From Fibrobacter sp. UWH4 (lineage in GTDB: Bacteria; Fibrobacterota; Fibrobacteria; Fibrobacterales; Fibrobacteraceae), in assembly GCF_900142475.1 (NCBI RefSeq), contig NZ_FRAY01000003.1, positions 124,001-188,000 of the forward strand: a stretch of 64,000 bases of DNA, written 5' to 3'. Made by a program: the position numbers and the translations under genes. The notes beneath the pieces were generated by a model, which did no database searches, was not told where the DNA came from, and saw only the letters and a program-made list of their open reading frames with translations. Below, piece after piece: positions 1 to 64,000 of the stretch (its first letter is position 1; each line of letters starts with the position of its first letter).

Positions 1-1
1 C

Positions 2-1714
2 TTGCTGTTCTACATCAACTTTGCCGACGGCACCCGTATGGAGCAGCGTGAACACGATTACTGGGTCTCCGTAATGAGCCGCAACGTTCAGGACTTGAAC
101 AGCCGTGGTATGGGCATTACGGCCCTTCCGGATCCGAACGAACTCATCGACATGCGTCAGAATATCGAGCATGCCAAGATCCGTATGGAAACGCTCAAGG
201 CTCGCGGTGCAAGCGATGCTCAGCTTGCAACCCTGCAGCGTGAAATCGACGATTACTCCAATTCTGCCGTCTGGCAGAACTGGCAGAAAATCGAGAACGG
301 TTTTGCCCAGGTGGGTGCCCGCGCTCCGTTCCCTGATGCCGTGCATTTGGAAGTCCGCGAACGTGACTATTTCTACACGCCTGCCTTCATTTTCATGAGT
401 ATGATTTACGGTATCGGTGCTGGTATCCTCGTGTTTATGGTGGCGACATCCTCCTTTGCCGCCTTTGCAAATCCGGTGGCCGCCGCCTTGGTGGCTGTGT
501 CCTTCCTGGTGCCCTGCATTTCGAACTACAAGGAACATGATCGTTCCGGCCTCTGGGTACCTTGGGATTACGCTTTCAACCTGCTCAATAGCTGCCGTCC
601 GAACGCCATCCTCTTTACGAACGGTGACAACGATACCTTCCCGCTTTGGTTTGCCCAGGAAGTGGCTGGTGTGCGTAAGGATGTTCGCGTGGTGAACCTC
701 TCGCTCGGCAATACCGACTGGTACATCAAGCAGATGCTCGACAACGAGCCGATTCTGAAGCTCAGCTACGACAAGGCCGCTATCGACCGCGACATGGTGC
801 TCGACAATAGCTCTGCTTCTAACCCGAACCATCAGGTGTCTACTTGGGTGAAAAACGCCCAGCGCCTGATGCCGCAGCTCAAGAACCGTATCGATGCTAT
901 GGAAGGCCAGCAGCTTTCTGCGGCCGATTCCGCTAAGCTCATGCAGTTCAAGGTGCATTACCAGGTGTGGGATGCTTTTACCGAATGGGCTAACCGTACC
1001 CGTAGCGGCATGATGCTCACGCAGCATAAGCTGGTGATTGACCTTGCTCTCCAGAATATGGACAAGCCGATTGAAATTTCGACGACCGTCGGTACGTCCA
1101 ACTTCATGGGTCTTGAAAAGTACATGGTGCAAGAAGGCATGGTCTACAACTTCGTGAAGGGTGACCTGAACCCGAAGCGTAACGCCTTCGATGCAAAGTA
1201 CACGGCAAACCTGATTGATTCCGTGTTCAAGTTCCGTGGCCTTGGCGATGGTACCGCTTATATCAACAGCGAAACGGAACGTCTCCTTTCGGGCTACGTG
1301 TCGCTTTACCTGCAGATTTCGTTCGATACCCGCGACAAGATTTCGAACCTCCGCAACAGCCATCCGTTTACGGCCGAAAAGAAGGCCCAGGTGGATAGCC
1401 TTGCCGCCTCTGCTTCCAAGTACCTTGAATTGGGTATGAAGCAGTTCCCCTCGGAATGGCGTAATTACTGGGCTGCCGCATTTGTCTACGAAGCTGCAGG
1501 CCAGAAGGCCAAGGCTCAGGAAGTGCTGAACCGCGGTCTCGAAAACGTGCCTGCCTACGAAGAAGGCGGTCGCGCACGTCTCCTCATGAGTGGTCGCCAG
1601 ATCGAGATGATGTCCGACGAACCGCTCAAGGTCGAAGCTCCGGCTGAACCCGCTACGGATTCCGCCGAGAAGGATTCTGCAAAGGAACCTGCGGTGGTTG
1701 CTGCCGCAGAATAA
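2..1714 (+). CDS. DUF2723 family membrane protein, C-terminal part
   Basis: The reading frame is open from the window edge, so the true start lies upstream and only about 570 C-terminal residues are visible. Two membrane segments lie near residues 128-172. They are followed by a soluble part with the DUF2723 hallmark 'LFTNGDNDTFPLWFAQEV', then an Ala-rich tail after a helical, TPR-like end. DUF2723 proteins are many-pass membrane proteins thought to be protein or lipid glycosyltransferases of the GT-C type. That is family knowledge; no catalytic residue can be assigned here. It is followed 30 bp later by a GT2 glycosyltransferase and then a polyprenol-phosphate mannose synthase, which would make the lipid-linked sugar donor a GT-C enzyme uses. 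This supports a surface glycosylation operon. Confidence 0.8.
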   Translation: MLFYINFADGTRMEQREHDYWVSVMSRNVQDLNSRGMGITALPDPNELIDMRQNIEHAKIRMETLKARGASDAQLATLQREIDDYSNSAVWQNWQKIENGFAQVGARAPFPDAVHLEVRERDYFYTPAFIFMSMIYGIGAGILVFMVATSSFAAFANPVAAALVAVSFLVPCISNYKEHDRSGLWVPWDYAFNLLNSCRPNAILFTNGDNDTFPLWFAQEVAGVRKDVRVVNLSLGNTDWYIKQMLDNEPILKLSYDKAAIDRDMVLDNSSASNPNHQVSTWVKNAQRLMPQLKNRIDAMEGQQLSAADSAKLMQFKVHYQVWDAFTEWANRTRSGMMLTQHKLVIDLALQNMDKPIEISTTVGTSNFMGLEKYMVQEGMVYNFVKGDLNPKRNAFDAKYTANLIDSVFKFRGLGDGTAYINSETERLLSGYVSLYLQISFDTRDKISNLRNSHPFTAEKKAQVDSLAASASKYLELGMKQFPSEWRNYWAAAFVYEAAGQKAKAQEVLNRGLENVPAYEEGGRARLLMSGRQIEMMSDEPLKVEAPAEPATDSAEKDSAKEPAVVAAAE

Positions 1715-1744
1715 TCGAGCTTGAAAATAAATTAAGGTAATTTC

Positions 1745-2680
1745 ATGGATTTGAGTCTTGTCATTCCGGTCAAGGAAGAAAGTGAAAATCTTCCCGAACT
1801 CCTTAAGGAAATCGTCGACGCTATCAATCCGACGGGTTTCGAGTTCGAAGTAATCATTATCGATGACGGTAGCCGCGATAATACTTGGGACGTGATTGAG
1901 AATTTGTCGAAGGAGTATTCCTTTATTCGCGCTTTCCGCTTCCAGTTCAATTGCGGAAAGGCGGCAGGGCTCGCTTTCGGTTTCTCCAAGGCGCGTGGCA
2001 AGTACGTGGCGACCTTGGACGGAGACTTGCAGGACGATCCCCTTGAAATTCCGAAGATGATCAAGATTCTGGAAAGCGGCTACGACCTTGTTTCGGGTTG
2101 GAAGATTCGTCGCCTGGATCCGTGGCACAAGACTTGGCCTTCCAAGTTGTTCAACTTGACGGTTTCTATCGTCTGCGGCCAGCGTCTGCACGATTTTAAC
2201 TGCGGCATCAAGGCTTATCGCAGTTCCGTGGTGCGCTTTATCCACCTGTACGGTGACTACCACCGTTTTATCCCGGTGATGGCCAAGTGGCAGGGCTTCC
2301 GCATTACCGAGATGCCCGTGGCGCACCGTGCGCGTGTTCACGGTGTTTCCAAGTATGGCGTGTCCCGCCTGGTGTCCGGTTTCCTTGACCTGGTGTCGTT
2401 GATGTTTATGCGGAGCTTTGCCTCCAAGCCGCTCCACTTCTTTGGGCTTCTCGGCCTGATCTTCATGCTCATCGGTTTTGGCGTTTCGGGTTACTTTGGC
2501 TATGAATGGCTGCAGACGGGAGCTCTCCATGTGCGTCCGCTCCTTTTGGCGGGCGGATTCTCGCTGGTGATGGGCGTGCAGTTCATGTCGCTTGGCCTTT
2601 TGGGCGAAATGATGAACGGAAGCAAAAAACAGAGCTATCCTGTGGCCGAATCCATTCGAGAAATTGTAGATTTAGGTTAG
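1745..2680 (+). CDS. GT2 glycosyltransferase, polyprenyl-phosphate sugar transferase type
   Basis: A 311-residue protein with an N-terminal GT-A fold: 'SLVIPVKEESENL' at the start, the nucleotide-binding 'IDDGSRDNTW' near residue 40 and the metal-binding 'DGDLQDDP' near residue 93. Two membrane helices follow near residues 237-257 and 270-290. This architecture matches GtrB/ArnC/DPM1-like enzymes that move a sugar from a nucleotide donor to undecaprenyl phosphate at the inner membrane. The sugar cannot be read from sequence. It lies 30 bp after the DUF2723 gene and 13 bp before another GT2 gene on the same strand, so all are probably co-transcribed. Confidence 0.88.
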   Translation: MDLSLVIPVKEESENLPELLKEIVDAINPTGFEFEVIIIDDGSRDNTWDVIENLSKEYSFIRAFRFQFNCGKAAGLAFGFSKARGKYVATLDGDLQDDPLEIPKMIKILESGYDLVSGWKIRRLDPWHKTWPSKLFNLTVSIVCGQRLHDFNCGIKAYRSSVVRFIHLYGDYHRFIPVMAKWQGFRITEMPVAHRARVHGVSKYGVSRLVSGFLDLVSLMFMRSFASKPLHFFGLLGLIFMLIGFGVSGYFGYEWLQTGALHVRPLLLAGGFSLVMGVQFMSLGLLGEMMNGSKKQSYPVAESIREIVDLG

Positions 2681-2693
2681 GAGAAGTTTGTTT

Positions 2694-3407
2694 ATGGCGT
2701 ATCCCAAAAGTTTGGTCATTGTGCCTACCTATAACGAGAAGGAAAATATCCTGCTCATTATGGAGGCCATTTTAAAGCAGAACGAATGCCTCGAAATTCT
2801 CGTGGTAGACGACGGTAGCCCCGATGGAACGGGCGATATGGTGGAAGCGGAGGCGGCTAAGAATCCGCGGATTCACCTGTTGCGCCGTAAGGGCAAGATG
2901 GGCCTCGGCTCCGCTTACGTGACGGGCTTCAAGTGGGCTCTCGAACGCGACTACGAACGTGTGTTCGAAATGGACGCCGACTTTAGCCATGCGCCGACCG
3001 ACTTGAACCGCTTTCTGGAAACAGCCGAAGAAGCCGACCTGGTGCTCGGCAGCCGCTACCAGAATCACCGCATTAGCGTGGTGAACTGGGATTTGCGTCG
3101 CCTGATTCTCAGCTACGGTGCAAATGTCTACACTCGTATTGTGACGGGGCTCCCGATTAGCGATGCTACGGGCGGCTTCAAGTGCTTCCGTCGCGAAGCC
3201 CTGCAGGCTTTGAACCTCGACAAAATGAAGAGCGATGGTTACTGCTTCCAGATCGAGACGACCTTCAAAATTTGGAAAAAGGGCCTCCGCGTCAAGGAAA
3301 TTCCCATCATCTTTACGGACCGTACCCGCGGTACCTCCAAGATGAGCGGCGGCATTATCTCCGAAGCGTTTTTCCTGGTGCTCAAACTTCGCCTAGGACT
3401 TGCGTGA
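2694..3407 (+). CDS. Polyprenol monophosphomannose synthase-like GT2
   Basis: A 237-residue soluble GT2 enzyme without membrane helices, the size of single-domain DPM1/Ppm1. Motifs are 'VIVPTYNEKENI' at the N-terminus, 'VVDDGSPDGTGDMV' near residue 38, the DxD-like 'EMDADFSHAP' near residue 92 and 'DATGGFKCFRRE' near residue 157. The family makes polyprenyl-phosphate mannose from GDP-mannose as donor for membrane glycosyltransferases. The ATG at 2694 is preferred over a TTG at 2688 because AGGAG (2679-2683) lies 10 bases before the ATG and only 4 before the TTG. With the DUF2723 protein upstream this suggests an O-mannosylation-like route, which is inference. Confidence 0.85.
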   Translation: MAYPKSLVIVPTYNEKENILLIMEAILKQNECLEILVVDDGSPDGTGDMVEAEAAKNPRIHLLRRKGKMGLGSAYVTGFKWALERDYERVFEMDADFSHAPTDLNRFLETAEEADLVLGSRYQNHRISVVNWDLRRLILSYGANVYTRIVTGLPISDATGGFKCFRREALQALNLDKMKSDGYCFQIETTFKIWKKGLRVKEIPIIFTDRTRGTSKMSGGIISEAFFLVLKLRLGLA

Positions 3408-3466
3408 TGAATTTGGAAATTTTTTATTCCGAACTCTGAAATCTGAACTCCGAATTCTGAATTATT

Positions 3467-5113
3467 ATGTATTCCTGTTCCATTATCATTGTTGCTTATA
3501 ATTCTTGCGATTTCATTCCCGCATGCCTGAAGTCCGTTCGCGATGCATGCGAGGGTATCGATGCGCAGGTTATTGTGCTTGATAATGGCTCGGTCGAGCC
3601 GATTCTGCCCGAAATCAGACAGTTCTTCCCCGAAGTGGAATGGATTGATTCCAAGGAAAACCTCGGCTTTGGAAAGGGCTGCAACCTCGCCGAAAAGCGT
3701 GCAACCAAGCCCTACCTGTTCTTTATCAATCCCGATACGGTCGTTTCCCACGATTCCTTTACCAAGGTACTCGACTTCATGGAAGAGCACCCCGAATCGG
3801 GAACGGTGGGCTGCCGCATTCTGAATGAGGATGGCTCGCTCCAGTGGGCCTGTCGCCGTTCGTTCCCGACGATTGTTTCCGCGGTTTCTAAGACGATTGG
3901 CCTTGCCGCTCTCTTCCCGAAGAACAAGACCCTTGCAAGTTACAACATGACGTATGCCGACCCGGATGAAGTAACCGAGGTGGATGCCATCAGTGGCTCG
4001 TTCTTCTGCATGCGTCGCGACCTGTACGAAAAGCTGGGCGGTTTCGACGAAGACTTTTTCATGTACGGCGAGGACTTGGACCTGTGTTTCAGGGCGAAGG
4101 TTGCCGGATGCAAGAACTACTACACGCCTTCGACGAATATTCTGCATTTCAAGGGCCAGAGCTGCCGTACCCGCCGTTGGGATTCCTACCTGGACTTCTA
4201 CAAGGCGATGCTTATCTTTGTGCGTAAGCACAAGGATCTTTACTTTGTCCCGAATTTTCTCGTGTCGTTCGGCATCATGTTTGCGGCCTTCGTGGGCATG
4301 TTCTCCCGCCTGATTCCGAAGTTCTGGAAGATGTTCCTGGACTTGGGCGTGGTGGCGCTGTGGACGATTGTATTTTTGCCCGGTTTGGGAAACGAAGAAT
4401 ACATTTTTTCTTCCATTAAGAAATCCATAGAGGTTATAACTAAGTTTGAAGACTGGTGGCTTGTCGGCTTGGTCGCCATTATTAATATGGTCTTTCTTGT
4501 TTTCCGTGGGGAATACACAGAATCCAGCCTCAAGGGAGAAAAGTTCTTGCGGTACCTTGTGCCGCTGAACCTTCTTGCTGTTGGGGGGTATGAGGCGTTC
4601 CGTTACTTTGCACAATTTTCTTATGACCCAGGAGACAGGTCTACAATTTATCCCAATATTGGCTGGTGCGTCTATGTCGTTTGTTCCAGCCTCTTTATTC
4701 CGCTCGTTCTCCTTGCCTGGCGTCGTGTCGCATTTTGGATAAACTATTTCTACCGCATCTTCGCGAAAAAACGCCATCGCTCCATCTTGCTTGGTGGCCG
4801 CGAAGATTCTCTAAACAACTGGTTCGATCGTTACAACGTGATTCCCGGCATCGAAATTCTTGGTTGCGTGAGTTCGGAACCCGAAAAGATTTCCGAAGAA
4901 AACCGTCAGCACCTGCTGGGGAATGTTTCCGAGATGGAGTCCATTTGCAACCGGACCGGCTGTCGCGAGCTCCTGGTGGTCTCCAATTTCTCGGGATACC
5001 GCGAACCGTTTGACATCAAATGGCTCGATAGCCTCGGTTTACGCGTGTTTCTGTTGATCGGTAATGCGGCCGAGGGCAATTTTGCCCTTGTAAACCTGAA
5101 ATATTTGCACTAA
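3467..5113 (+). CDS. GT2 glycosyltransferase fused to a membrane/Rossmann-like module
   Basis: A 548-residue protein. Residues 1-240 are a rhamnosyltransferase-like GT2 domain ('IIIVAYNSCDF', 'VLDNGSVEP', 'INPDTVVSH', 'GEDLDLCFRAKVAGC'). Roughly residues 255-435 hold about five hydrophobic segments. The last 110 residues begin 'HRSILLGGREDSLNNWF' and run on as an alternating beta/alpha domain with 'LLVVSNFSG'. The membrane-plus-Rossmann part resembles the N-terminal half of polyprenyl glycosylphosphotransferases (WbaP/PglC-type long forms), but the catalytic sugar-phosphate transferase domain is absent. A GT2 fused to such a module is unusual. The role of the C-terminal part, perhaps nucleotide-sugar sensing or membrane scaffolding, is inference. 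Confidence 0.8.
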   Translation: MYSCSIIIVAYNSCDFIPACLKSVRDACEGIDAQVIVLDNGSVEPILPEIRQFFPEVEWIDSKENLGFGKGCNLAEKRATKPYLFFINPDTVVSHDSFTKVLDFMEEHPESGTVGCRILNEDGSLQWACRRSFPTIVSAVSKTIGLAALFPKNKTLASYNMTYADPDEVTEVDAISGSFFCMRRDLYEKLGGFDEDFFMYGEDLDLCFRAKVAGCKNYYTPSTNILHFKGQSCRTRRWDSYLDFYKAMLIFVRKHKDLYFVPNFLVSFGIMFAAFVGMFSRLIPKFWKMFLDLGVVALWTIVFLPGLGNEEYIFSSIKKSIEVITKFEDWWLVGLVAIINMVFLVFRGEYTESSLKGEKFLRYLVPLNLLAVGGYEAFRYFAQFSYDPGDRSTIYPNIGWCVYVVCSSLFIPLVLLAWRRVAFWINYFYRIFAKKRHRSILLGGREDSLNNWFDRYNVIPGIEILGCVSSEPEKISEENRQHLLGNVSEMESICNRTGCRELLVVSNFSGYREPFDIKWLDSLGLRVFLLIGNAAEGNFALVNLKYLH

Positions 5114-5195
5114 AAACGGCAATTTCCAACAAAAACTTTACACGTTGCACAAAAATGAGTTATTTTTTGTGTAAGTATTTGATTATTAAGGTTTT

Positions 5196-5441
5196 ATGTT
5201 CGATACAAATCTTTTGGATATTCTTTGCTGCCCCGAAACCAGGGGAAAGCTCAAGTTGGCATCTGACGAAATCATTGCCAAGGTGAATAATGCTATTTCT
5301 GCCGGTTCTGCCAAGAACGTTGCCGGTGAAAAAGTTTCTGAACCCCTGACCGAGGCGTTGGCCACCGAAGACGGTTCCAGGGTGTATCCGGTTCGCGAAG
5401 GAATACCTGTCCTTTTGGCGGACGAAGCAATTTTGCTCTAA
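5196..5441 (+). CDS. Trm112-like small protein
   Basis: An 81-residue protein that starts 'FDTNLLDILCCPETRGKL' and ends with 'VYPVREGIPVLLADEAILL', the two conserved ends of the Trm112/YcaR (UPF0434) family. The usual zinc ribbon is incomplete: the 'CCP' knuckle is present, but the second Cys of a CxxC is replaced within 'CPETRG', and the middle has a longer Ala/Ser-rich insert. Trm112 proteins activate methyltransferases in eukaryotes and archaea, while the bacterial role is not settled. Its stop is 9 bases before the ATG of the acidic TPR gene. Confidence 0.75.
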   Translation: MFDTNLLDILCCPETRGKLKLASDEIIAKVNNAISAGSAKNVAGEKVSEPLTEALATEDGSRVYPVREGIPVLLADEAILL

Positions 5442-5450
5442 GAGGTGATT

Positions 5451-8018
5451 ATGGCGGTGACGTTGGATTCCCTTAAAAAGACGATTGGCAAGAAGAATGT
5501 GAACTCTAGGGCGTTCGCATGGCTTGCTGACCTTGAACGAGAGGCGGGCAACTTGGACCAGGCTCTGCAGAGGGTCGATGGCGGCTTGACGCTCTATCCG
5601 AACGATGTGTCGGCAATGCTTGTCCGTTCCAAGATCCTGTTCCAGAAGGAAAGCTACGATGCCTGTATCCAGGAATGCGAGAAGGTCCTTGTTGCTGATC
5701 CTTTTAACTTGGCTGCCCAGCAGATTATGGGCGATGCCTACGATAAATTGGAAAACATTGGGGAACGCAACGTCTGTTATCGTCGCTTGCACGATATGGA
5801 CCCGCTGAACACCTTCTGGAAAGAAGAATACGATGTCGTGGTGGGCGCCGCCGCTGCCGCTCCTGCCGATGAATTCACGCTGAACGAACCGCAGGCGGAG
5901 GAAGCCGATGCTTCTGCAACCGATGTGGTTGAACCTGCTGGTGACGATCCGTTTGCAGCCCTCGCCTCCATGCTTCCGGGCAATGACGATGCCGATGATT
6001 CGGCGATGGAAGACCTGTCCGCTTCGCTGGATTCGGCGATGGATGCCATCAATAACGAATCTGCTGCCGATAAGCCGCTTGAAGAATTGAGCGAAGACGA
6101 GAACATTTCCAGTAGCGATGTTGGTTCGGCCCTGTCCGATATGTTCGGTCTTGAAGATGACCTTGAACCGGAAGAAGCTTCCGCTCCTGCCGCCGAGGCT
6201 TCTTCTGATATTCCTGCAAGCATTGATGACAATGCCGAAGCGAATGCGGCGAGTGTCTTTGGTGCCGCAGCTCCCGAAGCTCCCGCGGAAGACAAGCCGC
6301 AGAGCATCGACGATGCGTTCGGCGACATTTTTGGCGAAGACGAACTTCCCGAAGAAAAGCCGCAGCAGGCTTCGATTGACGCTCCTGCCGATGAACCGGC
6401 TCCCGCGGAAGACAAGCCGCAGAGCATCGACGATGCGTTCGGTGATATCTTCGGTGAAGATGAACTCCCTGAAGAAAAACCGCAGGCTTCTGAACCGATC
6501 GCCGATATTGCCGCTGAATCCGCCGCAGAACCCATTGCCGATGACCTTGAACTGCCGTCCGAGGACGGAGGCATTTTTGAGAAGTCCGCTGACGCCGATA
6601 TGAATTTGACGGCTGGTACGGCAGATGAACCCAAGGCCGATGAACCGACCACGATCGACAACGCCTTCGATTCGATCTTCGGCGAAGATGAATTGCCCGA
6701 AGAAAAGCCGCAGACTGCCGAGTCTTCTGCCGATGTTGCCGCGGATCTTTCCGATGACCTTGAACTGCCGTCTGAAGAAGGTGGCCTGTTCGAGAAGTCT
6801 GCCGATGCCGATATGAACCTGACGGGCGACTGGACTCCGGATGGAGCTCCGGTGAAAGAATCTCCCGCCATAGAAGAAGCTCCCGCCGAGGAACTTCCTG
6901 CTATCGAAGGAAACGCTTCTATTTTTGATGAACCCGCTCCTGTCGAAGAGGAATTGTCTCTTCCTGAAGAACCGGTAGCAGATGAAACCCTGAACTTTAC
7001 GGCTGAAGAAACAGCACCGGTTGCCGAAGAGGCCGCTCCTGCTCTTGACGAACCCGCCCCTGTCGAAGAGGAACTGCCGAGCGTTGCCGAAGAGGCTGCT
7101 CCGGCTCCCGCATCCGACGTTGACTTCAGTGTCGACAACGCTTTTGATTCTCTGTTCGGTAGCGACGATGACCTGCCCGAAGAAAAACCGCAGGCATCCG
7201 AACCTGAAACTATCGCCGAAGCTCCGGCGACGGAAGATGAATCGGTAAGTCTCGCGGAACAAGTGGACCAGGCCGAGACTGAACTTGAAATGCCCGAAGT
7301 CAAGTCTGAAAATACGGACCTTGCCAAGGAAATGGGTGGCGCCTTTGCATCGATGTTCGGTAACGAAGACGATGACTTGGACCTGCCGGCTGCAAAGACG
7401 GAAGCTGTTCCTGAATCTGTGTCTAATGACCAGGAAGCGACTGGTGCCGCTATCGAAGAATCTTTCGGCAATCTGTCTGAAGAATCGATTTCCAAGGACC
7501 TGGACGATTCGTTTGATAGTTTGTTCGGAAAGGATGAAGTTGCGGAGGACGCCGAAACTTTGGATGAATCCCTGACGATGCCGACCATCGAGGCTGCCCC
7601 TGCCGAAGACACTTTTGCTGCTGCTCCGGCGGATGCTCCTAAGGACTTGGATTCCCTTGAATCGGAGGTTTCCGGTGCTTTCAAGGGACTGTTTGATATG
7701 GATGACGATTCCTTGACCGAAGAAGACAAGCCTTCTAACAAGGGTGTCGATTTTCTGATGTCTGGTGATTCTGACGACGAAATTTCTGCGGGACTGATCA
7801 ACAATCCTGACGCTCCGTTGGATCGTGGTGCCTACGACTTGGACGAAAGCCTGAATACACCGACCTTGGCCGAAATCTATTTTGATCAGGGCAAGTACGG
7901 CAAGGCTCTTGAAATTTACAAGGATCTCGCCCAGAAGGAACCCGACAACGAAGAAATTGCAAAGCGCAAGGACGAAATTGAAAAACTCTATAACGACAAG
8001 TTCGGAGGCAATGCCTAA
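5451..8018 (+). CDS. Very acidic TPR protein with repeated AFxxxFG motifs
   Basis: An 855-residue protein without signal peptide. TPR-like helices fill about residues 15-125 and a final TPR lies near 803-850. Between them is a long, low-complexity Glu/Asp/Ala/Pro-rich stretch. Inside it a short hydrophobic motif recurs: 'IDDAFGDIFGEDELPEEKPQ' near residues 282 and 322, 'IDNAFDSIFGEDELPEEKPQ' near 400, a variant near 557, and looser copies near 223, 626, 683 and 740. The motif looks like an amphipathic binding peptide shown many times on a disordered acidic chain. The ATG at 5451 is preceded by AGAGGTGAT. The stop overlaps the pilT start (TAATG). The acidic-plus-TPR layout beside pilT recalls the cytoplasmic half of FimV, but homology is not shown. 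Function unknown. Confidence 0.85.
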   Translation: MAVTLDSLKKTIGKKNVNSRAFAWLADLEREAGNLDQALQRVDGGLTLYPNDVSAMLVRSKILFQKESYDACIQECEKVLVADPFNLAAQQIMGDAYDKLENIGERNVCYRRLHDMDPLNTFWKEEYDVVVGAAAAAPADEFTLNEPQAEEADASATDVVEPAGDDPFAALASMLPGNDDADDSAMEDLSASLDSAMDAINNESAADKPLEELSEDENISSSDVGSALSDMFGLEDDLEPEEASAPAAEASSDIPASIDDNAEANAASVFGAAAPEAPAEDKPQSIDDAFGDIFGEDELPEEKPQQASIDAPADEPAPAEDKPQSIDDAFGDIFGEDELPEEKPQASEPIADIAAESAAEPIADDLELPSEDGGIFEKSADADMNLTAGTADEPKADEPTTIDNAFDSIFGEDELPEEKPQTAESSADVAADLSDDLELPSEEGGLFEKSADADMNLTGDWTPDGAPVKESPAIEEAPAEELPAIEGNASIFDEPAPVEEELSLPEEPVADETLNFTAEETAPVAEEAAPALDEPAPVEEELPSVAEEAAPAPASDVDFSVDNAFDSLFGSDDDLPEEKPQASEPETIAEAPATEDESVSLAEQVDQAETELEMPEVKSENTDLAKEMGGAFASMFGNEDDDLDLPAAKTEAVPESVSNDQEATGAAIEESFGNLSEESISKDLDDSFDSLFGKDEVAEDAETLDESLTMPTIEAAPAEDTFAAAPADAPKDLDSLESEVSGAFKGLFDMDDDSLTEEDKPSNKGVDFLMSGDSDDEISAGLINNPDAPLDRGAYDLDESLNTPTLAEIYFDQGKYGKALEIYKDLAQKEPDNEEIAKRKDEIEKLYNDKFGGNA

Positions 8019-9130
8019 TGGCTGATCAGCAACCGCAACTTCGTATTGAAAAGCTGCTTCGTGAAATGGTGAACCGCAATGCGTCTGACTTGCATTTGCG
8101 CGTAGGGGTTCCTCCAGTCTATCGTATCAACGGTGCGCTGCAGCGTCCGTTTGATATCCGAGTTGACTCCTTGATGATGGATTCCTTCTTGGATGATATC
8201 ATGAACCGCGACCAGAAACAGCGCTTTGAAGCGAACAAGGAATGTGACTTTGCCGTGGGAGCCCGCGACATGGGTCGTTTCCGTGTGAACGTGTTCCGCC
8301 AGCGTGGAACGATTGCAGTCGTGATTCGTCATATCAAGGCGAAGATTCCTGCTTTCGAAGACCTGCATTTGCCCGAAGTGATTCGCGACATGTCTCTGAC
8401 CAAGCGCGGACTTGTGCTAGTTACAGGTACTACTGGTTCGGGTAAGTCGACGACATTGGCCGCCATGCTCGATTACATCAATCAGAACGAAGCGGTGAAT
8501 ATCATTACGGTCGAAGACCCGATTGAATACCTTTACCGCGATGACAAGGCCATTATTTCGCAGCGTGAAATTGGCGTGGATACGCTTTCGTATGCGAACG
8601 CCCTTCGTGCGGCGCTCCGTCAGGACCCGGATGTGCTTCTGGTGGGCGAAATTCGTGACCTGGAAACGATGCAGATTGCCTTGACCGCTGCTGATACGGG
8701 TCACATGGTGTTTGCGACGATCCATACCACGAACGCGACCGAAACGATTCACCGAGTGCTTTCGATGTACCCGCCGCACCAGCACGACGAAATCCGCTTG
8801 CTGCTTTCCGAAGTGCTGGCGGGCATTATTTCGCTCCGCTTGTTGCCGACCAAGGATGGTAACGGGCGAGTGCCTGCTGCCGAAATTTTGGTGAATACGG
8901 CTGCTATCAAGGAATACATCGAAGACAAGGACAAGAACGACTTGATCGAACAGGCTATTGCTGAAGGTCACATGCAGTACCGCAGCCAGACCTTCGACCA
9001 GGCGCTCCTGAAACTCTACGAAGAAGAAAAGATTTCGTTGGAAACGGCGATGAACGCTGCAACGAACCCCGATGACTTCGATCTTAAGATTCGCGGTATT
9101 TCGGGTACTTCTGAACGCAGCTGGATGTAG
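8018..9130 (+). CDS. pilT: Type IV pilus retraction ATPase PilT
   Basis: A 370-residue hexameric secretion ATPase of normal PilT length. It has the N-terminal 'NASDLHLRVGVPP' PAS-like domain, Walker A 'GTTGSGKST' near residues 136-144, the Asp box 'VEDPIEYLYRD', the Walker B region 'DPDVLLVGEIRD' near 202-213 and the His box 'TGHMVFATIHT'. It powers pilus disassembly and twitching at the inner-membrane base of the type IV pilus. Its ATG overlaps the TAA of the acidic TPR gene by one base (TAATG), so translation is probably coupled. A strong terminator follows at 9192-9221. PilU is the alternative within the family. Confidence 0.93.
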   Translation: MADQQPQLRIEKLLREMVNRNASDLHLRVGVPPVYRINGALQRPFDIRVDSLMMDSFLDDIMNRDQKQRFEANKECDFAVGARDMGRFRVNVFRQRGTIAVVIRHIKAKIPAFEDLHLPEVIRDMSLTKRGLVLVTGTTGSGKSTTLAAMLDYINQNEAVNIITVEDPIEYLYRDDKAIISQREIGVDTLSYANALRAALRQDPDVLLVGEIRDLETMQIALTAADTGHMVFATIHTTNATETIHRVLSMYPPHQHDEIRLLLSEVLAGIISLRLLPTKDGNGRVPAAEILVNTAAIKEYIEDKDKNDLIEQAIAEGHMQYRSQTFDQALLKLYEEEKISLETAMNAATNPDDFDLKIRGISGTSERSWM

Positions 9131-9191
9131 CCTAGGCGAAAGACGCAAGTCCCGAAGGGCCTTGCATCGAAGCATCTTGAATATAAGTGAT

Positions 9192-9221
9192 AAAAGTCCC
9201 CCGCATCCGCGGGGGACTTTT
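9192..9221. terminator. Bidirectional rho-independent terminator
   Basis: A near-perfect palindrome with GTCCCCCGC and GCGGGGGAC arms flanked by A and T runs. It lies between the convergent pilT (+) and the lipoprotein gene ending at 9247 (-), and can serve both. Confidence 0.85.
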
Positions 9222-9246
9222 ATGTGGTTGGGTTGGAGTAGGATTT

Positions 9247-11448
9247 TTAGTTGTAGTAGACCGTACTGCCCGACGGGAACGTGACGCTATTGCTGTAGCT
9301 GGAGACGTTGCTAATCTGTGAGGGCTGACCCGTGGTGGTCACCATGTACCTGCCGGAAATGGTGGGCTTGAAGGCAACATTGGAAGTTCCATAGTAGCCG
9401 CTGGTGCTGAAGGAAATGCTGTAATTGGAGCCCTTTTCCGAAGATCCGCTGCTGAAACCGAGAACGGTCTTGCTCGTAAGGCTTGCAGTGCCGTCGGAAT
9501 CGAAGGAACCGCCCATTCCGCCGCTGATCTGGCATTCTACGATGACGACGCCGCCGGAAATCGTGAGTTCTCCGTTACTGTCGATACCGTCGGTGTCACC
9601 GGAACTGGTCTTTGCGTGGTGAACGCCGCCCGTAATGGTCAAGAATCCGCTGCTGCTACCCATGCCACCCATGCCGCCTCCGGGGCCGAATCCCCAGCTG
9701 GACTGGCCGCTTTGATTGGTGTTGCCCGAGCCGTCGTTGCCACCGGCTGCATTCCAGGCGTCATTGGTTCCGTAGACATCGGTGACACCTCCGTTTGCCT
9801 TGATGTACCAGGCTACGAGGCCTTCGTAGGAATTGGTCACGTAGATGGTTCCGTCGTTGATCATGAGCGTGGAGTCGGCGTGTACACCGTCGTTCTTGGG
9901 TGCGGCGATAGTCGTGTAGCCTCCGTTGAAGTAGACGTTCATATTGGAGTGGACGCCGTCATCGCCAGAAGAAATATCGATCTTACCAGCGTTGATGTAG
10001 ACCCTGTTATCCGAGACGATTCCCTTGCCGGTAGAGGTAATGTTGATGGTCGGTGCAGAAATGGAGTCGCGGACAAAGATGTAGTTGTAAGCCTGGATTC
10101 CGTCGTCGCCGGCCTTGGTGATGGTGATGTTGCCACCCTTGATGTCAACGATTCCCTTGCCTTCGGTGATGGTGGTGTCGGAGCTGTTCACGGTGCATTC
10201 GTCACTCTTGATGCCATCGCCGCTTGTCGCCGAGATAGTGATGTTGCCGCCTTCAATGTCCACAAGTCCCTTGCCCTTGAGGCCGTTGTTCTTGGCGGTC
10301 ACGTTGATGGTCGGATTGCCGCGGACACGCAGGTCGTTGCTGGAATGGATGCCGTTATTGTAGTTTCCTGTTACCTTGAGTGTACCGCTACCCTTGATGG
10401 TGAGGTCATCCTTGGCGTAGATTGCCGCTCCCGTGGTATCGAGGCTGCCGTCGGCCTTGGCGTAGGATGTCGTTCTGCTAGAACCGTCGGTAAATGTGTT
10501 CGTGGTGCCGCTTTCGAGGTTGATGATGACCTTGTCTGCGTTGCGGACGTAGAGCGGTGCATCGCTTGAGTTGGAAAGCGTTAAGTTGTTCAAGTAGAGT
10601 TCCACCTTGTCGGTGCTTGCGGCGTTCACCTGGATTTGTCCGTTACCGTTGCCGTTGAAGTAGTAATCGCCAGCGCAGGTGATGGTGACTGTTCCGCCAT
10701 CGATACCGACGCATCCGTTGTCGTTTTCAAGGGTTGCGGTTGCGCTTGCGTACTTGATGGTGGGCGTGTTGCCGTTAGAAGTGGAGGCGCTGCTTGTCAC
10801 GGTTGTTGCGGAGGAACTGTTGACATCCGGAGTGACAGAGGAACTGCTTACGGTCGGTTGCATATCGTGGCTGCTTTCAACGGGCTGCGTTGCGGAGCTG
10901 CTGGAAGTTGCTGTTTCCACCTTGATCCGGTTGCAGGATTCGTCGAAGTAGTAGATGTAGCCTTGGGCGCTCTGGTAGTACGAAACTCCGTTGATGGTAT
11001 AGAGGGCCTTGCTGTCGGTGCAGCTTGCTGGAGTTTCATTGTCGCTTGTTTCGGAGGAGCTCGATTCGACATTGCCTGTAGAAACACTGTCGGAGGAGGC
11101 GGGCGTCTCTACGTCAGGTTCGTTGGCGCTTGAATCCGTGGCGGGAACGGTGACGGATTCCTGGGCGGCTTCCGGAAAGCCGTAGCTTCCGTCAGAGTTT
11201 ATCCAGAAGGCAAGATTGCCTGCCGCGTCCATGCAAAGGATTTCGCCCGTGGCACCCTGCATGGCGGAGTAGCCGTCATAGAGACAGATGTTGGTATTAT
11301 CGGTTGCACCATCGATTGCCCCTTCGATACTCGATTTGAGGTCGTTAGTGGCGGAGGTGGTAGAAGAGTCGCTGGAGCATCCCGCGAGGAGGGCCAGGAG
11401 CCCTAGCGAGAGGTGCGAAGAAATTCCCAAACAATTCCTTGATAGCAT
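9247..11448 (-). CDS. Beta-helix carbohydrate-binding lipoprotein (DUF4353/Cthe_2159-like)
   Basis: A 733-residue protein with a lipoprotein signal ending 'LLALLAGCSS'. Residues about 25-225 are Ser/Thr-rich linkers with short Cys-bearing stretches. From about residue 235 on come rungs of a right-handed parallel beta helix ('LTLSNSSDAPLYVRNADKV', 'GLVDIEGGNITISATSGDG', 'GIVDIKGGNITITKAGDDG') and a Gly-rich turn 'GFGPGGGMGGMGSS'. This pattern matches the carbohydrate-binding domain described for Cthe_2159 of Clostridium thermocellum, which binds cellulose and acidic plant polysaccharides. A cell-surface plant-fibre binding role is therefore likely. The start ATG follows AGGAC on the minus strand. 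It is transcribed alone and shares the terminator at 9192-9221. Confidence 0.82.
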   Translation of the reverse strand: MLSRNCLGISSHLSLGLLALLAGCSSDSSTTSATNDLKSSIEGAIDGATDNTNICLYDGYSAMQGATGEILCMDAAGNLAFWINSDGSYGFPEAAQESVTVPATDSSANEPDVETPASSDSVSTGNVESSSSETSDNETPASCTDSKALYTINGVSYYQSAQGYIYYFDESCNRIKVETATSSSSATQPVESSHDMQPTVSSSSVTPDVNSSSATTVTSSASTSNGNTPTIKYASATATLENDNGCVGIDGGTVTITCAGDYYFNGNGNGQIQVNAASTDKVELYLNNLTLSNSSDAPLYVRNADKVIINLESGTTNTFTDGSSRTTSYAKADGSLDTTGAAIYAKDDLTIKGSGTLKVTGNYNNGIHSSNDLRVRGNPTINVTAKNNGLKGKGLVDIEGGNITISATSGDGIKSDECTVNSSDTTITEGKGIVDIKGGNITITKAGDDGIQAYNYIFVRDSISAPTINITSTGKGIVSDNRVYINAGKIDISSGDDGVHSNMNVYFNGGYTTIAAPKNDGVHADSTLMINDGTIYVTNSYEGLVAWYIKANGGVTDVYGTNDAWNAAGGNDGSGNTNQSGQSSWGFGPGGGMGGMGSSSGFLTITGGVHHAKTSSGDTDGIDSNGELTISGGVVIVECQISGGMGGSFDSDGTASLTSKTVLGFSSGSSEKGSNYSISFSTSGYYGTSNVAFKPTISGRYMVTTTGQPSQISNVSSYSNSVTFPSGSTVYYN

Positions 11449-11650
11449 TTTGTCGTCCTTTTTTTGCGCGGTATAGCCGCTGGTTTCTTTTTTTAAAGAT
11501 ACTTTGCTGACTACGGCTTTTCACTATGAAAAATGCCCTTCCTGAAAAAACTCGGAATAAAAATTGGGACGAATCTTCCCGTTCGGAACAAAAGGCTCCA
11601 AAAAGGAACATGTTCTTATTTGTCTTCATTTTTTTCTATTATTAGCCTAA
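11449..11650. other. Divergent intergenic region
   Basis: About 200 AT-rich bases between the beta-helix lipoprotein (-) and the ABC permease (+). It must hold both promoters. I could not fix a clear -35/-10 pair. Confidence 0.4.
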
Positions 11651-12730
11651 ATGAAAATCCGTTTGACCCAAGAGACTTTGAATCGCCTGAAGCGTTTCCG
11701 CAAGAACAAGCGGGCGTTCTGGTCGTTAGTGGTACTTGTATTGGCGTATCTACTTTCGCTCACGAGTCCATGGACTGTCAATGATGAACCGCTCGTGTTG
11801 CGTTACGAGGGCAAGACGTATTTCCCGGCATTCGTGCGTTACAGCGAAAAAGATTTTGGTGGGGAATACCAGACGGAACAGGATTATGCAAAACTTTTTG
11901 CAACGGTCCGGGAGTGCGAAGAAGATGCCGCCGAGGGCTTTACGCGTGCTGGAGGCTGTCCTGTTTTTTGGGCGCTGATGCCTCCGATTGCGCATGACCC
12001 GTTGAAGGCGGACTTGAGCGAAGACGGTGCCCCGCCTTTTGCTCCGAGTGCAAGGCACTGGCTCGGGACAGATAGCAACGGTCGCGATGTTCTTTCCCGC
12101 CTGATTCATGGCTTTCGTATCTGTATTAGCTTCAGCCTGCTCTTGACGGTGCTCGGGACTTTTCTCGGGATTGTCATCGGCGGAATCCAGGGGTACCTCG
12201 GTAAGTTCTGGGACACGGGTATGCAGCGTTTTATCGAGATTTGGTCCTCGCTTCCGATGCTCTATGTGGTGATTTTGATTGGGAGCGTCTACGGGCGCAG
12301 TTTCTGGCTCTTGATTCTGATTATGGCGGCATTCAACTGGATTTCGCTCAGTTACTATATGCGCGCGGAGTTCCTGAAGCTCCGTGGCATGACCTACGTG
12401 CAGTCCGCGAAAGTTTTGGGCATGGGACACCGCCACATATTTTTCAAGGAAATTTTGCCGAATGCGATGACCCCCGTGGTGACGCTTTTCCCGTTCACGC
12501 TAATCGGCGGTATCGGAAGCCTTACCTCGTTGGATTTCTTGGGTTTCGGCCTGCAGCCGCCCACGCCCAGCTGGGGCGAACTCATGAGCCAGGGGCTCAA
12601 CAATTTGTATGCACCATGGATTTCGGTGAGCACGGTCGCTGCGCTCTTTGTGACGCTGCTTTTGACCACGTTCGTGGGCGAGGGCGTGCGGGATGCAATG
12701 GACCCGAAGTCGGGGGACAGGTATGTCTAA
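11651..12730 (+). CDS. Peptide-type ABC transporter permease (YejE/OppC-like)
   Basis: A 359-residue inner-membrane permease. An N-terminal helix near residues 24-40 is followed by a periplasmic stretch of about 100 residues containing 'HWLGTDSNGRDVLSRLIHG', the hallmark of OppC/DppC/YejE. The core with five helices follows, and the EAA loop is seen in 'YVQSAKVLGMGHRHIFFKEILPNAM'. The long first periplasmic segment favours YejE, the oligopeptide/microcin C permease. Neither a substrate-binding protein nor the partner permease (YejB type) is in this window. The matching ATPase gene lies 1 kb downstream, separated by a patatin gene. Confidence 0.85.
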   Translation: MKIRLTQETLNRLKRFRKNKRAFWSLVVLVLAYLLSLTSPWTVNDEPLVLRYEGKTYFPAFVRYSEKDFGGEYQTEQDYAKLFATVRECEEDAAEGFTRAGGCPVFWALMPPIAHDPLKADLSEDGAPPFAPSARHWLGTDSNGRDVLSRLIHGFRICISFSLLLTVLGTFLGIVIGGIQGYLGKFWDTGMQRFIEIWSSLPMLYVVILIGSVYGRSFWLLILIMAAFNWISLSYYMRAEFLKLRGMTYVQSAKVLGMGHRHIFFKEILPNAMTPVVTLFPFTLIGGIGSLTSLDFLGFGLQPPTPSWGELMSQGLNNLYAPWISVSTVAALFVTLLLTTFVGEGVRDAMDPKSGDRYV

Positions 12731-12880
12731 CCTGTGTCGACTGAAGGGTCCATGCCAAGCGAGAACGACTCGTATTGACGAGTCGTGGGAGCGCGGAGCA
12801 ATCGAATGTAACTTTTTAAGTCGACAAAGATCGATTGCGGAGTCGTGTGAAGATCCGAAGTCGGGAGATAGGTATGTCTA
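12701..12880 (+). repeat. Imperfect direct repeat pair with hairpin between
   Basis: The last about 29 bases of the permease gene (core CCGAAGTCGGGGGACAGGTA, ending in ATGTCTA near 12729) recur as CCGAAGTCGGGAGATAGGTA-ATGTCTA up to 12880, where the second ATG starts the patatin gene. Between them is a hairpin with ACGACTCG and CGAGTCGT arms near 12761-12784. A duplication, or an insertion resolved between short repeats, is likely. Confidence 0.7.
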
Positions 12881-13725
12881 AAAATGGTCTTGTTCTTGAA
12901 GGTGGCGGTATGCGTGGGTTGTATACCTGCGGTATCCTCGATACTTTTATGGAAAAGGGAATCGACTTTGACGGTGCCGTCGGTATTTCAGCCGGGGCCT
13001 GCTTCGGATGCAATCTCAAGTCCAGACAGCCGGGACGCGCCTTGCGCTACAATCGGCGCTTTGCGAGGGACAGGCGTTTTTGTAGCTTCCGTTCGTGGAT
13101 CATGACCGGCGATATCTACAATGCCGAATTTTGCTACAAGACGATTCCGCAGGAACTGGATCCGTTCGACTTTGAAACACTCAAGGCGAACCCGATGGAA
13201 TTCTATATGGGCGTCACGGATATGGAAACCGGCAAGGCCCTTTTCCCGAAGTTTATCGACGGTAACGACAAGGAACTCGCCTGGATGCAGGCTTCTGCCT
13301 CGATGCCGCTTGCCGCAAGAATCGTAGAAATTGACGGGGGCAAGTATATGGACGGCGGCATTGCCGATTCGATTCCGCTTGCATTCATGCAGTCGCAGGG
13401 GTACGACCGTAATGTGGTCATCTTGACCCAACCGCGTCATTATGTGAAAAAGCCGAATAGCCTGATGCCATTGATTCGACTGGTCTATCGCAAGTACCCG
13501 AAGTTTATTGAGGCGACGGCACACCGCCACGAAATGTACAATGAAGAGACCCGCTATGTATTCGAACAGGAAAAGGCGGGGAATGTACTGGTGATTTGCC
13601 CCGAGGAATCTCTCAACATCAGCCGCATCGAAAGAAATGTGAACGAACTGCAGCGAGTCTACGATATCGGCCGACGGATTGCGGAATCGCGATTGGATGA
13701 AATCAGGGAGTTCCTGGGACGATGA
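12874..13725 (+). CDS. Patatin-like phospholipase
   Basis: A 283-residue patatin-domain hydrolase. It shows the oxyanion loop 'GGGMRGLY' at residues 9-16, the nucleophile elbow 'GISAG' with Ser near residue 39, and the dyad Asp in 'YMDGGIADS' near residue 160. It resembles the bacterial YjjU-type short patatins, predicted to hydrolyse acyl esters of lipids; the substrate is unknown. The ATG at 12874 is chosen because GGGAG lies just upstream and the motif spacing fits. An in-frame upstream ATG at 12835 lacks conserved sequence. Its TGA overlaps the next ABC ATPase ATG (ATGA), so the two are co-translated. Confidence 0.85.
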   Translation: MSKNGLVLEGGGMRGLYTCGILDTFMEKGIDFDGAVGISAGACFGCNLKSRQPGRALRYNRRFARDRRFCSFRSWIMTGDIYNAEFCYKTIPQELDPFDFETLKANPMEFYMGVTDMETGKALFPKFIDGNDKELAWMQASASMPLAARIVEIDGGKYMDGGIADSIPLAFMQSQGYDRNVVILTQPRHYVKKPNSLMPLIRLVYRKYPKFIEATAHRHEMYNEETRYVFEQEKAGNVLVICPEESLNISRIERNVNELQRVYDIGRRIAESRLDEIREFLGR

Positions 13726-14756
13726 ATTCTGTCTTGCAAGTAAAGGATCTCTCGGTTGCTTTCGGTTTCGACAAGAACGGTAAGCCCCGCGATGGAAAGA
13801 CTCCGCTGCAGGTGACCGACAAGGTCTGTTTCGAAATTGCGGCGGGAGAATTCTTCGCGTTGGTGGGCGAGTCCGGTTGCGGAAAGAGCGTGACGGCAAT
13901 GAGCATCTTGCGTCTGTTACCGCAGCCGAGTGCAAAAATTGTGGAAGGCTCTGTCCTTTACAATGCAGATGAAAATGCCGCTCCCGTTGACCTTGCAAAG
14001 TTACCGCTTGCAGATTTGCAGAAAGTTCGCGGTTCGGAAATTTCATGTATCTTCCAGGAACCGATGCAGGCTCTGAATCCGGTGGTGACCATCCGGAAAC
14101 AGCTGATGGAAGTGTTCAAGTTTTGCAGGCGTCCGAAGGGAGAATTTCTGTCCGTCATCCGCGAACAACTGGCTCTTGCGGGATTCAAGGATGTCGAACG
14201 AGTCTTGAATTCTTATCCGCACGAACTTTCGGGTGGAATGCTCCAGCGCGTATGCATTGTAATGGCGCTGCTGTCCAAGCCCAAGCTGATTATTGCTGAT
14301 GAGCCGACGACTGCCCTGGATGTGACAGTGCAGGCGCAGGTGCTCGCTGTTCTCAAGGATATGGCGAGCCGCACCGGAACGGCGGTTCTCCTGATTACGC
14401 ATAATATGGGAATCGTGTCGCAGTATGCGGATCGTGTGGCGGTGATGTATGCGGGCCGCATCGTAGAAACCGGCTGTGTCCGCGACGTGATTGATAACCC
14501 GATGCATCCGTATACACAGGGGCTTTTGGCCGCTATTCCTGAAAATCACAGTGACATGCGTTCCATGAAGTCTATTCCTGGCTCCGTGCCGCATCCACGA
14601 GACTTTGCAAAGGGTTGCCGCTTTGCCGACCGCTGCGAAAAATGCGCGAACGCTTCTGCTGAAATGCGCGAGAAATGCAAGTCTGCGCAAGTTCCGCCCA
14701 AACAAAAAGCTCCGGATTCTGCGAATCACGAAGCTAGCTGTTTTATGGAAATATAA
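13722..14756 (+). CDS. Peptide ABC transporter ATP-binding protein (DppD/OppD-like)
   Basis: A 344-residue single-domain ATPase. Walker A 'GESGCGKS' is near residue 49, the Q-loop in 'CIFQEPMQALNP', the signature 'LSGGM' near 169, Walker B 'LIIADEPT' near 189-196 and the H-loop 'LLITHNMG'. The C-terminal 'GCRFADRCEKC' is the Cys-rich oligopeptide-binding ATPase (oligo_HPY) tail of the Dpp/Opp family. It probably drives the permease encoded at 11651-12730. Only one ATPase is visible, whereas YejF is a double ATPase and Opp/Dpp use two. The system may be completed elsewhere. Confidence 0.88.
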   Translation: MNSVLQVKDLSVAFGFDKNGKPRDGKTPLQVTDKVCFEIAAGEFFALVGESGCGKSVTAMSILRLLPQPSAKIVEGSVLYNADENAAPVDLAKLPLADLQKVRGSEISCIFQEPMQALNPVVTIRKQLMEVFKFCRRPKGEFLSVIREQLALAGFKDVERVLNSYPHELSGGMLQRVCIVMALLSKPKLIIADEPTTALDVTVQAQVLAVLKDMASRTGTAVLLITHNMGIVSQYADRVAVMYAGRIVETGCVRDVIDNPMHPYTQGLLAAIPENHSDMRSMKSIPGSVPHPRDFAKGCRFADRCEKCANASAEMREKCKSAQVPPKQKAPDSANHEASCFMEI

Positions 14757-14759
14757 GTT

Positions 14760-14850
14760 TCTTGGTGGATTGCTTCGCCCCACGGGGCTCGCAATGACGT
14801 GATTACCGCACGTTTCACATGTCATGCCGGGCTTGACCCGGCGTCTCCTC
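14760..14850 (+). repeat. Dispersed repeat cluster (GATTGCTTCGC...GCTCGCAATGAC)
   Basis: GATTGCTTCGC with GCTCGCAATGAC at about 14767-14798, followed by the palindromic GCCGGGCTTGACCCGGC near 14826. Related copies lie at 26450-26468 and, inverted, at 30060-30085. They behave like REP-type extragenic elements. Confidence 0.7.
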
Positions 14851-14863
14851 TTGTAGCCTGCTA

Positions 14864-15565
14864 TTACTTAAAATCCTTGCACCACTTGGGAACGATTTCT
14901 GTCGCTTTACCTTGTACGAAAATGTCGGTGTAGGGGTCGCTGGTCGGAACTTCAAGATTCAGGCAGGTGACCTTGGCGCCAAAGCTCTTGGCGAAACTCT
15001 TGAAGCCGGCGGCGGGGTAGACGACGCTGCTCGTGCCGATGTAGACGAATTCCTTGCAGTGCTGCAGGGCGTCCTGGATTTCTTCCATGTACAGTGGCTG
15101 TTCGCCGAAGAACACGATGTCCGGACGGGTCATCGCACCGCAGAACGGGCAACGGGTTTCGAGCGTTTCTTCACCGTCGAACATGAATTCATGCTTCGGA
15201 TTGTGTTCGCAGGTCAGGCGCATCAGATCTCCGTGCATGTGCAGGACGCGCTTGGATCCGGCGCGTTCATGCAGGTTGTCCACGTTCTGTGTGACGAGCA
15301 AAAAATCATCGCCAAGGCGTTTTTCAAGTTCGGCGAGAGCGAAATGCGCTGCATTCGGTTCGTGTTCTTTGAGCCCCTTACGCAAGAAGTTATAGAAATC
15401 CTTCACGCGTTTCTTGTCGCGGTAGTAGCCTTCGGGCGTGCACACGTCGTCGATGTTCTCATGTTCCCACATGCCGTCGTTGCCACGGAAGGTGCGAAGG
15501 CCTGATTCGGCACTGATGCCGGCACCGGTCAGAACAACGAGTCTAGGAAACTTATTCGTTCTCAT
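14864..15565 (-). CDS. cobB: Sir2-family NAD-dependent protein deacylase (CobB-like)
   Basis: A 233-residue class III sirtuin: 'VVLTGAGISAESGLRTFRG' at the N-terminus, 'TQNVDNLHERAG', the catalytic His in 'HMHGDL', one Cys in 'TCEHN' and then 'CPFCG', and 'GTSSVVYPAAGF'. It removes acyl groups from lysines using NAD+. E. coli CobB has Y-x-x-R in the segment before 'PNAAH', a feature tied to succinyl-lysine preference. Here the same segment reads 'FYNFLRKGL', so the Arg is displaced by one residue and acyl preference may differ. The ATG at 15565 is chosen because it overlaps the upstream peptidase stop (TAATG) and has GGAG 10 bases before it. Confidence 0.88.
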   Translation of the reverse strand: MRTNKFPRLVVLTGAGISAESGLRTFRGNDGMWEHENIDDVCTPEGYYRDKKRVKDFYNFLRKGLKEHEPNAAHFALAELEKRLGDDFLLVTQNVDNLHERAGSKRVLHMHGDLMRLTCEHNPKHEFMFDGEETLETRCPFCGAMTRPDIVFFGEQPLYMEEIQDALQHCKEFVYIGTSSVVYPAAGFKSFAKSFGAKVTCLNLEVPTSDPYTDIFVQGKATEIVPKWCKDFK

Positions 15566-16950
15566 TAGCAAATTTCTCCAAAGAACAGGGTTTCTGCCAC
15601 GATGCCGTGTTCAAAGTCGGGCAGGTAAAGGCTTTCGTTTTCGCCGTGGGCATTGCATTCGGGGTCCTCGAGACCGGTCAAGAGGATAGGAATTTCGCCG
15701 AAGGTGTTGCGGAAAAGTTCCGCACCGGGGATGCTTGCGCCACAGCCGATGAACTTGGTCTCGGCATTGTAGGCGCGAGCCATTGATTTGCTCATCTTCT
15801 GGAAGAACGGGTGCGTCGTGTCGGTAACGAAGGGGTTGGCTCCGTCTTCGGTGACGATGCTGCATTCAAGGCCGTAGGGCACTTGCGCCTGCAGGAATTC
15901 TACCAGCTGTTGAGTCGCAATATCGGCTTCCATGCCGGGGGCGAGTCGAATGCCGATGCGGGCGTAGGCGGAGTCCTGTAGAACGTTTCCTGCGTTAGTG
16001 CGGTTGCCGACTTCCATCGCGGTTACCACGATCGATGGCCTGCGCCATAGCGACAAGAGGATTTCGTCTTCGGGAACCTTCAGCTGGACGCTTTCCAAAA
16101 CGCCACCGTCATTGCGGAAAATTTTCTCGGTCATGCCGAGGCTCTTGTAACTTTCGAGTTCCGCTTCGGTCGGAGGAATGAGCGTGTCCTCGAAATTCGG
16201 AATGAGGATGTTTCCCTTACCGTCACTCAGGCTTGCAATCATATGGCAAAGCACCTGGCCCGGGTCGGGAATCGGACCAGACCAACTTCCGGAATGGAGC
16301 GGAGCCTTGGTGGCCTTGAGTTCCACGCTTACGGCGCTCATACCACGAAGGGTCGTGGTAATCGAGGGCGTTCCCTTGGCGAAGTTGCCTAGGTCTGCCA
16401 CGATGACGGCGTCGCACTTTAAAAGTTCGGCGTGCTTTTTAAGGATTTCGGCGAAGCCTGCGCTGCCGGATTCCTCTTCGCCTTCGATCAAAAACTTGAG
16501 GTTCGGTCCGTCATTTTTCTTCAGGGCTCGCACTTGTTCGAGTGCGGCGAGGTGCGTGACGATTCCCGCCTTGTCGTCGGCGGTGCCGCGGCCGTAAAGG
16601 CGGTCCCCTTGCAGGTTGGCTTCAAACGGCTTGGTATTCCAGAGAGCTTCGCGCATGGGCGGCTGTACATCATGGTGCGCATACAGTAGAACAGTCGGCT
16701 TGTCGGGGCTAGTGAGGCTTTCTCCGTACACGGAAGGGCGCCCGCTGGGGGGCAACAGGAATTGCACGTTGCTGAGCCCTGCCTGCAAGAAAAGTTCCTT
16801 GACTTTTTCGGCGGAGTCCAGTACGAATTTCTGGTCAAAATTGTCAAAACTGATCGAGGGAATGCTGACCAAGTCACTCAGGGTCTTGATATAGACAGGC
16901 ATCTTCTGGTGGATGGCGGCGACGACTGAATCAATAGTACTCTGTTCCAT
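15565..16950 (-). CDS. M20 family dipeptidase/metallopeptidase
   Basis: A 461-residue M20 zinc peptidase of normal size. Metal-site motifs are 'LLYAHHDVQPP', 'YGRGTADDKAG', the catalytic Glu region 'EGEEESGS', and a late 'CGASIPG'. The central dimerisation (lid) domain lies around residues 200-320. It most resembles the cytosolic dipeptidases of the CNDP/DapE branch and probably hydrolyses small peptides. It overlaps the sirtuin gene by one base and they form a two-gene operon. The partner relationship is only positional. Confidence 0.87.
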   Translation of the reverse strand: MEQSTIDSVVAAIHQKMPVYIKTLSDLVSIPSISFDNFDQKFVLDSAEKVKELFLQAGLSNVQFLLPPSGRPSVYGESLTSPDKPTVLLYAHHDVQPPMREALWNTKPFEANLQGDRLYGRGTADDKAGIVTHLAALEQVRALKKNDGPNLKFLIEGEEESGSAGFAEILKKHAELLKCDAVIVADLGNFAKGTPSITTTLRGMSAVSVELKATKAPLHSGSWSGPIPDPGQVLCHMIASLSDGKGNILIPNFEDTLIPPTEAELESYKSLGMTEKIFRNDGGVLESVQLKVPEDEILLSLWRRPSIVVTAMEVGNRTNAGNVLQDSAYARIGIRLAPGMEADIATQQLVEFLQAQVPYGLECSIVTEDGANPFVTDTTHPFFQKMSKSMARAYNAETKFIGCGASIPGAELFRNTFGEIPILLTGLEDPECNAHGENESLYLPDFEHGIVAETLFFGEIC

Positions 16951-17012
16951 AATTCAACTCAACAGATGATAAAAGCGGACATATCCATTTCTACTCAATA
17001 AAATAGTAAACC

Positions 17013-17041
17013 TTGTAAAAATTGGTCACTGGTGATAGATA
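17013..17041 (+). promoter_or_regulatory. Candidate sigma70-type promoter for the DHODH gene
   Basis: TTGTAA (17013-17018), a 17-base spacer and TAGATA (17036-17041), 44 bases before the ATG at 17086. Confidence 0.45.
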
Positions 17042-17085
17042 TTTTCTATTTTTTGAAGAGTAAGTTTTGGCAAAAAGGATTACCC

Positions 17086-18273
17086 ATGTCTTTCAACTGC
17101 GTGAATCACGAGTATTACCTGAACTTTGGTGACCGTGTCCTGGCGCTCATTCGCCGTATTTTCCATAACAATCCGGAATTTCGTCACGATTCGTTGAAGC
17201 ATGCCGCGCGATTGGCTCCCTTTATTCCGTTTATGGGTGGCCGCCCTGACCTGAGCAAGACTCTCAAGCGCGTCATCACGTTCCCCGATCACAGCAATTC
17301 CCTGTATCTCGGTTGCCCTATCATTTTGGCGGCTGGTGCGAACAAGACGGCGAAAAGAATTTGTGACTATGCGAACATGGGCTTCGGCGGTATTACCGTA
17401 GGCACGGCCACCCGCAAGTTCCGTGAAGGCAATACGCACCGTCCTCGTATCGGTTTCCTGGAAAACGACCGTGCCATCCACAACAGCATGGGGCTCAATA
17501 ACGAGGGTGTCGAAGTCATCGCTCGCCGTACCGATGAACAGCTGACCAAGGCGCACAAGGTCGGGCTTTGCGTGGGGGTGTCCGTAGCAGAAACTCCGGG
17601 GCTTACCAATGACGAAGATAAGCTGAAGGACCTGCTTGAAAGTTTTGCGATTGCCTACAAGGCCGGCGACTACATCGAAATCAACGTGAGCTGCCCCAAT
17701 ACCGGCGAGGCCCGAGTCGATTTGGATTTATCGCTTACCGAACGAATCTTCGGCGAAATCATGAAGTACAGGAATGCTCAGGCTATCCGTAAGGCCGTGT
17801 ATGCCAAGATCAGCCCCGACCTTTCTGAACGCCACTTGGTGAACATCATGGATATGCTCGTGCGTACGGGCGTAAACGGGGTAGTGGTGGGCAATACTTA
17901 CCCGACCAAGAAAATTAGCGAACTTCCTGTAGAGGCGAAGTACGAGGACCTGACTCCGCTCCGCGCCGACGGAGACTGTGGAGGAATGTCTGGCCGTCCT
18001 CTTTACGAGAACATGATGTGGAACGTGACCTACATCCGCACGCATTATCCGGAAATCAGCGTGATTGCCTGTGGTGGCATTGACCATGGGTTCAAGATTT
18101 TCGATCTCATCAAGCTTGGGGTCGATGCTGTAGAATGTTACTCGGTGGTTGCCTTCCGCTGGATGGCCGCACATGCGATGCGCAAGGAACTCGAAGCTGC
18201 CCTGCTGGAATCGGGGTACTCGACGCTCACGGATTACGATGACCACAATCCGAAGCAGACCAAGTCCGTTTGA
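17086..18273 (+). CDS. Dihydroorotate dehydrogenase family protein
   Basis: A 395-residue FMN-dependent TIM barrel. 'LGCPIILAAGANKTAKR', 'MGFGGITVGTATRK', 'NSMGLNNEG', 'INVSCPNTG', 'VYAKISPDLS', 'GVVVGNTYPT' and 'ACGGIDHG' align with dihydroorotate dehydrogenases. The N-terminal extension of about 60 residues and the overall length suit class 2 (quinone-linked, membrane-associated) PyrD, but the 'SCPN' loop looks more like class 1. I do not assign the class or gene symbol firmly. The ATG at 17086 has AAGGA 6 bases upstream; the longer upstream frame has no such site. It converts dihydroorotate to orotate in pyrimidine synthesis if the family call holds. Confidence 0.82.
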   Translation: MSFNCVNHEYYLNFGDRVLALIRRIFHNNPEFRHDSLKHAARLAPFIPFMGGRPDLSKTLKRVITFPDHSNSLYLGCPIILAAGANKTAKRICDYANMGFGGITVGTATRKFREGNTHRPRIGFLENDRAIHNSMGLNNEGVEVIARRTDEQLTKAHKVGLCVGVSVAETPGLTNDEDKLKDLLESFAIAYKAGDYIEINVSCPNTGEARVDLDLSLTERIFGEIMKYRNAQAIRKAVYAKISPDLSERHLVNIMDMLVRTGVNGVVVGNTYPTKKISELPVEAKYEDLTPLRADGDCGGMSGRPLYENMMWNVTYIRTHYPEISVIACGGIDHGFKIFDLIKLGVDAVECYSVVAFRWMAAHAMRKELEAALLESGYSTLTDYDDHNPKQTKSV

Positions 18274-18284
18274 TTTCTCATAAA

Positions 18285-19052
18285 ATGAAACCGTTATTTC
18301 GTAATACTCTTTTCGCTTTGCTTCTTGCAACAGGGTTTTCCTATGCGGTTCCCTGGCTCGGAGTCACTTTCAAGAAGACTTCCTTCGAGAACCATCTTGC
18401 TCTCAACGTAATCGGTGTTCACCCGGAGTCCGGCTGCTTTGCGGCGGGTATGGTGGCTGGTGATTTGATTGTCGGGGTGCAGGGGAGCCCGCTCTCGGAT
18501 ATGTCGCAAATCCAGTCGGCTGTCGCAGGGCACAAGGCGGGGCAGAAAATCAAGATTGAAATTTCGCGCGAGGGCAAGAAGAAAACTCTGACGGTTGCCC
18601 TGACCGAACGCCCCGACGATATCAGCAACTTGACGGGATCCGCCATCGGCAGCAAGATCGCCAAGTTCGGCGAAAACTTTTACAAGAATGGTGAAAAACG
18701 CAAGGAAAAGCCGAAAGCGACATTGCTCGATTTCTGGGCGACCTGGTGCGGCCTTTGCCGCAAGACGCTCCCGGTGCTTGCGAACATTTACAATAAGTAC
18801 AGTTCCAAGGGGCTCGAGGTTATTGGAATCGCCGACGAGTCCGTGGATGTCCTGAACGATTTCTACGCACACCAGCACGCATCTCCGTATCCGCTCTATC
18901 GCGATGCTAAAAAAGAAATGTGGATGCGCTATGGCATCCACGCTGTTCCGACACTGATGCTGTTGGATAAGGATGGCTACATCAAACGCGTCTGGAGCGG
19001 TGCCCCCAGCGAGTACATGATAGAGCAAATCCTGAAGGACGTAATCGAGTAG
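18285..19052 (+). CDS. Exported PDZ-thioredoxin fusion protein
   Basis: A 255-residue protein with a Sec signal peptide ('NTLFALLLATGFSYA'). A PDZ domain covers about residues 22-110 ('GVHPESGCFAAGMVAGDLIV', 'SDMSQIQSAVAGHKAGQKI') and a TlpA/ResA-type thioredoxin domain about 138-255, with the active site 'WCGLC' near residues 154-158 and the cis-Pro loop 'HAVPTLML'. It is probably a periplasmic thiol-disulfide reductase whose PDZ domain holds a client or protease. The ATG at 18285 is chosen for the signal peptide and lies 11 bases after the DHODH stop. No clear ribosome binding site was seen. PDZ fused N-terminally to TlpA is uncommon. Confidence 0.83.
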   Translation: MKPLFRNTLFALLLATGFSYAVPWLGVTFKKTSFENHLALNVIGVHPESGCFAAGMVAGDLIVGVQGSPLSDMSQIQSAVAGHKAGQKIKIEISREGKKKTLTVALTERPDDISNLTGSAIGSKIAKFGENFYKNGEKRKEKPKATLLDFWATWCGLCRKTLPVLANIYNKYSSKGLEVIGIADESVDVLNDFYAHQHASPYPLYRDAKKEMWMRYGIHAVPTLMLLDKDGYIKRVWSGAPSEYMIEQILKDVIE

Positions 19053-19055
19053 AAG

Positions 19056-19418
19056 CTACTGTACGGCCGCTTTTTTCTGCGAGGCGAAGATATCTTCGTA
19101 TTCTTCCTTGCTGATGCGTGCGTAACCGGTGGTGATACCACCGAATTCGTAGTAGGCGGAGTCGCCCTTGACGCTCATGCAGTAAGGCATGTCGAGCGAG
19201 TTCTTTCCACAAAGCTTGCCGTCTTGGATGGTGGCGCTCAGGTCGCCGTTCACGTTGCGGATGGTGTAGTCCTGGTTGTTGTCGGTCAGGACTTCAAAAA
19301 TCATATTGGCTTCGCCTTTCCAACAACCGGTATAGTTGGCACTATTGTTGCCGCAGCCGAAAAGGAACATCGAGGAAATAAGTGTTGCGGAAATAAGAAT
19401 TGCTTTCTTCATGTCCAT
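19056..19418 (-). CDS. Small lipoprotein, unknown function
   Basis: A 120-residue protein with a lipoprotein signal ('ILISATLISSMFLFGCGNN'). The mature part has two further Cys pairs ('GCWKGE', 'KLCGKNSLDMPYC') and reads as a small beta sandwich ('YTIRNVNGDLSATIQDGKLC'). The start may be either ATG at 19418 or 19412 (MDMK). It is convergent with the PDZ-thioredoxin gene, the two stops being only 3 bases apart. I do not recognise a family. Confidence 0.72.
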   Translation of the reverse strand: MDMKKAILISATLISSMFLFGCGNNSANYTGCWKGEANMIFEVLTDNNQDYTIRNVNGDLSATIQDGKLCGKNSLDMPYCMSVKGDSAYYEFGGITTGYARISKEEYEDIFASQKKAAVQ

Positions 19419-19444
19419 AAAATAGTATTTTTGAATGCGAGAAA

Positions 19445-19978
19445 ATGCAATTTTTTGTTAAACATTTGTATTTGTTGGCCCCGATTCTTGCCCTGTCCGC
19501 TCTTTTCGGTGTTTACAAGTTAATTCAGGCGAATAGCCGCCCGATTCCGAAGTACGAGCCGCAGCAGTTTGTGGAAACCTGGTCTGCTGAAGAATATATG
19601 CGCCATTTGAACCTTAAGCCCTTTAACCAGCGTGAGGTCCATCGGTTGCTCCTCAAGCGAACCCGCCAGAAAGAAGGCGTTTATCTGGAAAGCCTGCTTC
19701 CAGCCATGGATACGGCGGGTATCGAGGTTGTCCATTGCTTCCATAAGGTAATGGGCGATGACTATGTTCCCGTGATTACGAGTGGTAACGACTATCCGTA
19801 CCATAAGCCGAATTCGAAGCATTACAAGAACGCGGCGATGGATTTCCGCATCAACGACGTTCCTGTGACGAAGCGTCGCGAAATTGTCGAGATGATTCAG
19901 GATCGATTGGGCGAACGCTTCAGGGTGCTTTGGGAAAAGGGCGAGATGGAGCACCTTCATGTCGAAATGAACGACTGA
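19445..19978 (+). CDS. M15-like peptidase domain protein, membrane-anchored
   Basis: A 177-residue protein with an N-terminal signal anchor ('LYLLAPILALSALFGVYKL'). The C-terminal half shows 'ITSGNDYPYHKPNSKHYK' then 'NAAMDFRI' and a final 'MEHLHVEMND', which fit the zinc ligands His, Asp and His of VanY/M15-type D-Ala-D-Ala carboxypeptidases ('SxHxxGxAxD ... HxH'). A peptidoglycan stem-peptide hydrolase in the periplasm is the likely role. The canonical Gly of the first motif is replaced (HYKNAAMD). It is divergent from the small lipoprotein gene, with 26 bases between the starts. Confidence 0.72.
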   Translation: MQFFVKHLYLLAPILALSALFGVYKLIQANSRPIPKYEPQQFVETWSAEEYMRHLNLKPFNQREVHRLLLKRTRQKEGVYLESLLPAMDTAGIEVVHCFHKVMGDDYVPVITSGNDYPYHKPNSKHYKNAAMDFRINDVPVTKRREIVEMIQDRLGERFRVLWEKGEMEHLHVEMND

Positions 19979-20105
19979 TTTGTCTTTGGGGAATACTAAA
20001 AATCTTGTATTATACGGTTTGTATAATTTAATGAAAAATGTTTTTAAATAAAGTACAAAATTTGTGATTTTGCATTAAAATTCTAAATTATGTATAATTT
20101 GCGTG

Positions 20106-20134
20106 TTGACTAGGTGACTCAAATTAGATATATT
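20106..20134 (+). promoter_or_regulatory. Sigma70-like promoter giving a leaderless mRNA
   Basis: TTGACT (20106-20111), a spacer of exactly 17 bases and TATATT (20129-20134). Seven bases (CCTTAGT) separate the -10 from the ATG at 20142, so transcription should begin at or next to the start codon. No Shine-Dalgarno sequence is present. Confidence 0.7.
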
Positions 20135-20141
20135 CCTTAGT

Positions 20142-20975
20142 ATGAAATCGGTGTTTGAATACAAGGACTATCACCTCTTTATGCAGGATTACTACGACGA
20201 ACGCAAGCGTCTGGGTGCGTTTTCGTGGCGCGAGTTCTGCAAAAGTGCCGGATTTACTTCGCCGAATTTCCTGAAGCTTGTGTGCATGGGCCAGAGCAAG
20301 CTCAGCAAAGTCAAGGTGGGTGATGTCGCGAAGGCGATGGGCCTTGCGGGCGATGACGCGGATTACTTCCGCGAAATGGTTACGTTCTGCAATGCCGAAA
20401 AGGATGATGCCAAGAAGGCGGCCCTTCTCGAAATGCAGAGGATTGCGTTGGAACACAAGGTGCGTGTGGTTGATAGCGATGCGTTCCAGTATTATGAATC
20501 CTGGAAGTACCCAGTGCTTCGTGAACTCGCCCCGATGATGCCGGGGGCCTCTCCCCGCGATTTGGCCGATGCGTGCAAGGAACATGTGTCTGCCGAGGAA
20601 GTGCGCGACGTGTTGAATTTCTTGGTGAAGGCAGGTTTCCTGAAAAAGGATGGCGAAAAGGTCTATTCGCAGACGGAACAGACGGTCATTGGTTCGAAAG
20701 AGGCTTTGCCCATAGCAATACGGGCCATGCACAAAGAGATGGCGAACATGGCGGCGCGTGCCGTAGATCGCTATTCCGCAAACGAGCGCCATTTTACAGG
20801 CGTCACGCTCAGCGTAAATCAAGTGGCGAGCGAACGGATTGCCAAAGAACTGGACGCCTGCTGCAGAAAGGTACTTGCGATTGCGAACGAATACAACGAC
20901 CAAGATCAGGTTTGTAGAATCAATTTCCAGTTTTTCCCTGTCACCGAAAAAATCAAAGAGGTGCATCATGCTTAA
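20142..20975 (+). CDS. TIGR02147-family putative regulator
   Basis: A 277-residue cytosolic protein of the TIGR02147 family, known mostly from Fibrobacter, with no settled function. It opens with 'YKDYHLFMQDYYDERKR'. Residues about 25-70 look like a helix-turn-helix ('SWREFCKSAGFTSPNFLKLV', 'GDVAKAMGL'). Residues about 145-185 look like a winged helix ('AEEVRDVLNFLVKAGFLKKD'). The C-terminus ends 'VCRINFQFFPVTEKIKEVHHA', matching the paralogue at 47494-48336 ('YQMNLQVFPLTDK'). Its stop lies inside the next gene (8-base overlap with the lipoprotein ATG at 20968). It appears leaderless. A role as transcriptional regulator of the downstream lipoprotein is inference. Confidence 0.85.
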   Translation: MKSVFEYKDYHLFMQDYYDERKRLGAFSWREFCKSAGFTSPNFLKLVCMGQSKLSKVKVGDVAKAMGLAGDDADYFREMVTFCNAEKDDAKKAALLEMQRIALEHKVRVVDSDAFQYYESWKYPVLRELAPMMPGASPRDLADACKEHVSAEEVRDVLNFLVKAGFLKKDGEKVYSQTEQTVIGSKEALPIAIRAMHKEMANMAARAVDRYSANERHFTGVTLSVNQVASERIAKELDACCRKVLAIANEYNDQDQVCRINFQFFPVTEKIKEVHHA

Positions 20976-21630
20976 GAAGTTTGCTTTTGTCGTTACGACG
21001 CTTTCGTTTGCCTTTATGGCGGCCTGCACCGACGATCCCGCGAGCGGTTCTTTGGCGGGTGGAACAATCGATCCCAATACGATTGCGGAGGGCAGCAGTT
21101 CGTCTAGTGTACCAGATGAACTCCCGATAGAAATGAGTTCGTCGTTTGTAGATTTAAAGGAAGTCAGCAGCAGTTCGATTGAGGATAAAGACATTTTGCC
21201 GGATCCGATCCCCGAGTCTTCTTCTGCGGAGAGGATTCCGGAACAGTTGGCTAAGGAAATCGTTGCGGAATGTCGTGATGATATGGATAAGAACGAAGAT
21301 GCTAACCAAAACGAGGCTGTAGATGGTCCAGGCGGAAAACTTCCTGTGGTATATCAAATCGATGGTGAAGACGGCTTTGTGACCTATTTGGTAGAAACAG
21401 TTCTTTTGCCGTGTGGCATTGTCCTGGAGAGTATTACGGTGTCTGCCGAAGATGATACTTTATTCGTGAATCTCCGTCAAGCTTCAGATTTTCCGGTTAC
21501 TAACTGCATTTGCAAAACACGAGTTTCGTTCAAAATAGAGAAGGATGACCGCTTCGCTCAGGCAACTCATTTGGTGATGAACGACGATCGTTATCTTGTT
21601 TACAACATCATTTCGGAAAGGCCGGAATAA
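20968..21630 (+). CDS. Lipoprotein with one CxC domain
   Basis: A 220-residue lipoprotein: the signal ends 'LSFAFMAACTDD', followed by a Ser-rich linker ('GSSSSSVPDE', 'EVSSSSIEDK'). The C-terminal part (about residues 90-215) carries a domain with 'AECRDD', a second Cys in 'LLPCGIVLESI', 'EDDTLFVNL' and 'NCICKTRVSFKIE'. The same layout occurs twice in the next gene and once in 46400-47497. The ATG at 20968 has AGAGG 6 bases upstream and lies inside the last codons of the TIGR02147 gene, so translation is coupled. No function is known; it is likely outer-membrane or surface anchored. Confidence 0.8.
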   Translation: MLKKFAFVVTTLSFAFMAACTDDPASGSLAGGTIDPNTIAEGSSSSSVPDELPIEMSSSFVDLKEVSSSSIEDKDILPDPIPESSSAERIPEQLAKEIVAECRDDMDKNEDANQNEAVDGPGGKLPVVYQIDGEDGFVTYLVETVLLPCGIVLESITVSAEDDTLFVNLRQASDFPVTNCICKTRVSFKIEKDDRFAQATHLVMNDDRYLVYNIISERPE

Positions 21631-21641
21631 ATCTAAGGAGG

Positions 21642-22811
21642 ATGAACATGAGAAAACAAAAAGTTTTTACAGGTTTTGCAGCTGCGTCGATCACGCTAGC
21701 GCTCTCGTTCGTACTGCTCGCCTGCGGTGATGATTCATCTTCGACGGCGCCTGAGCCTGTTTCTGGCGGCAACAGTTCCACGGTGGAGGAGTCGTCTTCT
21801 AGCGAACTTCCTCCTGATACCACATGCTGCAAGGTGACGGTTTCTTCGTCCAGCGAGGAACAGAGTCCGTCTTCGGTGTCATCGTCTTCGAGCTTTGATG
21901 TTCCCCTGTCGAGCGAGACTTGTTGTATCGAACTTTCGTCTTCTTCGCAAGGAGAAAAAATCGTACAGCGGATTGATGATATCTTTGGAACATGCCGCGA
22001 TAAAAAGGTGGACCCTATGATGGATGCGGCTTTGCCTCCTATAGCCTATATGGGTTACGAGGACGGAGACGATTCGGCAACGGTCGTTGTCGAGAATGTG
22101 TCGATGAATTGTAGGTCTATCAGCGGAACGACAAGTATCATAAGGAAACCGAATGTCGGAAACCTTCACCTCTCGGCATCTGGTGATACTCTTTATATGA
22201 TACAATATTCGCTTGATACCGTCAGTGCAGAACCGGATTGCATTTGCGATTCCCGACTGATTTTTAAGGTGAAGGCGGACCCTGCATTTATCAATGCCAA
22301 GCTGTTAGTTGCCGTTATCGATGGAGATTATGGCAACAGAATGGAAATTATTAAGGCGTTTCCACCTGATGAACAGGAACCGCGGGATTCTATTCCTGCC
22401 GCGCAGGATAGTGTTCCCGAATCGACCCCGACGGATTTGGAATTGAAGGGGTTTGAAAGAGGTAAATGCATGAATGATGATCTTGCTGCTAAGCCCGTTG
22501 CAAAGTCTGCCGCTACCGGTCTCCCCGAAGCAAAGCAGATTACTTATTTGAACGGCAAAACTGTTCTGACTTTGGAAAATGTGATAGACTATTGCGGAAT
22601 AGAAGCGAAGGTTTCTCAGAAGATGGTTGGCGATACGCTAATGCTTGACTATTACGATGAAACCAGTGTAACCAAGTGCATTTGCAACTTTGATAAAATC
22701 GAATTCCTGATTGAACCGGAAAATGCGGCTGCCCGATATGTCAAGTTCAAGGATGTTCTGTACTGGGTCAATGTGATTATGTACGAAGTTGACCCTAATT
22801 GGAAAGGGTAA
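21642..22811 (+). CDS. Lipoprotein with two CxC domains
   Basis: A 389-residue lipoprotein with signal 'LALSFVLLACGDD' and a long Ser/Cys linker ('ELPPDTTCCKVTVSSSS', 'SSETCCIELSSSS'). Two copies of the CxC domain follow. The first spans about residues 108-245 ('FGTCRDK', 'NVSMNCRSIS', 'SGDTLYMIQ', 'DCICDSRLIFKVK'). The second spans about 265-389 ('RGKCMND', 'VIDYCGIEAK', 'VGDTLMLDYYD', 'KCICNFDKIEFLIE'). AGGAG lies just before the start, which may be the ATG at 21642 or 21648. It follows the previous lipoprotein by 11 bases, in one operon with the TIGR02147 gene. Function unknown. Confidence 0.82.
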   Translation: MNMRKQKVFTGFAAASITLALSFVLLACGDDSSSTAPEPVSGGNSSTVEESSSSELPPDTTCCKVTVSSSSEEQSPSSVSSSSSFDVPLSSETCCIELSSSSQGEKIVQRIDDIFGTCRDKKVDPMMDAALPPIAYMGYEDGDDSATVVVENVSMNCRSISGTTSIIRKPNVGNLHLSASGDTLYMIQYSLDTVSAEPDCICDSRLIFKVKADPAFINAKLLVAVIDGDYGNRMEIIKAFPPDEQEPRDSIPAAQDSVPESTPTDLELKGFERGKCMNDDLAAKPVAKSAATGLPEAKQITYLNGKTVLTLENVIDYCGIEAKVSQKMVGDTLMLDYYDETSVTKCICNFDKIEFLIEPENAAARYVKFKDVLYWVNVIMYEVDPNWKG

Positions 22812-22831
22812 TTACTCCTTGTTACTCACGA

Positions 22832-22884
22832 AAAACAGGCGCCCCAAGGTCCCTGAGCTTGTCGAAGGGTGGAGCGCCTGTTTT
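22832..22884 (+). terminator. Terminator hairpin carrying a dispersed repeat in its loop
   Basis: Arms AAAACAGGCGC (22832-22842) and GCGCCTGTTTT (22874-22884) form an 11-bp stem for the lipoprotein operon. The 31-base loop is almost wholly the dispersed repeat GGTCCCTGAGCTTGTCGAAG-GG (22848-22869), which recurs with one change inside the coding sequence at 43650-43671. Confidence 0.8.
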
Positions 22885-22929
22885 GCTATATCCTGAAAAA
22901 CGGAGCTTATTAGTATTGCGAAAAATGAA

Positions 22930-23106
22930 AGAGGTGAGTCGTTGAGCGAACATTCGTTGGCCGAAGGCCAAGGCCATGTGAGCGAGATGTGCTCACCTCT
23001 GAAGCTGTAGCATGTCCGTGAGCAACAAACGCCCGGTGTTAACCGGGCGTGGTTGCGAGAGCGAGGCGATATCACATTTTTAATCTGCGATAGAGCCGAG
23101 CGGTCT
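22930..23106. repeat. Cluster of palindromes and a 51-bp dispersed repeat
   Basis: AGAGGTGAG (22930-22938) pairs with CTCACCTCT (22992-23000) around an inner TTGGCC-GAA-GGCCAA hairpin. A second hairpin, ACGCCCGGT-GTTA-ACCGGGCGT (23029-23050), can terminate the GH116 gene on the minus strand. A 51-bp element at 23056-23106, beginning CGAGAGCGAG and ending GAGCGGTCT, matches 28661-28711 inside nuoN at about 40 of 51 positions. This fills the 297-base gap between genes. Confidence 0.75.
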
Positions 23107-23108
23107 CA

Positions 23109-26100
23109 TTAATAAAGCAGAGCGAACACCATGCCGGGGCGGAAGTACTTGCCGGCGGTGTACTTGAGGGCCGTGCTGTGGAGCAGCATGAACAGCGCGC
23201 TTGCTTCAACCTTGTTGGCCTTCGCGATGCTACCGAATGCCTTGGTAAAGGCGGGCAGGTTGCGCGGGAGCTTCGGGCTGATGCGGGAGTCTGCAAGCAG
23301 GGCGCCCTTCTTCAGGAGTTCCTTGTGCATCTTGTCGGCGGCGGTAGCGCTGAGGCCGAAGGCCTTCACGAGCGCTTCCGGGTGCAGGCGGCAGGAACCG
23401 TTGAATCCTTCCGGTGCGGCGAACGGGATGCGTGCTTCTTCGTAGAGGTTGCGGATCATGGAATCGCCCATGTCGGCAGCTTGCTTTTCCAATCCGTGGT
23501 GCATCATGGCGCACATGATGCTGTACTGGATGCCGATCCACACGTCGTGAGCCTGGAAGTTGAATTCATCGAGCGGGCTGCCGTCCTTGCGAACGAGGTT
23601 TGCGGCGCCGATGAGCGGGCTGTTGGCCTTGTAGTTCGTGTTGAAAATGCGCAACAGGTTGGCCTTGGCCTTCTTCTCGTCGCTGATGGGCTTGAGGCCG
23701 AGCAGACGGAGGTAAGTGTCGGCGAGCATCGTGTCGGCGAATACGTCGTCGCAGTCGTTGGCAATCTTTGCGTTCCAGCTGGCGGTGAAAGCTTCCTTGC
23801 ACTGGGCAGTGAGCCATGCCTTCTTGAGGCCGCGGAGTTCGTTCTTCGAAAGTTCCACGTCGCTCGGGATTTCGCCGGAGTTCAGCCATTCGTTGATGGT
23901 CTTGAGGGCGGCCTTCACGTTGTTGCTGTCGATGACGAGCGTTTCCTTGATAGCGTCGGCCAGCTGCGGGAGCTTGTCAGCCACAATGTCCTTCGCTTCC
24001 ATCGGAGTCACGAAGAAGTGGTAGTAGCCTTCGGCTTCGTCCCACAATGCTTCATCGAATTCCTTATTGGCGGCGTCGGCCTTGGCGTTCCAGGTGTCGG
24101 CCTGAGCCTTGTCGCCGAGGATTTCGGCAATCTTGGCCGCAGCGCGGAGGCCTGCAATCCAGAGGCTACCGCAGTACACGGAAATGCCGTGGCTGGAGAG
24201 GTTGTCGAACGTGTCGTCGGTACCGTGGGTGAGCGGGAAGTTTTCGCCTTCGTTCACCATCTTTTCGAGGTACTGCATGGCGGCATAGACTGCTTCCTTG
24301 CAATCCTGCAAGTTCTGCTTGTCCTGCGTCTTCACGTAGTGGCGCAGCACCATCAGCACATACTTCGGGGCCAAATCCTTCCATTCCTTCACGTTGTGCC
24401 AGTCGTAGGCATCGGGTTCAGCGTCAAAGGGGCTTCCGAGGTCGTGAATCACGGCGCCACGGACGGCGCGGGGGCCTTCCAGTTTCGGGTCCGGGAGGTC
24501 GGCGAACGGGTGGTTCACATATTCGTGGTGGCGGCGACGGTTGTCGTTCACGGCGAGAATCGCATCACCGAAGCGCTTCATCACCACACCGTCGAGGCGC
24601 GGCATTAGAGCCATCAGGCTGAAGCTGCCGTAGAAGTAAACGTCCAGAGAGTTGAAAAACGGATAGTCGGCGCATTCGCGGACGAGGAAACGGTCGTCCT
24701 TGTCCCACACGGTGGCTTCGGCGAGGAAGCTGAGCGTGTTGAGGGCGAGGCTCTTGAATTCGTCCTGCTTGGCGGCAGTCTTGTAGAGCTTGGCGACGGC
24801 CTTCTTCGGCACGAGCGCTTCGAATGCCTTGAGGCGAGCGTCAAAGTTCTTGTCGGCGGCGAGGGCTTCTTCGAGGATAGCGCCCACGCGGCCATAAGCT
24901 TCGGGGAAGAAGGCTGTGTACTTCTTGGCAGAAGTAAGCTTGTTCAGCTTGATTTCGGGGAAGTCGAGCACCAGGTTGAACTGGAAAGAAACCTTCTGCT
25001 TCGGCTTGAGAACCGCAGTAACGGCGACGGCACCGGCCATCGTCTCGCGGCCGCTGTAAACGTTCTTGACCCAGGCTTCGCAAACGCGACCGCTGCGGAG
25101 AGCGCCCTTCAAAACAGAGGCGGCGTCATCCTGGTAGAACATCGGCTTCACGGAAACGTTCAGGTTATCCTTCTTGTTCCAGGCGACGGACACGCCCATG
25201 CAGCCGTTGAAGTCGCTTTCGGCGAGCGGCTTTTCGTTGTAGAATTCGAGACCGCGGACTTCGCGGCCGTCCTTGGCCTGCTTGCTGAACTTCACGCCCT
25301 TCGGGAAACGTGCGGACGGGACGAGCACGAAGCTGGAGTCCTGAACGCCCTGGCGGTCCTTCTTGGCCATGTAACCGGCGATGCAGTCCTGCACCTGCAC
25401 AATCGTGACTTCGCGGGTTTCCTTGGTGGTGTTTTCGAGAGTGAACACGGTGGCGTTCACGGGGAGGCTGGAGAGGCGTTCGTCACCCGGGGTCACGTAG
25501 CTGGACTGGGTCTTGGTAATTTGTACGCCTTTGCCTTCGTACTTGGTTTCGCTCACCGGGTAGAGGGCGGCGTACTGCATCTTGGCGGCATCGTAACCGG
25601 CCTGGCCCAGGAATTCAGTGTCGTTTGCCCAGGCGGCGGTGAGGGCGCCCTGGCGCACGGCCTTTTCGCCCACGACACCGTTGAAGAAATCGATGACGGC
25701 GCTGCGGTTGAGTTCGGCACCGACCTTGTTCAGGAGGGCCGCGGTGCGGTCGCTCCATTCGATGTGCCAGCGTTCAAAGTCGGCCAGGTTGTTCTTGAAA
25801 AAGTCCTTCTCGGCGATGGCCTTGTTGAGCTTGGCCTCGGCCTTCTTCTGGTTTGCAAGTTCTGCGGCGCTGAAGAGTGCTTCGCCCTTTGCGTCCACGA
25901 GCGGGTATTTGGCGAGCATCTGCGTAAATCCGGCGAAGTCGACGATTTCGAGGGCGGCCTTCGCGTCGATTACGGATTCGCGGAAGAAGAAGTTGTTGAA
26001 GCGGAGGTCAGCGGGCTTTTCGGTGCGGACCTGCACGCCCGGCATCACGTTCATCACGGGTGTGGTGCCTGCAGGCGTTGCGGTGAATGTGGAGCCGATA

Positions 26101-26246
26101 CCGCCGACAGCAATACCCGTGGTAGAAGGGGTCGTAGAAAGCGGGGTGTACCAGGGCTGGATAAATTCCACGGCGAGGCCCGGGGTCATCAGCTTCTGGA
26201 CGGAACCGGCCTGTTTTGCGCCGGCAAGGTATTCTTTGATGCTCAT
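23109..26246 (-). CDS. GH116 family glycosidase (GBA2/DUF608-like)
   Basis: A protein of about 1045 residues without signal peptide. The N-terminal half is a beta-sandwich ('TTGIAVGGIGSTFTATPAGT') and the C-terminal half an (alpha/alpha)6 barrel. Motifs fit GH116: 'RECADYPFFNSLDVYFYGSF' with a candidate nucleophile Glu near residue 524, and 'THGTDDTFDN' with candidate acid/base Asp near 677-678. That spacing of about 153 matches the pair known from TxGH116. 'SVYCGSLWIAGLRAAAKI' also fits. Family activities include beta-glucosidase, beta-xylosidase and glucosylceramidase; the substrate here is open. The ATG at 26246 has GGAA 7-8 bases upstream; an alternative ATG at 26258 has no site. It is monocistronic and cytosolic, so it probably acts on imported sugars. 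Confidence 0.82.
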   Translation of the reverse strand: MSIKEYLAGAKQAGSVQKLMTPGLAVEFIQPWYTPLSTTPSTTGIAVGGIGSTFTATPAGTTPVMNVMPGVQVRTEKPADLRFNNFFFRESVIDAKAALEIVDFAGFTQMLAKYPLVDAKGEALFSAAELANQKKAEAKLNKAIAEKDFFKNNLADFERWHIEWSDRTAALLNKVGAELNRSAVIDFFNGVVGEKAVRQGALTAAWANDTEFLGQAGYDAAKMQYAALYPVSETKYEGKGVQITKTQSSYVTPGDERLSSLPVNATVFTLENTTKETREVTIVQVQDCIAGYMAKKDRQGVQDSSFVLVPSARFPKGVKFSKQAKDGREVRGLEFYNEKPLAESDFNGCMGVSVAWNKKDNLNVSVKPMFYQDDAASVLKGALRSGRVCEAWVKNVYSGRETMAGAVAVTAVLKPKQKVSFQFNLVLDFPEIKLNKLTSAKKYTAFFPEAYGRVGAILEEALAADKNFDARLKAFEALVPKKAVAKLYKTAAKQDEFKSLALNTLSFLAEATVWDKDDRFLVRECADYPFFNSLDVYFYGSFSLMALMPRLDGVVMKRFGDAILAVNDNRRRHHEYVNHPFADLPDPKLEGPRAVRGAVIHDLGSPFDAEPDAYDWHNVKEWKDLAPKYVLMVLRHYVKTQDKQNLQDCKEAVYAAMQYLEKMVNEGENFPLTHGTDDTFDNLSSHGISVYCGSLWIAGLRAAAKIAEILGDKAQADTWNAKADAANKEFDEALWDEAEGYYHFFVTPMEAKDIVADKLPQLADAIKETLVIDSNNVKAALKTINEWLNSGEIPSDVELSKNELRGLKKAWLTAQCKEAFTASWNAKIANDCDDVFADTMLADTYLRLLGLKPISDEKKAKANLLRIFNTNYKANSPLIGAANLVRKDGSPLDEFNFQAHDVWIGIQYSIMCAMMHHGLEKQAADMGDSMIRNLYEEARIPFAAPEGFNGSCRLHPEALVKAFGLSATAADKMHKELLKKGALLADSRISPKLPRNLPAFTKAFGSIAKANKVEASALFMLLHSTALKYTAGKYFRPGMVFALLY

Positions 26247-26258
26247 AGTTATTTCCAT

Positions 26259-26560
26259 AAATTGGGGTTAAATTTTTACGAGTATAAAGTTACAAATTCT
26301 GGGGGCTTACGAATAGCGAAACCTTGCGAAAAGTGTTTACAAAATGGAGCTTTTGTAAATCGAAGCGGGGCGTTACGGGGCCGGCGCCTGAGGCCCCGTT
26401 CGAAGGGGTGACGGAAGACCCGGCGGGAATGTTGACTGGAGATTGCTTCGCCTTTGGCTCGCAATGACAATTTGGAGCCGGGGCTGAAGGCAGGGGGAGA
26501 CTTCCCCCTTTGCTGTATTTTTTTATATTTGGCTTGAATTTTTAACAAGTGATTAGGATT
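26259..26560. other. Intergenic stretch with dispersed repeats
   Basis: This 302-base divergent region contains GATTGCTTCGC-CTTTG-GCTCGCAATGAC (about 26450-26468), a family seen also at 14767 and 30060, and GC-rich palindromic bits near 26370-26430. A hairpin AGGGGGA-GACT-TCCCCCT (26492-26509) is followed by a T-run. No gene was seen. The promoters for the flanking divergent genes must lie here. Confidence 0.6.
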
Positions 26561-27315
26561 ATGAACAAAAGAATTCTTTCCGTCGTGCTGTTATCCTTGG
26601 TTGCGCTCGTTAGTGCCCAAACTGCTCCAAAGCTTAGTTCGCCTGCGCCCATGGAACACCGTGGTTTCTATAACAGCGTTTCTTTCGGAGCTGCCTACAA
26701 CTGGTATGAAAACAGCAAGAATGAAAAGACGAATACAACAATGGACGCACGAATGTTGTTAATCGCGAAATCAATACCTTCGAGTATAGCGGCGGCACGT
26801 TCCCGATGATTGAATTCAAGTTCGGTGTGGCACTCGCCAATTTGCTGGCGTTCCATACTGTTTTTAACATGGGTTTCTTCTCGGGTACGATAGAGGAAGG
26901 TTTTTCAGAGTACCGTAAGGAATGCGGTGAAAATAAAATCTGTATAGAGGAAGAACTGGAAAAGAAAAGGGTTAGGGATAAGTCTTCGGACGCTTACAGT
27001 TTCAGGTCATATATTGGTTTCGGCACGACCATTTACCCGATTCAGGACAAACAGTCCATAATGAATGGCCTCTTTGTCGGAGGTTCCATCGGTTATATGC
27101 TCTTTGCGACAATGATTAATGACGGCCTTGAAAATGCATCGGCGAATGCGGGGGCGGCTTTTCAGGTGGAACTCGGCAAGGACTGGTGGGTGAACGATCA
27201 CCTGTCTATCGGCGTGGGTCTCGGTTATGCGCGTAGTGGTTTGGTCTGGAACACGGTCAAGTCCTACGATACAGATAACGTAATTTCACTTTCGTTCAGG
27301 CTCACTCGAGGATAG
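26561..27315 (+). pseudogene. Frameshifted outer-membrane-barrel-like protein
   Basis: The first frame (ATG 26561) gives a signal peptide ('ILSVVLLSLVALVSAQ') and 'PMEHRGFYNSVSFG', then stops at 26809. The rest of the protein continues in the next frame from about 26725 to 27315 ('FPMIEFKFGVALANLLAF', 'YIGFGTTIYP', 'VELGKDWWVNDHLSIGVGLG'). One extra A in the A-run at 26724-26727 restores a single frame of about 250 residues. The joined product parallels its neighbour at 27319-28218 throughout. A terminal aromatic/beta pattern ('NVISLSFRLTRG') suits an outer-membrane beta barrel. It could be a decayed gene, a phase-variable gene or a base-calling error. Confidence 0.75.
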
Positions 27316-27318
27316 ACT

Positions 27319-28218
27319 ATGAAGATAGGTAAAAGTCTATTCGTGGCGATGGCGGTGTCTGTCGCTGCGTGGGCTCAGGACGAGATGGGACCGGTTGAAA
27401 GTCCCGCGGCGGAAATGCCGATGATGAGCGCTCCGCAAAATCCGAACCCGGCACTTGCGGCAGAACCTGTCGCTCCGGCGAAAAAGACTCGTGCGAAAAA
27501 GGTGCGCCCGCCCCATGAACATCGCGGATTCTTTTTCAGTATGGGCATGGGTGTCTCGTATGTGACGACATCCGTAGACGAATCAAATGTGGAGAACAGT
27601 TCGAGTGGGGGGTATACGGACTCGGATGGAAACTTTATTCCTCAAAGCAAGTATGAACGTGAAAGGATACTCCATGAGGAATTTTCCGGTTGGGCCACGC
27701 CGATTATCGAATTTCGCTTTGGAAAGTCTATCGGAAATTTAGTGGCATTGTATTCCATCTTCTCGACGGGTATCTACCAGGGGGAAGGTTCTCATAAAAA
27801 ACTGAATAGGGACCTTTCATATCGTTACGACCGCTCGGGCACCCTGGCATCAATTGATACGATTCCCAATGGAACCAAAAAGAAGAAGGACGGCGCTTTA
27901 GCTTTTTTTGAATCCTTTGGCCTGGGCCTTTCCGTTTATCCGTTCCGTGATCCGGAATCGGTTTTGAATGGGTTGTATATCGGTGCTTCCGGGGGCTTCG
28001 AGGCTTTTGACTCTCATCTGGACGATTCTTTTTCTCTTATTTCGAATGGCGGTGTCTATACACGTTTTGAATTGGGCAAGGATTGGTGGGTGAGCGATAT
28101 CTGGTCGCTCGGCGTGGGCTTTGCGTATGTCAATGTCACCGTCTTTGAAGATGGAAACGACAAGGAAGAACATGAGCGCAATTCCATTAGCTTCTTTATA
28201 AGGCTGACTCACGGATAA
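27319..28218 (+). CDS. Outer-membrane-barrel-like protein, paralogue of 26561-27315
   Basis: A 299-residue exported protein: signal 'SLFVAMAVSVAAWAQ', a Pro/Ala-rich linker to about residue 65, then 'PHEHRGFFFSMGMGVSY' and alternating strands with 'IIEFRFGKSIGNLVALY', 'GLGLSVYPFRDPESVLNGLY' and 'FELGKDWWVSDIWSLGVGF'. It ends 'NSISFFIRLTHG', like a beta-barrel C-terminus. AGGA lies 6 bases before the ATG, and only 3 bases separate it from the upstream frameshifted paralogue, so the pair is a tandem duplication. A terminator follows at 28250-28276. Function unknown; an outer-membrane location is inferred. Confidence 0.78.
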   Translation: MKIGKSLFVAMAVSVAAWAQDEMGPVESPAAEMPMMSAPQNPNPALAAEPVAPAKKTRAKKVRPPHEHRGFFFSMGMGVSYVTTSVDESNVENSSSGGYTDSDGNFIPQSKYERERILHEEFSGWATPIIEFRFGKSIGNLVALYSIFSTGIYQGEGSHKKLNRDLSYRYDRSGTLASIDTIPNGTKKKKDGALAFFESFGLGLSVYPFRDPESVLNGLYIGASGGFEAFDSHLDDSFSLISNGGVYTRFELGKDWWVSDIWSLGVGFAYVNVTVFEDGNDKEEHERNSISFFIRLTHG

Positions 28219-28249
28219 AAAGGATTCTGCGAAATCCCTGTGAATATGC

Positions 28250-28276
28250 AAACGCCCCGAAAAATCGGGGCGTTTT
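28250..28276 (+). terminator. Rho-independent terminator
   Basis: AAACGCCCCGA (28250-28260), four A's, then TCGGGGCGTTTT (28265-28276), 31 bases after the barrel-like gene. Confidence 0.85.
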
Positions 28277-28290
28277 GACGTAGGAAAATT

Positions 28291-28378
28291 GGTCGCGAGC
28301 GGTCTTACCGTGAGCAAAAAGCGACCCGTATTAACGGGTCGCGATTGACGCCTTTGGCGTCCGCAGCTTCGGCTCAGC
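28291..28378. repeat. Dispersed repeats and hairpin downstream of nuoN
   Basis: GCGACCCG-TATTAA-CGGGTCGC (28321-28342) can terminate the nuo operon on the minus strand. It is preceded by CCGTGAGCA, as is the hairpin at 23029-23050. A 32-bp element (28347-28378, beginning GACGCCTTTGGCGTCCGCA) recurs inverted at 49289-49320 with 29 of 32 matches. TCGCGAGCGGTCTTACCG (28293-28310) recurs exactly at 53215-53232 inside mlaD. Confidence 0.7.
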
Positions 28379-28479
28379 AATAAAATTAAACAAGTTTAAT
28401 TTTGCTGCATTCGCCTTGCATGCTTTTGCGAGAGAATCGGCTTCAGAGTAAGGATTCTGTTGAATATAGCCGATTCGGT

Positions 28480-30012
28480 CTAAAAAGTAAAACCAGCGAA
28501 GATATTGTCGCTCAGGAACGGCAGCACTCCAAGCACGATCACTGCCACGGTCAGGAGGACGATGACGCCGCGCTGACGCTTGGTCATACGCAACGGATTC
28601 AGGTGCATTTCGGCGGTGTCCTGTGAGCCGGAGCCATCAAGCGTAAGCTGATGGTGTAGGCGAGAGCGAGACGATGTCGTAAGTTCTTGCTGCGATAGAG
28701 TCGAGCGGTCTGTAGGATCGATCCAGGCGCTCTTAATGAGCTGCAAGTAGTAGTACAGCGCAAGCACGTTGTTCAGCACGGCGAATGCCACGATTCCGTA
28801 GTGGCCGGTCGATGCGCCACTGAAGAAAAGGTGGAACTTTCCGAAGAAACCAGCAAGCGGCGGAATACCTGCGAGGCTGAACATAGCGACGGCAAGCGCA
28901 ATCGCGAGTGTCGGCTTCTGCTTGGAAAGTCCGCGCAGGGAATCGAAGGTTTCTTCGCGGTGGTGACCGATGATGCCGAAGATGAAGAACGCGAGATAGT
29001 TCGAAACGGCGTATACGAACAAGTAGTAGATAATGGCGGTCTTTCCCATGACGGCATCACCGAGGAGCGCCACCATAATATAGCCCGCCTGCGCAATGGA
29101 GCTGTAGGCCATGAAACGGCGCAGCCTGCTCTGCTTGAGGGCGCCGAGGTTTCCGACGAACAAGGTTGTGCCGGCAAGAAGGGCGATGAACGGGGCAATC
29201 TGTTCCTTGATGGGGGAGAGCGGACCATAGACCAGAACGACGAGGAATGCGATTGCGGTCGCCTTGGAGGTTACCGAAAGAATGGCGGTCACGGGCGTAG
29301 GTGCACCTTCGTAAACGTCGGGGGCCCAGGTGTAGAATGGGAACAGGGTCAGCTTGAAACCGATTCCTGCAAACAGGAACAGCACGGCAATCCACAGCAA
29401 TGGAGAACTTCCGCTTGCAACTGCCTGCTGGATGGAATCAAAGTGGATGGAACCTGAGAAACCGTAAAGGTAGCTGAATCCGAACAGTTCGAAGGCTGTC
29501 GCAACGGAGCCCATCAGGATATATTTGGTGGCTGCTTCTGAACCGTATTGGTCGCGCTTGTTCCATGCGGCAAGGGCGTACATCGGGATTGTTGCGATTT
29601 CAAGGCCCAGGAAGAACGTGAGCAGATCGCAGGCCGACACGACGGTGAATCCGCCGAAGGTGGCGAATGCCACGGTGCCGATAAATTCTGCAATTTGGTG
29701 CATGGCGGGCTTGCCGTCGCCGCCGTGTTCAAAGTAATCCTTCGCAAGCCAAATGCCGAGAATGGCCGAAACCATCAGCACTTCGCGCATGAGCACGCCG
29801 AAATCGTCGATGTGCCAGTTCGTGATGAAGAACCGGCCCACTCCGCCCGAAAGCGGAATGAAGTTCAACAGGACAAAGATGGCAATGAAACCGATGTTCG
29901 CAATGCGCCAGGGCACCTTGGAACGGTCGGTGCAGAAGAGCCTGCTTCCGATCACGATGAACGGAAAAAGCAGAAGCAGTAAGTCGGGGATAATAAAATT
30001 GGGAATATACAT
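28480..30012 (-). CDS. nuoN: NADH-quinone oxidoreductase subunit N, with repeat-encoded loop
   Basis: A 510-residue antiporter-like subunit of complex I with about 14 membrane helices and the conserved motifs 'FKLTLFPFYTWAPDVYEGAP' and 'SLAGIPPLAGFFGKFHLF'. Near the C-terminus, between the last two helices, is an extra polar loop of about 45 residues ('DRSTLSQQELTTSSRSRL' and 'DGSGSQDTAEMHLNP'). It is partly encoded by a dispersed repeat (28661-28711) also found outside genes at 23056-23106. The reading frame is intact. It is last in the nuo operon, 72 bases after nuoM, whereas the other junctions mostly overlap or nearly touch. Confidence 0.9.
   Translation of the reverse strand: MYIPNFIIPDLLLLLFPFIVIGSRLFCTDRSKVPWRIANIGFIAIFVLLNFIPLSGGVGRFFITNWHIDDFGVLMREVLMVSAILGIWLAKDYFEHGGDGKPAMHQIAEFIGTVAFATFGGFTVVSACDLLTFFLGLEIATIPMYALAAWNKRDQYGSEAATKYILMGSVATAFELFGFSYLYGFSGSIHFDSIQQAVASGSSPLLWIAVLFLFAGIGFKLTLFPFYTWAPDVYEGAPTPVTAILSVTSKATAIAFLVVLVYGPLSPIKEQIAPFIALLAGTTLFVGNLGALKQSRLRRFMAYSSIAQAGYIMVALLGDAVMGKTAIIYYLFVYAVSNYLAFFIFGIIGHHREETFDSLRGLSKQKPTLAIALAVAMFSLAGIPPLAGFFGKFHLFFSGASTGHYGIVAFAVLNNVLALYYYLQLIKSAWIDPTDRSTLSQQELTTSSRSRLHHQLTLDGSGSQDTAEMHLNPLRMTKRQRGVIVLLTVAVIVLGVLPFLSDNIFAGFTF
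28661..28711 (-). repeat. Dispersed repeat inside nuoN coding sequence
   Basis: A 51-base element matching 23056-23106 (about 40 of 51 positions). The outer parts CGAGAGCGAG and CTGCGATAGAG-CGAGCGGTCT are nearly identical and the middle diverges. In nuoN it is translated in frame as the Ser/Arg-rich loop. Confidence 0.8.
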
Positions 30013-30084
30013 AGTTGGTAGAACTTAGAACTTAGTTAGTAGTTGAAATAAATAAAAGTGGTCATTGCGAGCGTAGCGAAGCAG
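30013..30084. repeat. Dispersed repeats in the nuoM-nuoN gap
   Basis: GGTAGAACTTAGAACTTAG (about 30015-30033) is the same micro-repeat as at 38850-38922. GTCATTGCGAGCGTAGCGAAGCA (about 30062-30084) is an inverted copy of the GCTTCGC...GCAATGAC family. Confidence 0.7.
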
Positions 30085-31596
30085 TTATAAGGTGGAGTTA
30101 ATCTTCTCAAAAATGGGAGCAATACTTTGGTCGAGCATGTCGGCAATCCATCCGGGGAACACGCCAATCAAAAGGAGACAGAGCACCAGAACCACGACCA
30201 CGAGCTTTTCGCGGAAAGTCGCGTCGGTAAGTGTCTCGTACTTGGCGGGCATATTGCCGTGCAGCATGCGGTTGGCCGTCTGCAGAATGTAAACGGCGGT
30301 CGTCGTAATCGAGAGAATTGCAAGCACGGTCACGATGCGCGTAAGCGTAGAATCCTGCTGGAAGGCGCCGATAAAGATGTTGCTTTCGGCGATGAACCCG
30401 CTGAAACCCGGCAGACCAAGGCCTGCAAAGCCTGCGATAACAAAACCTACGCCGAGGAATGGGAGCTTGCGCATGATGCCGCCCATCTCGGTGATGTCAC
30501 GGGTATGCGTGCGTTCGTAGATCATGCCGATGGTCGCAAAGAAAAGTCCCGTCAGGAATCCGTGAGAAATCATCTGGAGAGAGGCTCCGCGAAGTCCCAC
30601 CGGAGTAAGCGCCGCGAGACCGAGGAAAATCAGGCCCAAGTGGCTAATGGAACTGTAAGCGGTAATGTACTTGAGGTCCTTGTGGCGCAGTGCAATGAAG
30701 GGGCCGAGAACCACGTTGAAAATCAGGAGCGCCACCACGTACGGGAGCCAGATCTTGGCTGCTTCCGGCATCAGGAACATCGCGACGCGAAGACAACCGT
30801 AAGCGCCCATCTTCATCATCACGCCGGCGGCAAGCATCGAGACTGCCGTCGGAGCGGCGGAGTGACCGTCCGGACTCCAGAAGTGGAACGGAAACAGGGA
30901 ACTCGAAACGGCAAATCCCATGAACATAAGCGGGAACGCCCACATCTGGAAATCCATCGGGAGCGTCACCTTGGAAAGTTCGACAAGGCTGAAACTGTAG
31001 ATCCCGCTTTCGAAGTAGAGTCCGAACAGCGTCGCCAAAATCATCGAGGAGCCGAACGCAAGGGTCAAGGTCAGCTTTTTACCGCCGTAGTCCTTGCGGC
31101 CCGAGCCGTAGCCCGCGATCATCAGGTACATGCAGAGTGCTTCCATTTCGTAGAACACGAAGAACAGCACCAGGTCCATGCTCATGAACACGCCGTAGAC
31201 GCTCGTTGCCAGGAGCTGGATGAGCGCGAAGAAAACTTTCTGGTTGCCCTTGATGTTCCAGCTGACAAGAATGCCGCCCCAGACGATGACCGCCGTAAGG
31301 AACAGCAGGAACATGTTGAGTCCGTCCGCACCGACAATGTAGTGGGCGTTGAACATGTGAAGCCAGGGGATGTCCATGTAGTAGTGCAACAGGAGCGGGG
31401 CCGATTCCTTGGCGGCCGAATCCACTCCAAGCGTGTATAGCCTGTAAGTAAGGTAACCGACAAGCAGAAGGACGATCGTTCCCGATGCAGCGTGGATGGT
31501 CTTGAGGAGCGTTTCCTTTTGAGCGGAAATCGGAGCGCAGGCCAAAACCGTAATCAGCGGGAGGATCCAGATAAGGTTAAAAAGCAAAGTATCCAT
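30085..31596 (-). CDS. nuoM: NADH-quinone oxidoreductase subunit M
   Basis: A 503-residue proton-pumping subunit with about 14 helices. Conserved elements include 'ADGLNMFLLFLTA', the Glu helix 'FFVFYEMEALCMYLMI', 'SSLFPFHFWSPDGHSAAPTA' and 'HLGLIFLGLAAL'. It belongs to the membrane arm of complex I in the inner membrane. It sits 15 bases after nuoL on the same transcript. Confidence 0.93.
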   Translation of the reverse strand: MDTLLFNLIWILPLITVLACAPISAQKETLLKTIHAASGTIVLLLVGYLTYRLYTLGVDSAAKESAPLLLHYYMDIPWLHMFNAHYIVGADGLNMFLLFLTAVIVWGGILVSWNIKGNQKVFFALIQLLATSVYGVFMSMDLVLFFVFYEMEALCMYLMIAGYGSGRKDYGGKKLTLTLAFGSSMILATLFGLYFESGIYSFSLVELSKVTLPMDFQMWAFPLMFMGFAVSSSLFPFHFWSPDGHSAAPTAVSMLAAGVMMKMGAYGCLRVAMFLMPEAAKIWLPYVVALLIFNVVLGPFIALRHKDLKYITAYSSISHLGLIFLGLAALTPVGLRGASLQMISHGFLTGLFFATIGMIYERTHTRDITEMGGIMRKLPFLGVGFVIAGFAGLGLPGFSGFIAESNIFIGAFQQDSTLTRIVTVLAILSITTTAVYILQTANRMLHGNMPAKYETLTDATFREKLVVVVLVLCLLLIGVFPGWIADMLDQSIAPIFEKINSTL

Positions 31597-31611
31597 AGTT
31601 AAACCTTTCGC

Positions 31612-33567
31612 CTAGAAGGGGAGTTGTCCCAGGAAACGCCACAGCAATACGCCGATAATCAGCGTGCCCAGATAAAAACTCAGGTTGCCGCCCTGCGCGT
31701 AACGCACGAGGTCGCCCAACTTGTGGATGAACCAGATGCAGAATGCGAGGATCCCTTCGATAATGTAGTCCTGGATGAAACGGGCCACGCGGGCGATGCC
31801 GCCAATCACGAATTGACGCACCACGGCGTAGTACATTTCGTCGAAGTAGAACTTGTGGTAAACGACCTTGTAGAGTGCGCTGCGGTTGGATTCGTCGAGG
31901 GCGCGTTCCACTTTTGCCTTCGGGCTTGCGTAGAAGAACCAGGCGATTAAAAGAGCGACAGCGGCAACGGCTACAGCCACGTACGGGATCCATTCGGCGT
32001 GGGGGAGCAACACCAGTTGCGGCACGCGGAGTCTACCCGGTACAAAGTAGTGTTCGAAGATGCCCTTGCCCAGGAGGCCGCTCAACAGGGCCGGTACGGC
32101 AAGAATCACAATCGGGAGCGTCATGAAGAAGTCTTCGTGCACATGCCCTTGCTTCACCGATTCGGAACGCGGAGCGCCGTGGAACGCGAGGAAGAACAGA
32201 CGGAACATGTAGAAGGTGGTGAGGCCGCTCGTGAGAATCGCGAGGCCGAAAACCACATAATGATGCCCCTGGAAGGCTGCCAAGATGATTTCGTCCTTGG
32301 AGAAGAATCCAGAGAACGGCGGAATGCCTGCGATGGCGAGTACGCAAATAAGGCAACTCCAGTAGGTGAGCGGCATTTTCTTGCGGAGCCCGCCCATGGC
32401 GTCCAAATCATTCGTATGTACCTGGTGAATCAGGCTACCGGCGATGAGGAACAAGGCGCACTTGAAGAAAGCGTGCGTAAAGATGTGGAAGGTGGAGGCT
32501 GTCCAGCCGGTGGCAATGACGGCATCGCCGGTTTTGCAGGCGCCAAGAGCAAACATCATGTAGCCGAGCTGCGAAAGCGTCGAGTAGGCGAGAATGCGTT
32601 TGATGTCCTTTTGCGTGCAAGCGATGACTGCTGCAAAAATCATGGTGAAGGCGCCGACCCACATAATGAGCGTGAGCGAGTTGCCGCACACGGCGAAGAA
32701 CGGGAAGAGTCTTGCGACCAGATAAACGCCTGCGACCACCATGGTGGCACTATGGATGATCGAAGACACCGGAGTCGGACCTTCCATCGCGTTCGGAAGC
32801 CAGATATGCATCGGGAACATGGCGGACTTGCCCCAGCCACCCGTAAAGATAAGGATGGATCCGATGATGAGCGCGTCAGCCTTGCTTACGACCATAAGGC
32901 CGAGGTCTATCGTTTCTTTCTTGAAGGCGGCGAGCGTAAGGCCGTTCAGGGTAAAGAAGTCAAAACTTTGCACCACGTAGCTCACGATCACGATACCGAG
33001 CAGGAAGAAACTGTCGGCAAAGCGCGTGAGGATGAACGCTTGCTTGGAGGCGCTCACGGCCGAGGGCTTGTGATACCAGAAACCGATGAGAAGGTAGCTA
33101 GATACACCCACGAGTTCCCAGAAGATGAACATCTGGAAAAGGTTCGTGGCGGCCACGAGACCGAGCATGCTGAAGCTGAACAGCGAGAGAATCGAGAAGA
33201 AACGGCCGGCGCTGCGGTCGCCCCTCATGTAACCGATGCTGTAGATGTTCACGAGGAAGGATATCACCGTGACCACCACGAGCATCATCACCGAAAGCGG
33301 ATCGATGAGGAGGCCAATCTTTGCGGCGAAATTTTCCGCAAAACTCAGGAACGGGAAGTCGAACAGGACCGCTTTCTGCGGGGCGAAAGTGGAGCTGAAG
33401 TAGTGTACCGCGACAATCAGCGCGGAAACCATGGCAATGCCGTTTCCAGCAACGGCGAATGCGGCAGCAGCCTTGTCGGATTTTCGTCCGAGGAAAAGTC
33501 CATTGACCGCAAATACGATAAGCGGCATCAAGAAGATGAGATAGCTGATGGAAACGTCGTTAATCAT
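31612..33567 (-). CDS. nuoL: NADH-quinone oxidoreductase subunit L
   Basis: A 651-residue distal antiporter-like subunit of usual length. Motifs are 'FWELVGVSSYLLIGFWYHKP', 'GKSAMFPMHIWLPNAMEGPT', 'LAYSTLSQLGYMMFALG' and 'HAFFKCALFLIAGSLIH'. The long amphipathic helix and final anchor helix occupy the last 100 residues. Its ATG overlaps the end of nuoK by 8 bases. Confidence 0.94.
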   Translation of the reverse strand: MINDVSISYLIFLMPLIVFAVNGLFLGRKSDKAAAAFAVAGNGIAMVSALIVAVHYFSSTFAPQKAVLFDFPFLSFAENFAAKIGLLIDPLSVMMLVVVTVISFLVNIYSIGYMRGDRSAGRFFSILSLFSFSMLGLVAATNLFQMFIFWELVGVSSYLLIGFWYHKPSAVSASKQAFILTRFADSFFLLGIVIVSYVVQSFDFFTLNGLTLAAFKKETIDLGLMVVSKADALIIGSILIFTGGWGKSAMFPMHIWLPNAMEGPTPVSSIIHSATMVVAGVYLVARLFPFFAVCGNSLTLIMWVGAFTMIFAAVIACTQKDIKRILAYSTLSQLGYMMFALGACKTGDAVIATGWTASTFHIFTHAFFKCALFLIAGSLIHQVHTNDLDAMGGLRKKMPLTYWSCLICVLAIAGIPPFSGFFSKDEIILAAFQGHHYVVFGLAILTSGLTTFYMFRLFFLAFHGAPRSESVKQGHVHEDFFMTLPIVILAVPALLSGLLGKGIFEHYFVPGRLRVPQLVLLPHAEWIPYVAVAVAAVALLIAWFFYASPKAKVERALDESNRSALYKVVYHKFYFDEMYYAVVRQFVIGGIARVARFIQDYIIEGILAFCIWFIHKLGDLVRYAQGGNLSFYLGTLIIGVLLWRFLGQLPF

Positions 33568-33865
33568 GGAGGTCCCTCAACTGTTCTACGTCCAGACTCT
33601 TATAGCGGCGGTACATCGACACGATGATTGCAAGGGCGATTGCCATTTCGCAGGCGGTCACCGCAATCACGAAGATGCTGAAGAGTGCTCCCGCTGTGGA
33701 GTCGCTGGCGCTGAAGTAGGCAAAAGAAATAAAGTTAATGTTCGCTGCATTCAGCATGAGTTCAATCGAAATCAGCATGCCGATCAAGTGACGGCGGCGC
33801 ATCAAGCCCCACACGCCAATGCCGAAAAGCAGGAATGCGAGAATGAGACAATTCATCAGGGTCAT
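33560..33865 (-). CDS. nuoK: NADH-quinone oxidoreductase subunit K
   Basis: A 101-residue protein with three membrane helices and the conserved Glu helices 'HLIGMLISIELMLNAANINF' and 'VIAVTACEMAIALAIIVSMY'. The ATG at 33865 (MTLMNCL) is chosen because it overlaps the nuoJ stop as ATGA and gives the normal family length; the frame extends 15 codons further upstream without conserved sequence. Confidence 0.92.
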   Translation of the reverse strand: MTLMNCLILAFLLFGIGVWGLMRRRHLIGMLISIELMLNAANINFISFAYFSASDSTAGALFSIFVIAVTACEMAIALAIIVSMYRRYKSLDVEQLRDLHD

Positions 33866-34443
33866 TTTTCTTCTTCCTCCTTGCCTTTGCGGGCGATGGT
33901 GATGGCGCAAATGAGCGTCATCAGGAGAAGGATACTCACGACTTCGAACGGAATCACGAATCCGTCTTCGCCGTAGCCCAGCAGTCTAAGAGCGAATGCC
34001 TTGAGCGAAGCGTAACCTTCGGGGGCGGCAACGACGCCGTTTGAAAGCCCTTCGATGGGAAGCAGGCACTTGACCATCACGAGCACAAAGATAATCGAGA
34101 GCGCGAATGCGGCAAAGATTCTCGGAATCTTCACCGAGAAAGCGTCTTCGCCGAGGCGGCTTGTCAAGAGAATCGTGAACACCACGAAAATCACGACGCC
34201 GCCCACATAGACCATCACCTGGGCGAGTGCGGTAAATTCCGCATGCAGGAGCAGATAAAGAATCGCTGTCGCGACGAAGCTGAAAATCAGGAACACGGCA
34301 CTCTGCAAGATGTTCTTGACGGCGACCGTGCAGACGGCGGTTACAAGGATAATAAAGGCTACCAGATAGAACGCCAAGTCCATTCCACCCATCGGGAAGG
34401 CGACATTCTGCGGAATAAGCCCTGCTAACAGATTCTGGATCAT
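33862..34443 (-). CDS. nuoJ: NADH-quinone oxidoreductase subunit J
   Basis: A 193-residue subunit with five membrane helices, with the family signature around 'NILQSAVFLIFSFVATAILY' and 'ALAQVMVYVGGVVIFVVFTI', including the pi-bulge helix near residues 65-85. It ends in a charged tail ('RKGKEEEEK'). It shares one base with the nuoI stop and four with the nuoK start. Confidence 0.92.
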   Translation of the reverse strand: MIQNLLAGLIPQNVAFPMGGMDLAFYLVAFIILVTAVCTVAVKNILQSAVFLIFSFVATAILYLLLHAEFTALAQVMVYVGGVVIFVVFTILLTSRLGEDAFSVKIPRIFAAFALSIIFVLVMVKCLLPIEGLSNGVVAAPEGYASLKAFALRLLGYGEDGFVIPFEVVSILLLMTLICAITIARKGKEEEEK

Positions 34444-34916
34444 TAGCCTTGGCCCTCCTTTTTATTAAGAATCATTTCGAGCGTATTCGGGTCGGTCGTG
34501 GCGACTTCGAATGCCTGGCTCATGCGGATAGCGCCAAACGGGCAGGCTTCCACGCAGAGCCCGCACTGGGTGCAGCTTGCGAAGTGGTAGACGTAGCGAC
34601 CGAGCACCTTTTTGCCCGCGATGTTCTTGGTCGAAAGCACGTTGATCGAGGCGTTCGGGCAGGCGCGTTCGCACATGCCGCAAGCGGTGCAGTGGTTGTT
34701 CCCGTCGGCGTCTTCGATCATTTCGAGGCGGCCACGGTAACGTTCGTGCATCTTGAGCGTCTTCCTGTTTTCAGGATACTGCTCGGTTACGATGCGTCTG
34801 GGATCAAAGAAATACTTGAGCGAAACGGACAAGCCGCAAATCAGGCTCCACGGGCCCGTAATGCAGCGCTTCAGGTAACGCTTGATGTACTTGCGTGTTG
34901 AAAGTCTTTCTTGCAT
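34443..34916 (-). CDS. nuoI: NADH-quinone oxidoreductase subunit I (2x[4Fe-4S])
   Basis: A 157-residue ferredoxin-like subunit with two complete 4Fe-4S motifs, 'CTACGMCERACPNA' and 'CTQCGLCVEACPFG', which hold clusters N6a and N6b between the peripheral electron input and NuoB. The N-terminal helix ('SLICGLSVSLKYFFDP') lies on the membrane. Because nuoEFG are missing from the operon, the electron donor to NuoI is uncertain and may be a ferredoxin or another module. Confidence 0.94.
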   Translation of the reverse strand: MQERLSTRKYIKRYLKRCITGPWSLICGLSVSLKYFFDPRRIVTEQYPENRKTLKMHERYRGRLEMIEDADGNNHCTACGMCERACPNASINVLSTKNIAGKKVLGRYVYHFASCTQCGLCVEACPFGAIRMSQAFEVATTDPNTLEMILNKKEGQG

Positions 34917-34917
34917 A

Positions 34918-36039
34918 TTATCCTACAAAAATCATCCACACGGCGCCGGCGGCGAGGAGCACCAGGTTCACCGGCAAAAGAAATTTCCATTCAAAGTCCA
35001 TGAGCTGGTCCACACGCGGGCGCACAAAAGTCCAGCGCACCATCATGTAGCACCAAATCATAAAGTAAATCTTCGCGAAGAGCCACACGACTCCGGGCAC
35101 CATCTGCAGGTAAGTGTCGATAGCGGTAATACCGATGCAGGGTGCATGGAATCCACCCAAGAAGCAGGTGGCGGCAAGTGCCGAGTTCGTCACGAGGGCG
35201 ATGTATTCGGCCAAGTAGAACATGGCAAACGGGGTGCCGTTGTATTCCGTGTGGTAACCACCGGTCAATTCCTGTTCTGCTTCGGCGATGTCGAAGGGAG
35301 CGCGGTTCATTTCGGCGGTACTGGAAATAAAGAAGAGAATAAAGGCGATAAAGCCGAGCACCGGAATCTTGAAGATAAACCAGTCTAGCACCGTACCGTC
35401 CTGGGCCTGTGCGATATCCATCAGGCTCGTGGAACCCGAAATCATCACGACGAACAAAAGAATCATCGCGAAAGAGATTTCGTAGCTGATCATCTGGGCG
35501 CCGCTACGGAGAGCTCCGAGCAAGGAATACTTGTTGTTGCTGCTCCAGCCGCCAAGCAAAATGCCCAGCACGCCAAAGCCGTTCACCGCGATAATCATCG
35601 GAATGCCCATGTCGATGTCAGCGACAATCAGGTTGTGGTCGAACGGAATCAGGGCTGCGATAATGAACGGGGCAATCAGCACAATCATCGGTGCTACGTA
35701 GAACATCAGCTTGTCGGCGCCGCTCGGGGAATAGACTTCCTTGAAGAGCATCTTGATCACGTCGGCGATAGTCTGGATGGTTCCGTGCCAGCCGAGACGC
35801 ATGGGGCCCAGGCGGCATTGCACGTGGGCGCAGACCTTGCGTTCCATGTAAATCAGAATCGGGGCAGAACCGATGTTCACGGCGCAGACTGCGATAACGC
35901 AGAGGAGCGCGTTAATCAAGAAGGCGGCAATGCTGTCGAGGGTTGCGTTGTGCAAAGCGTCCGGCAAATAAGCGGTAAGCTTCGGAACCCATTCGCGAAC
36001 GAAGTCGCCTACAGGATGTGTAATGGAAGGTACAAACAT
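34918..36039 (-). CDS. nuoH: NADH-quinone oxidoreductase subunit H
   Basis: A 373-residue subunit with eight helices that forms the quinone-chamber base. Conserved features are 'LIYMERKVCAHVQCRLGPMR', 'GWSSNNKYSLLGALRSGAQM', 'YEISFAMILL' and 'RAPFDIAEAEQELTGGYHTE'. It lies 1 base from nuoI and 3 from nuoD. Confidence 0.94.
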   Translation of the reverse strand: MFVPSITHPVGDFVREWVPKLTAYLPDALHNATLDSIAAFLINALLCVIAVCAVNIGSAPILIYMERKVCAHVQCRLGPMRLGWHGTIQTIADVIKMLFKEVYSPSGADKLMFYVAPMIVLIAPFIIAALIPFDHNLIVADIDMGIPMIIAVNGFGVLGILLGGWSSNNKYSLLGALRSGAQMISYEISFAMILLFVVMISGSTSLMDIAQAQDGTVLDWFIFKIPVLGFIAFILFFISSTAEMNRAPFDIAEAEQELTGGYHTEYNGTPFAMFYLAEYIALVTNSALAATCFLGGFHAPCIGITAIDTYLQMVPGVVWLFAKIYFMIWCYMMVRWTFVRPRVDQLMDFEWKFLLPVNLVLLAAGAVWMIFVG

Positions 36040-36042
36040 ATA

Positions 36043-37185
36043 TTACCTGTCAATCTCTGGAATCACCGGGTCAAGAGTAGCCATAATGGTCACAAGGTCC
36101 GAAATCTTGTGGCCCTGCGCCATCTTGTTGAGGGCGGCGATGTGCGGGAAACTGGGCCCACGCGTGTGAATGCGGTATGGCTTTTCACCGGTCGTGGCAG
36201 CAACCACGTAAGTGGCGTACAGCCCCTTGGCCGTTTCGATTTCGCTGTAGTAGCGGCCGACCGGAAGGCGCACGGGCTTTTCCTTGGCTCTCCACGGTCC
36301 TTCTTTAGGGAACTTTTCGATGCACTGGTACAGAATGCGCATGGATTCGTGAATTTCGGCAATGCGGACCGTGTAACGGTCGTAGCAGTCGCCGGTGTAG
36401 GTCACGGGCACGTCGAACTGCAGCTGGTCGTAAATGCTGTAGGGGTTCGCCTTGCGGACATCGAAGTCGACGCCGCTTGCGCGAAGCACCGGGCCGGAGC
36501 ATCCGTAAGCGATGGCGTCTTCGGCGGAAAGGATGCCGATTCCCTTGCTACGTTCGAGCACGATGATGTTCTTCGAAAGGAATCTTTCGTAGTCCTTCAT
36601 CGCACCTTCCAAGTGCTTGAGGAACGCCTTCACGCGGTCAATAAAGTTTTCGGGAACGTCAAAGCGGCTGCCACCCGGTCTAAAGAAGTTGGTGGTGAGG
36701 CGCGACCCGGTGACTTCTTCAAGGATGTCGTGGATCATTTCGCGTTCCTTGAAACCGAACAGCAAGCAGGTCTGGCCGCCCAAGTCGCCGCCGAAGCAGC
36801 CGAAGAACACCAGGTGGCTCGCGATACGTCCAAGCTCCGAAAGCATCACGCGGATGTATTCGGCCTTTTCGGTAACGCCAATGTTCATGCCTTTTTCAAG
36901 TGCAATCACGACCCCCAGGTTGTTCTGGATGGCCGTCAGGTAATCCTGGCGGTCGGACATCGCTATGTACTGCAGGTAGCTCATGGATTCCGCCTGTTTT
37001 TCCATGCCGCGGTGGATGTAGCCGAAATGCGGTACGATTTCTACAATCGTTTCGCCGTCCATACGCAGGGCGAGGCGCAGTGCACCGTGGGTACTCGGGT
37101 GCTGCGGACCCATGTTGATGAAAAATTCTTCGGTATTGGTATCGCTGGTAATCTTGAATCCCGGCGGGAGTCTTGTCATACTCAT
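36043..37185 (-). CDS. nuoD: NADH-quinone oxidoreductase subunit D
   Basis: A 380-residue 49-kDa-type subunit lining the quinone site: '[20 protein letters not shown]', '[15 protein letters not shown]', '[18 protein letters not shown]' and '[10 protein letters not shown]'. The C-terminal residues ('[12 protein letters not shown]') match the family end. Unlike in E. coli, where NuoC and NuoD are fused, here D is separate and C is fused to B. The ATG overlaps the nuoBC stop (ATGA). Confidence 0.94.
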
Positions 37186-38441
37186 ACGGGCCTCTTGATC
37201 ATTTGCGGGTGGGTAAAGTCCTTGCGCAAGGGGTAACCTACAAAGTCCTTGTCCAGGAAAATGCGGCGCAGGTCGGGGTGCCCTTCAAAGTTGATGCCGA
37301 ACATGTCGTAGACTTCGCGTTCCTTGACTTCGGCACCCGGGTACAGGTGGCTGATGGTCGGAACGCTTCCGAGCAGCGCTGTGGGGCGTTCTTCTTCGGG
37401 GATGTCGAAGTTCTTCTTGATTTGCACGCAGAAGAAGACCTTGTGACCCTTTTCGATACTGCGGAGCTGCGTCACCATGTCAAAGTGGTCGTCGTAGTCG
37501 ATTGCCGTGACGTCGATCAGGTAATTCATCTTGAATTCGGGATCGTTCTTGACGTATTCCACGGCGGGCAAGTAGTCTTCGACGCTGATCATCACTTCGA
37601 GCGGACGGTCGGCGGGCATGGCGGCCACCACATCTTCGATGGGGTCTTCGCTGTGTGTATGCACGGTGATGTCCGGGAACTTAGCCTTGAGTTTCTTGTA
37701 AATGTCGAGCTGGCTTAAACCAAAGCGCTTGCAGGCGACACGCTCGACTTCGGGGAAGTCTTCCTTTTTCACGCGCACAGGCTTGAAGCTGCTCTTGTAA
37801 TCGGGATTTTCTTCCTTGAACTTCGCGCGTGCCTCGGCCATTTCCTCGTCCTTGATGCGTTCAAGGGCGGCCCAGGTCTTTGCGGCTTCGCGGTAGCGGT
37901 CCATGGTGGACACATCCTTCGGTTCGCCTTCGTGCCAGGGATCGCGGCAGGTTTCCTTGAGAATCTTTTCGCGGAGCGTGAGTAGACCGTGGAACAGTGC
38001 TTCTGGGCGAGGCGGGCAGCCGGGAACGAATACGTCCACCGGAATCAGGTTCTGCGCCCCGCGCACCACAGCGTAGTTGTCGTAAATGAAGGGGCCACCG
38101 CTGATGGTGCAGGCGCCCATCGCAAGAACGTACTTGGGACCCGGCATCTGTTCCCAGAGCATCTGGAGAGCGGGCGCCATACGGCGGGTAATGGTTCCTG
38201 CGATAATGAAAAGGTCCGCCTGGCGGGGCGAAGCGCGGAACACTTCGGAGCCGAAGCGGGCGATATCGTAGCGGGCCATGGAGCTACTCATCATTTCGAT
38301 GGCGCAGCAGCTGGTGCCGTAGGTGAGGGGCCAAATCGAGTTTGCTCGGGCCCAGTTTACAACGTAGTCTATCGCGTTGACGACATACTTGCCGCCCGGG
38401 ATAGGATCTAAAATCTTAGGAGCTAGGTTTATAATTCCCAT
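37182..38441 (-). CDS. nuoBC: Fused NADH-quinone oxidoreductase subunits B and C
   Basis: A 419-residue fusion. Residues about 1-185 are NuoB with all four ligands of cluster N2: the Cys pair in '[10 protein letters not shown]', then 'MGACTISGG' and '[16 protein letters not shown]'. About residues 185-235 form a charged linker. Residues about 240-419 are NuoC ('[18 protein letters not shown]', '[20 protein letters not shown]', 'GYPLRKDF'). The ATG at 38441 (MGIINL) gives the normal NuoB start; the frame opens 15 codons earlier inside nuoA. It lies 4 bases after nuoA. Nothing in the linker suggests a missed stop. Confidence 0.93.
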
Positions 38442-38445
38442 AGGG

Positions 38446-38826
38446 CTATTCCCACTTAAGGATTCCTTTCTTCCATGCGTAGGCAAGACCCGAAACGAGA
38501 ATTGCCATGAAAATCACAAGGTCAATGACAACGACTTGAGGTGGCAGCGGCGTGTTACCGGCCATAATCTCCTTGAAGTTCGCCATGACGGGGAACAGGA
38601 ATAGCGCTTCGATGTCGAAAACGAGGAAGAGCAGCGCAAACAGGTAGTAACCCACCTTGAACTGGATTCGAGCGTTTCCGATGGTTTCCATACCGCATTC
38701 GTAGGGCGCCATCTTGTTTTTGGTGTTCTTGGTGCGGTAGCCGAGCAGAAGCCCCGTAACGGTAGCCGCTGCCGCGATAAACGCGCCCAGGAAAAGGAAG
38801 ATTGAAAGTATGATGTATTCTGACAT
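38446..38826 (-). CDS. nuoA: NADH-quinone oxidoreductase subunit A
   Basis: A 126-residue subunit with three membrane helices and the conserved '[20 protein letters not shown]' and '[17 protein letters not shown]' segments. It is first gene of the operon nuoA-BC-D-H-I-J-K-L-M-N. The promoter must lie in 38827-38926, which also holds the TTAGAACTTAG-type repeats. Confidence 0.94.
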
Positions 38827-38849
38827 ATTATTTCTCGCGGCTTCGCCGC

Positions 38850-38922
38850 AGTTGGCAGAACTTAGTTGGTAGAACTTAGAAAAAATGATTTGTCTAAGTT
38901 CTAAGCTCTAAGTTCTAAGTTC
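38850..38922. repeat. AACTTAG micro-repeat array with an 11-bp inverted repeat
   Basis: TAGAACTTAGA (38870-38880) pairs perfectly with TCTAAGTTCTA (38893-38903), and further CTAAGTTCT units follow. It lies between the rsh operon end and nuoA and may stop read-through. The same unit sits in the nuoM-nuoN gap. Confidence 0.75.
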
Positions 38923-38926
38923 TCCT

Positions 38927-39520
38927 CTAATAGAAATTCTGCAGCTCCTGTACGGTTCCAAATATCGTGTTGCCAATCTGGAATCGGTCAAGGACGTGCC
39001 GTAACAGGTCCTTGAATTCATCCATGGTCGCTGCGTTCATTTCGTTCAGTTTTTCTTGAATGGCGTTCACGTAGCCCGAGGCGACTGGTTTGGTCTTGAG
39101 GTCCTGCATTTCGCCAGCCCACCGTTGCAGCATCTGGTCGGTATCAATACGGGCGATAACATAGTGTGTGGTCGAAAGCATCTCCTGCAAAAAATGGACC
39201 AGGAAGATTTCTTCTTGCAAAATACCCCAGCGTTTGTCCTTGGAATACATCGCCTTGTTTTCGTTTTTGCCGTAAAAGATTGCCGCCTGGGCATATTCGA
39301 GGCAGGTCATGATCAGCCTTTCGTAGCGCTTGATTTCCTTGCTCAGGCTCTGAAACCAGATGGTGTCCGCCACCGGATTCGGTTCCTTGCGGTCTGCGAT
39401 TTCGTTCGGGAAAATCGCCCTGAACGCGTAGTAGACTTCTTCGTAATAGCGGTTGCGCATACGGCAGTTGAAGGCGCGGTTCTTTAAGGTGTAGTCGCTA
39501 TGGTGGAGTTTGCTAATCAT
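38927..39520 (-). CDS. Conserved-looking hypothetical protein next to rsh
   Basis: A 197-residue, mainly helical soluble protein without signal peptide or recognisable motif. It is rich in Tyr and charged residues ('MRNRYYEEVYYAFRAIFP', 'SLSKEIKRYERLIMTCLEYA') and ends 'IGNTIFGTVQELQNFY'. Its ATG overlaps the rsh stop (ATGA), so its level is tied to that enzyme. A role in stringent signalling is only a positional guess. Confidence 0.7.
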   Translation of the reverse strand: MISKLHHSDYTLKNRAFNCRMRNRYYEEVYYAFRAIFPNEIADRKEPNPVADTIWFQSLSKEIKRYERLIMTCLEYAQAAIFYGKNENKAMYSKDKRWGILQEEIFLVHFLQEMLSTTHYVIARIDTDQMLQRWAGEMQDLKTKPVASGYVNAIQEKLNEMNAATMDEFKDLLRHVLDRFQIGNTIFGTVQELQNFY

Positions 39521-41664
39521 GATTTGACCACCTGTTTTACGCCGTTAATGTTCTTGATGGCGGTGATAATGGAATCGACCTGTTCCTTGCGGAAAGCCTT
39601 GAACACGAGCCTAATGCGGCCTGAATAATGCTTGCTTGCCGAGGAGACCCTTTCGAGGAACACATTCGCGCGCTTGAGTTCTTGCAGCACGTCGAAGGTG
39701 ATGTTCTTGCGGTTCTCGGTCTCGATGGTCAGGTGCGCCTCGAAAGAATGCTTGATGTCTTCGCTCCATTCGACGGCGATGCGCTGTTCCATGGGCAGGT
39801 TCTTGAGTTGCGGACAGTCCGTATTGTGGACTTCGATACCGATTTTCGGGCGCAATACGCCGACAATCGGGTCGCCGGGCACGGGGCTGCAGCACTTGGC
39901 GAAATGTACCACCAAGCTGGTTTCCTGGCCAATTTGCAGGGGCATTTCATCTTTGCGGTCGGCCTTCATGTCCTTGTTGAACATGGGGAAGAACCTAAGC
40001 GAGTTCGATTCCTTGGTCGTGGTTTCGCCACCGTTTAAGAATCGTTGGATGTCCGCCAGCGGAAGTTCGCCCTGGCCGAGTCTTTCGTAGAAGTCGTCGA
40101 TCGTGGGCGTTCCAAAATACTTGCAAATGCTTTCTTCGGAAGGACGCTTGACCTTTTCGATCTTTTGTAGGCGGAGCTCGCGGTCCCAGATTTCCTTGCC
40201 GAGGTCGAGCGCCTGTTTCATGATGCTGCTTTTCATCCAGCGGCGCAGTTCCTGCTTGGCCTTTACGGTTTTCACCATGTCGAGCCATTCGGGGCTCGGT
40301 TCTTGGTTCGGGCTCTTGAGAACCTGGATGGTGGCGCCGTGTTCGACGACTGTATCGAGGTTCACCACCTCGTCGTTGATTTTTGCGCCGATGCAGTGCA
40401 GGCCGAGCTCGGTGTGGACCGCAAAGGCGAAGTCCAAAACGATGGAACCCTGCGGGAGTTCAATCGAGGTGCCCTTGGGGGTAAACACGGTCATGCCGGT
40501 GGGCTTCAGGTCCACCTTCAAGAAATCGAGGTATTCCTTGGAGTCCGAAATTTCGGACTGGAGCTTTACCATGTGGTTCAGCCATTCCAGTTCCTCGCCC
40601 TCGTGCTGGGTTTCCATCTTGTAGGCCCAGTGGGCGGCGAATCCCTTTTCGGCGGTCAGGTCCATGTCCTTAGTACGGATCTGGACTTCGACCATCTTGT
40701 TTTCGGGGCCGATTACGGTGGTGTGGATGCTCTGGTAAAGGTTCGGTTTCGGGGTCGCGATGTAGTCCTTGAAGCGACTCTGCAGCGGGGTCCACAGGTT
40801 GTGGACGTAGCCCAAGGCCAGGTAGCATTCGGGAATCGTCTCTACAATGATGCGGATGGCGAAGATATCAAAAATGTCCTCGAACTGGCATCCGCGGCTG
40901 AGCATCTTGTTGTAGATGCTGTAAATGTTCTTGGTGCGCCCCTGGATGGTGCAGTCGAAGTCTTCGAGAGCCATCTTGATCTGCAACGGGCCGATGACCG
41001 ACTGGATATACTTTTCGCGGGATTCCTTGTTCTCGATGAGCAAGTCCACCAGTTTCTGGTATTCGTCGGGATTGACATATTTGAAACTTAGGTCTTCCAG
41101 CTCGTTTTTCAGCTTGTAGAGGCCGAAACGGTGGGTGAGCGGAATGTAGATGTCAAGCGTTTCCTGCGCAATGGCTTGCCGTTTTTCGGGCTTCATGTAG
41201 CGCATGGTGCGCATGTTGTGGATGCGGTCCGCAATCTTGATCATGATGACCCGGGGGTCTTTCGCCATGGCGATGATCAGCTTACGGTAGGTTTCCGCTT
41301 TCTGGGCGGTCTTGCTCGATTCCTGGGCGGCCGTGATCTTGGTAACGGCATCGACCATGAAGGCGGTGTCGTTTCCGAATTTTTCAGCAATTTCTTCAAG
41401 GGAGTGGTTGGTATCTTCAACCACGTCGTGGAGTAGCCCTGCGAGGACCGTTGACTGGTCTTGTTTTAGGTCTGCAAGAATTTTGGCTACTTCGTAGGGG
41501 TGCTCGGTGTAGGGCATTCCGCTCTTGCGGTACTGCCCCTCATGAGCCTCTGCAATAAAGGCAACAGCTTTTTCAAGAATCCCACGATCCAGATTAGGAT
41601 TCTTCTTTAGAAGCACATCGATAATGTGCGTTTGATTTGATGTCAGGCTCGTTTGATCCATCAC
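39517..41664 (-). CDS. Bifunctional (p)ppGpp synthetase/hydrolase (RelA/SpoT homologue)
   Basis: A 715-residue long RSH protein. The HD hydrolase domain is at residues about 25-190 ('YTEHPYEVAKILADLK', 'AGLLHDVVEDTNHSLEE'). The synthetase domain is near 230-340 ('FDIFAIRIIVETI', 'YIATPKPNLYQSIHTTV'). A TGS domain is near 385-445 ('LPQGSIVLDFAFAVHTELGL') and an ACT-like end is near 640-715. Both catalytic halves look complete, so it should make and break the alarmone. The start may be the ATG at 41664 or 41661 (MMDQ). It is co-transcribed with the hypothetical protein downstream. Confidence 0.93.
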   Translation of the reverse strand: MMDQTSLTSNQTHIIDVLLKKNPNLDRGILEKAVAFIAEAHEGQYRKSGMPYTEHPYEVAKILADLKQDQSTVLAGLLHDVVEDTNHSLEEIAEKFGNDTAFMVDAVTKITAAQESSKTAQKAETYRKLIIAMAKDPRVIMIKIADRIHNMRTMRYMKPEKRQAIAQETLDIYIPLTHRFGLYKLKNELEDLSFKYVNPDEYQKLVDLLIENKESREKYIQSVIGPLQIKMALEDFDCTIQGRTKNIYSIYNKMLSRGCQFEDIFDIFAIRIIVETIPECYLALGYVHNLWTPLQSRFKDYIATPKPNLYQSIHTTVIGPENKMVEVQIRTKDMDLTAEKGFAAHWAYKMETQHEGEELEWLNHMVKLQSEISDSKEYLDFLKVDLKPTGMTVFTPKGTSIELPQGSIVLDFAFAVHTELGLHCIGAKINDEVVNLDTVVEHGATIQVLKSPNQEPSPEWLDMVKTVKAKQELRRWMKSSIMKQALDLGKEIWDRELRLQKIEKVKRPSEESICKYFGTPTIDDFYERLGQGELPLADIQRFLNGGETTTKESNSLRFFPMFNKDMKADRKDEMPLQIGQETSLVVHFAKCCSPVPGDPIVGVLRPKIGIEVHNTDCPQLKNLPMEQRIAVEWSEDIKHSFEAHLTIETENRKNITFDVLQELKRANVFLERVSSASKHYSGRIRLVFKAFRKEQVDSIITAIKNINGVKQVVKS

Positions 41665-41821
41665 CCTAAATAATATCTAAAAATCGGTGCGTTGATGTAT
41701 GCAAATTTGCGAAATAAGCGAAAAATAAGGGTTTTTTGAGTATCGATTCTTTCTTTTGCGAATGAATAAACTGTTGTAATGGCGAACAACACTTTGTCTT
41801 TACGAAGTATTTGATATTGGA
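41665..41821. other. AT-rich upstream region of rsh and the candidate RNA
   Basis: Divergent region with no gene. It must hold the rsh promoter (minus) and the promoter of the structured RNA (plus). TTGTCT at 41794 is a possible -35, but no convincing -10 follows at standard spacing. Confidence 0.35.
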
Positions 41822-42000
41822 TGCTAAAAACCTATTTTATTTACAGGCCATAACGCCCAATAGCTAGGGAGTGGTTTGGAAAATAGATGACCGTTAGGGA
41901 TTGTTTGGGGGTTAAGAACAATACTGCGGTCATGCCCTAGCCCCAGCAGGAAATCCTGTCGGGAAAAGCCGTGTCCGACTTGCGGGACACGGCTTTTTTT
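41822..42000 (+). ncRNA. Candidate structured non-coding RNA with terminator
   Basis: No protein frame fits this stretch. It can fold into nested perfect helices: GCTAGGG (41863-41869) with CCCTAGC (41935-41941), ATGACCG (41887-41893) with CGGTCAT (41927-41933), and ATTGTT (41900-41905) with AACAAT (41917-41922). The apical loop TGGGG (41906-41910) can also pair with CCCCA (41941-41945), suggesting a pseudoknot. A hairpin CAGGA-AA-TCCTG follows near 41947-41958, then a strong terminator. The 5' end is not defined. I cannot match it to 6S RNA, SRP RNA, tmRNA or RNase P RNA. Confidence 0.55.
41965..42000 (+). terminator. Strong rho-independent terminator of the candidate RNA
   Basis: AAAGCCGTGTCC (41965-41976) and GGACACGGCTTT (41985-41996) with the T-run to 42000. 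No protein gene lies upstream on this strand, which argues for a separate RNA transcript. Confidence 0.85.
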
Positions 42001-42009
42001 GTATAATGA

Positions 42010-42162
42010 CCGCACGAGCTGCAAATGAGTGTATTCTTATACTTGGCTCGTGCTCTCGCGACCGTCCCAGCTTAACGCGTGGAGCTTTGTCGCTCACGGT
42101 AACGACCGAATCGGCTACATTCAACAATGTTCTTACTCTGAAGCACGAGTGCAAATGAGTTG
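42010..42162. repeat. Short direct repeat pair between the ncRNA and the radical-SAM gene
   Basis: GCACGAGCTGCAAATGAGTG (about 42011-42030) and GCACGAGTGCAAATGAGTTG (about 42142-42161) flank about 110 bases without a gene. The second copy abuts the stop codon of the radical-SAM gene. Confidence 0.55.
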
Positions 42163-42164
42163 TT

Positions 42165-43241
42165 TTATGCGCCAGCGTCTTCGAGGCGTTTTACGTGGCA
42201 GTAGGCGAGTTCCTTGGTCTTCTCGTCGCGCAGGTGCAGGCTGGAGCCTTCGCAGTAGCGCCAGTACTTGCAGGTCTTGCAGTCGCCAATTTTTGCCCAG
42301 CTGCGGTCGCGCATCACTTGGTAGCGGTTCTGCCAAACGTCCCAGAGGTCGTCCTTGTAGATGTTGCCCTGGATATAGTCACCGCGCAGGCTCGGACATG
42401 CCGAGACGCTCCCGTCACAAAGCACGGAAGAGACGTTCACGCCGGCACGGCAGAAGAACGGGTAGTTGCGGGCGTCCTTCTCGTAGCTCCCGAGGAAGCC
42501 TTCGCAGCCGTAGTTCACGCTGATGACGTTCAGTTTCTTCACTTCACGGATGAAGTCGAACACCTGGCGGAATTCCTGGTTCGTGAGCTGGAACAGCGGA
42601 TTGTCTTTGGCGCGGCCCTTCGGGAACACCGTCGCGATGCGCCAGCGCTTCACGCCGATTTTTAGGAGAATGTCGAGAATCTTCGGGAGTTCCTTGAGGT
42701 TCTGGCGGTTCACGCAGGTCATCACGTCGAAGGTGAGGCCTTCGGTGTGGGCGGCCATGTCGATGGCGCGGAGCGCGTTGTCGAAACTTGTGGGGGCGCC
42801 GCGGAAATGGTTGTGGCTTTCCTTGAGGCCGTCCAGGCTAATCGTGAGTGAGCGGAGGCCTGCATTCAGCAGCTTGGTGTAGCGTTCGGGGGTCATCGCA
42901 AGGCCGTTGCTGACCATTCCCCAGGGGTAGCCGCGCTTCTTGATTTCTTGCCCGCATTCCTCGAGGTCCTGGCGCATCAAGGGTTCGCCGCCGGTAATCA
43001 CCACGATAAAGTGCTTCGGGTCGATGTGCGGGGCGAGTTTATCCAGCACGCCCATAAAATCTTCGCGAGGCATGTCGGGGATGGCGTCCTTCACGCAGTC
43101 GCTACCGCAGTGCAGGCAGTGCAAGTTGCAGCGGAGCGTGCATTCCCAGAAAAAGTAGGTGAGGGGGTGTGCCTTGATTTCGTTGTGGCGGTAAAGGCGG
43201 TAAGCTTCGAGAGCGAGTTTCTTTTTGAGAGAGAGTTGCAT
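42165..43241 (-). CDS. Radical SAM/SPASM enzyme of an rSAM-lipoprotein system
   Basis: A 358-residue radical SAM protein. The core cluster motif CX3CX2C is at Cys38, Cys42 and Cys45 in 'CTLRCNLHCLHCG', followed by 'VITGGEPLMRQDL' and 'SNGLAMT'. The C-terminal SPASM region has many Cys ('FFCRAGVNVSSVLCDGSVSA', 'GDCKTCKYWRYCEGSS') for auxiliary [4Fe-4S] clusters. SPASM enzymes usually modify peptides or proteins. It follows a lipoprotein gene by 3 bases. From memory this matches the TIGR04133/TIGR04134 radical-SAM/lipoprotein pairing described in protein family databases, whose chemistry is not known. Confidence 0.85.
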   Translation of the reverse strand: MQLSLKKKLALEAYRLYRHNEIKAHPLTYFFWECTLRCNLHCLHCGSDCVKDAIPDMPREDFMGVLDKLAPHIDPKHFIVVITGGEPLMRQDLEECGQEIKKRGYPWGMVSNGLAMTPERYTKLLNAGLRSLTISLDGLKESHNHFRGAPTSFDNALRAIDMAAHTEGLTFDVMTCVNRQNLKELPKILDILLKIGVKRWRIATVFPKGRAKDNPLFQLTNQEFRQVFDFIREVKKLNVISVNYGCEGFLGSYEKDARNYPFFCRAGVNVSSVLCDGSVSACPSLRGDYIQGNIYKDDLWDVWQNRYQVMRDRSWAKIGDCKTCKYWRYCEGSSLHLRDEKTKELAYCHVKRLEDAGA

Positions 43242-43244
43242 AAT

Positions 43245-43853
43245 CTAATCAACTTTTATATAGGTAGCATCCGACTTTTCGGGGCAGTCGATGATGGGGT
43301 GGCAACCTGCAAGCGAATCCAGTTCTTCGGAAATATTCGGGTTCCGTTCGATGCAGACGTCACCATTTTCTGTGCAGTTCGGGGCTTTATCGCTACCAGC
43401 CTTCGGGGCGAACACCTGGACTCCTTCGGGGAGCTCGACGCCTTCTGCACCTGCAACGGAGGGGTCCCTCAGGTATTTGTTGCCGTCAATACAGTCAATA
43501 ATCTTGAACACCCTGCCTTCAGTATTTTGCACGCTATCGTTAAAGCAAAGTGTCTTAAGGGTAAGAACCGTGTCTCTGTCGTCAAGGTAGTACGGGACAC
43601 CATAGTCGAGAGCCATTTGCATAAGTTCGTTGCTGGAACTTTCTTCTTCGGTCCCTGAGCTAGTCGAAGGGGCGCTGGAACTGGACGTCGTCGCATCATC
43701 CGTACTAGAACTGGAAACCGGGTTTTCGGTGGCGCTGCTATAATTGGGGTCGGGACCGTAAAGACACACTGCTTCAGAAGCAGAGTCTTCACAACCTGCC
43801 CAGAAAAAACCGGTCAGCGCAAGTGCAATTTTTTTCCAATGCTTATAGAACAA
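43245..43853 (-). CDS. Cys-rich lipoprotein partner of the radical SAM enzyme
   Basis: A 202-residue lipoprotein. The TTG at 43853 is chosen as start because GGAGG (43858-43862) lies 4 bases upstream and it begins a proper signal peptide ('MFYKHWKKIALALTGFFWAGC', lipid Cys at 21). The longer ATG start at 43892 would lie upstream of the transcription start predicted by the promoter at 43894-43922. The mature part opens 'EAVCLYGPDPNYSS', continues with a Ser linker partly encoded by a dispersed repeat ('APSTSSGTEEE'), then 'MALDYGVPYYLDDRD' and seven more Cys. The two Tyr-Gly motifs are candidate modification sites, which is inference. Confidence 0.8.
   Translation of the reverse strand: MFYKHWKKIALALTGFFWAGCEDSASEAVCLYGPDPNYSSATENPVSSSSTDDATTSSSSAPSTSSGTEEESSSNELMQMALDYGVPYYLDDRDTVLTLKTLCFNDSVQNTEGRVFKIIDCIDGNKYLRDPSVAGAEGVELPEGVQVFAPKAGSDKAPNCTENGDVCIERNPNISEELDSLAGCHPIIDCPEKSDATYIKVD
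43650..43671 (-). repeat. Dispersed repeat inside the lipoprotein Ser linker
   Basis: Matches the terminator-loop repeat at 22848-22869 at 21 of 22 positions. It is read in frame as Pro-Ser-Thr-Ser-Ser-Gly-Thr. Confidence 0.8.
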
Positions 43854-43893
43854 GTTTCCTCCGTTTGGCCTGTTGGGCCTCCATTTAGACATA

Positions 43894-43922
43894 AATATAT
43901 ACAAAATAAAACCCGATTGCAA
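43894..43922 (-). promoter_or_regulatory. Sigma70-like promoter of the rSAM-lipoprotein operon
   Basis: On the minus strand, TTGCAA (43922-43917), a spacer of exactly 17 bases and TATATT (43899-43894). Transcription should start near 43887, giving a leader of about 34 bases to the TTG start codon. Confidence 0.65.
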
Positions 43923-43955
43923 TCATCGGACGAAAATGTGTGATAGCAGCTTTTT

Positions 43956-44270
43956 TTATTTCTTAAACTTTACAGCGGTGCCGTAGACGATGATTTCTGC
44001 GGAACCTGCCATCACCGAGGCGGTCGCGAAGCGCACATTCACGATGGCGTCTGCACCAATCATCCCGGCCTGGTTTTCCATACGTTCGATGGCGATATTG
44101 CGGGCGTCGTTCAGCATCTCGGTGTAGCCGGCGATTTCGCCGCCCACAAGCGTTTTGAGTCCTGCAAACACGTCGCGCACCACGTTCTTGCTAAAGACAA
44201 CGCTCCCGCGCACCATCTGAAGAGTTTCAATTTCTTTGCCGGTAATAAAGTCTGTTGTAAAGAGCTTCAT
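43956..44270 (-). CDS. YbjQ/UPF0145 family protein
   Basis: A 104-residue soluble protein matching the YbjQ (UPF0145) family along its length: 'ETLQMVRGSVVFSKNVVRDV', 'GEIAGYTEMLNDARNIAIER' and 'ADAIVNVRFATASVMAGSAE'. These proteins form pentamers of dodecin-like beta sheets, and their function is uncertain despite a 'heavy-metal-binding' label in databases. AGGAGG lies 5-6 bases before the ATG. It is a single gene. Confidence 0.87.
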   Translation of the reverse strand: MKLFTTDFITGKEIETLQMVRGSVVFSKNVVRDVFAGLKTLVGGEIAGYTEMLNDARNIAIERMENQAGMIGADAIVNVRFATASVMAGSAEIIVYGTAVKFKK

Positions 44271-44363
44271 AAGTCCTCCTTTTTTGCGATAATATACAAA
44301 ACAAAATCCCTGAATAAATTAAATTTGCCATGAAAAAACATTTTTAGGGATAACGGAGAATTT

Positions 44364-45071
44364 ATGAAACAGAGTGTCATCCTGAGCGTAACGAAGTGGA
44401 GTCGAAGGATCTCCATTTATTTTGCCTTGTTCCTTGTCGCCTGTAGCGGTGACGGTTCCTCGACTGCTGCAAACGGAAATTCAAGTAATTCAGGCAACAG
44501 CGATTCTGGCAACGGCGCCAACAGTGAATACGAATCCTCCTCGAATACCCTCAAGGACTCGCGCGATGGCAAGACTTACAAGACCGTGAAAATCGGCAAT
44601 CAAGTCTGGATGGCCGAAAACCTTGACTATGAAACGGGAAACGCAGTCTGCGGCGAAAAGGAATATATGACCTTGTTCGGTTGCCTTTATTCCTGGGATG
44701 AGGCGAAGACCGTATGCCCCGGCGGCTGGCACTTGCCGAGCCAGGCTGATTGGAAAACGCTGATTGAATTTGTCGTGGATTCCTCGACGGCAGGGAAGAT
44801 TCTCAAGGCCTCGACTACCTGGAGCGATAAGGGGCATTACGAAGACGGTACCGACGATTACGGCTTTACTGCATTGCCGGGCGGCGTGCGCCTTCCGCAA
44901 CGGGGCAAAACGCATCAGTCCTTTGTGAATTCGGGAGCCTTCTTCTGGAGCGCCACCGAGGTCGATGACGACGAGTCAATCACCTTGGTTTTGCGTTACG
45001 AAAACGATGCAGCGACATTGTTCGAAAACAACAAGGACGCCGGTGTCAGTGTCCGCTGCGTGAAGAATTGA
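44364..45071 (+). CDS. FISUMP-domain lipoprotein
   Basis: A 235-residue lipoprotein. The N-region of its signal peptide ('SVILSVTKWSRRIS') is encoded by a dispersed repeat (44376-44414), then 'IYFALFLVACSGD' gives the lipobox. A Ser/Asn/Gly linker leads to the FISUMP domain from about residue 68: 'DSRDGKTYKTVKIGNQVWMA', 'ENLDYETG', 'LYSWDEAKTVCPGGWHLPSQ', 'DDYGFTALPGGVR' and the terminal 'GVSVRCVKN'. FISUMP domains are numerous in Fibrobacter surface proteins and look like lectin-type folds, with unknown function. GGAG lies 7 bases before the ATG. Confidence 0.88.
   Translation: MKQSVILSVTKWSRRISIYFALFLVACSGDGSSTAANGNSSNSGNSDSGNGANSEYESSSNTLKDSRDGKTYKTVKIGNQVWMAENLDYETGNAVCGEKEYMTLFGCLYSWDEAKTVCPGGWHLPSQADWKTLIEFVVDSSTAGKILKASTTWSDKGHYEDGTDDYGFTALPGGVRLPQRGKTHQSFVNSGAFFWSATEVDDDESITLVLRYENDAATLFENNKDAGVSVRCVKN
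44376..44414 (+). repeat. Dispersed repeat encoding part of a signal peptide
   Basis: GTCATCCTGAGCG...GTCGAAGGATCTCC is the common extragenic repeat type that reads 'tcctgagcg...cgaaggatct'. Here it lies from codon 5 of the FISUMP lipoprotein and supplies its positively charged N-region. Confidence 0.75.
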
Positions 45072-45072
45072 G

Positions 45073-45312
45073 TTAGAAAAATACCCTGTAGGGAACGATT
45101 TTCTGCTGCTTCCGCCCCTTGGTGTCAAAGTAGAAGTCGCGGCGGAATCTGTTTATCTTTGCTGCAGGCCGTTTTGCGATGGATGTTGTACTCGTATTTG
45201 AGTAAACAATATACCATTGGTGTATTTCCTCTTTTTGAACTTGCTCAATTACAAAGCCTTTTTCTGTTTCTGTGATAGTTTGGTCGTAAGATTGACCTAT
45301 GTCACCTTTTTT
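45073..45312 (-). other. -1 frame extension of the 45297-45974 gene
   Basis: An open frame continuing from the slippery site in the -1 frame, giving about 79 residues of ordinary protein sequence ('GDIGQSYDQTITETEKGFVI', 'HQWYIVYSNTSTTSIAKRP', 'KIVPYRVFF'). A separate start at 45351 is possible but has no ribosome binding site at good spacing. Joined to the upstream frame it would give a product of about 300 residues instead of 225. Confidence 0.6.
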
Positions 45313-45974
45313 GACGGAATTTCCTTTTTGTCGGAACATGAATTTGACCAACAGTCATAAACTTTATAGTATTCATGGCATATGTGTTTGTTGTCCTTCT
45401 CGGCAACATAAAAATGAAAATCGACTGTGTCCATCGGTGCTCCGTCTTCTGATCCGAGATTTAATCTGAACAGAGTGTCTTTTCTCAGGATGATTTCTGT
45501 GTAACCTTCGTAAGAGTCGTTTTCTCCATTAGATTCCCAAGATCTATTAACTACGCCGTTCTTAAACATCTTGATAGATTGTTGTGAGATGCGTGAATCT
45601 TCTTCGTAATCTGGTTCATCGACGATTGCTTCGATAACTACAGTGTCGCCAAGAAAACTTTTTTTATAGGCTATGCTACTGTCGGCTGGGTTTGAGATAT
45701 CGTTTATTAGATAGAAAAATAAGCTTGTATCTGAATTGAAATTTCCTTGATTGAAAGATTCATTTATTTTTAAGATTTTCTCTTTTTCATATATTAATTT
45801 CTGTGATTCAAAATCTTCACTGTTTATGTAATTCACTCGGAAACCGTCAAAGGAGGCGTCTTCATTAAAATAAAGTCCGAATATACTTTGTTGAAGCATC
45901 AGCAGTCCTTCTGTGCAGGTGATGGCGTGGACTGTAGGGACTAGGAAAAGCAGAAAAAGAAGATAGCGTATCAT
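45297..45974 (-). CDS. Exported protein of unknown function ending at a possible frameshift site
   Basis: A 225-residue protein with a Sec signal ('YLLFLLFLVPTVHA'), an AT-richer gene than its neighbours. The mature part is beta-rich and acidic ('DGFRVNYINSEDFESQKLIY', 'GYTEIILRKDTLFRLNLG') and ends with Cys residues ('HICHEYYKVYDCWSNSC'). The ATG at 45974 is chosen for the signal peptide; the frame is open far upstream without conserved sequence. The stop lies 3 codons after an A-AAA-AAG heptamer (45312-45306), and an AAGGA (45326-45322) lies 9 bases before it, the same order as in the dnaX frameshift signal. Family not recognised. Confidence 0.7.
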   Translation of the reverse strand: MIRYLLFLLFLVPTVHAITCTEGLLMLQQSIFGLYFNEDASFDGFRVNYINSEDFESQKLIYEKEKILKINESFNQGNFNSDTSLFFYLINDISNPADSSIAYKKSFLGDTVVIEAIVDEPDYEEDSRISQQSIKMFKNGVVNRSWESNGENDSYEGYTEIILRKDTLFRLNLGSEDGAPMDTVDFHFYVAEKDNKHICHEYYKVYDCWSNSCSDKKEIPSKKVT

Positions 45975-46110
45975 TGGAAGTCTGTTTTTTTTGTAACCTA
46001 ATATAAAAAAAAGAATATGCTTGTCAATGAAAGTGATGCTGCGTACGTTTTGCAGAAGCTGTTTGTGCTCGGTCATTCTCAAGCCCGCATAGATGCTACT
46101 TTCGCTTACA

Positions 46111-46212
46111 GGGGTTTTAGGGGGCGGACAGCACTTAGAGTAAGGCTCTTTAGTGCGCATGACCACCAGGGTGGGGAGGCCCCGCCTAGGGGCCTGGCCC
46201 CTAACCCCCAAA
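46111..46212. repeat. Mosaic repeat, left boundary of the accessory block
   Basis: GGGGTTTTAGGGGGCGGA (46111-46128) recurs directly at 49187-49204. GGCGGACAGCACTTAG (46123-46138) recurs inverted and exactly at 49327-49342. TAGTGCGCATGACCACCAGG-GTGGGG (46151-46176) recurs inverted at 49207-49232 with 24 of 26 matches. The 45975-46399 interval otherwise holds only the fragment at 46225-46386. Confidence 0.7.
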
Positions 46213-46224
46213 GAGTTGTAGCGA

Positions 46225-46386
46225 CTAGATTCTTAAAGCGATACCGCCGCTCATGAAGCCGCGGTAGCCTGCGCCCAGTTCGACGTACAAGCTTACGTAC
46301 GGAAACGGAAGTTCCAGACCCACAGGCGTCAGCTGGACAGAAGGCAATCCGACGCTTTCCAGCCCGCTGTCAAATTCAAGCAAGGA
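46225..46386 (-). pseudogene. C-terminal fragment of an outer-membrane-type protein
   Basis: About 53 codons on the minus strand ending with TAG at 46227-46225 read as ordinary protein: 'LLEFDSGLESVGLPSVQLTP', 'YVSLYVELGAGYRGFMSGGI' and a final 'ALRI'. There is no start codon or upstream domain, and it begins right after the stop of the 46400-47497 gene. The alternating pattern and end suit a beta-barrel C-terminus. It is probably the remnant of a deleted gene. Confidence 0.55.
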
Positions 46387-46399
46387 TTTATATACAAAA

Positions 46400-47497
46400 T
46401 TAGTCCTTTACGCAGCGGACTGACAATCCGTCGCTTTCGTTGTCGCTACAGACGCTAACCATTCCTTCGGAACCGTCGCCAACATGAATCATTTTAGGAC
46501 AATTATGATTGAGTTTGTCTATTGTGGATGTCCAAAAGAATGCTAAAAGGCCCGGCTCAAGAAAATTTTGGAATGTTGCGGAGTAATTTCCTGCGGGCAA
46601 AATGGCGAACCCGTATTCGTCTTTTGCATTTCCCCAACCTTCGACTCCATAAGCGTAAAACGCCGAATAGCCGCCGTTCCCCTTTGTAGGCCACTCATCA
46701 ACTGAAGGCAAGTGCCAATCGGGTGGGCAGGCTGTCTTTGCGGCGGCGAGTGTGTATAGACGACCGTACTTATCGCAGTTTTCGCCTTTATTTCCGTTGC
46801 ACCAACTCTGTACTCCGTCTTCAATTTCAAAGTTGAGATTTTCGGCCATCCAGGTCTGTTCGCCGAGTTGAATCGTCTTGTAAACTTGTCCGTCTCGGGC
46901 ATCAGTCAGTTCAGGGCCTTCGTCTGCTTTTTTTACTTTTTTCGAAGGTTCTGGAGCGGGGCCGGGGTCAATTTCGTAGATTTTTCCGCTGAACTTGAAA
47001 TACTTGATGTCCTTGTTTTCGGGGGCAATATCGAACCAGTGGTCGCTATAGCACGTGCATGCCGATTCCACACGGTCGGGGCCATATTCGATTTTCAAGG
47101 TGTCGCCCGAACGTTTTGTCAGGAGATCCGCCTCGACATAGCATAGGTCCATTATGTTTAAGACGAATACTTGGTAATTTCCGTTACCGTCGTTAAGAAT
47201 ATACGCCTTGGGTAAACCATTGGAAGAGTATTCTGCGATGGTTGCTGCTTTGGCGGCTCGCTTTGCCAAAGAGGGTGAATCTCCCAAGCCGGCGAGACAA
47301 GAGCCTAACTTCAATCCGTTTTTCGTATCCGTGGCGAACGCTTCTGAAGCTTGGCCGCTGTCGTCCGGTGTCGAAATCTCGCCGGGGTTTCCTGCCATCG
47401 TGTTCTCAATTTCAGTGGTTCCCGCTTCGTTTGGCTTTTCGGTGCAAGCCCAGAACAAAGTTGTCGATAATGCGATTAGGAGTTTTGTCGTGTTCAT
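46400..47497 (-). CDS. Lipoprotein with CxC domain fused to FISUMP domain
   Basis: A 365-residue lipoprotein (signal 'LLIALSTTLFWACTE'). Residues about 60-185 form the CxC domain: 'LKLGSCLAGLG', 'LNIMDLCYVEADL', 'RSGDTLKIEYG' and 'ACTCYSDHWFDIAPENKD'. A Pro/Lys linker then leads to a FISUMP domain from about residue 200 ('DARDGQVYKTIQLGEQTWMA', 'ACPPDWHLPSVDEWP', 'EYGFAILPAGNY', ending 'GLSVRCVKD'). This gene links the two Fibrobacter-type domains in one chain. Its ATG overlaps the upstream TIGR02147 stop (ATGA), the same order as in 20142-21630. Function unknown. Confidence 0.85.
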   Translation of the reverse strand: MNTTKLLIALSTTLFWACTEKPNEAGTTEIENTMAGNPGEISTPDDSGQASEAFATDTKNGLKLGSCLAGLGDSPSLAKRAAKAATIAEYSSNGLPKAYILNDGNGNYQVFVLNIMDLCYVEADLLTKRSGDTLKIEYGPDRVESACTCYSDHWFDIAPENKDIKYFKFSGKIYEIDPGPAPEPSKKVKKADEGPELTDARDGQVYKTIQLGEQTWMAENLNFEIEDGVQSWCNGNKGENCDKYGRLYTLAAAKTACPPDWHLPSVDEWPTKGNGGYSAFYAYGVEGWGNAKDEYGFAILPAGNYSATFQNFLEPGLLAFFWTSTIDKLNHNCPKMIHVGDGSEGMVSVCSDNESDGLSVRCVKD

Positions 47498-48336
47498 TTG
47501 CGTCTCCTTTTATCTGAGGTGGTCGCCTTGTCTGTAAGGGGAAACACCTGCAAATTCATTTGATAGACCTGATCAATATCTCGGCATTCGTTTGCGATGT
47601 CAATAATCTTTTTGCGGAAGATGTCAATTTCCTTGGTAATGCGGTCGTAAACAGATTTGTTTATCCCCATGGTAATTCCTGAAAAGTTGCGCTCTTCCAC
47701 GGAATCCTTGGCTATGGATTGAAACGCCAATTCGGACATTTTTCGGTTCATCGTGCGGATGACCAGGGGAATCGTTTCCTTGGAACCCTTGACGGCTTTT
47801 TGTGTTTGCTCGTAAGTTCCATCGTCGTTCTTTTTGAGCAAATCCGCCTTGACAAGAAATTGGAGAATGTCGCGGACTTGTGCAGCCGTAATTTCATGTT
47901 TTACTTTGGACGCAATTTCTCCAAATGAAGCGTTTGGCATAAGGGGTGCGAGTTCGCGAATAATCGGGTAGGCAGGATTTTCGTAATAGCGGAAGGCGTC
48001 TGCATCGACGATGCGAATCTTGTTTATTCGCGCTTCGCGTTCGAGTTCCCGGAGAGCCGATTCTTTTTCGCTGTCGTTTTTAGCGTTTCCGAATTTCACA
48101 AGCAAGGTAAAATAGGTGTAGTCAAAACCTTCGAGTCCCATTGCTCGTGCCACTTTGGCTATGCCCGGCTTACTGAGACTCGTTTTCCCATCGCTGACCA
48201 GTTTTAAGTATGCGGGAGAAGCAAACCCGGCGAGACTTGCAAACTTCCGCCAAGTGAAATACGAATTTTTCTTGCGCTCGGCATAGAAATCTCGCATATA
48301 CTCACGGTAATCCTGATATTCGGTAATAGGCCTCAT
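47494..48336 (-). CDS. TIGR02147-family putative regulator, second copy
   Basis: A 280-residue paralogue of the protein at 20142-20975, similar along the whole length: 'YQDYREYMRDFYAERKK', 'TWRKFASLAGFASPAYLKLV', 'KVARAMGL', 'VDADAFRYYENPAYPIIREL', 'AQVRDILQFLVKADLLKK' and 'YQMNLQVFPLTDK'. The ATG at 48336 is chosen because it aligns with the paralogue start and lies 7 bases after a -10 element. No Shine-Dalgarno site is present. The C-terminus is Lys/Arg-rich ('DKRRRK'). It overlaps the downstream lipoprotein by 4 bases. Confidence 0.85.
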   Translation of the reverse strand: MRPITEYQDYREYMRDFYAERKKNSYFTWRKFASLAGFASPAYLKLVSDGKTSLSKPGIAKVARAMGLEGFDYTYFTLLVKFGNAKNDSEKESALRELEREARINKIRIVDADAFRYYENPAYPIIRELAPLMPNASFGEIASKVKHEITAAQVRDILQFLVKADLLKKNDDGTYEQTQKAVKGSKETIPLVIRTMNRKMSELAFQSIAKDSVEERNFSGITMGINKSVYDRITKEIDIFRKKIIDIANECRDIDQVYQMNLQVFPLTDKATTSDKRRRK

Positions 48337-48343
48337 ATTCTTA

Positions 48344-48372
48344 AAAATAAAACAAAAATGCCGAATACGCAA
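48344..48372 (-). promoter_or_regulatory. Sigma70-like promoter giving a leaderless mRNA
   Basis: On the minus strand, TTGCGT (48372-48367), a spacer of exactly 17 bases and TATTTT (48349-48344). Then 7 bases (TAAGAAT) precede the ATG at 48336, the same geometry as the promoter at 20106-20134. Confidence 0.6.
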
Positions 48373-48454
48373 TAAAAACGGCGTTTTTTTACAAATTTTT
48401 CATCTGAATTTAAAATATGATACAAATGTGTTTCATAAACACTCCCTTGAAAGG

Positions 48455-48537
48455 ATGAATCTAAAAAGAGGGGGAGTCGTCCCCCTTTAAACAATCTATT
48501 TCTCCACCACGTTCCCGAGGATGTGGTGGATTTTTTT
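48455..48537 (+). promoter_or_regulatory. Possible leader peptide with attenuator-like hairpins
   Basis: A mini-frame ATG (48455) to TAA encodes about 11 residues (MNLKRGGVVPL) across the hairpin GGGGGA-GTCG-TCCCCC (48470-48485). It is followed by a perfect terminator: TCCACCAC (48503-48510), GTGGTGGA (48523-48530) and seven T's to 48537. This sits 13 bases before the ATG of the broken gene at 48551, so an attenuated leader or a small RNA is possible. The terminator itself is convincing; the leader peptide is not. Confidence 0.5.
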
Positions 48538-48550
48538 ATGATTGTGTTGT

Positions 48551-49102
48551 ATGGCAATCTATTCTGAACCGTTTGACAAGAAAATTCTGTTGGAATTGCA
48601 GACGCATTACTTTGGCGATATGGTCAAGGGTGTCGTCGATGTTGCCGAAGGAAACAAAGTTTTTCTAATGAGGATTATGCTTCTTATGACGCAGCCTTGG
48701 TTTCATTCGGTTTTGTAAAGTCAGAAACACTTCCAGGATCTCCAACTTACACAAAGATTCTTGATGATGCTAGCGTTTTGACGGTAGGGGTGACTTATGC
48801 AAATGAAACGCAGATTCTTTCTGCGACAGTAACGAAACAAGAAAAAAATTATCTTTATGAGCCATAGAAGAGTTTGGAGAATTGTTGGTCAAACCATTGT
48901 TCCGTTCTCTTGGAGTGACGATTGAGTGGAATTATACAGCATCAAACTCCCTGAATTTTTTGTATTCTCACTTGGTGTTCAAGGGGTTATGGAGTATAAA
49001 AGTAATGTATATAAACTTTGGGTAAAAAAGGCTGATTGCAGTGTGCTTCAAAAAAAATGTTTAGACAATTTATTTGAGATTGAAATAAATAAATTGCAAT
49101 AG
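48551..49102 (+). pseudogene. Multiply frameshifted gene of unknown function
   Basis: Four pieces read as one protein of about 183 residues when one base is added at each of three sites. From ATG 48551: 'IYSEPFDKKILLELQTHYFG'. After the T-run 48660-48664: 'SNEDYASYDAALVSFGFVKS' to 'EKNYLYEP'. After about 48862: 'IEEFGELLVKPLFRSLGVTI'. After the T-run 48956-48961: 'VMEYKSNVYKLWVKKADCSV', ending at TAG 49102. The gene is AT-rich relative to its surroundings, suggesting foreign origin. No family recognised. A separate GTG frame 48926-49102 is less likely. Confidence 0.65.
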
Positions 49103-49186
49103 CTATTTGTATTCGACTCCACCCTAAACGACGATTTTCCAATCTACAATCTACGCTGGGTTTCTCAGCGCGCTTTTGGGGGTGTC

Positions 49187-49342
49187 GGGGGTTTTAGGGG
49201 GCGGAGCCCCACCTTGGTGGCCATGCGCACTAAGGCAACAAAAGCATATAAGGCGAACGCCGCGACAGAATGTTTACATTCTGGCATGGTTGAGCCGAAA
49301 TTGCGGACGCCAAAGGCGTCCACTTGCTAAGTGCTGTCCGCC
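49187..49342. repeat. Mosaic repeat, right boundary of the accessory block
   Basis: Contains the inverted partners of the left-boundary elements at 46123-46176 and a direct copy of GGGGTTTTAGGGGGCGGA. The two inverted parts are about 95 bases apart here but only 12 apart at the left boundary. Confidence 0.7.
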
Positions 49343-49484
49343 ATTAGGCGTGGGGGTGTAGAGCAACGGCGTGCGAACCAGGGGGACAACAGCTTTAAGG
49401 CGAGTGTTGTGGCAAACGGAGTTTGACATAACCGAGCCGATCTGTTGGGGCTTGAGCGTAGCGAAAGACCAGCCTTTCCCCCTT

Positions 49485-49510
49485 GAAAAAAATGCCCGCT
49501 TACGCGGGCG
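49485..49510 (-). terminator. Terminator of the mlaD-recG-hslO-thrH operon
   Basis: On the minus strand GCCCGC-GTAA-GCGGGC (49509-49494) is followed by a T-run of about seven bases (A-run 49486-49492 on the plus strand), about 90 bases after thrH. Confidence 0.7.
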
Positions 49511-49600
49511 TGACAAGCTTGTTGTTGATTGTGCTCAAAGCGACCCTGTAAGGGGTGCGACCTCATACCTCGAAGGACCGAAGGTCCGTGCCCATCGCTC

Positions 49601-50218
49601 TTACAGCGTTGCCTGGAACTGGTGAAATTTTTCCAGGAGTTCGGCGTAGGTCTTGGTGGCTTCGAGTTGCGGAAACTGGGCCACGATGGAATCCGGCGCG
49701 CAGAAGAAGCAACCCTTGTCGGCCTGCTTGAGCATGCCCGTGTCGTTGAAGGAATCGCCGCTGGCGAATACCTTGAAGTTGAGGTCCTGCAGGTGCTTCA
49801 CGACTTTTGTCTTCTGGTCGGTGAGGCGCAGGTGGTAACCCTTGATCATGTCGTTTTCGACTTCCAGGTTGTGGCAGAAGATCGTCGGGAATCCGAGATT
49901 CTTCATGATGGGGTAGGCGAATTCCTGGAACGTGTCCGAAAGAATAATCACCTGGGCTTCGTCGCGGAGTTTGTCCATAAAGTCGCGGGCACCGTCGAGA
50001 AGTCCGAGGTTTGCAATCACGTTCTGGATGTCCGAAAGCTTGATGCCTTCGCGTTCAAGAATCTTGATGCGGCCCTTCATGAGCACGTCGTAGTCGGGAA
50101 TGTCACGGGTGGTGAGTCGCAGGTCCTTGATGCCGGTCTTTTCGGCGACGGCGATCCAGATTTCAGGGGCGAGGACACCTTCAAGGTCCAGGGTAACGAC
50201 ACATTGCTTGGTAAACAT
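49601..50218 (-). CDS. thrH: ThrH-like phosphoserine phosphatase/homoserine phosphotransferase
   Basis: A 205-residue HAD-superfamily enzyme, the length of ThrH. The nucleophile motif 'TLDLEGVLAPEIWIAVAEKT' carries DLEGV in place of the usual DxDxT, a ThrH hallmark. It is followed by 'TTRDIPDYDVLMKGRIKILE', motif II 'VIILSDTFQEF' and motif III 'ASGDSFNDTGML'. The enzyme removes phosphate from phosphoserine, and in Pseudomonas can pass it to homoserine. The ATG at 50218 (MFTKQ) fits the family start; the frame opens 15 codons earlier inside the hslO gene. It lies 4 bases after hslO. Confidence 0.9.
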   Translation of the reverse strand: MFTKQCVVTLDLEGVLAPEIWIAVAEKTGIKDLRLTTRDIPDYDVLMKGRIKILEREGIKLSDIQNVIANLGLLDGARDFMDKLRDEAQVIILSDTFQEFAYPIMKNLGFPTIFCHNLEVENDMIKGYHLRLTDQKTKVVKHLQDLNFKVFASGDSFNDTGMLKQADKGCFFCAPDSIVAQFPQLEATKTYAELLEKFHQFQATL

Positions 50219-50222
50219 AGGG

Positions 50223-51101
50223 CTATTTCTTTCGTTCGTTGATGATGGAGCGCAAATCCGCAATCGTAATCTGGTACGGGGTGCGGCAGAAGTCGCAAAT
50301 CACTTCGAGGTCCTTGCCTTCTTTTTCGAGGTCCTGCAAGTCCTTGAGCGGGAGCGTGGCGAGCGTTGCCACGGTGCGTTCGCGGCTGCAGGGGCAGTAA
50401 GCCTTCGGGTCGATTTCTTTGACGATATCGATTTCGTAGGGGCCGCGCAGCTGGTCCAGGAGCTCGTCCAGGTCAAAACCTTCGGGCGTGTTCATGTCAC
50501 AGAACTTCGGCAAGTTCTGGATAATGACTTCGATCAGGTTGATGTCCTTGTCTTCGAGGTCGGGGAAGGCTTCGATGTAGAATCCGGCGGCGTAGTCGAG
50601 CTTGCTCGGGTCATCTTTGTTGAAGGCGGCTTCGATGCCCACGGCCGAGCGGATCTGTTCGGATTGCAAAAGGTAGGTGGCGAGGTTCTGGCCCATGGAT
50701 ACGGCGGGAGCCTCGATAATGCTTTCGTGGACGCGCTTGCCCTGTTCGTTCAGCTTGACGACGCGGACACTCTGCGGAATCAGGGCGGGCTCGTTACCGC
50801 CAACGGCCTGGAGTTCCGGCTGCGGAATCATGGCGCGCACCAGGCCCTGCGGCGTGGAGTCCGACTGCACCAGCGTGATTTCGCCCGAGAAACGGGTGGT
50901 AAAGCTCACGGTGCCCGGGAACTTGAGCGATGCGCTCAAGAAAATGCTTGCGATGGAGTTTTCGGCGAGGAGCTTGAGGGCGAAACCCTGTGCGTTATGC
51001 TTCTTGCCGATTTCGTTCATCGTCGCGGTCAAGTCGACGACAATCAGGCGGAAGGGCGTCTTCTTGCCCGTAGCGCGGATAATGCGGTCCTTGAAATTCA
51101 T
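50223..51101 (-). CDS. hslO: Hsp33 redox-regulated chaperone
   Basis: A 292-residue Hsp33 homologue. The N-terminal domain has 'DRIIRATGKKTPFRLIVVDL' and 'TRFSGEITLVQSDSTPQGLV', and the C-terminal redox switch has four zinc Cys as 'YCPCSRERT' and 'VICDFCRTPYQI'. Oxidative unfolding releases zinc and turns on holdase activity in the cytosol. All four Cys are present. It lies between recG and thrH in one minus-strand operon. Confidence 0.92.
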   Translation of the reverse strand: MNFKDRIIRATGKKTPFRLIVVDLTATMNEIGKKHNAQGFALKLLAENSIASIFLSASLKFPGTVSFTTRFSGEITLVQSDSTPQGLVRAMIPQPELQAVGGNEPALIPQSVRVVKLNEQGKRVHESIIEAPAVSMGQNLATYLLQSEQIRSAVGIEAAFNKDDPSKLDYAAGFYIEAFPDLEDKDINLIEVIIQNLPKFCDMNTPEGFDLDELLDQLRGPYEIDIVKEIDPKAYCPCSRERTVATLATLPLKDLQDLEKEGKDLEVICDFCRTPYQITIADLRSIINERKK

Positions 51102-51117
51102 GGCCCAAATTTAGTAA

Positions 51118-53166
51118 TTAATGCACGCCGTCTTCGTTAGCGGATTTCTTTTCGCTGTACCAGAGCTGGATTTTTTCGCGGGCATCCTCGTCGAAGGAGT
51201 CTTTATCCTTCAAGATGTTTTCCGCCATCTGCAGGGTTTCGGCGATAAGTTCCTGGTCATGAATCCAGTCAAACCAGCGGAACACCCAACTGCCGCTTTG
51301 CTCGTTGCCTTCGAGGTTGCCCGCTCCGCGAGTCTGTAAGTCGAGTTCGGCGATTTCAAAGCCGTCGTCGGTGTGGCTGAACTGGGTAAGGCGATCGAGC
51401 GTGTTGTCCGCGGAAGCATCTTCCGGAAGCATCAGGAAACACCACGCCTGTACGTCGCCGCGGCCAACACGCCCGCGCAGCTGGTGCAGCTGCGCCAGCC
51501 CGAATCGATCGGGCTGGTCGATCGCCATGATGTTTGCCTCGGGAACATTAACGCCAACTTCAATTACCGTCGTCGCCACTAAGATATGGACTTTCCCTGC
51601 AGCGAATTGCTTTAAAATTCCGTCGCGTTCCTCTTCGTCCATCTGCCCGTGAATGCCTTCCACGACAACAGACGGGTCGAATGCTCGCAGTTCCTGCACA
51701 ACGTCCTCGACGCTTCGCGCGTTTCCTTCGTCGTCGCTTCCGACTCGGCTTACAATCCAGTAACAGAGGTTTCCGCCTTTCGCCTCGTTACAGATAAACT
51801 TCTTCATGTCGTTTCGCTTGTCGGGGCTTACGAGTCGTGTCTTGACGGGTTTTCTTCCGGCAGGCTTTTCCTTGATCGAAATCACCTGCAAGTCACCGTA
51901 AAGTGTCATGGCGAGGCTTCGCGGAATGGGCGTCGCGCTCATCACGAGCATGTCGGGGTATTCGCCTTTAGAGAGCAATGCTTCGCGCTGGTTCACGCCA
52001 AAGCGGTGCTGTTCGTCGATAATCACGAATCCGAGTTTTGCAAATGTAACGTCCTTGGAAAACAGGGCGTGCGTTCCGATGACGGCTTGGCAAAGCCCCA
52101 TTTGCAATTCGCCCAGAATCTGCCGCTTTTCGGCGGCGGGGGTAGCCCCGACCAACAGTTGAACGCGCATTCCAGCCGCTTCGAAGAACGGCTTCATCTG
52201 CTTAAAATGCTGTCGAGCCAGAATATCGGTCGGTACCATCAGGGCGCATTGCTCGCCGGCACCGCACACGGCTAGCATCGAAAGCATCGCAACAACCGTC
52301 TTGCCGCACCCCACGTCTCCTTGCAACAAGGCGTGGAACTGTTTTTTCCCGTTCAAACCGTCGATGATTCGGTTGAGGGCGGCGTCCTGCCCGCCAGTTA
52401 GGCTAAATGGCAAGCGGGACTTGGCGAGCATCACCTGTCCCAGGTCAATTTGCCTTTCGTGTCCGCGAATTTTCTGGTTCTCGCGACGCTTGATCATGCG
52501 CAGACAGAAGGGGAGAAGTTCCAGAATTTTAAGTTCAAATTTCGATTTGCGAATGGATTCGAAATCGGCGGGCTTGTGCAAGACGGCGAGATTCTTCAGG
52601 ACCGGATTGAAATGCAGATAGTCCGTCAGTTCCCTGGGACAGATTCCAGATAAAGTAAGGGCCGGAAAATGGAAGATGACGTTGTACCAGTTGCGTAGGG
52701 ATTTCTGCGTGATGCGCGCCTTGGTCATTGCCTCGGTCATGGAATACACCGGGAGTATTTGCCCGTTGAACTGTTCGTCTGAATCCATCGGTTGCATGTC
52801 GGGGTGCGTCATTTGCAATCCGCGATATTCGCCTACGACGCCCGTTGCAAGCCACCTTGTCCCCGGTTGCAGTCGCCTGCTTTGGTAGGAGGCACCCTTA
52901 AAAAAGGTCAGTGTGATTTCTCCGGTGCCGTCGGTGAGCGTCGCTACAAAGCGACTAGAACGCCCCCGCAGGATTCCTCCTCTTTGGATGGTTCCTATAA
53001 CGACGGCTCGTTCTCCTACGTGCAGGTTGCCGATGGGTGTCACCTTGGTCTGGTCCAGGTATGTACGCGGGATATTGTATAGAAAATCGGCGAGCGATAC
53101 AATGCCTGCCGCCTTGAAGGCTTCCAGGCTCTTCGGTCCCATCTTGGGTAGGTTACTCAGGTCCAT
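51118..53166 (-). CDS. recG: ATP-dependent DNA helicase RecG
   Basis: A 682-residue RecG of normal length. The N-terminal wedge/OB domain has 'ERAVVIGTIQRGGILRGRSS'. Helicase motifs are Walker A 'LLQGDVGCGKTVVAMLSM', the DEXH-like box 'VIIDEQHRFGVNQREALLSK', 'MSATPIPRSLAMTLYGDL' and 'HQLRGRVGRGDVQAWCFLM'. It remodels stalled replication forks and Holliday junctions. It starts 2 bases after the mlaD stop. Confidence 0.94.
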   Translation of the reverse strand: MDLSNLPKMGPKSLEAFKAAGIVSLADFLYNIPRTYLDQTKVTPIGNLHVGERAVVIGTIQRGGILRGRSSRFVATLTDGTGEITLTFFKGASYQSRRLQPGTRWLATGVVGEYRGLQMTHPDMQPMDSDEQFNGQILPVYSMTEAMTKARITQKSLRNWYNVIFHFPALTLSGICPRELTDYLHFNPVLKNLAVLHKPADFESIRKSKFELKILELLPFCLRMIKRRENQKIRGHERQIDLGQVMLAKSRLPFSLTGGQDAALNRIIDGLNGKKQFHALLQGDVGCGKTVVAMLSMLAVCGAGEQCALMVPTDILARQHFKQMKPFFEAAGMRVQLLVGATPAAEKRQILGELQMGLCQAVIGTHALFSKDVTFAKLGFVIIDEQHRFGVNQREALLSKGEYPDMLVMSATPIPRSLAMTLYGDLQVISIKEKPAGRKPVKTRLVSPDKRNDMKKFICNEAKGGNLCYWIVSRVGSDDEGNARSVEDVVQELRAFDPSVVVEGIHGQMDEEERDGILKQFAAGKVHILVATTVIEVGVNVPEANIMAIDQPDRFGLAQLHQLRGRVGRGDVQAWCFLMLPEDASADNTLDRLTQFSHTDDGFEIAELDLQTRGAGNLEGNEQSGSWVFRWFDWIHDQELIAETLQMAENILKDKDSFDEDAREKIQLWYSEKKSANEDGVH

Positions 53167-53168
53167 CT

Positions 53169-54167
53169 TTATTCGGGGAGGGCTTCGCCCTTTTCGCTGC
53201 GTTCGCGCGCTTTTTCGCGAGCGGTCTTACCGATGATGTTCAGGTTCTTCCAGGTGAACGGCTTGATCGGGTTGCCATTTTCGTCAAGCATCTTGATGCC
53301 CTTGGTATCGATGGCACGCACGAGTTCGTTGAGCTTGAATACGAGCTCGTTTACCTTGTCCACTGTTTCGGAGGAGTATAGAACCTTGCTATACAGGGTG
53401 TGTGTCTCGATTTGGGCAATAAGGTCGTTTGTCTTTTGCGCCCCGTCCGAAATGGTCTTTAAGGCGCTTTCGGCAAGTTGCATTTTTGCATTAACGGCTT
53501 CGGTGATGCTGCGGATGGCGGAGTCCGCCTGCAAAGAAGCTTCGGTGATATTCGCACTCGCCGAATTGATTTGTAAGAAGAGGCTGTTGAGGGTGGGCTG
53601 CAGCGTTCTTAGAGTCTGTTCGGTGTTTTGCAGGGCCGATTCAATGCTGACGAGCATTTCTTCGAATATCTGACTTGCCGGTTGATGCGTCGAGTCTCCT
53701 TTGATGACCAAGAGGACTAATTCTCGGATAGAGGTAATCTGCTCGTTGACCACTTCGATCTGGCGTAAAGCTTCGGCAAGGCCCGGCTCAAAATGCCCTT
53801 GGTGGATATAGTCATCGGGGAGGACTTTGCCTGTTTTTGAGGGAATCACCTCGATGCCGCGCTGTCCCATAATGGCGTAGTTAATGTTGTTGAACTGGGT
53901 GCCTTCGCGGATGACAATCGGCTGGTTAAACTTGATCTGGACGCGGGCCCGGTCGCCGAGCCACCGGACCTTTCCAATTGTTCCGACCGTGTAGCCACGG
54001 ATGGTTACCTGGTCTTCGGGTTGCAGTGAACCTAAGTCGTCGAAATCGACCTGGATGATGGTCTTGGCTTCGTGATGAGCATCCCACATGCAGTAGGCGA
54101 TAAACGCAAAAAGGCCGATAAGCGCCACGAGCGAAATATAGCCCAATGTCCGGTCGGAAATTTTCAT
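53169..54167 (-). CDS. MlaD/MCE-domain lipid transport protein
   Basis: A 332-residue protein with one N-terminal membrane helix ('GYISLVALIGLFAFIAYCMW'), then an MCE domain near residues 38-115 ('TIIQVDFDDLGSLQPEDQVT', 'VRWLGDRARVQIKFNQPI', 'GQRGIEVIPSKTGKVLPDDY'). A long helical region follows to about residue 290 and a charged tail. MCE proteins form rings that pass phospholipids between the inner and outer membranes. The MlaE/MlaF permease and ATPase partners are not in this window. The last residues are encoded over an 18-base sequence (53215-53232) that also occurs in the 28.3-kb repeat cluster. Confidence 0.88.
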   Translation of the reverse strand: MKISDRTLGYISLVALIGLFAFIAYCMWDAHHEAKTIIQVDFDDLGSLQPEDQVTIRGYTVGTIGKVRWLGDRARVQIKFNQPIVIREGTQFNNINYAIMGQRGIEVIPSKTGKVLPDDYIHQGHFEPGLAEALRQIEVVNEQITSIRELVLLVIKGDSTHQPASQIFEEMLVSIESALQNTEQTLRTLQPTLNSLFLQINSASANITEASLQADSAIRSITEAVNAKMQLAESALKTISDGAQKTNDLIAQIETHTLYSKVLYSSETVDKVNELVFKLNELVRAIDTKGIKMLDENGNPIKPFTWKNLNIIGKTAREKARERSEKGEALPE

Positions 54168-54182
54168 AGGTCAGAATATAGT

Positions 54183-54210
54183 AAAAAGTCCCGGCATACT
54201 GCCGGGACTT
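54183..54210 (-). terminator. Terminator of the RND efflux operon
   Basis: AAGTCCCGGC (54186-54195) and GCCGGGACTT (54201-54210). On the minus strand the hairpin is followed by TTTTT, 25 bases after the RND gene. Confidence 0.85.
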
Positions 54211-54234
54211 GTTTCTCTCTCTATTGTCTAAAGG

Positions 54235-57200
54235 CTATTCCTTGCTACGACGACGCTTGGCGATAATCTTGTTCGCCTTGCTCTTTACCTTGCTTGTAAT
54301 GGCGTTCGGGAGCCAGAAGAAGGTCGGCACCAGGTACATGGTGAGGAGGGCGGACACAATCAAGCCACCCACCGAGGCGATACCCATAGGCTGGGTCATG
54401 GCGGCCACGTCACCACCCAGGGCGAAGGCCAGCGGAAGCTGGGCCACCACAGAGGCAAACGTTGCAAGCACAATGGGCTGGAACTTGGTCTTTGCAGCGG
54501 TCATAATGGCAGAACGCCGTCCCATGGCACCGCTACGCAAGAGCCTGTTGGCTTCGTCCAGGAGTAGAATAGCGTTGTTCACCACCACACCGATAAGCAT
54601 CACGATAGCCATCAGGGAAATCATGGACAGTGCCTTGCCGGTAAAGATAAGGGATAGGAACACACCGATTGCACCCATCGGGATCGTAGTCATGATGATG
54701 AAGGGCTGGGCGAAACTTTCCAGGAGGGCCACCAGCAAGATGTAGGTCAGGATAATGGCCATGATGATAGCGGTAATGAATTCCTGCACCATGTCGTTCT
54801 GCATGTCGGCGTTACCACCGAAGCCGAAAGTGACTCCTTCCGGAACTTCGTCCTTCATGTCGGCGGTGAGCTTGCCCAGCTTACCCATGATTTCACCGGT
54901 AGTGTGTCCCGGCAACAGGTTCATGGAAATGTCGATACGGCTCAGCTTGCGCTTACGGTCAATTCGGGTCGGACCGGCACCGTCTTCCACGAAGAAGAGT
55001 TCGCTTGTATTCACGTAGCCCTTCGGCGTGAGAATCGGGAGTGTCTCGATATCGCTATGGCTCTGTCTGTCCTTTTCCTGCAGGCGGACATACACGTCGT
55101 ATTCTTCACCGTCTTCGGTGTACTGGCCCGCTTCGTAACCGCTCACGGCGATGTAGTTGTAAGTGGCTACGGTCTTTAGGGTCACGCCGTAGTCGGCCAA
55201 GGCCTGACGGTTCGGAATCAGGCGGATTTCGGGCTTACCGGCTTCGTAGCTGGTCTTCACGTCCACGATACCGTCGATTTTTTCCTTGACGCGGTCCATG
55301 ACGATTTCTGCAGCCTTGATCACGGAATCCTGCTTGAGGCCGCTCACTTCCAGCACCACATCGCCACTGGAGTTGTTGCTCATTTCAGAAGCGGAGGTGG
55401 ACTTGATGGAAATGTAGGCGTCAGGAATGTCTGCAAAGTAGGGGCGCAGGGAGTCCACGATCTGGTCGGTACTGCGGGTACGGCCTTCCCAGTCCTTCAG
55501 GAGCTTGACACGCATGGTCGCCTGGTTCACGGACGTCATACCGTTAGAACCGCCAACATTCATGCTGTAGTGTTTGATTTCCGGCAGGTCCTTGATACGG
55601 CTTTCGATAATGCGGGCTACACTGTCCGTGGTTTCCACGTTGGTACCCACCGGCATTTCCAATTTAATGGCCATCATACCCTGGTCCTGCTTAGGAGCAA
55701 GTTCCACAGTCATCTTGTTTATGGCCATGTAGCCTACAAACATGACCATGGCCACGAGAACCACAACCTGGAAAAGAACTCCGGGAATAGAAAGGCAGAA
55801 GGAAAGGGTCTTCAGGTATACGAAACGGATGCCGTTCAGTACCGTGGGGAAGATTCCGAAAATGCGTTCGCCAATAGAAGGCTTGTCTTCGATGATGTTG
55901 CCGTTCTCGTCCTTCTTTTTACCCTTGAACAGGTAGGCCGCCATAAGCGGGGTCAGGGTAAAGGTCATGATCAGGGACACCGCTGTCGCAAACACCATGG
56001 TCATACCGAAGGTGCGGAAAAAGATACCCACGATGGACTTCATGAAGGCAATCGGCACGAACACGCAGACGTTTGTGAGCGTGGATGCCATGATGGCGAC
56101 CATGATTTCGGAGGTGCCCCTGTAGGCAGCTTCTTTCGGGTCCAGCCCGAGCTTCAGCTTTTCGTTGATGTTTTCAAGCACCACGATGGAGTTCGTCACC
56201 AATAGACCCACAGAAGAGGAAAGGGCCATGAGGGACATCATGTTGATGCCGAAGCCGGCAAAGTACATCAGGGTAAAGGCGCCGATCACGGAAATGGGCA
56301 TAGTCAGGGCCGCGATGATCATCGTGGAGAACTTACCCAAGAAGAGGAGCAACAGAATGGCCGTCAGGGCAATGGCAATCATGATGTTCTGAATCACGTT
56401 GTCAATGGATTCGTTCACGGCTTCACTCTTGTCGTAAATCAGGTGCAGCTCGAAACCTTCCGGAAGGGTCTTGTTGATTTCTTCCATGCGCTTGAGTACG
56501 CCTTTGGAAACATCCACCACGTTGGCGTCAGAGCGCTTCTTGATATCCAGTGCAATCGAGTTCACGCCGTTGAAGCGGGCGGCCGAGGTAATGGTTTCGA
56601 TAGTGTCCTTGACCTTTGCGATTTCGGAAAGCTTGATGACTCCCTTGCTGGTGGGAATGTCCAGGTTCCGCATCTCGTCCAGGCTCTTGAACTTACCGGC
56701 GGTACGGACGGATGTGTTCTTGTGTTTGCCGATGACTTCACCCACCGGGTTGTTCACGTTGGTAGCACCATAGAGACCCATAATCGTGGTGATGTCCACG
56801 TTACGGTCAATCATCTTGTCCTTGTCCAGTTCAATGGAAATCTGGCGGGTGGTACCACCGAACACGTCCACGCTGGCCACGCCCGAAACAGAGGTGAACA
56901 GAGGTTCGATTTCGTCTTCCACCTTCTGGCGGAGTTCCGTGGAGTTCAGGGGACCCGTAAAGGAAATGGCCATGATAGCGGAGGCGTTAATGTCCACCTT
57001 CGAAATAATAGGTGCTTCCACGGCGTCCGGGAAGTTGGCCGCGGCCAGTTCAATTTTGGAACGGACGTCGTTAGCGGCCACGTCCACGTCGATACCCATG
57101 TTGAACATGGCCACCACGATACCGTAGTTTTCCATACAGATGGACTGCACGTAGTCGATGCCGTCCACCAGTTCCACCTGGTCTTCGATGGGCTTGATAA

Positions 57201-57381
57201 TGGTGGTTTCGATTTCTTCCGGGTTAGCGCCCGGATACACGATTGTACCGGTGACCACGGGGATGTCGAATTTCGGCATCAGGTCCACCACCATCATGGA
57301 GTAGGTGTAGAGACCGAAAACCACGATGGCCAAAATGACCATGAGCATGGTAATCGGTTTATAGATACTGGCCTTAATCAT
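54235..57381 (-). CDS. RND efflux transporter, inner-membrane pump
   Basis: A 1048-residue RND pump of the HAE1 type with two repeats of six helices and large periplasmic loops ('LMPKFDIPVVTGTIVYPGAN', 'AFGGNADMQNDMV'-like region in loop 2). The proton-relay positions of AcrB are changed: helix 4 reads 'SVGLLVTNSIVVLENI' with Thr396/Asn397 where AcrB has Asp407/Asp408, and helix 10 reads 'GVVVNNAILLLDEANR' with Asn935 for Lys940. Thus coupling must use other residues, or transport may differ. It is third in an operon with the outer-membrane channel and adaptor genes. Substrate unknown. Confidence 0.9.
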   Translation of the reverse strand: MIKASIYKPITMLMVILAIVVFGLYTYSMMVVDLMPKFDIPVVTGTIVYPGANPEEIETTIIKPIEDQVELVDGIDYVQSICMENYGIVVAMFNMGIDVDVAANDVRSKIELAAANFPDAVEAPIISKVDINASAIMAISFTGPLNSTELRQKVEDEIEPLFTSVSGVASVDVFGGTTRQISIELDKDKMIDRNVDITTIMGLYGATNVNNPVGEVIGKHKNTSVRTAGKFKSLDEMRNLDIPTSKGVIKLSEIAKVKDTIETITSAARFNGVNSIALDIKKRSDANVVDVSKGVLKRMEEINKTLPEGFELHLIYDKSEAVNESIDNVIQNIMIAIALTAILLLLFLGKFSTMIIAALTMPISVIGAFTLMYFAGFGINMMSLMALSSSVGLLVTNSIVVLENINEKLKLGLDPKEAAYRGTSEIMVAIMASTLTNVCVFVPIAFMKSIVGIFFRTFGMTMVFATAVSLIMTFTLTPLMAAYLFKGKKKDENGNIIEDKPSIGERIFGIFPTVLNGIRFVYLKTLSFCLSIPGVLFQVVVLVAMVMFVGYMAINKMTVELAPKQDQGMMAIKLEMPVGTNVETTDSVARIIESRIKDLPEIKHYSMNVGGSNGMTSVNQATMRVKLLKDWEGRTRSTDQIVDSLRPYFADIPDAYISIKSTSASEMSNNSSGDVVLEVSGLKQDSVIKAAEIVMDRVKEKIDGIVDVKTSYEAGKPEIRLIPNRQALADYGVTLKTVATYNYIAVSGYEAGQYTEDGEEYDVYVRLQEKDRQSHSDIETLPILTPKGYVNTSELFFVEDGAGPTRIDRKRKLSRIDISMNLLPGHTTGEIMGKLGKLTADMKDEVPEGVTFGFGGNADMQNDMVQEFITAIIMAIILTYILLVALLESFAQPFIIMTTIPMGAIGVFLSLIFTGKALSMISLMAIVMLIGVVVNNAILLLDEANRLLRSGAMGRRSAIMTAAKTKFQPIVLATFASVVAQLPLAFALGGDVAAMTQPMGIASVGGLIVSALLTMYLVPTFFWLPNAITSKVKSKANKIIAKRRRSKE

Positions 57382-57393
57382 TCAGCAAAACTC

Positions 57394-58446
57394 CTATTCG
57401 ACGATCAGAACCTTGTCGCCGTCGTTCATCTTGGACAGGCCTTCGACAATGATGGTTTCGTCTCCTTCGAGACCTTCAATAATCTGCACGTCGTCCTTGG
57501 TCTGTACACCCAGCTTCACGATCTTGCGGAGTGCCTTGCCTTCGGCATTGACGGTCCAGATGGCATTCAGGCCGTTACGGTAGACGATGGCTTCGGTGGG
57601 AACCACGATGCCTTCAACTTGGCGTGCATCGAGTTCGGCGGTCACGTACATGCCGGGCAGGAGCTTTTTACCCTTGTTGTCGAAGGTCACTTCGACGGGG
57701 AAGAAACGGGTGACTGGGTCCGCGGCAAGAGGAATGAGCGTGACTTTTCCCTTGAGTGTTTCTCCGGCGACGGTCACGGTTGCAGAAGCGCCCTTCTTGA
57801 AGTAGCCGATATCCTGGCTTGTGACGTTCAGCTTGAGGATGACCTTGTTCAGCTTGGCGATCGTTGCGAACTTTGCGCCGACTCCGGGAGTCTGGCCGAC
57901 CTGGAACTTGAGCTCGGTCACCACACCTGCTTCGGGTGCGAGAATCAAGGTGGCGCGGCGGGCTGCTTCGAGGTTCATCTTGGCGACCTTGAGCTGCATT
58001 TCCTGGGCGTCCATATCTTGCTGGCTGATTCCGCCCTTCTGGTAGACTTCGCGCATGCGTTCCGTTGCCTTTTCAAGCACCGCGATTTGTTCCTGGGCCT
58101 GCTGGTACTGGGTGTTGTCGCCGGTGTAGAGGTATTCGGCGAGAACCTGGTCCTTTTGTACGGAGGAACCGACCTGGACGTTAATCTTTGCGATGGGGTC
58201 GCCCATCTTGCAAATGGCACTGTTCTGGTTCATCCCTTCGATGGTGCCGCTGTATTTGCGCACATCGGTAAGCTTTGCTTTAGCGGCCTTTACCACGCGG
58301 GCCGGCTTGCCTTTTTCCTTCTGGATTTCTTCGATGGTAGAGGCTTTCTTGGGTTCGTTGTTCTTGGCCTCGTCCTTTTGGTTACAGGCAACGAGGAGCA
58401 TAGATGCTGTGGCGAGGGTCAGGAGGGTTTTGAGTGTCTTATTCAT
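57394..58446 (-). CDS. RND efflux periplasmic adaptor (membrane fusion protein)
   Basis: A 350-residue HlyD/AcrA-type adaptor. A lipoprotein signal ('TLATASMLLVACNQ') anchors it to the inner membrane. A lipoyl half ('GDPIAKINVQVGSSVQKDQV'), a coiled-coil hairpin near residues 110-175, the second lipoyl half ('LILAPEAGVVTELKFQVGQT'), a beta barrel ('GYFKKGASATVTVAGETLKG') and a membrane-proximal domain follow in order. It joins the RND pump to the TolC channel. It is 15 bases after the channel gene and 12 bases before the pump gene. Confidence 0.9.
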   Translation of the reverse strand: MNKTLKTLLTLATASMLLVACNQKDEAKNNEPKKASTIEEIQKEKGKPARVVKAAKAKLTDVRKYSGTIEGMNQNSAICKMGDPIAKINVQVGSSVQKDQVLAEYLYTGDNTQYQQAQEQIAVLEKATERMREVYQKGGISQQDMDAQEMQLKVAKMNLEAARRATLILAPEAGVVTELKFQVGQTPGVGAKFATIAKLNKVILKLNVTSQDIGYFKKGASATVTVAGETLKGKVTLIPLAADPVTRFFPVEVTFDNKGKKLLPGMYVTAELDARQVEGIVVPTEAIVYRNGLNAIWTVNAEGKALRKIVKLGVQTKDDVQIIEGLEGDETIIVEGLSKMNDGDKVLIVE

Positions 58447-58461
58447 TCTTTCCTCTTCTTA

Positions 58462-59865
58462 TTAATATTCACCGGTGGCCTGGAGAAGCGCGTTGTAGGC
58501 CTTGTTCCATTCGACGATAGCCGACATATAGTCGAGCTTTGCTGTGCGGAGGCTGTTCTCTGCAGTAAGAAGGTTCAGCTGCGTTTCGCGTCCAATTTTG
58601 TAGGCCGCATTCGTCAGGTCATAATTCTTTTGTGCAAGATCGATTTGGCGCTTTGCAATTTCGATTTGCGAGTTAGCGTCTTCGAGCGTGTTGGCGCAGG
58701 ATTCAATCTGTACGCGGAATCCGCGTTCGGCGGTTTCCTTCTTGATTTGGGTGCTGCGCAGGTTCGACTTGGCCTGTACCACGGCTTCCTTGGTCTTCAT
58801 GCCGTTAAACAGGTTCATCTTGAGGTTAAGGGCGATATACTTGTTGATGTTTTCGTCCCAGTCCGGAGTGTCCCACTGGTAGAAGTGGTTCTTGTTGTTG
58901 CTGTACTTAAGACCGCCAACGAGAACGATTGTGGGCTTGTATCCGCCCTCTTCGATAGAGATGTTCTTGACGAGCATTTCTTCGCTTGCTTCGAGCATCA
59001 CCAGTTCCTTGCGGCGTTTTTTCACGTTCGCCATGGAGGTGTCGGGATAGGAGTAGCCCTGCAACGGGTCGCGAAGGTCTCCCTTGAATTGTACTTCGGA
59101 TTCCCATTCCATGCCCATGGTGTTAAGAAGGGCGTTGCGGGCGAGGACTCTGCTTTTTTCCATGCTGTTAATCTTGGAATTCAGCTGGTCCATCGAAAGC
59201 TGCACACGAATTAGGTCAAGCTCGGTGGCAAGTCCGCTCTTGAGCGACTGTTCCACGAAGTTCAGGTTTTCCTGGAGCATGTTCTTGGATTCGTAGAGAA
59301 TCGTGACTGCGGAATCCAGGTAGATGAGCTGGTCGAAAGCGTTTTCAACGTCGTAGCGGACGCTTGCCTTGGTGTTGTCCAGGTTTACTTCCTTCAAGTG
59401 CTTGTAAACCTTCGCAATTTCGATTCCGGTTCCCACCTTACCTTGGGCGTAAAGAATCTGGGTTGCGGTAAGTCCGACGCTGGACTGCCAGCGGTATCCC
59501 TGGGACTTCATGCCGTAAATGAGCCCGTCCATGGCTGGGGCAAGAGCGTTTGCCGCAAAAGGTTCATTATCACCTGCATCCATAGCGGATGCGGCCTTGC
59601 TTAAACTCTTGCTGTTTTCCACATCGTCCAACCCAAAAACGCGGGTGACGGTTGCGTCGAGGTCAATGGAGGGTAGGGCGCTTCCGTACCCGGCATCAAC
59701 CTGCGAATTCGCCGAAACGAGTTCTTCTTCGGCGGTTTTGACGTCTGAGGACTTTTCGAGGGCGATTTTGACGGCTTCTTCGCGCGTATAAGTTGTTGCA
59801 CCCGCCCATTGCGGGGTTGCGAGGCACAGCGCCATGGCCGATAATGCTGCTAAATGCCTGGGCAT
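58462..59865 (-). CDS. TolC-family outer membrane channel
   Basis: A 467-residue protein with a Sec signal ('LAALSAMALCLATPQWAGA') and two outer membrane efflux protein repeats of long helices: 'REEAVKIALEKSSDVKTAEE' begins the first, and 'QIEIAKRQIDLAQKNYDLTN' with 'GRETQLNLLTAENSLRTAKL' ends the second. The ATG at 59865 (MPRHL) is chosen because AGGAG lies 6 bases upstream; the upstream frame begins with a TTG at 59895 that has no such site. It is first gene of the tripartite efflux operon. Confidence 0.9.
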   Translation of the reverse strand: MPRHLAALSAMALCLATPQWAGATTYTREEAVKIALEKSSDVKTAEEELVSANSQVDAGYGSALPSIDLDATVTRVFGLDDVENSKSLSKAASAMDAGDNEPFAANALAPAMDGLIYGMKSQGYRWQSSVGLTATQILYAQGKVGTGIEIAKVYKHLKEVNLDNTKASVRYDVENAFDQLIYLDSAVTILYESKNMLQENLNFVEQSLKSGLATELDLIRVQLSMDQLNSKINSMEKSRVLARNALLNTMGMEWESEVQFKGDLRDPLQGYSYPDTSMANVKKRRKELVMLEASEEMLVKNISIEEGGYKPTIVLVGGLKYSNNKNHFYQWDTPDWDENINKYIALNLKMNLFNGMKTKEAVVQAKSNLRSTQIKKETAERGFRVQIESCANTLEDANSQIEIAKRQIDLAQKNYDLTNAAYKIGRETQLNLLTAENSLRTAKLDYMSAIVEWNKAYNALLQATGEY

Positions 59866-59994
59866 TCTTTCTCCTATAGTTTTTTTGCGCTCCAAATCTA
59901 AAAAAATATTGCACTACATAAAAGGGGAGAGGGGGGTGTTTAGGGGATGAAATGCACTAAAAAGGGTATGAATGGGAGAAAAAGATAATAAGAA

Positions 59995-60013
59995 ACGCCC
60001 GCTTCGCGGGCGT
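59995..60013 (-). terminator. Terminator of the nadB-to-ybaB gene series
   Basis: ACGCCCGC-TTC-GCGGGCGT. On the minus strand it is followed by TTTCTTATT, 34 bases after ybaB. Confidence 0.75.
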
Positions 60014-60046
60014 AAAATCTGGTGGCGTTTTACCATCGAAGGACGG

Positions 60047-60355
60047 TTACATCAGGCCGGGGATTTTCATGCCGCCGGTAATGCCGCTGATGCTTTCTTG
60101 GGTGGCGTCGTCCTTCTTCTTGACGGCAGAGTTGATTGCTGCCATGAGCAGGTCTTCGAGGGCTTCCACATCGTCCTTGTCCACGGCGTCGGGATTGATC
60201 TTGATCATCGTGACGACCCCTTTACCGTTCATGGCGACCTTCACCATTCCGCCGCCGGCTTCGGCTTCGAAACTTTGTGCCTTGAGGTCGCTCTGGGCCT
60301 TCATCATCTTGCTCTGCATCTTTTGAAGGTCGCGCAACATTTTGCTCATGTCCAT
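60047..60355 (-). CDS. YbaB/EbfC nucleoid-associated protein
   Basis: A 102-residue YbaB/EbfC family protein: the N-terminal helix 'MLRDLQKMQSKMMKAQSDL', the sheet 'GGGMVKVAMNGKGVVTMIKI', then 'EALEDLLMAAINSAVKKKD' and a Gly/Met-rich tail. These small dimers bind DNA and are often found near recR/dnaX, but not here. The start may be 60355 (MDMSK) or its second Met. Confidence 0.88.
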   Translation of the reverse strand: MDMSKMLRDLQKMQSKMMKAQSDLKAQSFEAEAGGGMVKVAMNGKGVVTMIKINPDAVDKDDVEALEDLLMAAINSAVKKKDDATQESISGITGGMKIPGLM

Positions 60356-60437
60356 AATGAAATCCTCATGGTTGTTTATTAAAAGTGTTGATTCCGCGGT
60401 AAATATAACATATTATCGCAAATAGATTGCTTCGAAT

Positions 60438-61175
60438 TTATTTCGCCAAGTCATCCTTGACGGTTTTGGCGGCGGCGCTTGCCTTTTCCGATGCCGTTTC
60501 TGCAGCCTTCTCGATAGCATCCTTGGCGGCCTCCTTGGCTGATTCCGCGGCCTTGTCGGTAGCCTCTTTAATGGCGTCCTTTGCGGCTTCGGTGGCTTTT
60601 TCGGTCGCTTCCTTGGCGACTTCGTTTGCCTTCTCGGCGGCCCTGTCCGTCAGGGACTTGGTAAATTCGCTTGCCTTGCGTTCGGCGACGCCGACGAGGT
60701 CAACCGGTTCCGTGGAGTATCCGAATAACTTGAGCGCGCACTTGTAGGTGGAGTAGGCCAGGGCGTTGTCACGCTTTTCGTGGAGAACACCGCCGAAGGG
60801 CAGGATGTGCAGGATTGTCAGGATGACAAAACAGATAAGGATTGCCTTGATGGCTCCAAAAACGCCTCCCAGGATACGGTCCGCCTTGCCCGCAGCGGTT
60901 CCTGAAATGGACTTGTTGATGACGTGGCTGATAAAGAGAAATCCCAAGAAGGGAACCAAGAATCCGATGCAGATGCAGACTAGCGTCGCGGAAAAATCGC
61001 TTGTTTCAAGGAATTCGGCTACCTTTTCCGAAAGGAGGCTGTTTGCAAAGTAGGCGCCTGCGATTGCTGCGGCCCAGGCGAGCAGACGGAAAATGCCTCG
61101 CAGGAGCCCGTGCCAAAGGCCGAGCAGCGTAAACAAGAGAATGATAACCAGACAGATGATGTCAATAGCGTTCAT
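60438..61175 (-). CDS. CvpA-family membrane protein with helical Ala/Lys/Glu tail
   Basis: A 245-residue protein. Residues 1-135 are a CvpA domain with four helices ('IDIICLVIILLFTLLGLWHG', 'GKADRILGGVFGAIKAILIC'). The last 85 residues form an amphipathic helix of about 11-residue units ('EVAKEATEKATEAAKDAI', 'EATDKAAESAKEAAKDAI'), like LEA or apolipoprotein-type repeats. CvpA proteins are linked to colicin V production and envelope stress. The tail is an addition to the core domain. It lies 7 bases after the kinase gene. Confidence 0.8.
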   Translation of the reverse strand: MNAIDIICLVIILLFTLLGLWHGLLRGIFRLLAWAAAIAGAYFANSLLSEKVAEFLETSDFSATLVCICIGFLVPFLGFLFISHVINKSISGTAAGKADRILGGVFGAIKAILICFVILTILHILPFGGVLHEKRDNALAYSTYKCALKLFGYSTEPVDLVGVAERKASEFTKSLTDRAAEKANEVAKEATEKATEAAKDAIKEATDKAAESAKEAAKDAIEKAAETASEKASAAAKTVKDDLAK

Positions 61176-61182
61176 GTTGTTT

Positions 61183-62253
61183 TTACAGGTTGGTTAGTGA
61201 GCGGATCAAAAAGAAAATGAATGAAGCGACTACTGCCCCGGAGATGGCCCCTTCGATAAAGAGCCTTTTGCGGTGGGTGGGGTAGACTGGCGGGTTCATG
61301 TAGAGCGTCTCGTCGAGGTCGTCTGTTTTCTGCTTGATGGAATCCTTGATGGCGAAAATCCAGTTTGCCATATAGGGGACCATGTCGCGGGGGAGGTTCC
61401 GCATGACGATGGAGACTTGTTCTGCAGCGTCGAATGCGGTTAGCGGGCGCTTGCGCGGATCCTTGTTTAGCAACTTCACGATAAGCTTGACTAGGCGCGT
61501 GGGAATGTCCTTGGAAAAGGCTTTCTCGGTAACCTTGAGCTTTTGGATTCGTTGGATTGTATCGCTGAAGCTTGTTCCGCGGAACAGGTTTTGCCCTAAT
61601 AGCATTTCGCAGGCGATGATGCCGACTGCAAACAGGTCCGAGGCTGGGCTCGCTTCTTCGCCAATGGTTTGCTCTGGGCTCATGTAGGTGACGGTACCGA
61701 GGATGGCGCCGGTCTGCGTCAGGCGTTCTCCGTCGTCGTCCTTGCTGAACTTGAGTGGCGATTCGGTGTGGGCGATGCCGAAGTCGAGCAGGTGGATTCG
61801 GCCGTCGTTGTCGACCATGATGTTCGCGGGTTTCAGGTCGCGGTGGACGATTCCCTTGCGATGGGCTTCTCCCAGGGCGCAGAGTATTTCGTGCAATATG
61901 GCGTAGACGACCCAAAGCGGTGGTTGCTTTACTTTGTCTAGAATTTGGCGGAGCGTGAGCCCGTGGATAAACTCCATGGAGAGCGAAAGTTTCCCGTCTT
62001 TTTCTTTCCACAGGGCGTATGGCTTGGTAATGGCGGGGTGGTTCAGGTGCGCAAGGATATTGCCTTCTTGCATGAATCGGCGAATGTTTGTGTCGCTGTC
62101 TTCGATATCCTGCTGCATTTGCTTGACGACCACCATTCGGTCGAGCGACTTGTCGTGGCAAAGCCATAGCTTGCCCATTGCGCCGGAACCAAGTTCCTGC
62201 GTCGGGGTATATCCACCAATCTTTGAAGGCTTTGTATTCTTCGTTTCGCTCAT
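61183..62253 (-). CDS. Tail-anchored Ser/Thr protein kinase (PknB-like)
   Basis: A 356-residue Hanks-type kinase: P-loop 'LGSGAMGKLWLCHD', the Lys in 'MVVVKQM', the catalytic loop 'IVHRDLKPANIMVDN', 'LLDFGIAHTES' and the APE-like 'GTVTYMSPEQTIGEEASPAS'. The kinase domain ends near residue 280. The chain finishes with a single membrane helix ('AISGAVVASFIFFLIRSL') at the very C-terminus, so no extracytoplasmic sensor domain is present. It would face the cytosol at the membrane. Substrates are unknown. Confidence 0.9.
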   Translation of the reverse strand: MSETKNTKPSKIGGYTPTQELGSGAMGKLWLCHDKSLDRMVVVKQMQQDIEDSDTNIRRFMQEGNILAHLNHPAITKPYALWKEKDGKLSLSMEFIHGLTLRQILDKVKQPPLWVVYAILHEILCALGEAHRKGIVHRDLKPANIMVDNDGRIHLLDFGIAHTESPLKFSKDDDGERLTQTGAILGTVTYMSPEQTIGEEASPASDLFAVGIIACEMLLGQNLFRGTSFSDTIQRIQKLKVTEKAFSKDIPTRLVKLIVKLLNKDPRKRPLTAFDAAEQVSIVMRNLPRDMVPYMANWIFAIKDSIKQKTDDLDETLYMNPPVYPTHRKRLFIEGAISGAVVASFIFFLIRSLTNL

Positions 62254-62375
62254 AAATCAAATGTTTTGGTTTGAGGTCGCTTCGCTTTGAGTTCGGGCTT
62301 TCGCCCTTTGAGTTATAATCGCGCCTTTGGCGCCTTTATTTAGCTCATAGCCCGAAGCAAGGCGTCCTCAGAACC
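62254..62375. repeat. Short gap with hairpin-forming repeats
   Basis: GGGCTTTCGCCC (about 62297) and GCGCCTTTGGCGC (about 62325) are small palindromes of the kind seen at other gene ends in this window. No gene is present. Confidence 0.5.
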
Positions 62376-63962
62376 TCATCGCTTAGACTCCTTTAAGTAA
62401 ATCGTATGGTGTTTCGTCTTGGGGTCCAGATTCGGGTAGTCAAGAATATAGTGCAGCCCGCGGGATTCCTTGCGGTGGAGAGCGGCGGTCAGGATCATCT
62501 TGGAAACTTGGAGCGCGTTCAGGAATTCGATAAAGTAGAAGTTTTCGGTTTCCTTGTTCTTGATGGCTTCGTCGACGTCTTTCTGGAGTTCCTCGATGAC
62601 TTTGAGGCCCTGGTTGAGGCCCGCCACGGTGCGTACGATGCCGCAGTGAGTCCACATCATGTCCTGCAAAATCTTCTTGCGCTTGCGCCAGTAGGCCGCT
62701 TTGGTGAAGGTCACCTTTTCCGTCTTGCTGGACTTGGATTCCGTGATTTTTTCTTTGAGAAGTCCGCTTTCGCTAATGTTGTCAACGGCACGGATGGCAA
62801 AGACGACGCTTTCCAGCAGGGAATTGGAGGCGAGGCGGTTTGCACCGTGGACGCCCGTCGCGGCGACTTCGCCGCAGGCGTACAGGCCCTTGATTTCGGT
62901 CCTGGACCAGGTATCGACCAGTACGCCTCCGCACATATAATGTGCGGCGGGCACCACGGGGATCCATTCCTTCGTGATGTCGATGCCTGCGTCGAGGCAC
63001 TTCGCGTAGATGTTCGGGAAATGGCTCTTGATGTCTTTCGGCGTGCGGCCCGAAAGGTCGATGAACATGTTCGGCTTGCCGAGGCGCTGCATTTCGCTCT
63101 GGATGGCGCGAGCCACGATATCGCGGGGGGCGAGCGAGTGGAGCGGGTGCACCTGGTTCATGAATTCTTCGCCCTTGTAGTTCTTGAGGATTCCGCCGAA
63201 TCCGCGCACGGCTTCCGAAATCAGGAAGGGCTTCTTGAGGCTAGGGGCATAAAGGCTTGTGGGGTGGAACTGCATAAATTCGATATCCTGCAGTGCGGCA
63301 CCTGCGCGAGCCGCAATCGCCATGCCGTCGCCACAGCTGTCGGGCGGGCACACGGTGTACTGCCAGATACGGCCTGCACCGCCGGTAGAAAGGATGGAGG
63401 CCTTTGCGTAAAGGTTTTCGACAAGGCCCGTCTTCTGGTGGATAATCTTTGCACCGACGCAGCGCTTTGCCTTGCCTTCACCCTTGCAAATCAGGTCCTT
63501 GATGTAGCAGTTCTCGATGTAGTGGATGTTCTTGTGGTTGTGGAGCTCGGCGAGGAGGGCCCGCATGATTTCCTTGCCGGTGAGGTCCGCTGCGTGCAAG
63601 ATGCGGTGGTGGCTATGGCCGCCTTCGAGATGCAGGTCGAACTGCGTCTTGTCGGTCGGATTGGGGGTGAACTGCACGCCCCACTTGACAAGCTGGCGGA
63701 TGGTGTCGGGACCGCTCTTGGTCAGGATGTTCACGGGTTCCTTTTTGCAGAGACCTGCACCCGCTTCGAGTGTGTCATCGATGTGGAACTTGAACTTGTC
63801 GGTCTTTTCGGTAACGGTGGCGATACCGCCTTGTGCGTAGTTGGATGAGCCGTCCGGTTTTGCTCCCTTGGTAAGGATGACGACCGAGAGGCCTTTTTCT
63901 GCAGCATGGATCGCTGCGCTTAAACCGGAAATACCTGCACCCAGGACTAGAATATCGTACAT
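62376..63962 (-). CDS. nadB: L-aspartate oxidase
   Basis: A 528-residue flavoprotein. The N-terminal FAD site is 'ILVLGAGISGLSAAIHAAEK', then 'GSSNYAQGGIATV', 'EGGHSHHRILHAADLTGKEI', 'FMQFHPTSLYAP' and 'ARAIQSEMQRLGKPNMFIDL'. The C-terminal region has 'YMCGGVLVDTWSRTEIKGLY' and 'ANRLASNSLLESVVFA'. It oxidises aspartate to iminoaspartate for NAD synthesis. Although related to fumarate reductase flavoproteins, the length and motifs fit NadB. The start at 63962 lies near the window end, so the upstream context is not visible. Confidence 0.93.
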   Translation of the reverse strand: MYDILVLGAGISGLSAAIHAAEKGLSVVILTKGAKPDGSSNYAQGGIATVTEKTDKFKFHIDDTLEAGAGLCKKEPVNILTKSGPDTIRQLVKWGVQFTPNPTDKTQFDLHLEGGHSHHRILHAADLTGKEIMRALLAELHNHKNIHYIENCYIKDLICKGEGKAKRCVGAKIIHQKTGLVENLYAKASILSTGGAGRIWQYTVCPPDSCGDGMAIAARAGAALQDIEFMQFHPTSLYAPSLKKPFLISEAVRGFGGILKNYKGEEFMNQVHPLHSLAPRDIVARAIQSEMQRLGKPNMFIDLSGRTPKDIKSHFPNIYAKCLDAGIDITKEWIPVVPAAHYMCGGVLVDTWSRTEIKGLYACGEVAATGVHGANRLASNSLLESVVFAIRAVDNISESGLLKEKITESKSSKTEKVTFTKAAYWRKRKKILQDMMWTHCGIVRTVAGLNQGLKVIEELQKDVDEAIKNKETENFYFIEFLNALQVSKMILTAALHRKESRGLHYILDYPNLDPKTKHHTIYLKESKR

Positions 63963-64000
63963 GACCGAACTCCGTTGGAGAGTTTTAGATTTTGTTGCCT

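Follow-up and report, generated by a model that had tools for sequence, protein, structure and literature searches.

A genus-specific structured repeat of Fibrobacter probably translated in frame as an added loop of the complex I subunit NuoN

In Fibrobacter sp. UWH4 the complex I subunit NuoN carries an additional loop, and we consider it likely (probability about 0.86) that this loop is encoded by a copy of a structured repeat, interspersed and specific to the genus. The window analyzed here is a stretch of 64,000 nt from this organism (contig NZ_FRAY01000003.1, positions 124,001-188,000 of the forward strand), and all coordinates below and in Table 1 are those of the window. A sequence-only reading of the same DNA had proposed that a dispersed repeat expands NuoN in frame, and this is borne out by an unbroken frame of 510 codons and by a full-length match of the inserted DNA to a covariance model of the repeat.

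Table 1. Location of nuoN, its insertion, and copies of the repeat in the window
Feature	Position	Strand	Basis
nuoN, complex I subunit N	28480..30012	-	510 aa ORF, open throughout, insertion included; Pfam PF00361; solved NuoN/ND2 relatives
In-frame insertion, net 99 bp or 33 codons by comparison with all relatives	~28612..28710	-	alignment of proteins and codons to empty sites; each junction may be off by a few codons
Complete two-hairpin Fibrobacter repeat in nuoN	28617..28714	+	covariance model R1, 72.1 bits (somewhat flattered, see text), E 5.3e-16, positions 1-99 of 99
Hairpin 1 of nuoN copy	28627..28661	+	stem varies, position and loop type conserved; folding, covariation in 32 copies
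Hairpin 2 of nuoN copy	28662..28710	+	helix with tandem GA/GA internal loops (GCGAGAGCGAGACGAT ... CGATAGAGTCGAGCGGTC); folding, covariation
Intergenic copy just past stop codon of minus-strand ORF 23109-26258	23012..23109	+	model R1, 107.9 bits, E 1.2e-25
Partial copy downstream of nuoN stop, split by a nested palindromic insert	28304..28356	+	model R1, 32 bits, E 3.5e-5; sequence
Third full-length copy in window, intergenic between ORFs 39517-41664 and 42165-43241	42004..42103	-	model R1, 48 bits, E 1.6e-9

The product of nuoN matches the Pfam family Proton_antipo_M with an E value of 2.6e-69, and its best solved relatives are the ND2/NuoN chains of complex I. The last two helices are predicted at residues 405-430 and 478-500, leaving 47 residues between them with a net excess of 33 over relatives, in keeping with the extra loop of about 45 residues described from the sequence alone. 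The translated segment had also been called Ser/Arg-rich. Its reading frame and its position between the last two helices stand; the emphasis on Arg does not, as the 39-residue segment between conserved flanks holds 7 S, 6 T, 4 Q, and 3 R by manual count, a Ser/Thr/Gln-rich composition. The loop peptide includes STLSQQELTTSSR.

Comparison with relatives provides the matched empty sites. NuoN was detected in 40 of the 41 genomes searched, and the proteins from the genus align to residues 1-435 and ~468-510 of the UWH4 protein, with nothing between. The insertion is missing in all 24 other genomes of the genus and in 42/42 readable named Fibrobacter MAGs (of 43 records; the two sets overlap in part), each of which has a short loop, as do the outgroups. 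At the site itself, the DNA of the closest relatives reads TGG ATH GAY GAN ACN GAC GAN CAC CTG, to which UWH4 adds a net 99 bp. The nearest relative, MAG Fibro_02 (LVAE01000090.1), is 93.6% identical in nucleotide sequence over nuoN and has a clean empty site, so the insertion postdates that split. As judged from these alignments, the loop is recent and lineage-specific. MAG Fibro_02 (L385) also lacks the partial repeat copy that UWH4 has downstream of the nuoN stop.

The inserted DNA is larger than it appeared at first. A 51-base match between 28661-28711 and 23056-23106 had been taken as the repeat; the match is reproduced (40/51), and its end motifs occur at only these two places in the window, against ~0.1 and 0 expected from shuffles. 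The 51-bp segment is, however, the right half of an element of about 90 bp and was rejected as the unit on the basis of tandem spacing, alignment, and model. A genome search with the intergenic copy returned thirty matches, and tandem copies have a period of 94. Alignment of 32 copies from several species gives a unit that spans about 86-99 bp and holds two hairpins side by side, in the order GTGAGC, hairpin 1, GCGAGAGCGAGRCGAT, hairpin 2, GATAGAGYCGAGCGG. The left half escaped the sequence-only reading because the stem of hairpin 1 varies by compensatory changes.

The same alignment supports the fold. The structure comprises 20 pairs, with double compensatory changes at 16 of them; pairing holds in 93% of cells, double-change cells number 101 as compared with 29 in shuffles, and the values drop sharply once the partners are slid. 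The tandem 5'-GA-3'/5'-GA-3' internal loops of hairpin 2 are strongly conserved. A manual count bearing on the strand of the functional fold gave ~15 G-U against 10 A-C cells, numbers that do not decide between the strands. In nuoN the conserved core GTGAGC...GAGCGG spans 28623-28708, and both hairpins still fold. The NuoN copy is among the 32 used to build model R1, which somewhat flatters its score of 72 bits; BLAST, which is independent of the profile, also pairs it with other copies over most of its length. The full-length model match indicates that the inserted piece is the whole element. By sequence reading, the only inverted ends are ACCG/CGGT, about 4 bp. Nested palindromic inserts like the one that splits the partial copy downstream of nuoN (window 28304-28479) are also seen in copies at L036 and L008. 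Beyond that copy, the stretch 26563-27315 holds a paralogue of the gene at 27319-28218 whose frame seems to be broken near 26750-26806, either as a pseudogene or through a slip in sequencing.

With the model, 53 copies of the family were identified in the UWH4 genome, between 3 and 55 in every one of 24 further Fibrobacter genomes, and a single marginal match (E 0.003) among 16 genomes of other genera. The Rfam search returned no match near threshold over the element, and, with no gathering score reached, assignment to a known RNA family was dropped. The literature searched, chiefly open-access, describes no element of this kind from Fibrobacter. The placement of the copies is asymmetric: among 191 intergenic copies with a called right-hand neighbor, the 3' end of that neighbor faces the GAGCGG end of the element in 163, and in 78 of those 163 the stop codon lies within 10 bp of the element. 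These counts derive from 216 delimited copies and are approximate, with genes called by a simple codon score. Such placement is expected of an element at transcript 3' ends (a terminator or stabilizer) or of insertion directed to gene ends, and the data fit both. From position and orientation alone, the element in its usual place most likely acts at transcript 3' ends, as a terminator or as a stabilizing structure.

The sequence-only reading had proposed looking for more copies in coding regions. Among 257 distinct copies examined together with their flanks, seven are in frame within coding sequence and belong to four genes: those for NuoN, ComEC, HrpB, and a PHP-like protein. A copy was called coding where the frame is open through the element and codon usage is favored on both sides; many other long frames through the element were set aside as shadow frames, with codon usage not favoring both sides. 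The census covered open frames through the element. Random insertion would place most copies in coding DNA, so 7/257 points to a strong depletion of coding copies. Those that survive are in frame and sit in loops. The names HrpB and PHP-like are those we presume from recognized sequence motifs; Pfam supports a DEAD/DEAH helicase for the former and gives no family for the latter.

The ComEC copies, in genomes G001 and G014, lie in proteins with the Pfam Competence domain. The ComEC of G004 holds an eroded remnant of the element, which indicates that this insertion lasted through speciation. The HrpB copies occur once in G020 and twice in G022, where they are in tandem and in frame (L293 1452-1636) and the ~31-residue peptide is doubled; the PHP-like copy is in G022. 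Orthologue alignments identify the peptides as additions. The ComEC of sister species G006 has none, and the element peptides are likewise absent from the remaining HrpB orthologues and from the PHP-like orthologues of G016 and G002. The element lies in its usual gene-end sense in NuoN and the PHP-like protein and in the opposite sense in ComEC and HrpB. The loops of HrpB (L293, L237) and of the PHP-like protein (L363) also hold peptides that resemble translations of other dispersed repeats, namely RHPEERSDEGS, RQAHQPSKVPEPAEGPKG, and tandem ERRETRDEREVDLD, and these loops thus appear to be hot spots where repeats become translated.

Several observations bear on what the insertion does to NuoN. 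Relative to MAG Fibro_02, the codons before the insert show 78 synonymous and 4 non-synonymous changes and those after it 8 and 1, counts that include time before the insertion. These changes are consistent with purifying selection on a working gene, much of which may predate the insertion. AlphaFold2, run with 27 orthologues, predicts helices flanking the insert with confidence, and residues 436-470 have pLDDT <50. A KRQR motif flanking the insert suggests, by the positive-inside rule, that it lies on the cytoplasmic side. We conclude that the added peptide is most likely a tolerated, disordered polar linker, neutral or nearly so.

These results suggest a route in which the repeat would have copied itself, or been copied, into nuoN. 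Nearly all insertions into coding DNA would be lost, and those kept would be the open, in-frame ones that fall in solvent loops. With a polar, disordered linker, probably on the cytoplasmic face, NuoN would still work.

It is possible to suggest instead that the loop is ancestral in NuoN, was lost elsewhere, and gave rise to the intergenic repeats. The sequence-only reading had named a loop shared by all orthologues, distant phyla included, as the finding that would overturn it, and the survey above instead found the loop in no other readable Fibrobacter NuoN and a short loop in the outgroups as well. The family, moreover, is genus-wide, has its own covarying structure, and is present as dozens of intergenic copies per genome. 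Nothing was found in favor of an ancestral loop, which we consider highly improbable. An assembly chimera or sequencing artefact that misjoined a repeat into nuoN might be entertained, considering that some repeat copies lie near contig ends in these assemblies. The NuoN copy, however, shares no more than 78% identity with any delimited copy, which argues against a misjoined known copy, and the nuoN frame is open on both sides. Together with the independent cases in three other genes, one of them common to three species, this leaves an artefact very unlikely. The donor search likewise found nothing above 78% even though the insertion is recent, a point that counts against our main reading; the loop may have evolved rapidly.

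A different question is whether the insertion is adaptive, with the NuoN loop, or RNA hairpins formed within the gene, modifying complex I or controlling how the nuo transcript ends. The coding copy retains both hairpins, with changes that keep the pairing, and it lies in the usual 3'-end orientation relative to nuoN, as such a role would have it. On the other hand, this copy no longer has the A-run that would read as a U-tract in the nuoN sense (1 A of 7, as compared with a mean of 3.9), the loop is predicted to be disordered, and the insertion is confined to one lineage. Loss of the A-run would be expected if an intragenic terminator were harmful, though this is a single case. On balance we regard an adaptive insertion as unlikely and favor a translated copy of the repeat that NuoN tolerates.

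In-frame insertion of palindromic repeats has precedents in Rickettsia palindromic elements (RPE), intragenic REP, and ERIC, and so, while the conversion of repeat to protein that had been called striking is upheld, to present it as strikingly new would overstate the case. The closest parallel is RPE (Ogata et al. 2000; reviewed in PMC2229807, PMC10969869), which inserts in frame in many genes and of which nearly half of the copies were coding in Rickettsia conorii as first reported (PMC10969869). The likeness extends to a genus-specific, structured repeat (about 100-150 bp for RPE) that has intergenic copies as well as others placed in frame within conserved housekeeping genes, the insert being thought tolerated. 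Confinement to the genus has its analogue in Fibrobacter, where 25/25 genomes carry the repeat, and in-frame insertion in several unrelated genes is seen in the four described above. In contrast, Rickettsia is unrelated, the Fibrobacter element sets two hairpins next to each other, of which one has tandem GA/GA loops, the coding share is ~3% (7/257) rather than nearly half, and the usual site is just past stop codons. By analogy, the element appears to work like RPE; we treat it as a separate family and liken the two by their properties, without claiming membership by descent.

Other small repeats share fewer features. REPs (GTAG- and CGTC-tagged; PMC3733652) occur beside gene 3' ends, where genes converge or run in one direction, and also inside genes, as does the Fibrobacter element, but they measure 20-40 bp as opposed to ~90 bp, bear a tetranucleotide tag, and often come with a RAYT transposase. 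Assignment to REP/RAYT fails on two features: a Y1 (RAYT) transposase, PF01797, has no match in the UWH4 genome (controls were positive in 5/14), and the unit of ~86-99 bp has GTGAGC/GAGCGG ends and no GTAG or CGTC tag. ERIC/IRU, YPAL, and the NEMIS/Correia MITEs (PMC2229807) are likewise small structured repeats with in-frame ORF fusions, yet their terminal inverted repeats are longer and they come with target-site duplications, as compared with inverted ends of ~4 bp and direct repeats at no fixed offset here. The Caulobacter CIR (PMC2229807) also has two independent stem-loop arms in tandem and is intergenic; unlike the present element, it carries a GANTC methylation site and has not been seen inside genes.

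Rickettsia, which lives obligately inside cells, offers the best-documented cases of noncoding repeats converted into protein, and the phenomenon would now extend to a gut bacterium of another phylum. The matched empty and filled sites, one case common to three species, and one in-frame tandem pair form a natural series with which one can ask how noncoding structured DNA turns into protein, whether neutrally or not. The work also describes, in an important cellulose-degrading genus, a large family of structured 3'-end elements that is absent from Rfam.

A broader reading, which we advance tentatively and at somewhat less than even odds, is that this may be an undescribed genus-wide Fibrobacter element with no clear transposase or target duplication, specialized to the few bases past stop codons and repeatedly captured in frame as disordered loops of conserved proteins. 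Structured repeats that encode protein would then have originated independently in this genus, with complex I among the targets. An exact 20-mer scan of IMG/VR and a plasmid search, which exclude close copies only, were both empty with respect to phage or plasmid carriage. Flanking direct repeats with 6/6 matches occur in 15/216 copies as compared with 2.1 in shuffles, a modest excess at no fixed offset and with a contribution from tandem copies; the HrpB copies are flanked by identical 6-mers. With no Y1 transposase in the genome, this weak signal counts against our main reading. Finally, the element-free HrpB sites of G003 and G010 (L358, L357) read GGAGCCGAACGG, a near match to the final 12 bases of the element, which may be either a remnant of deletion or a target that resembles the element end.
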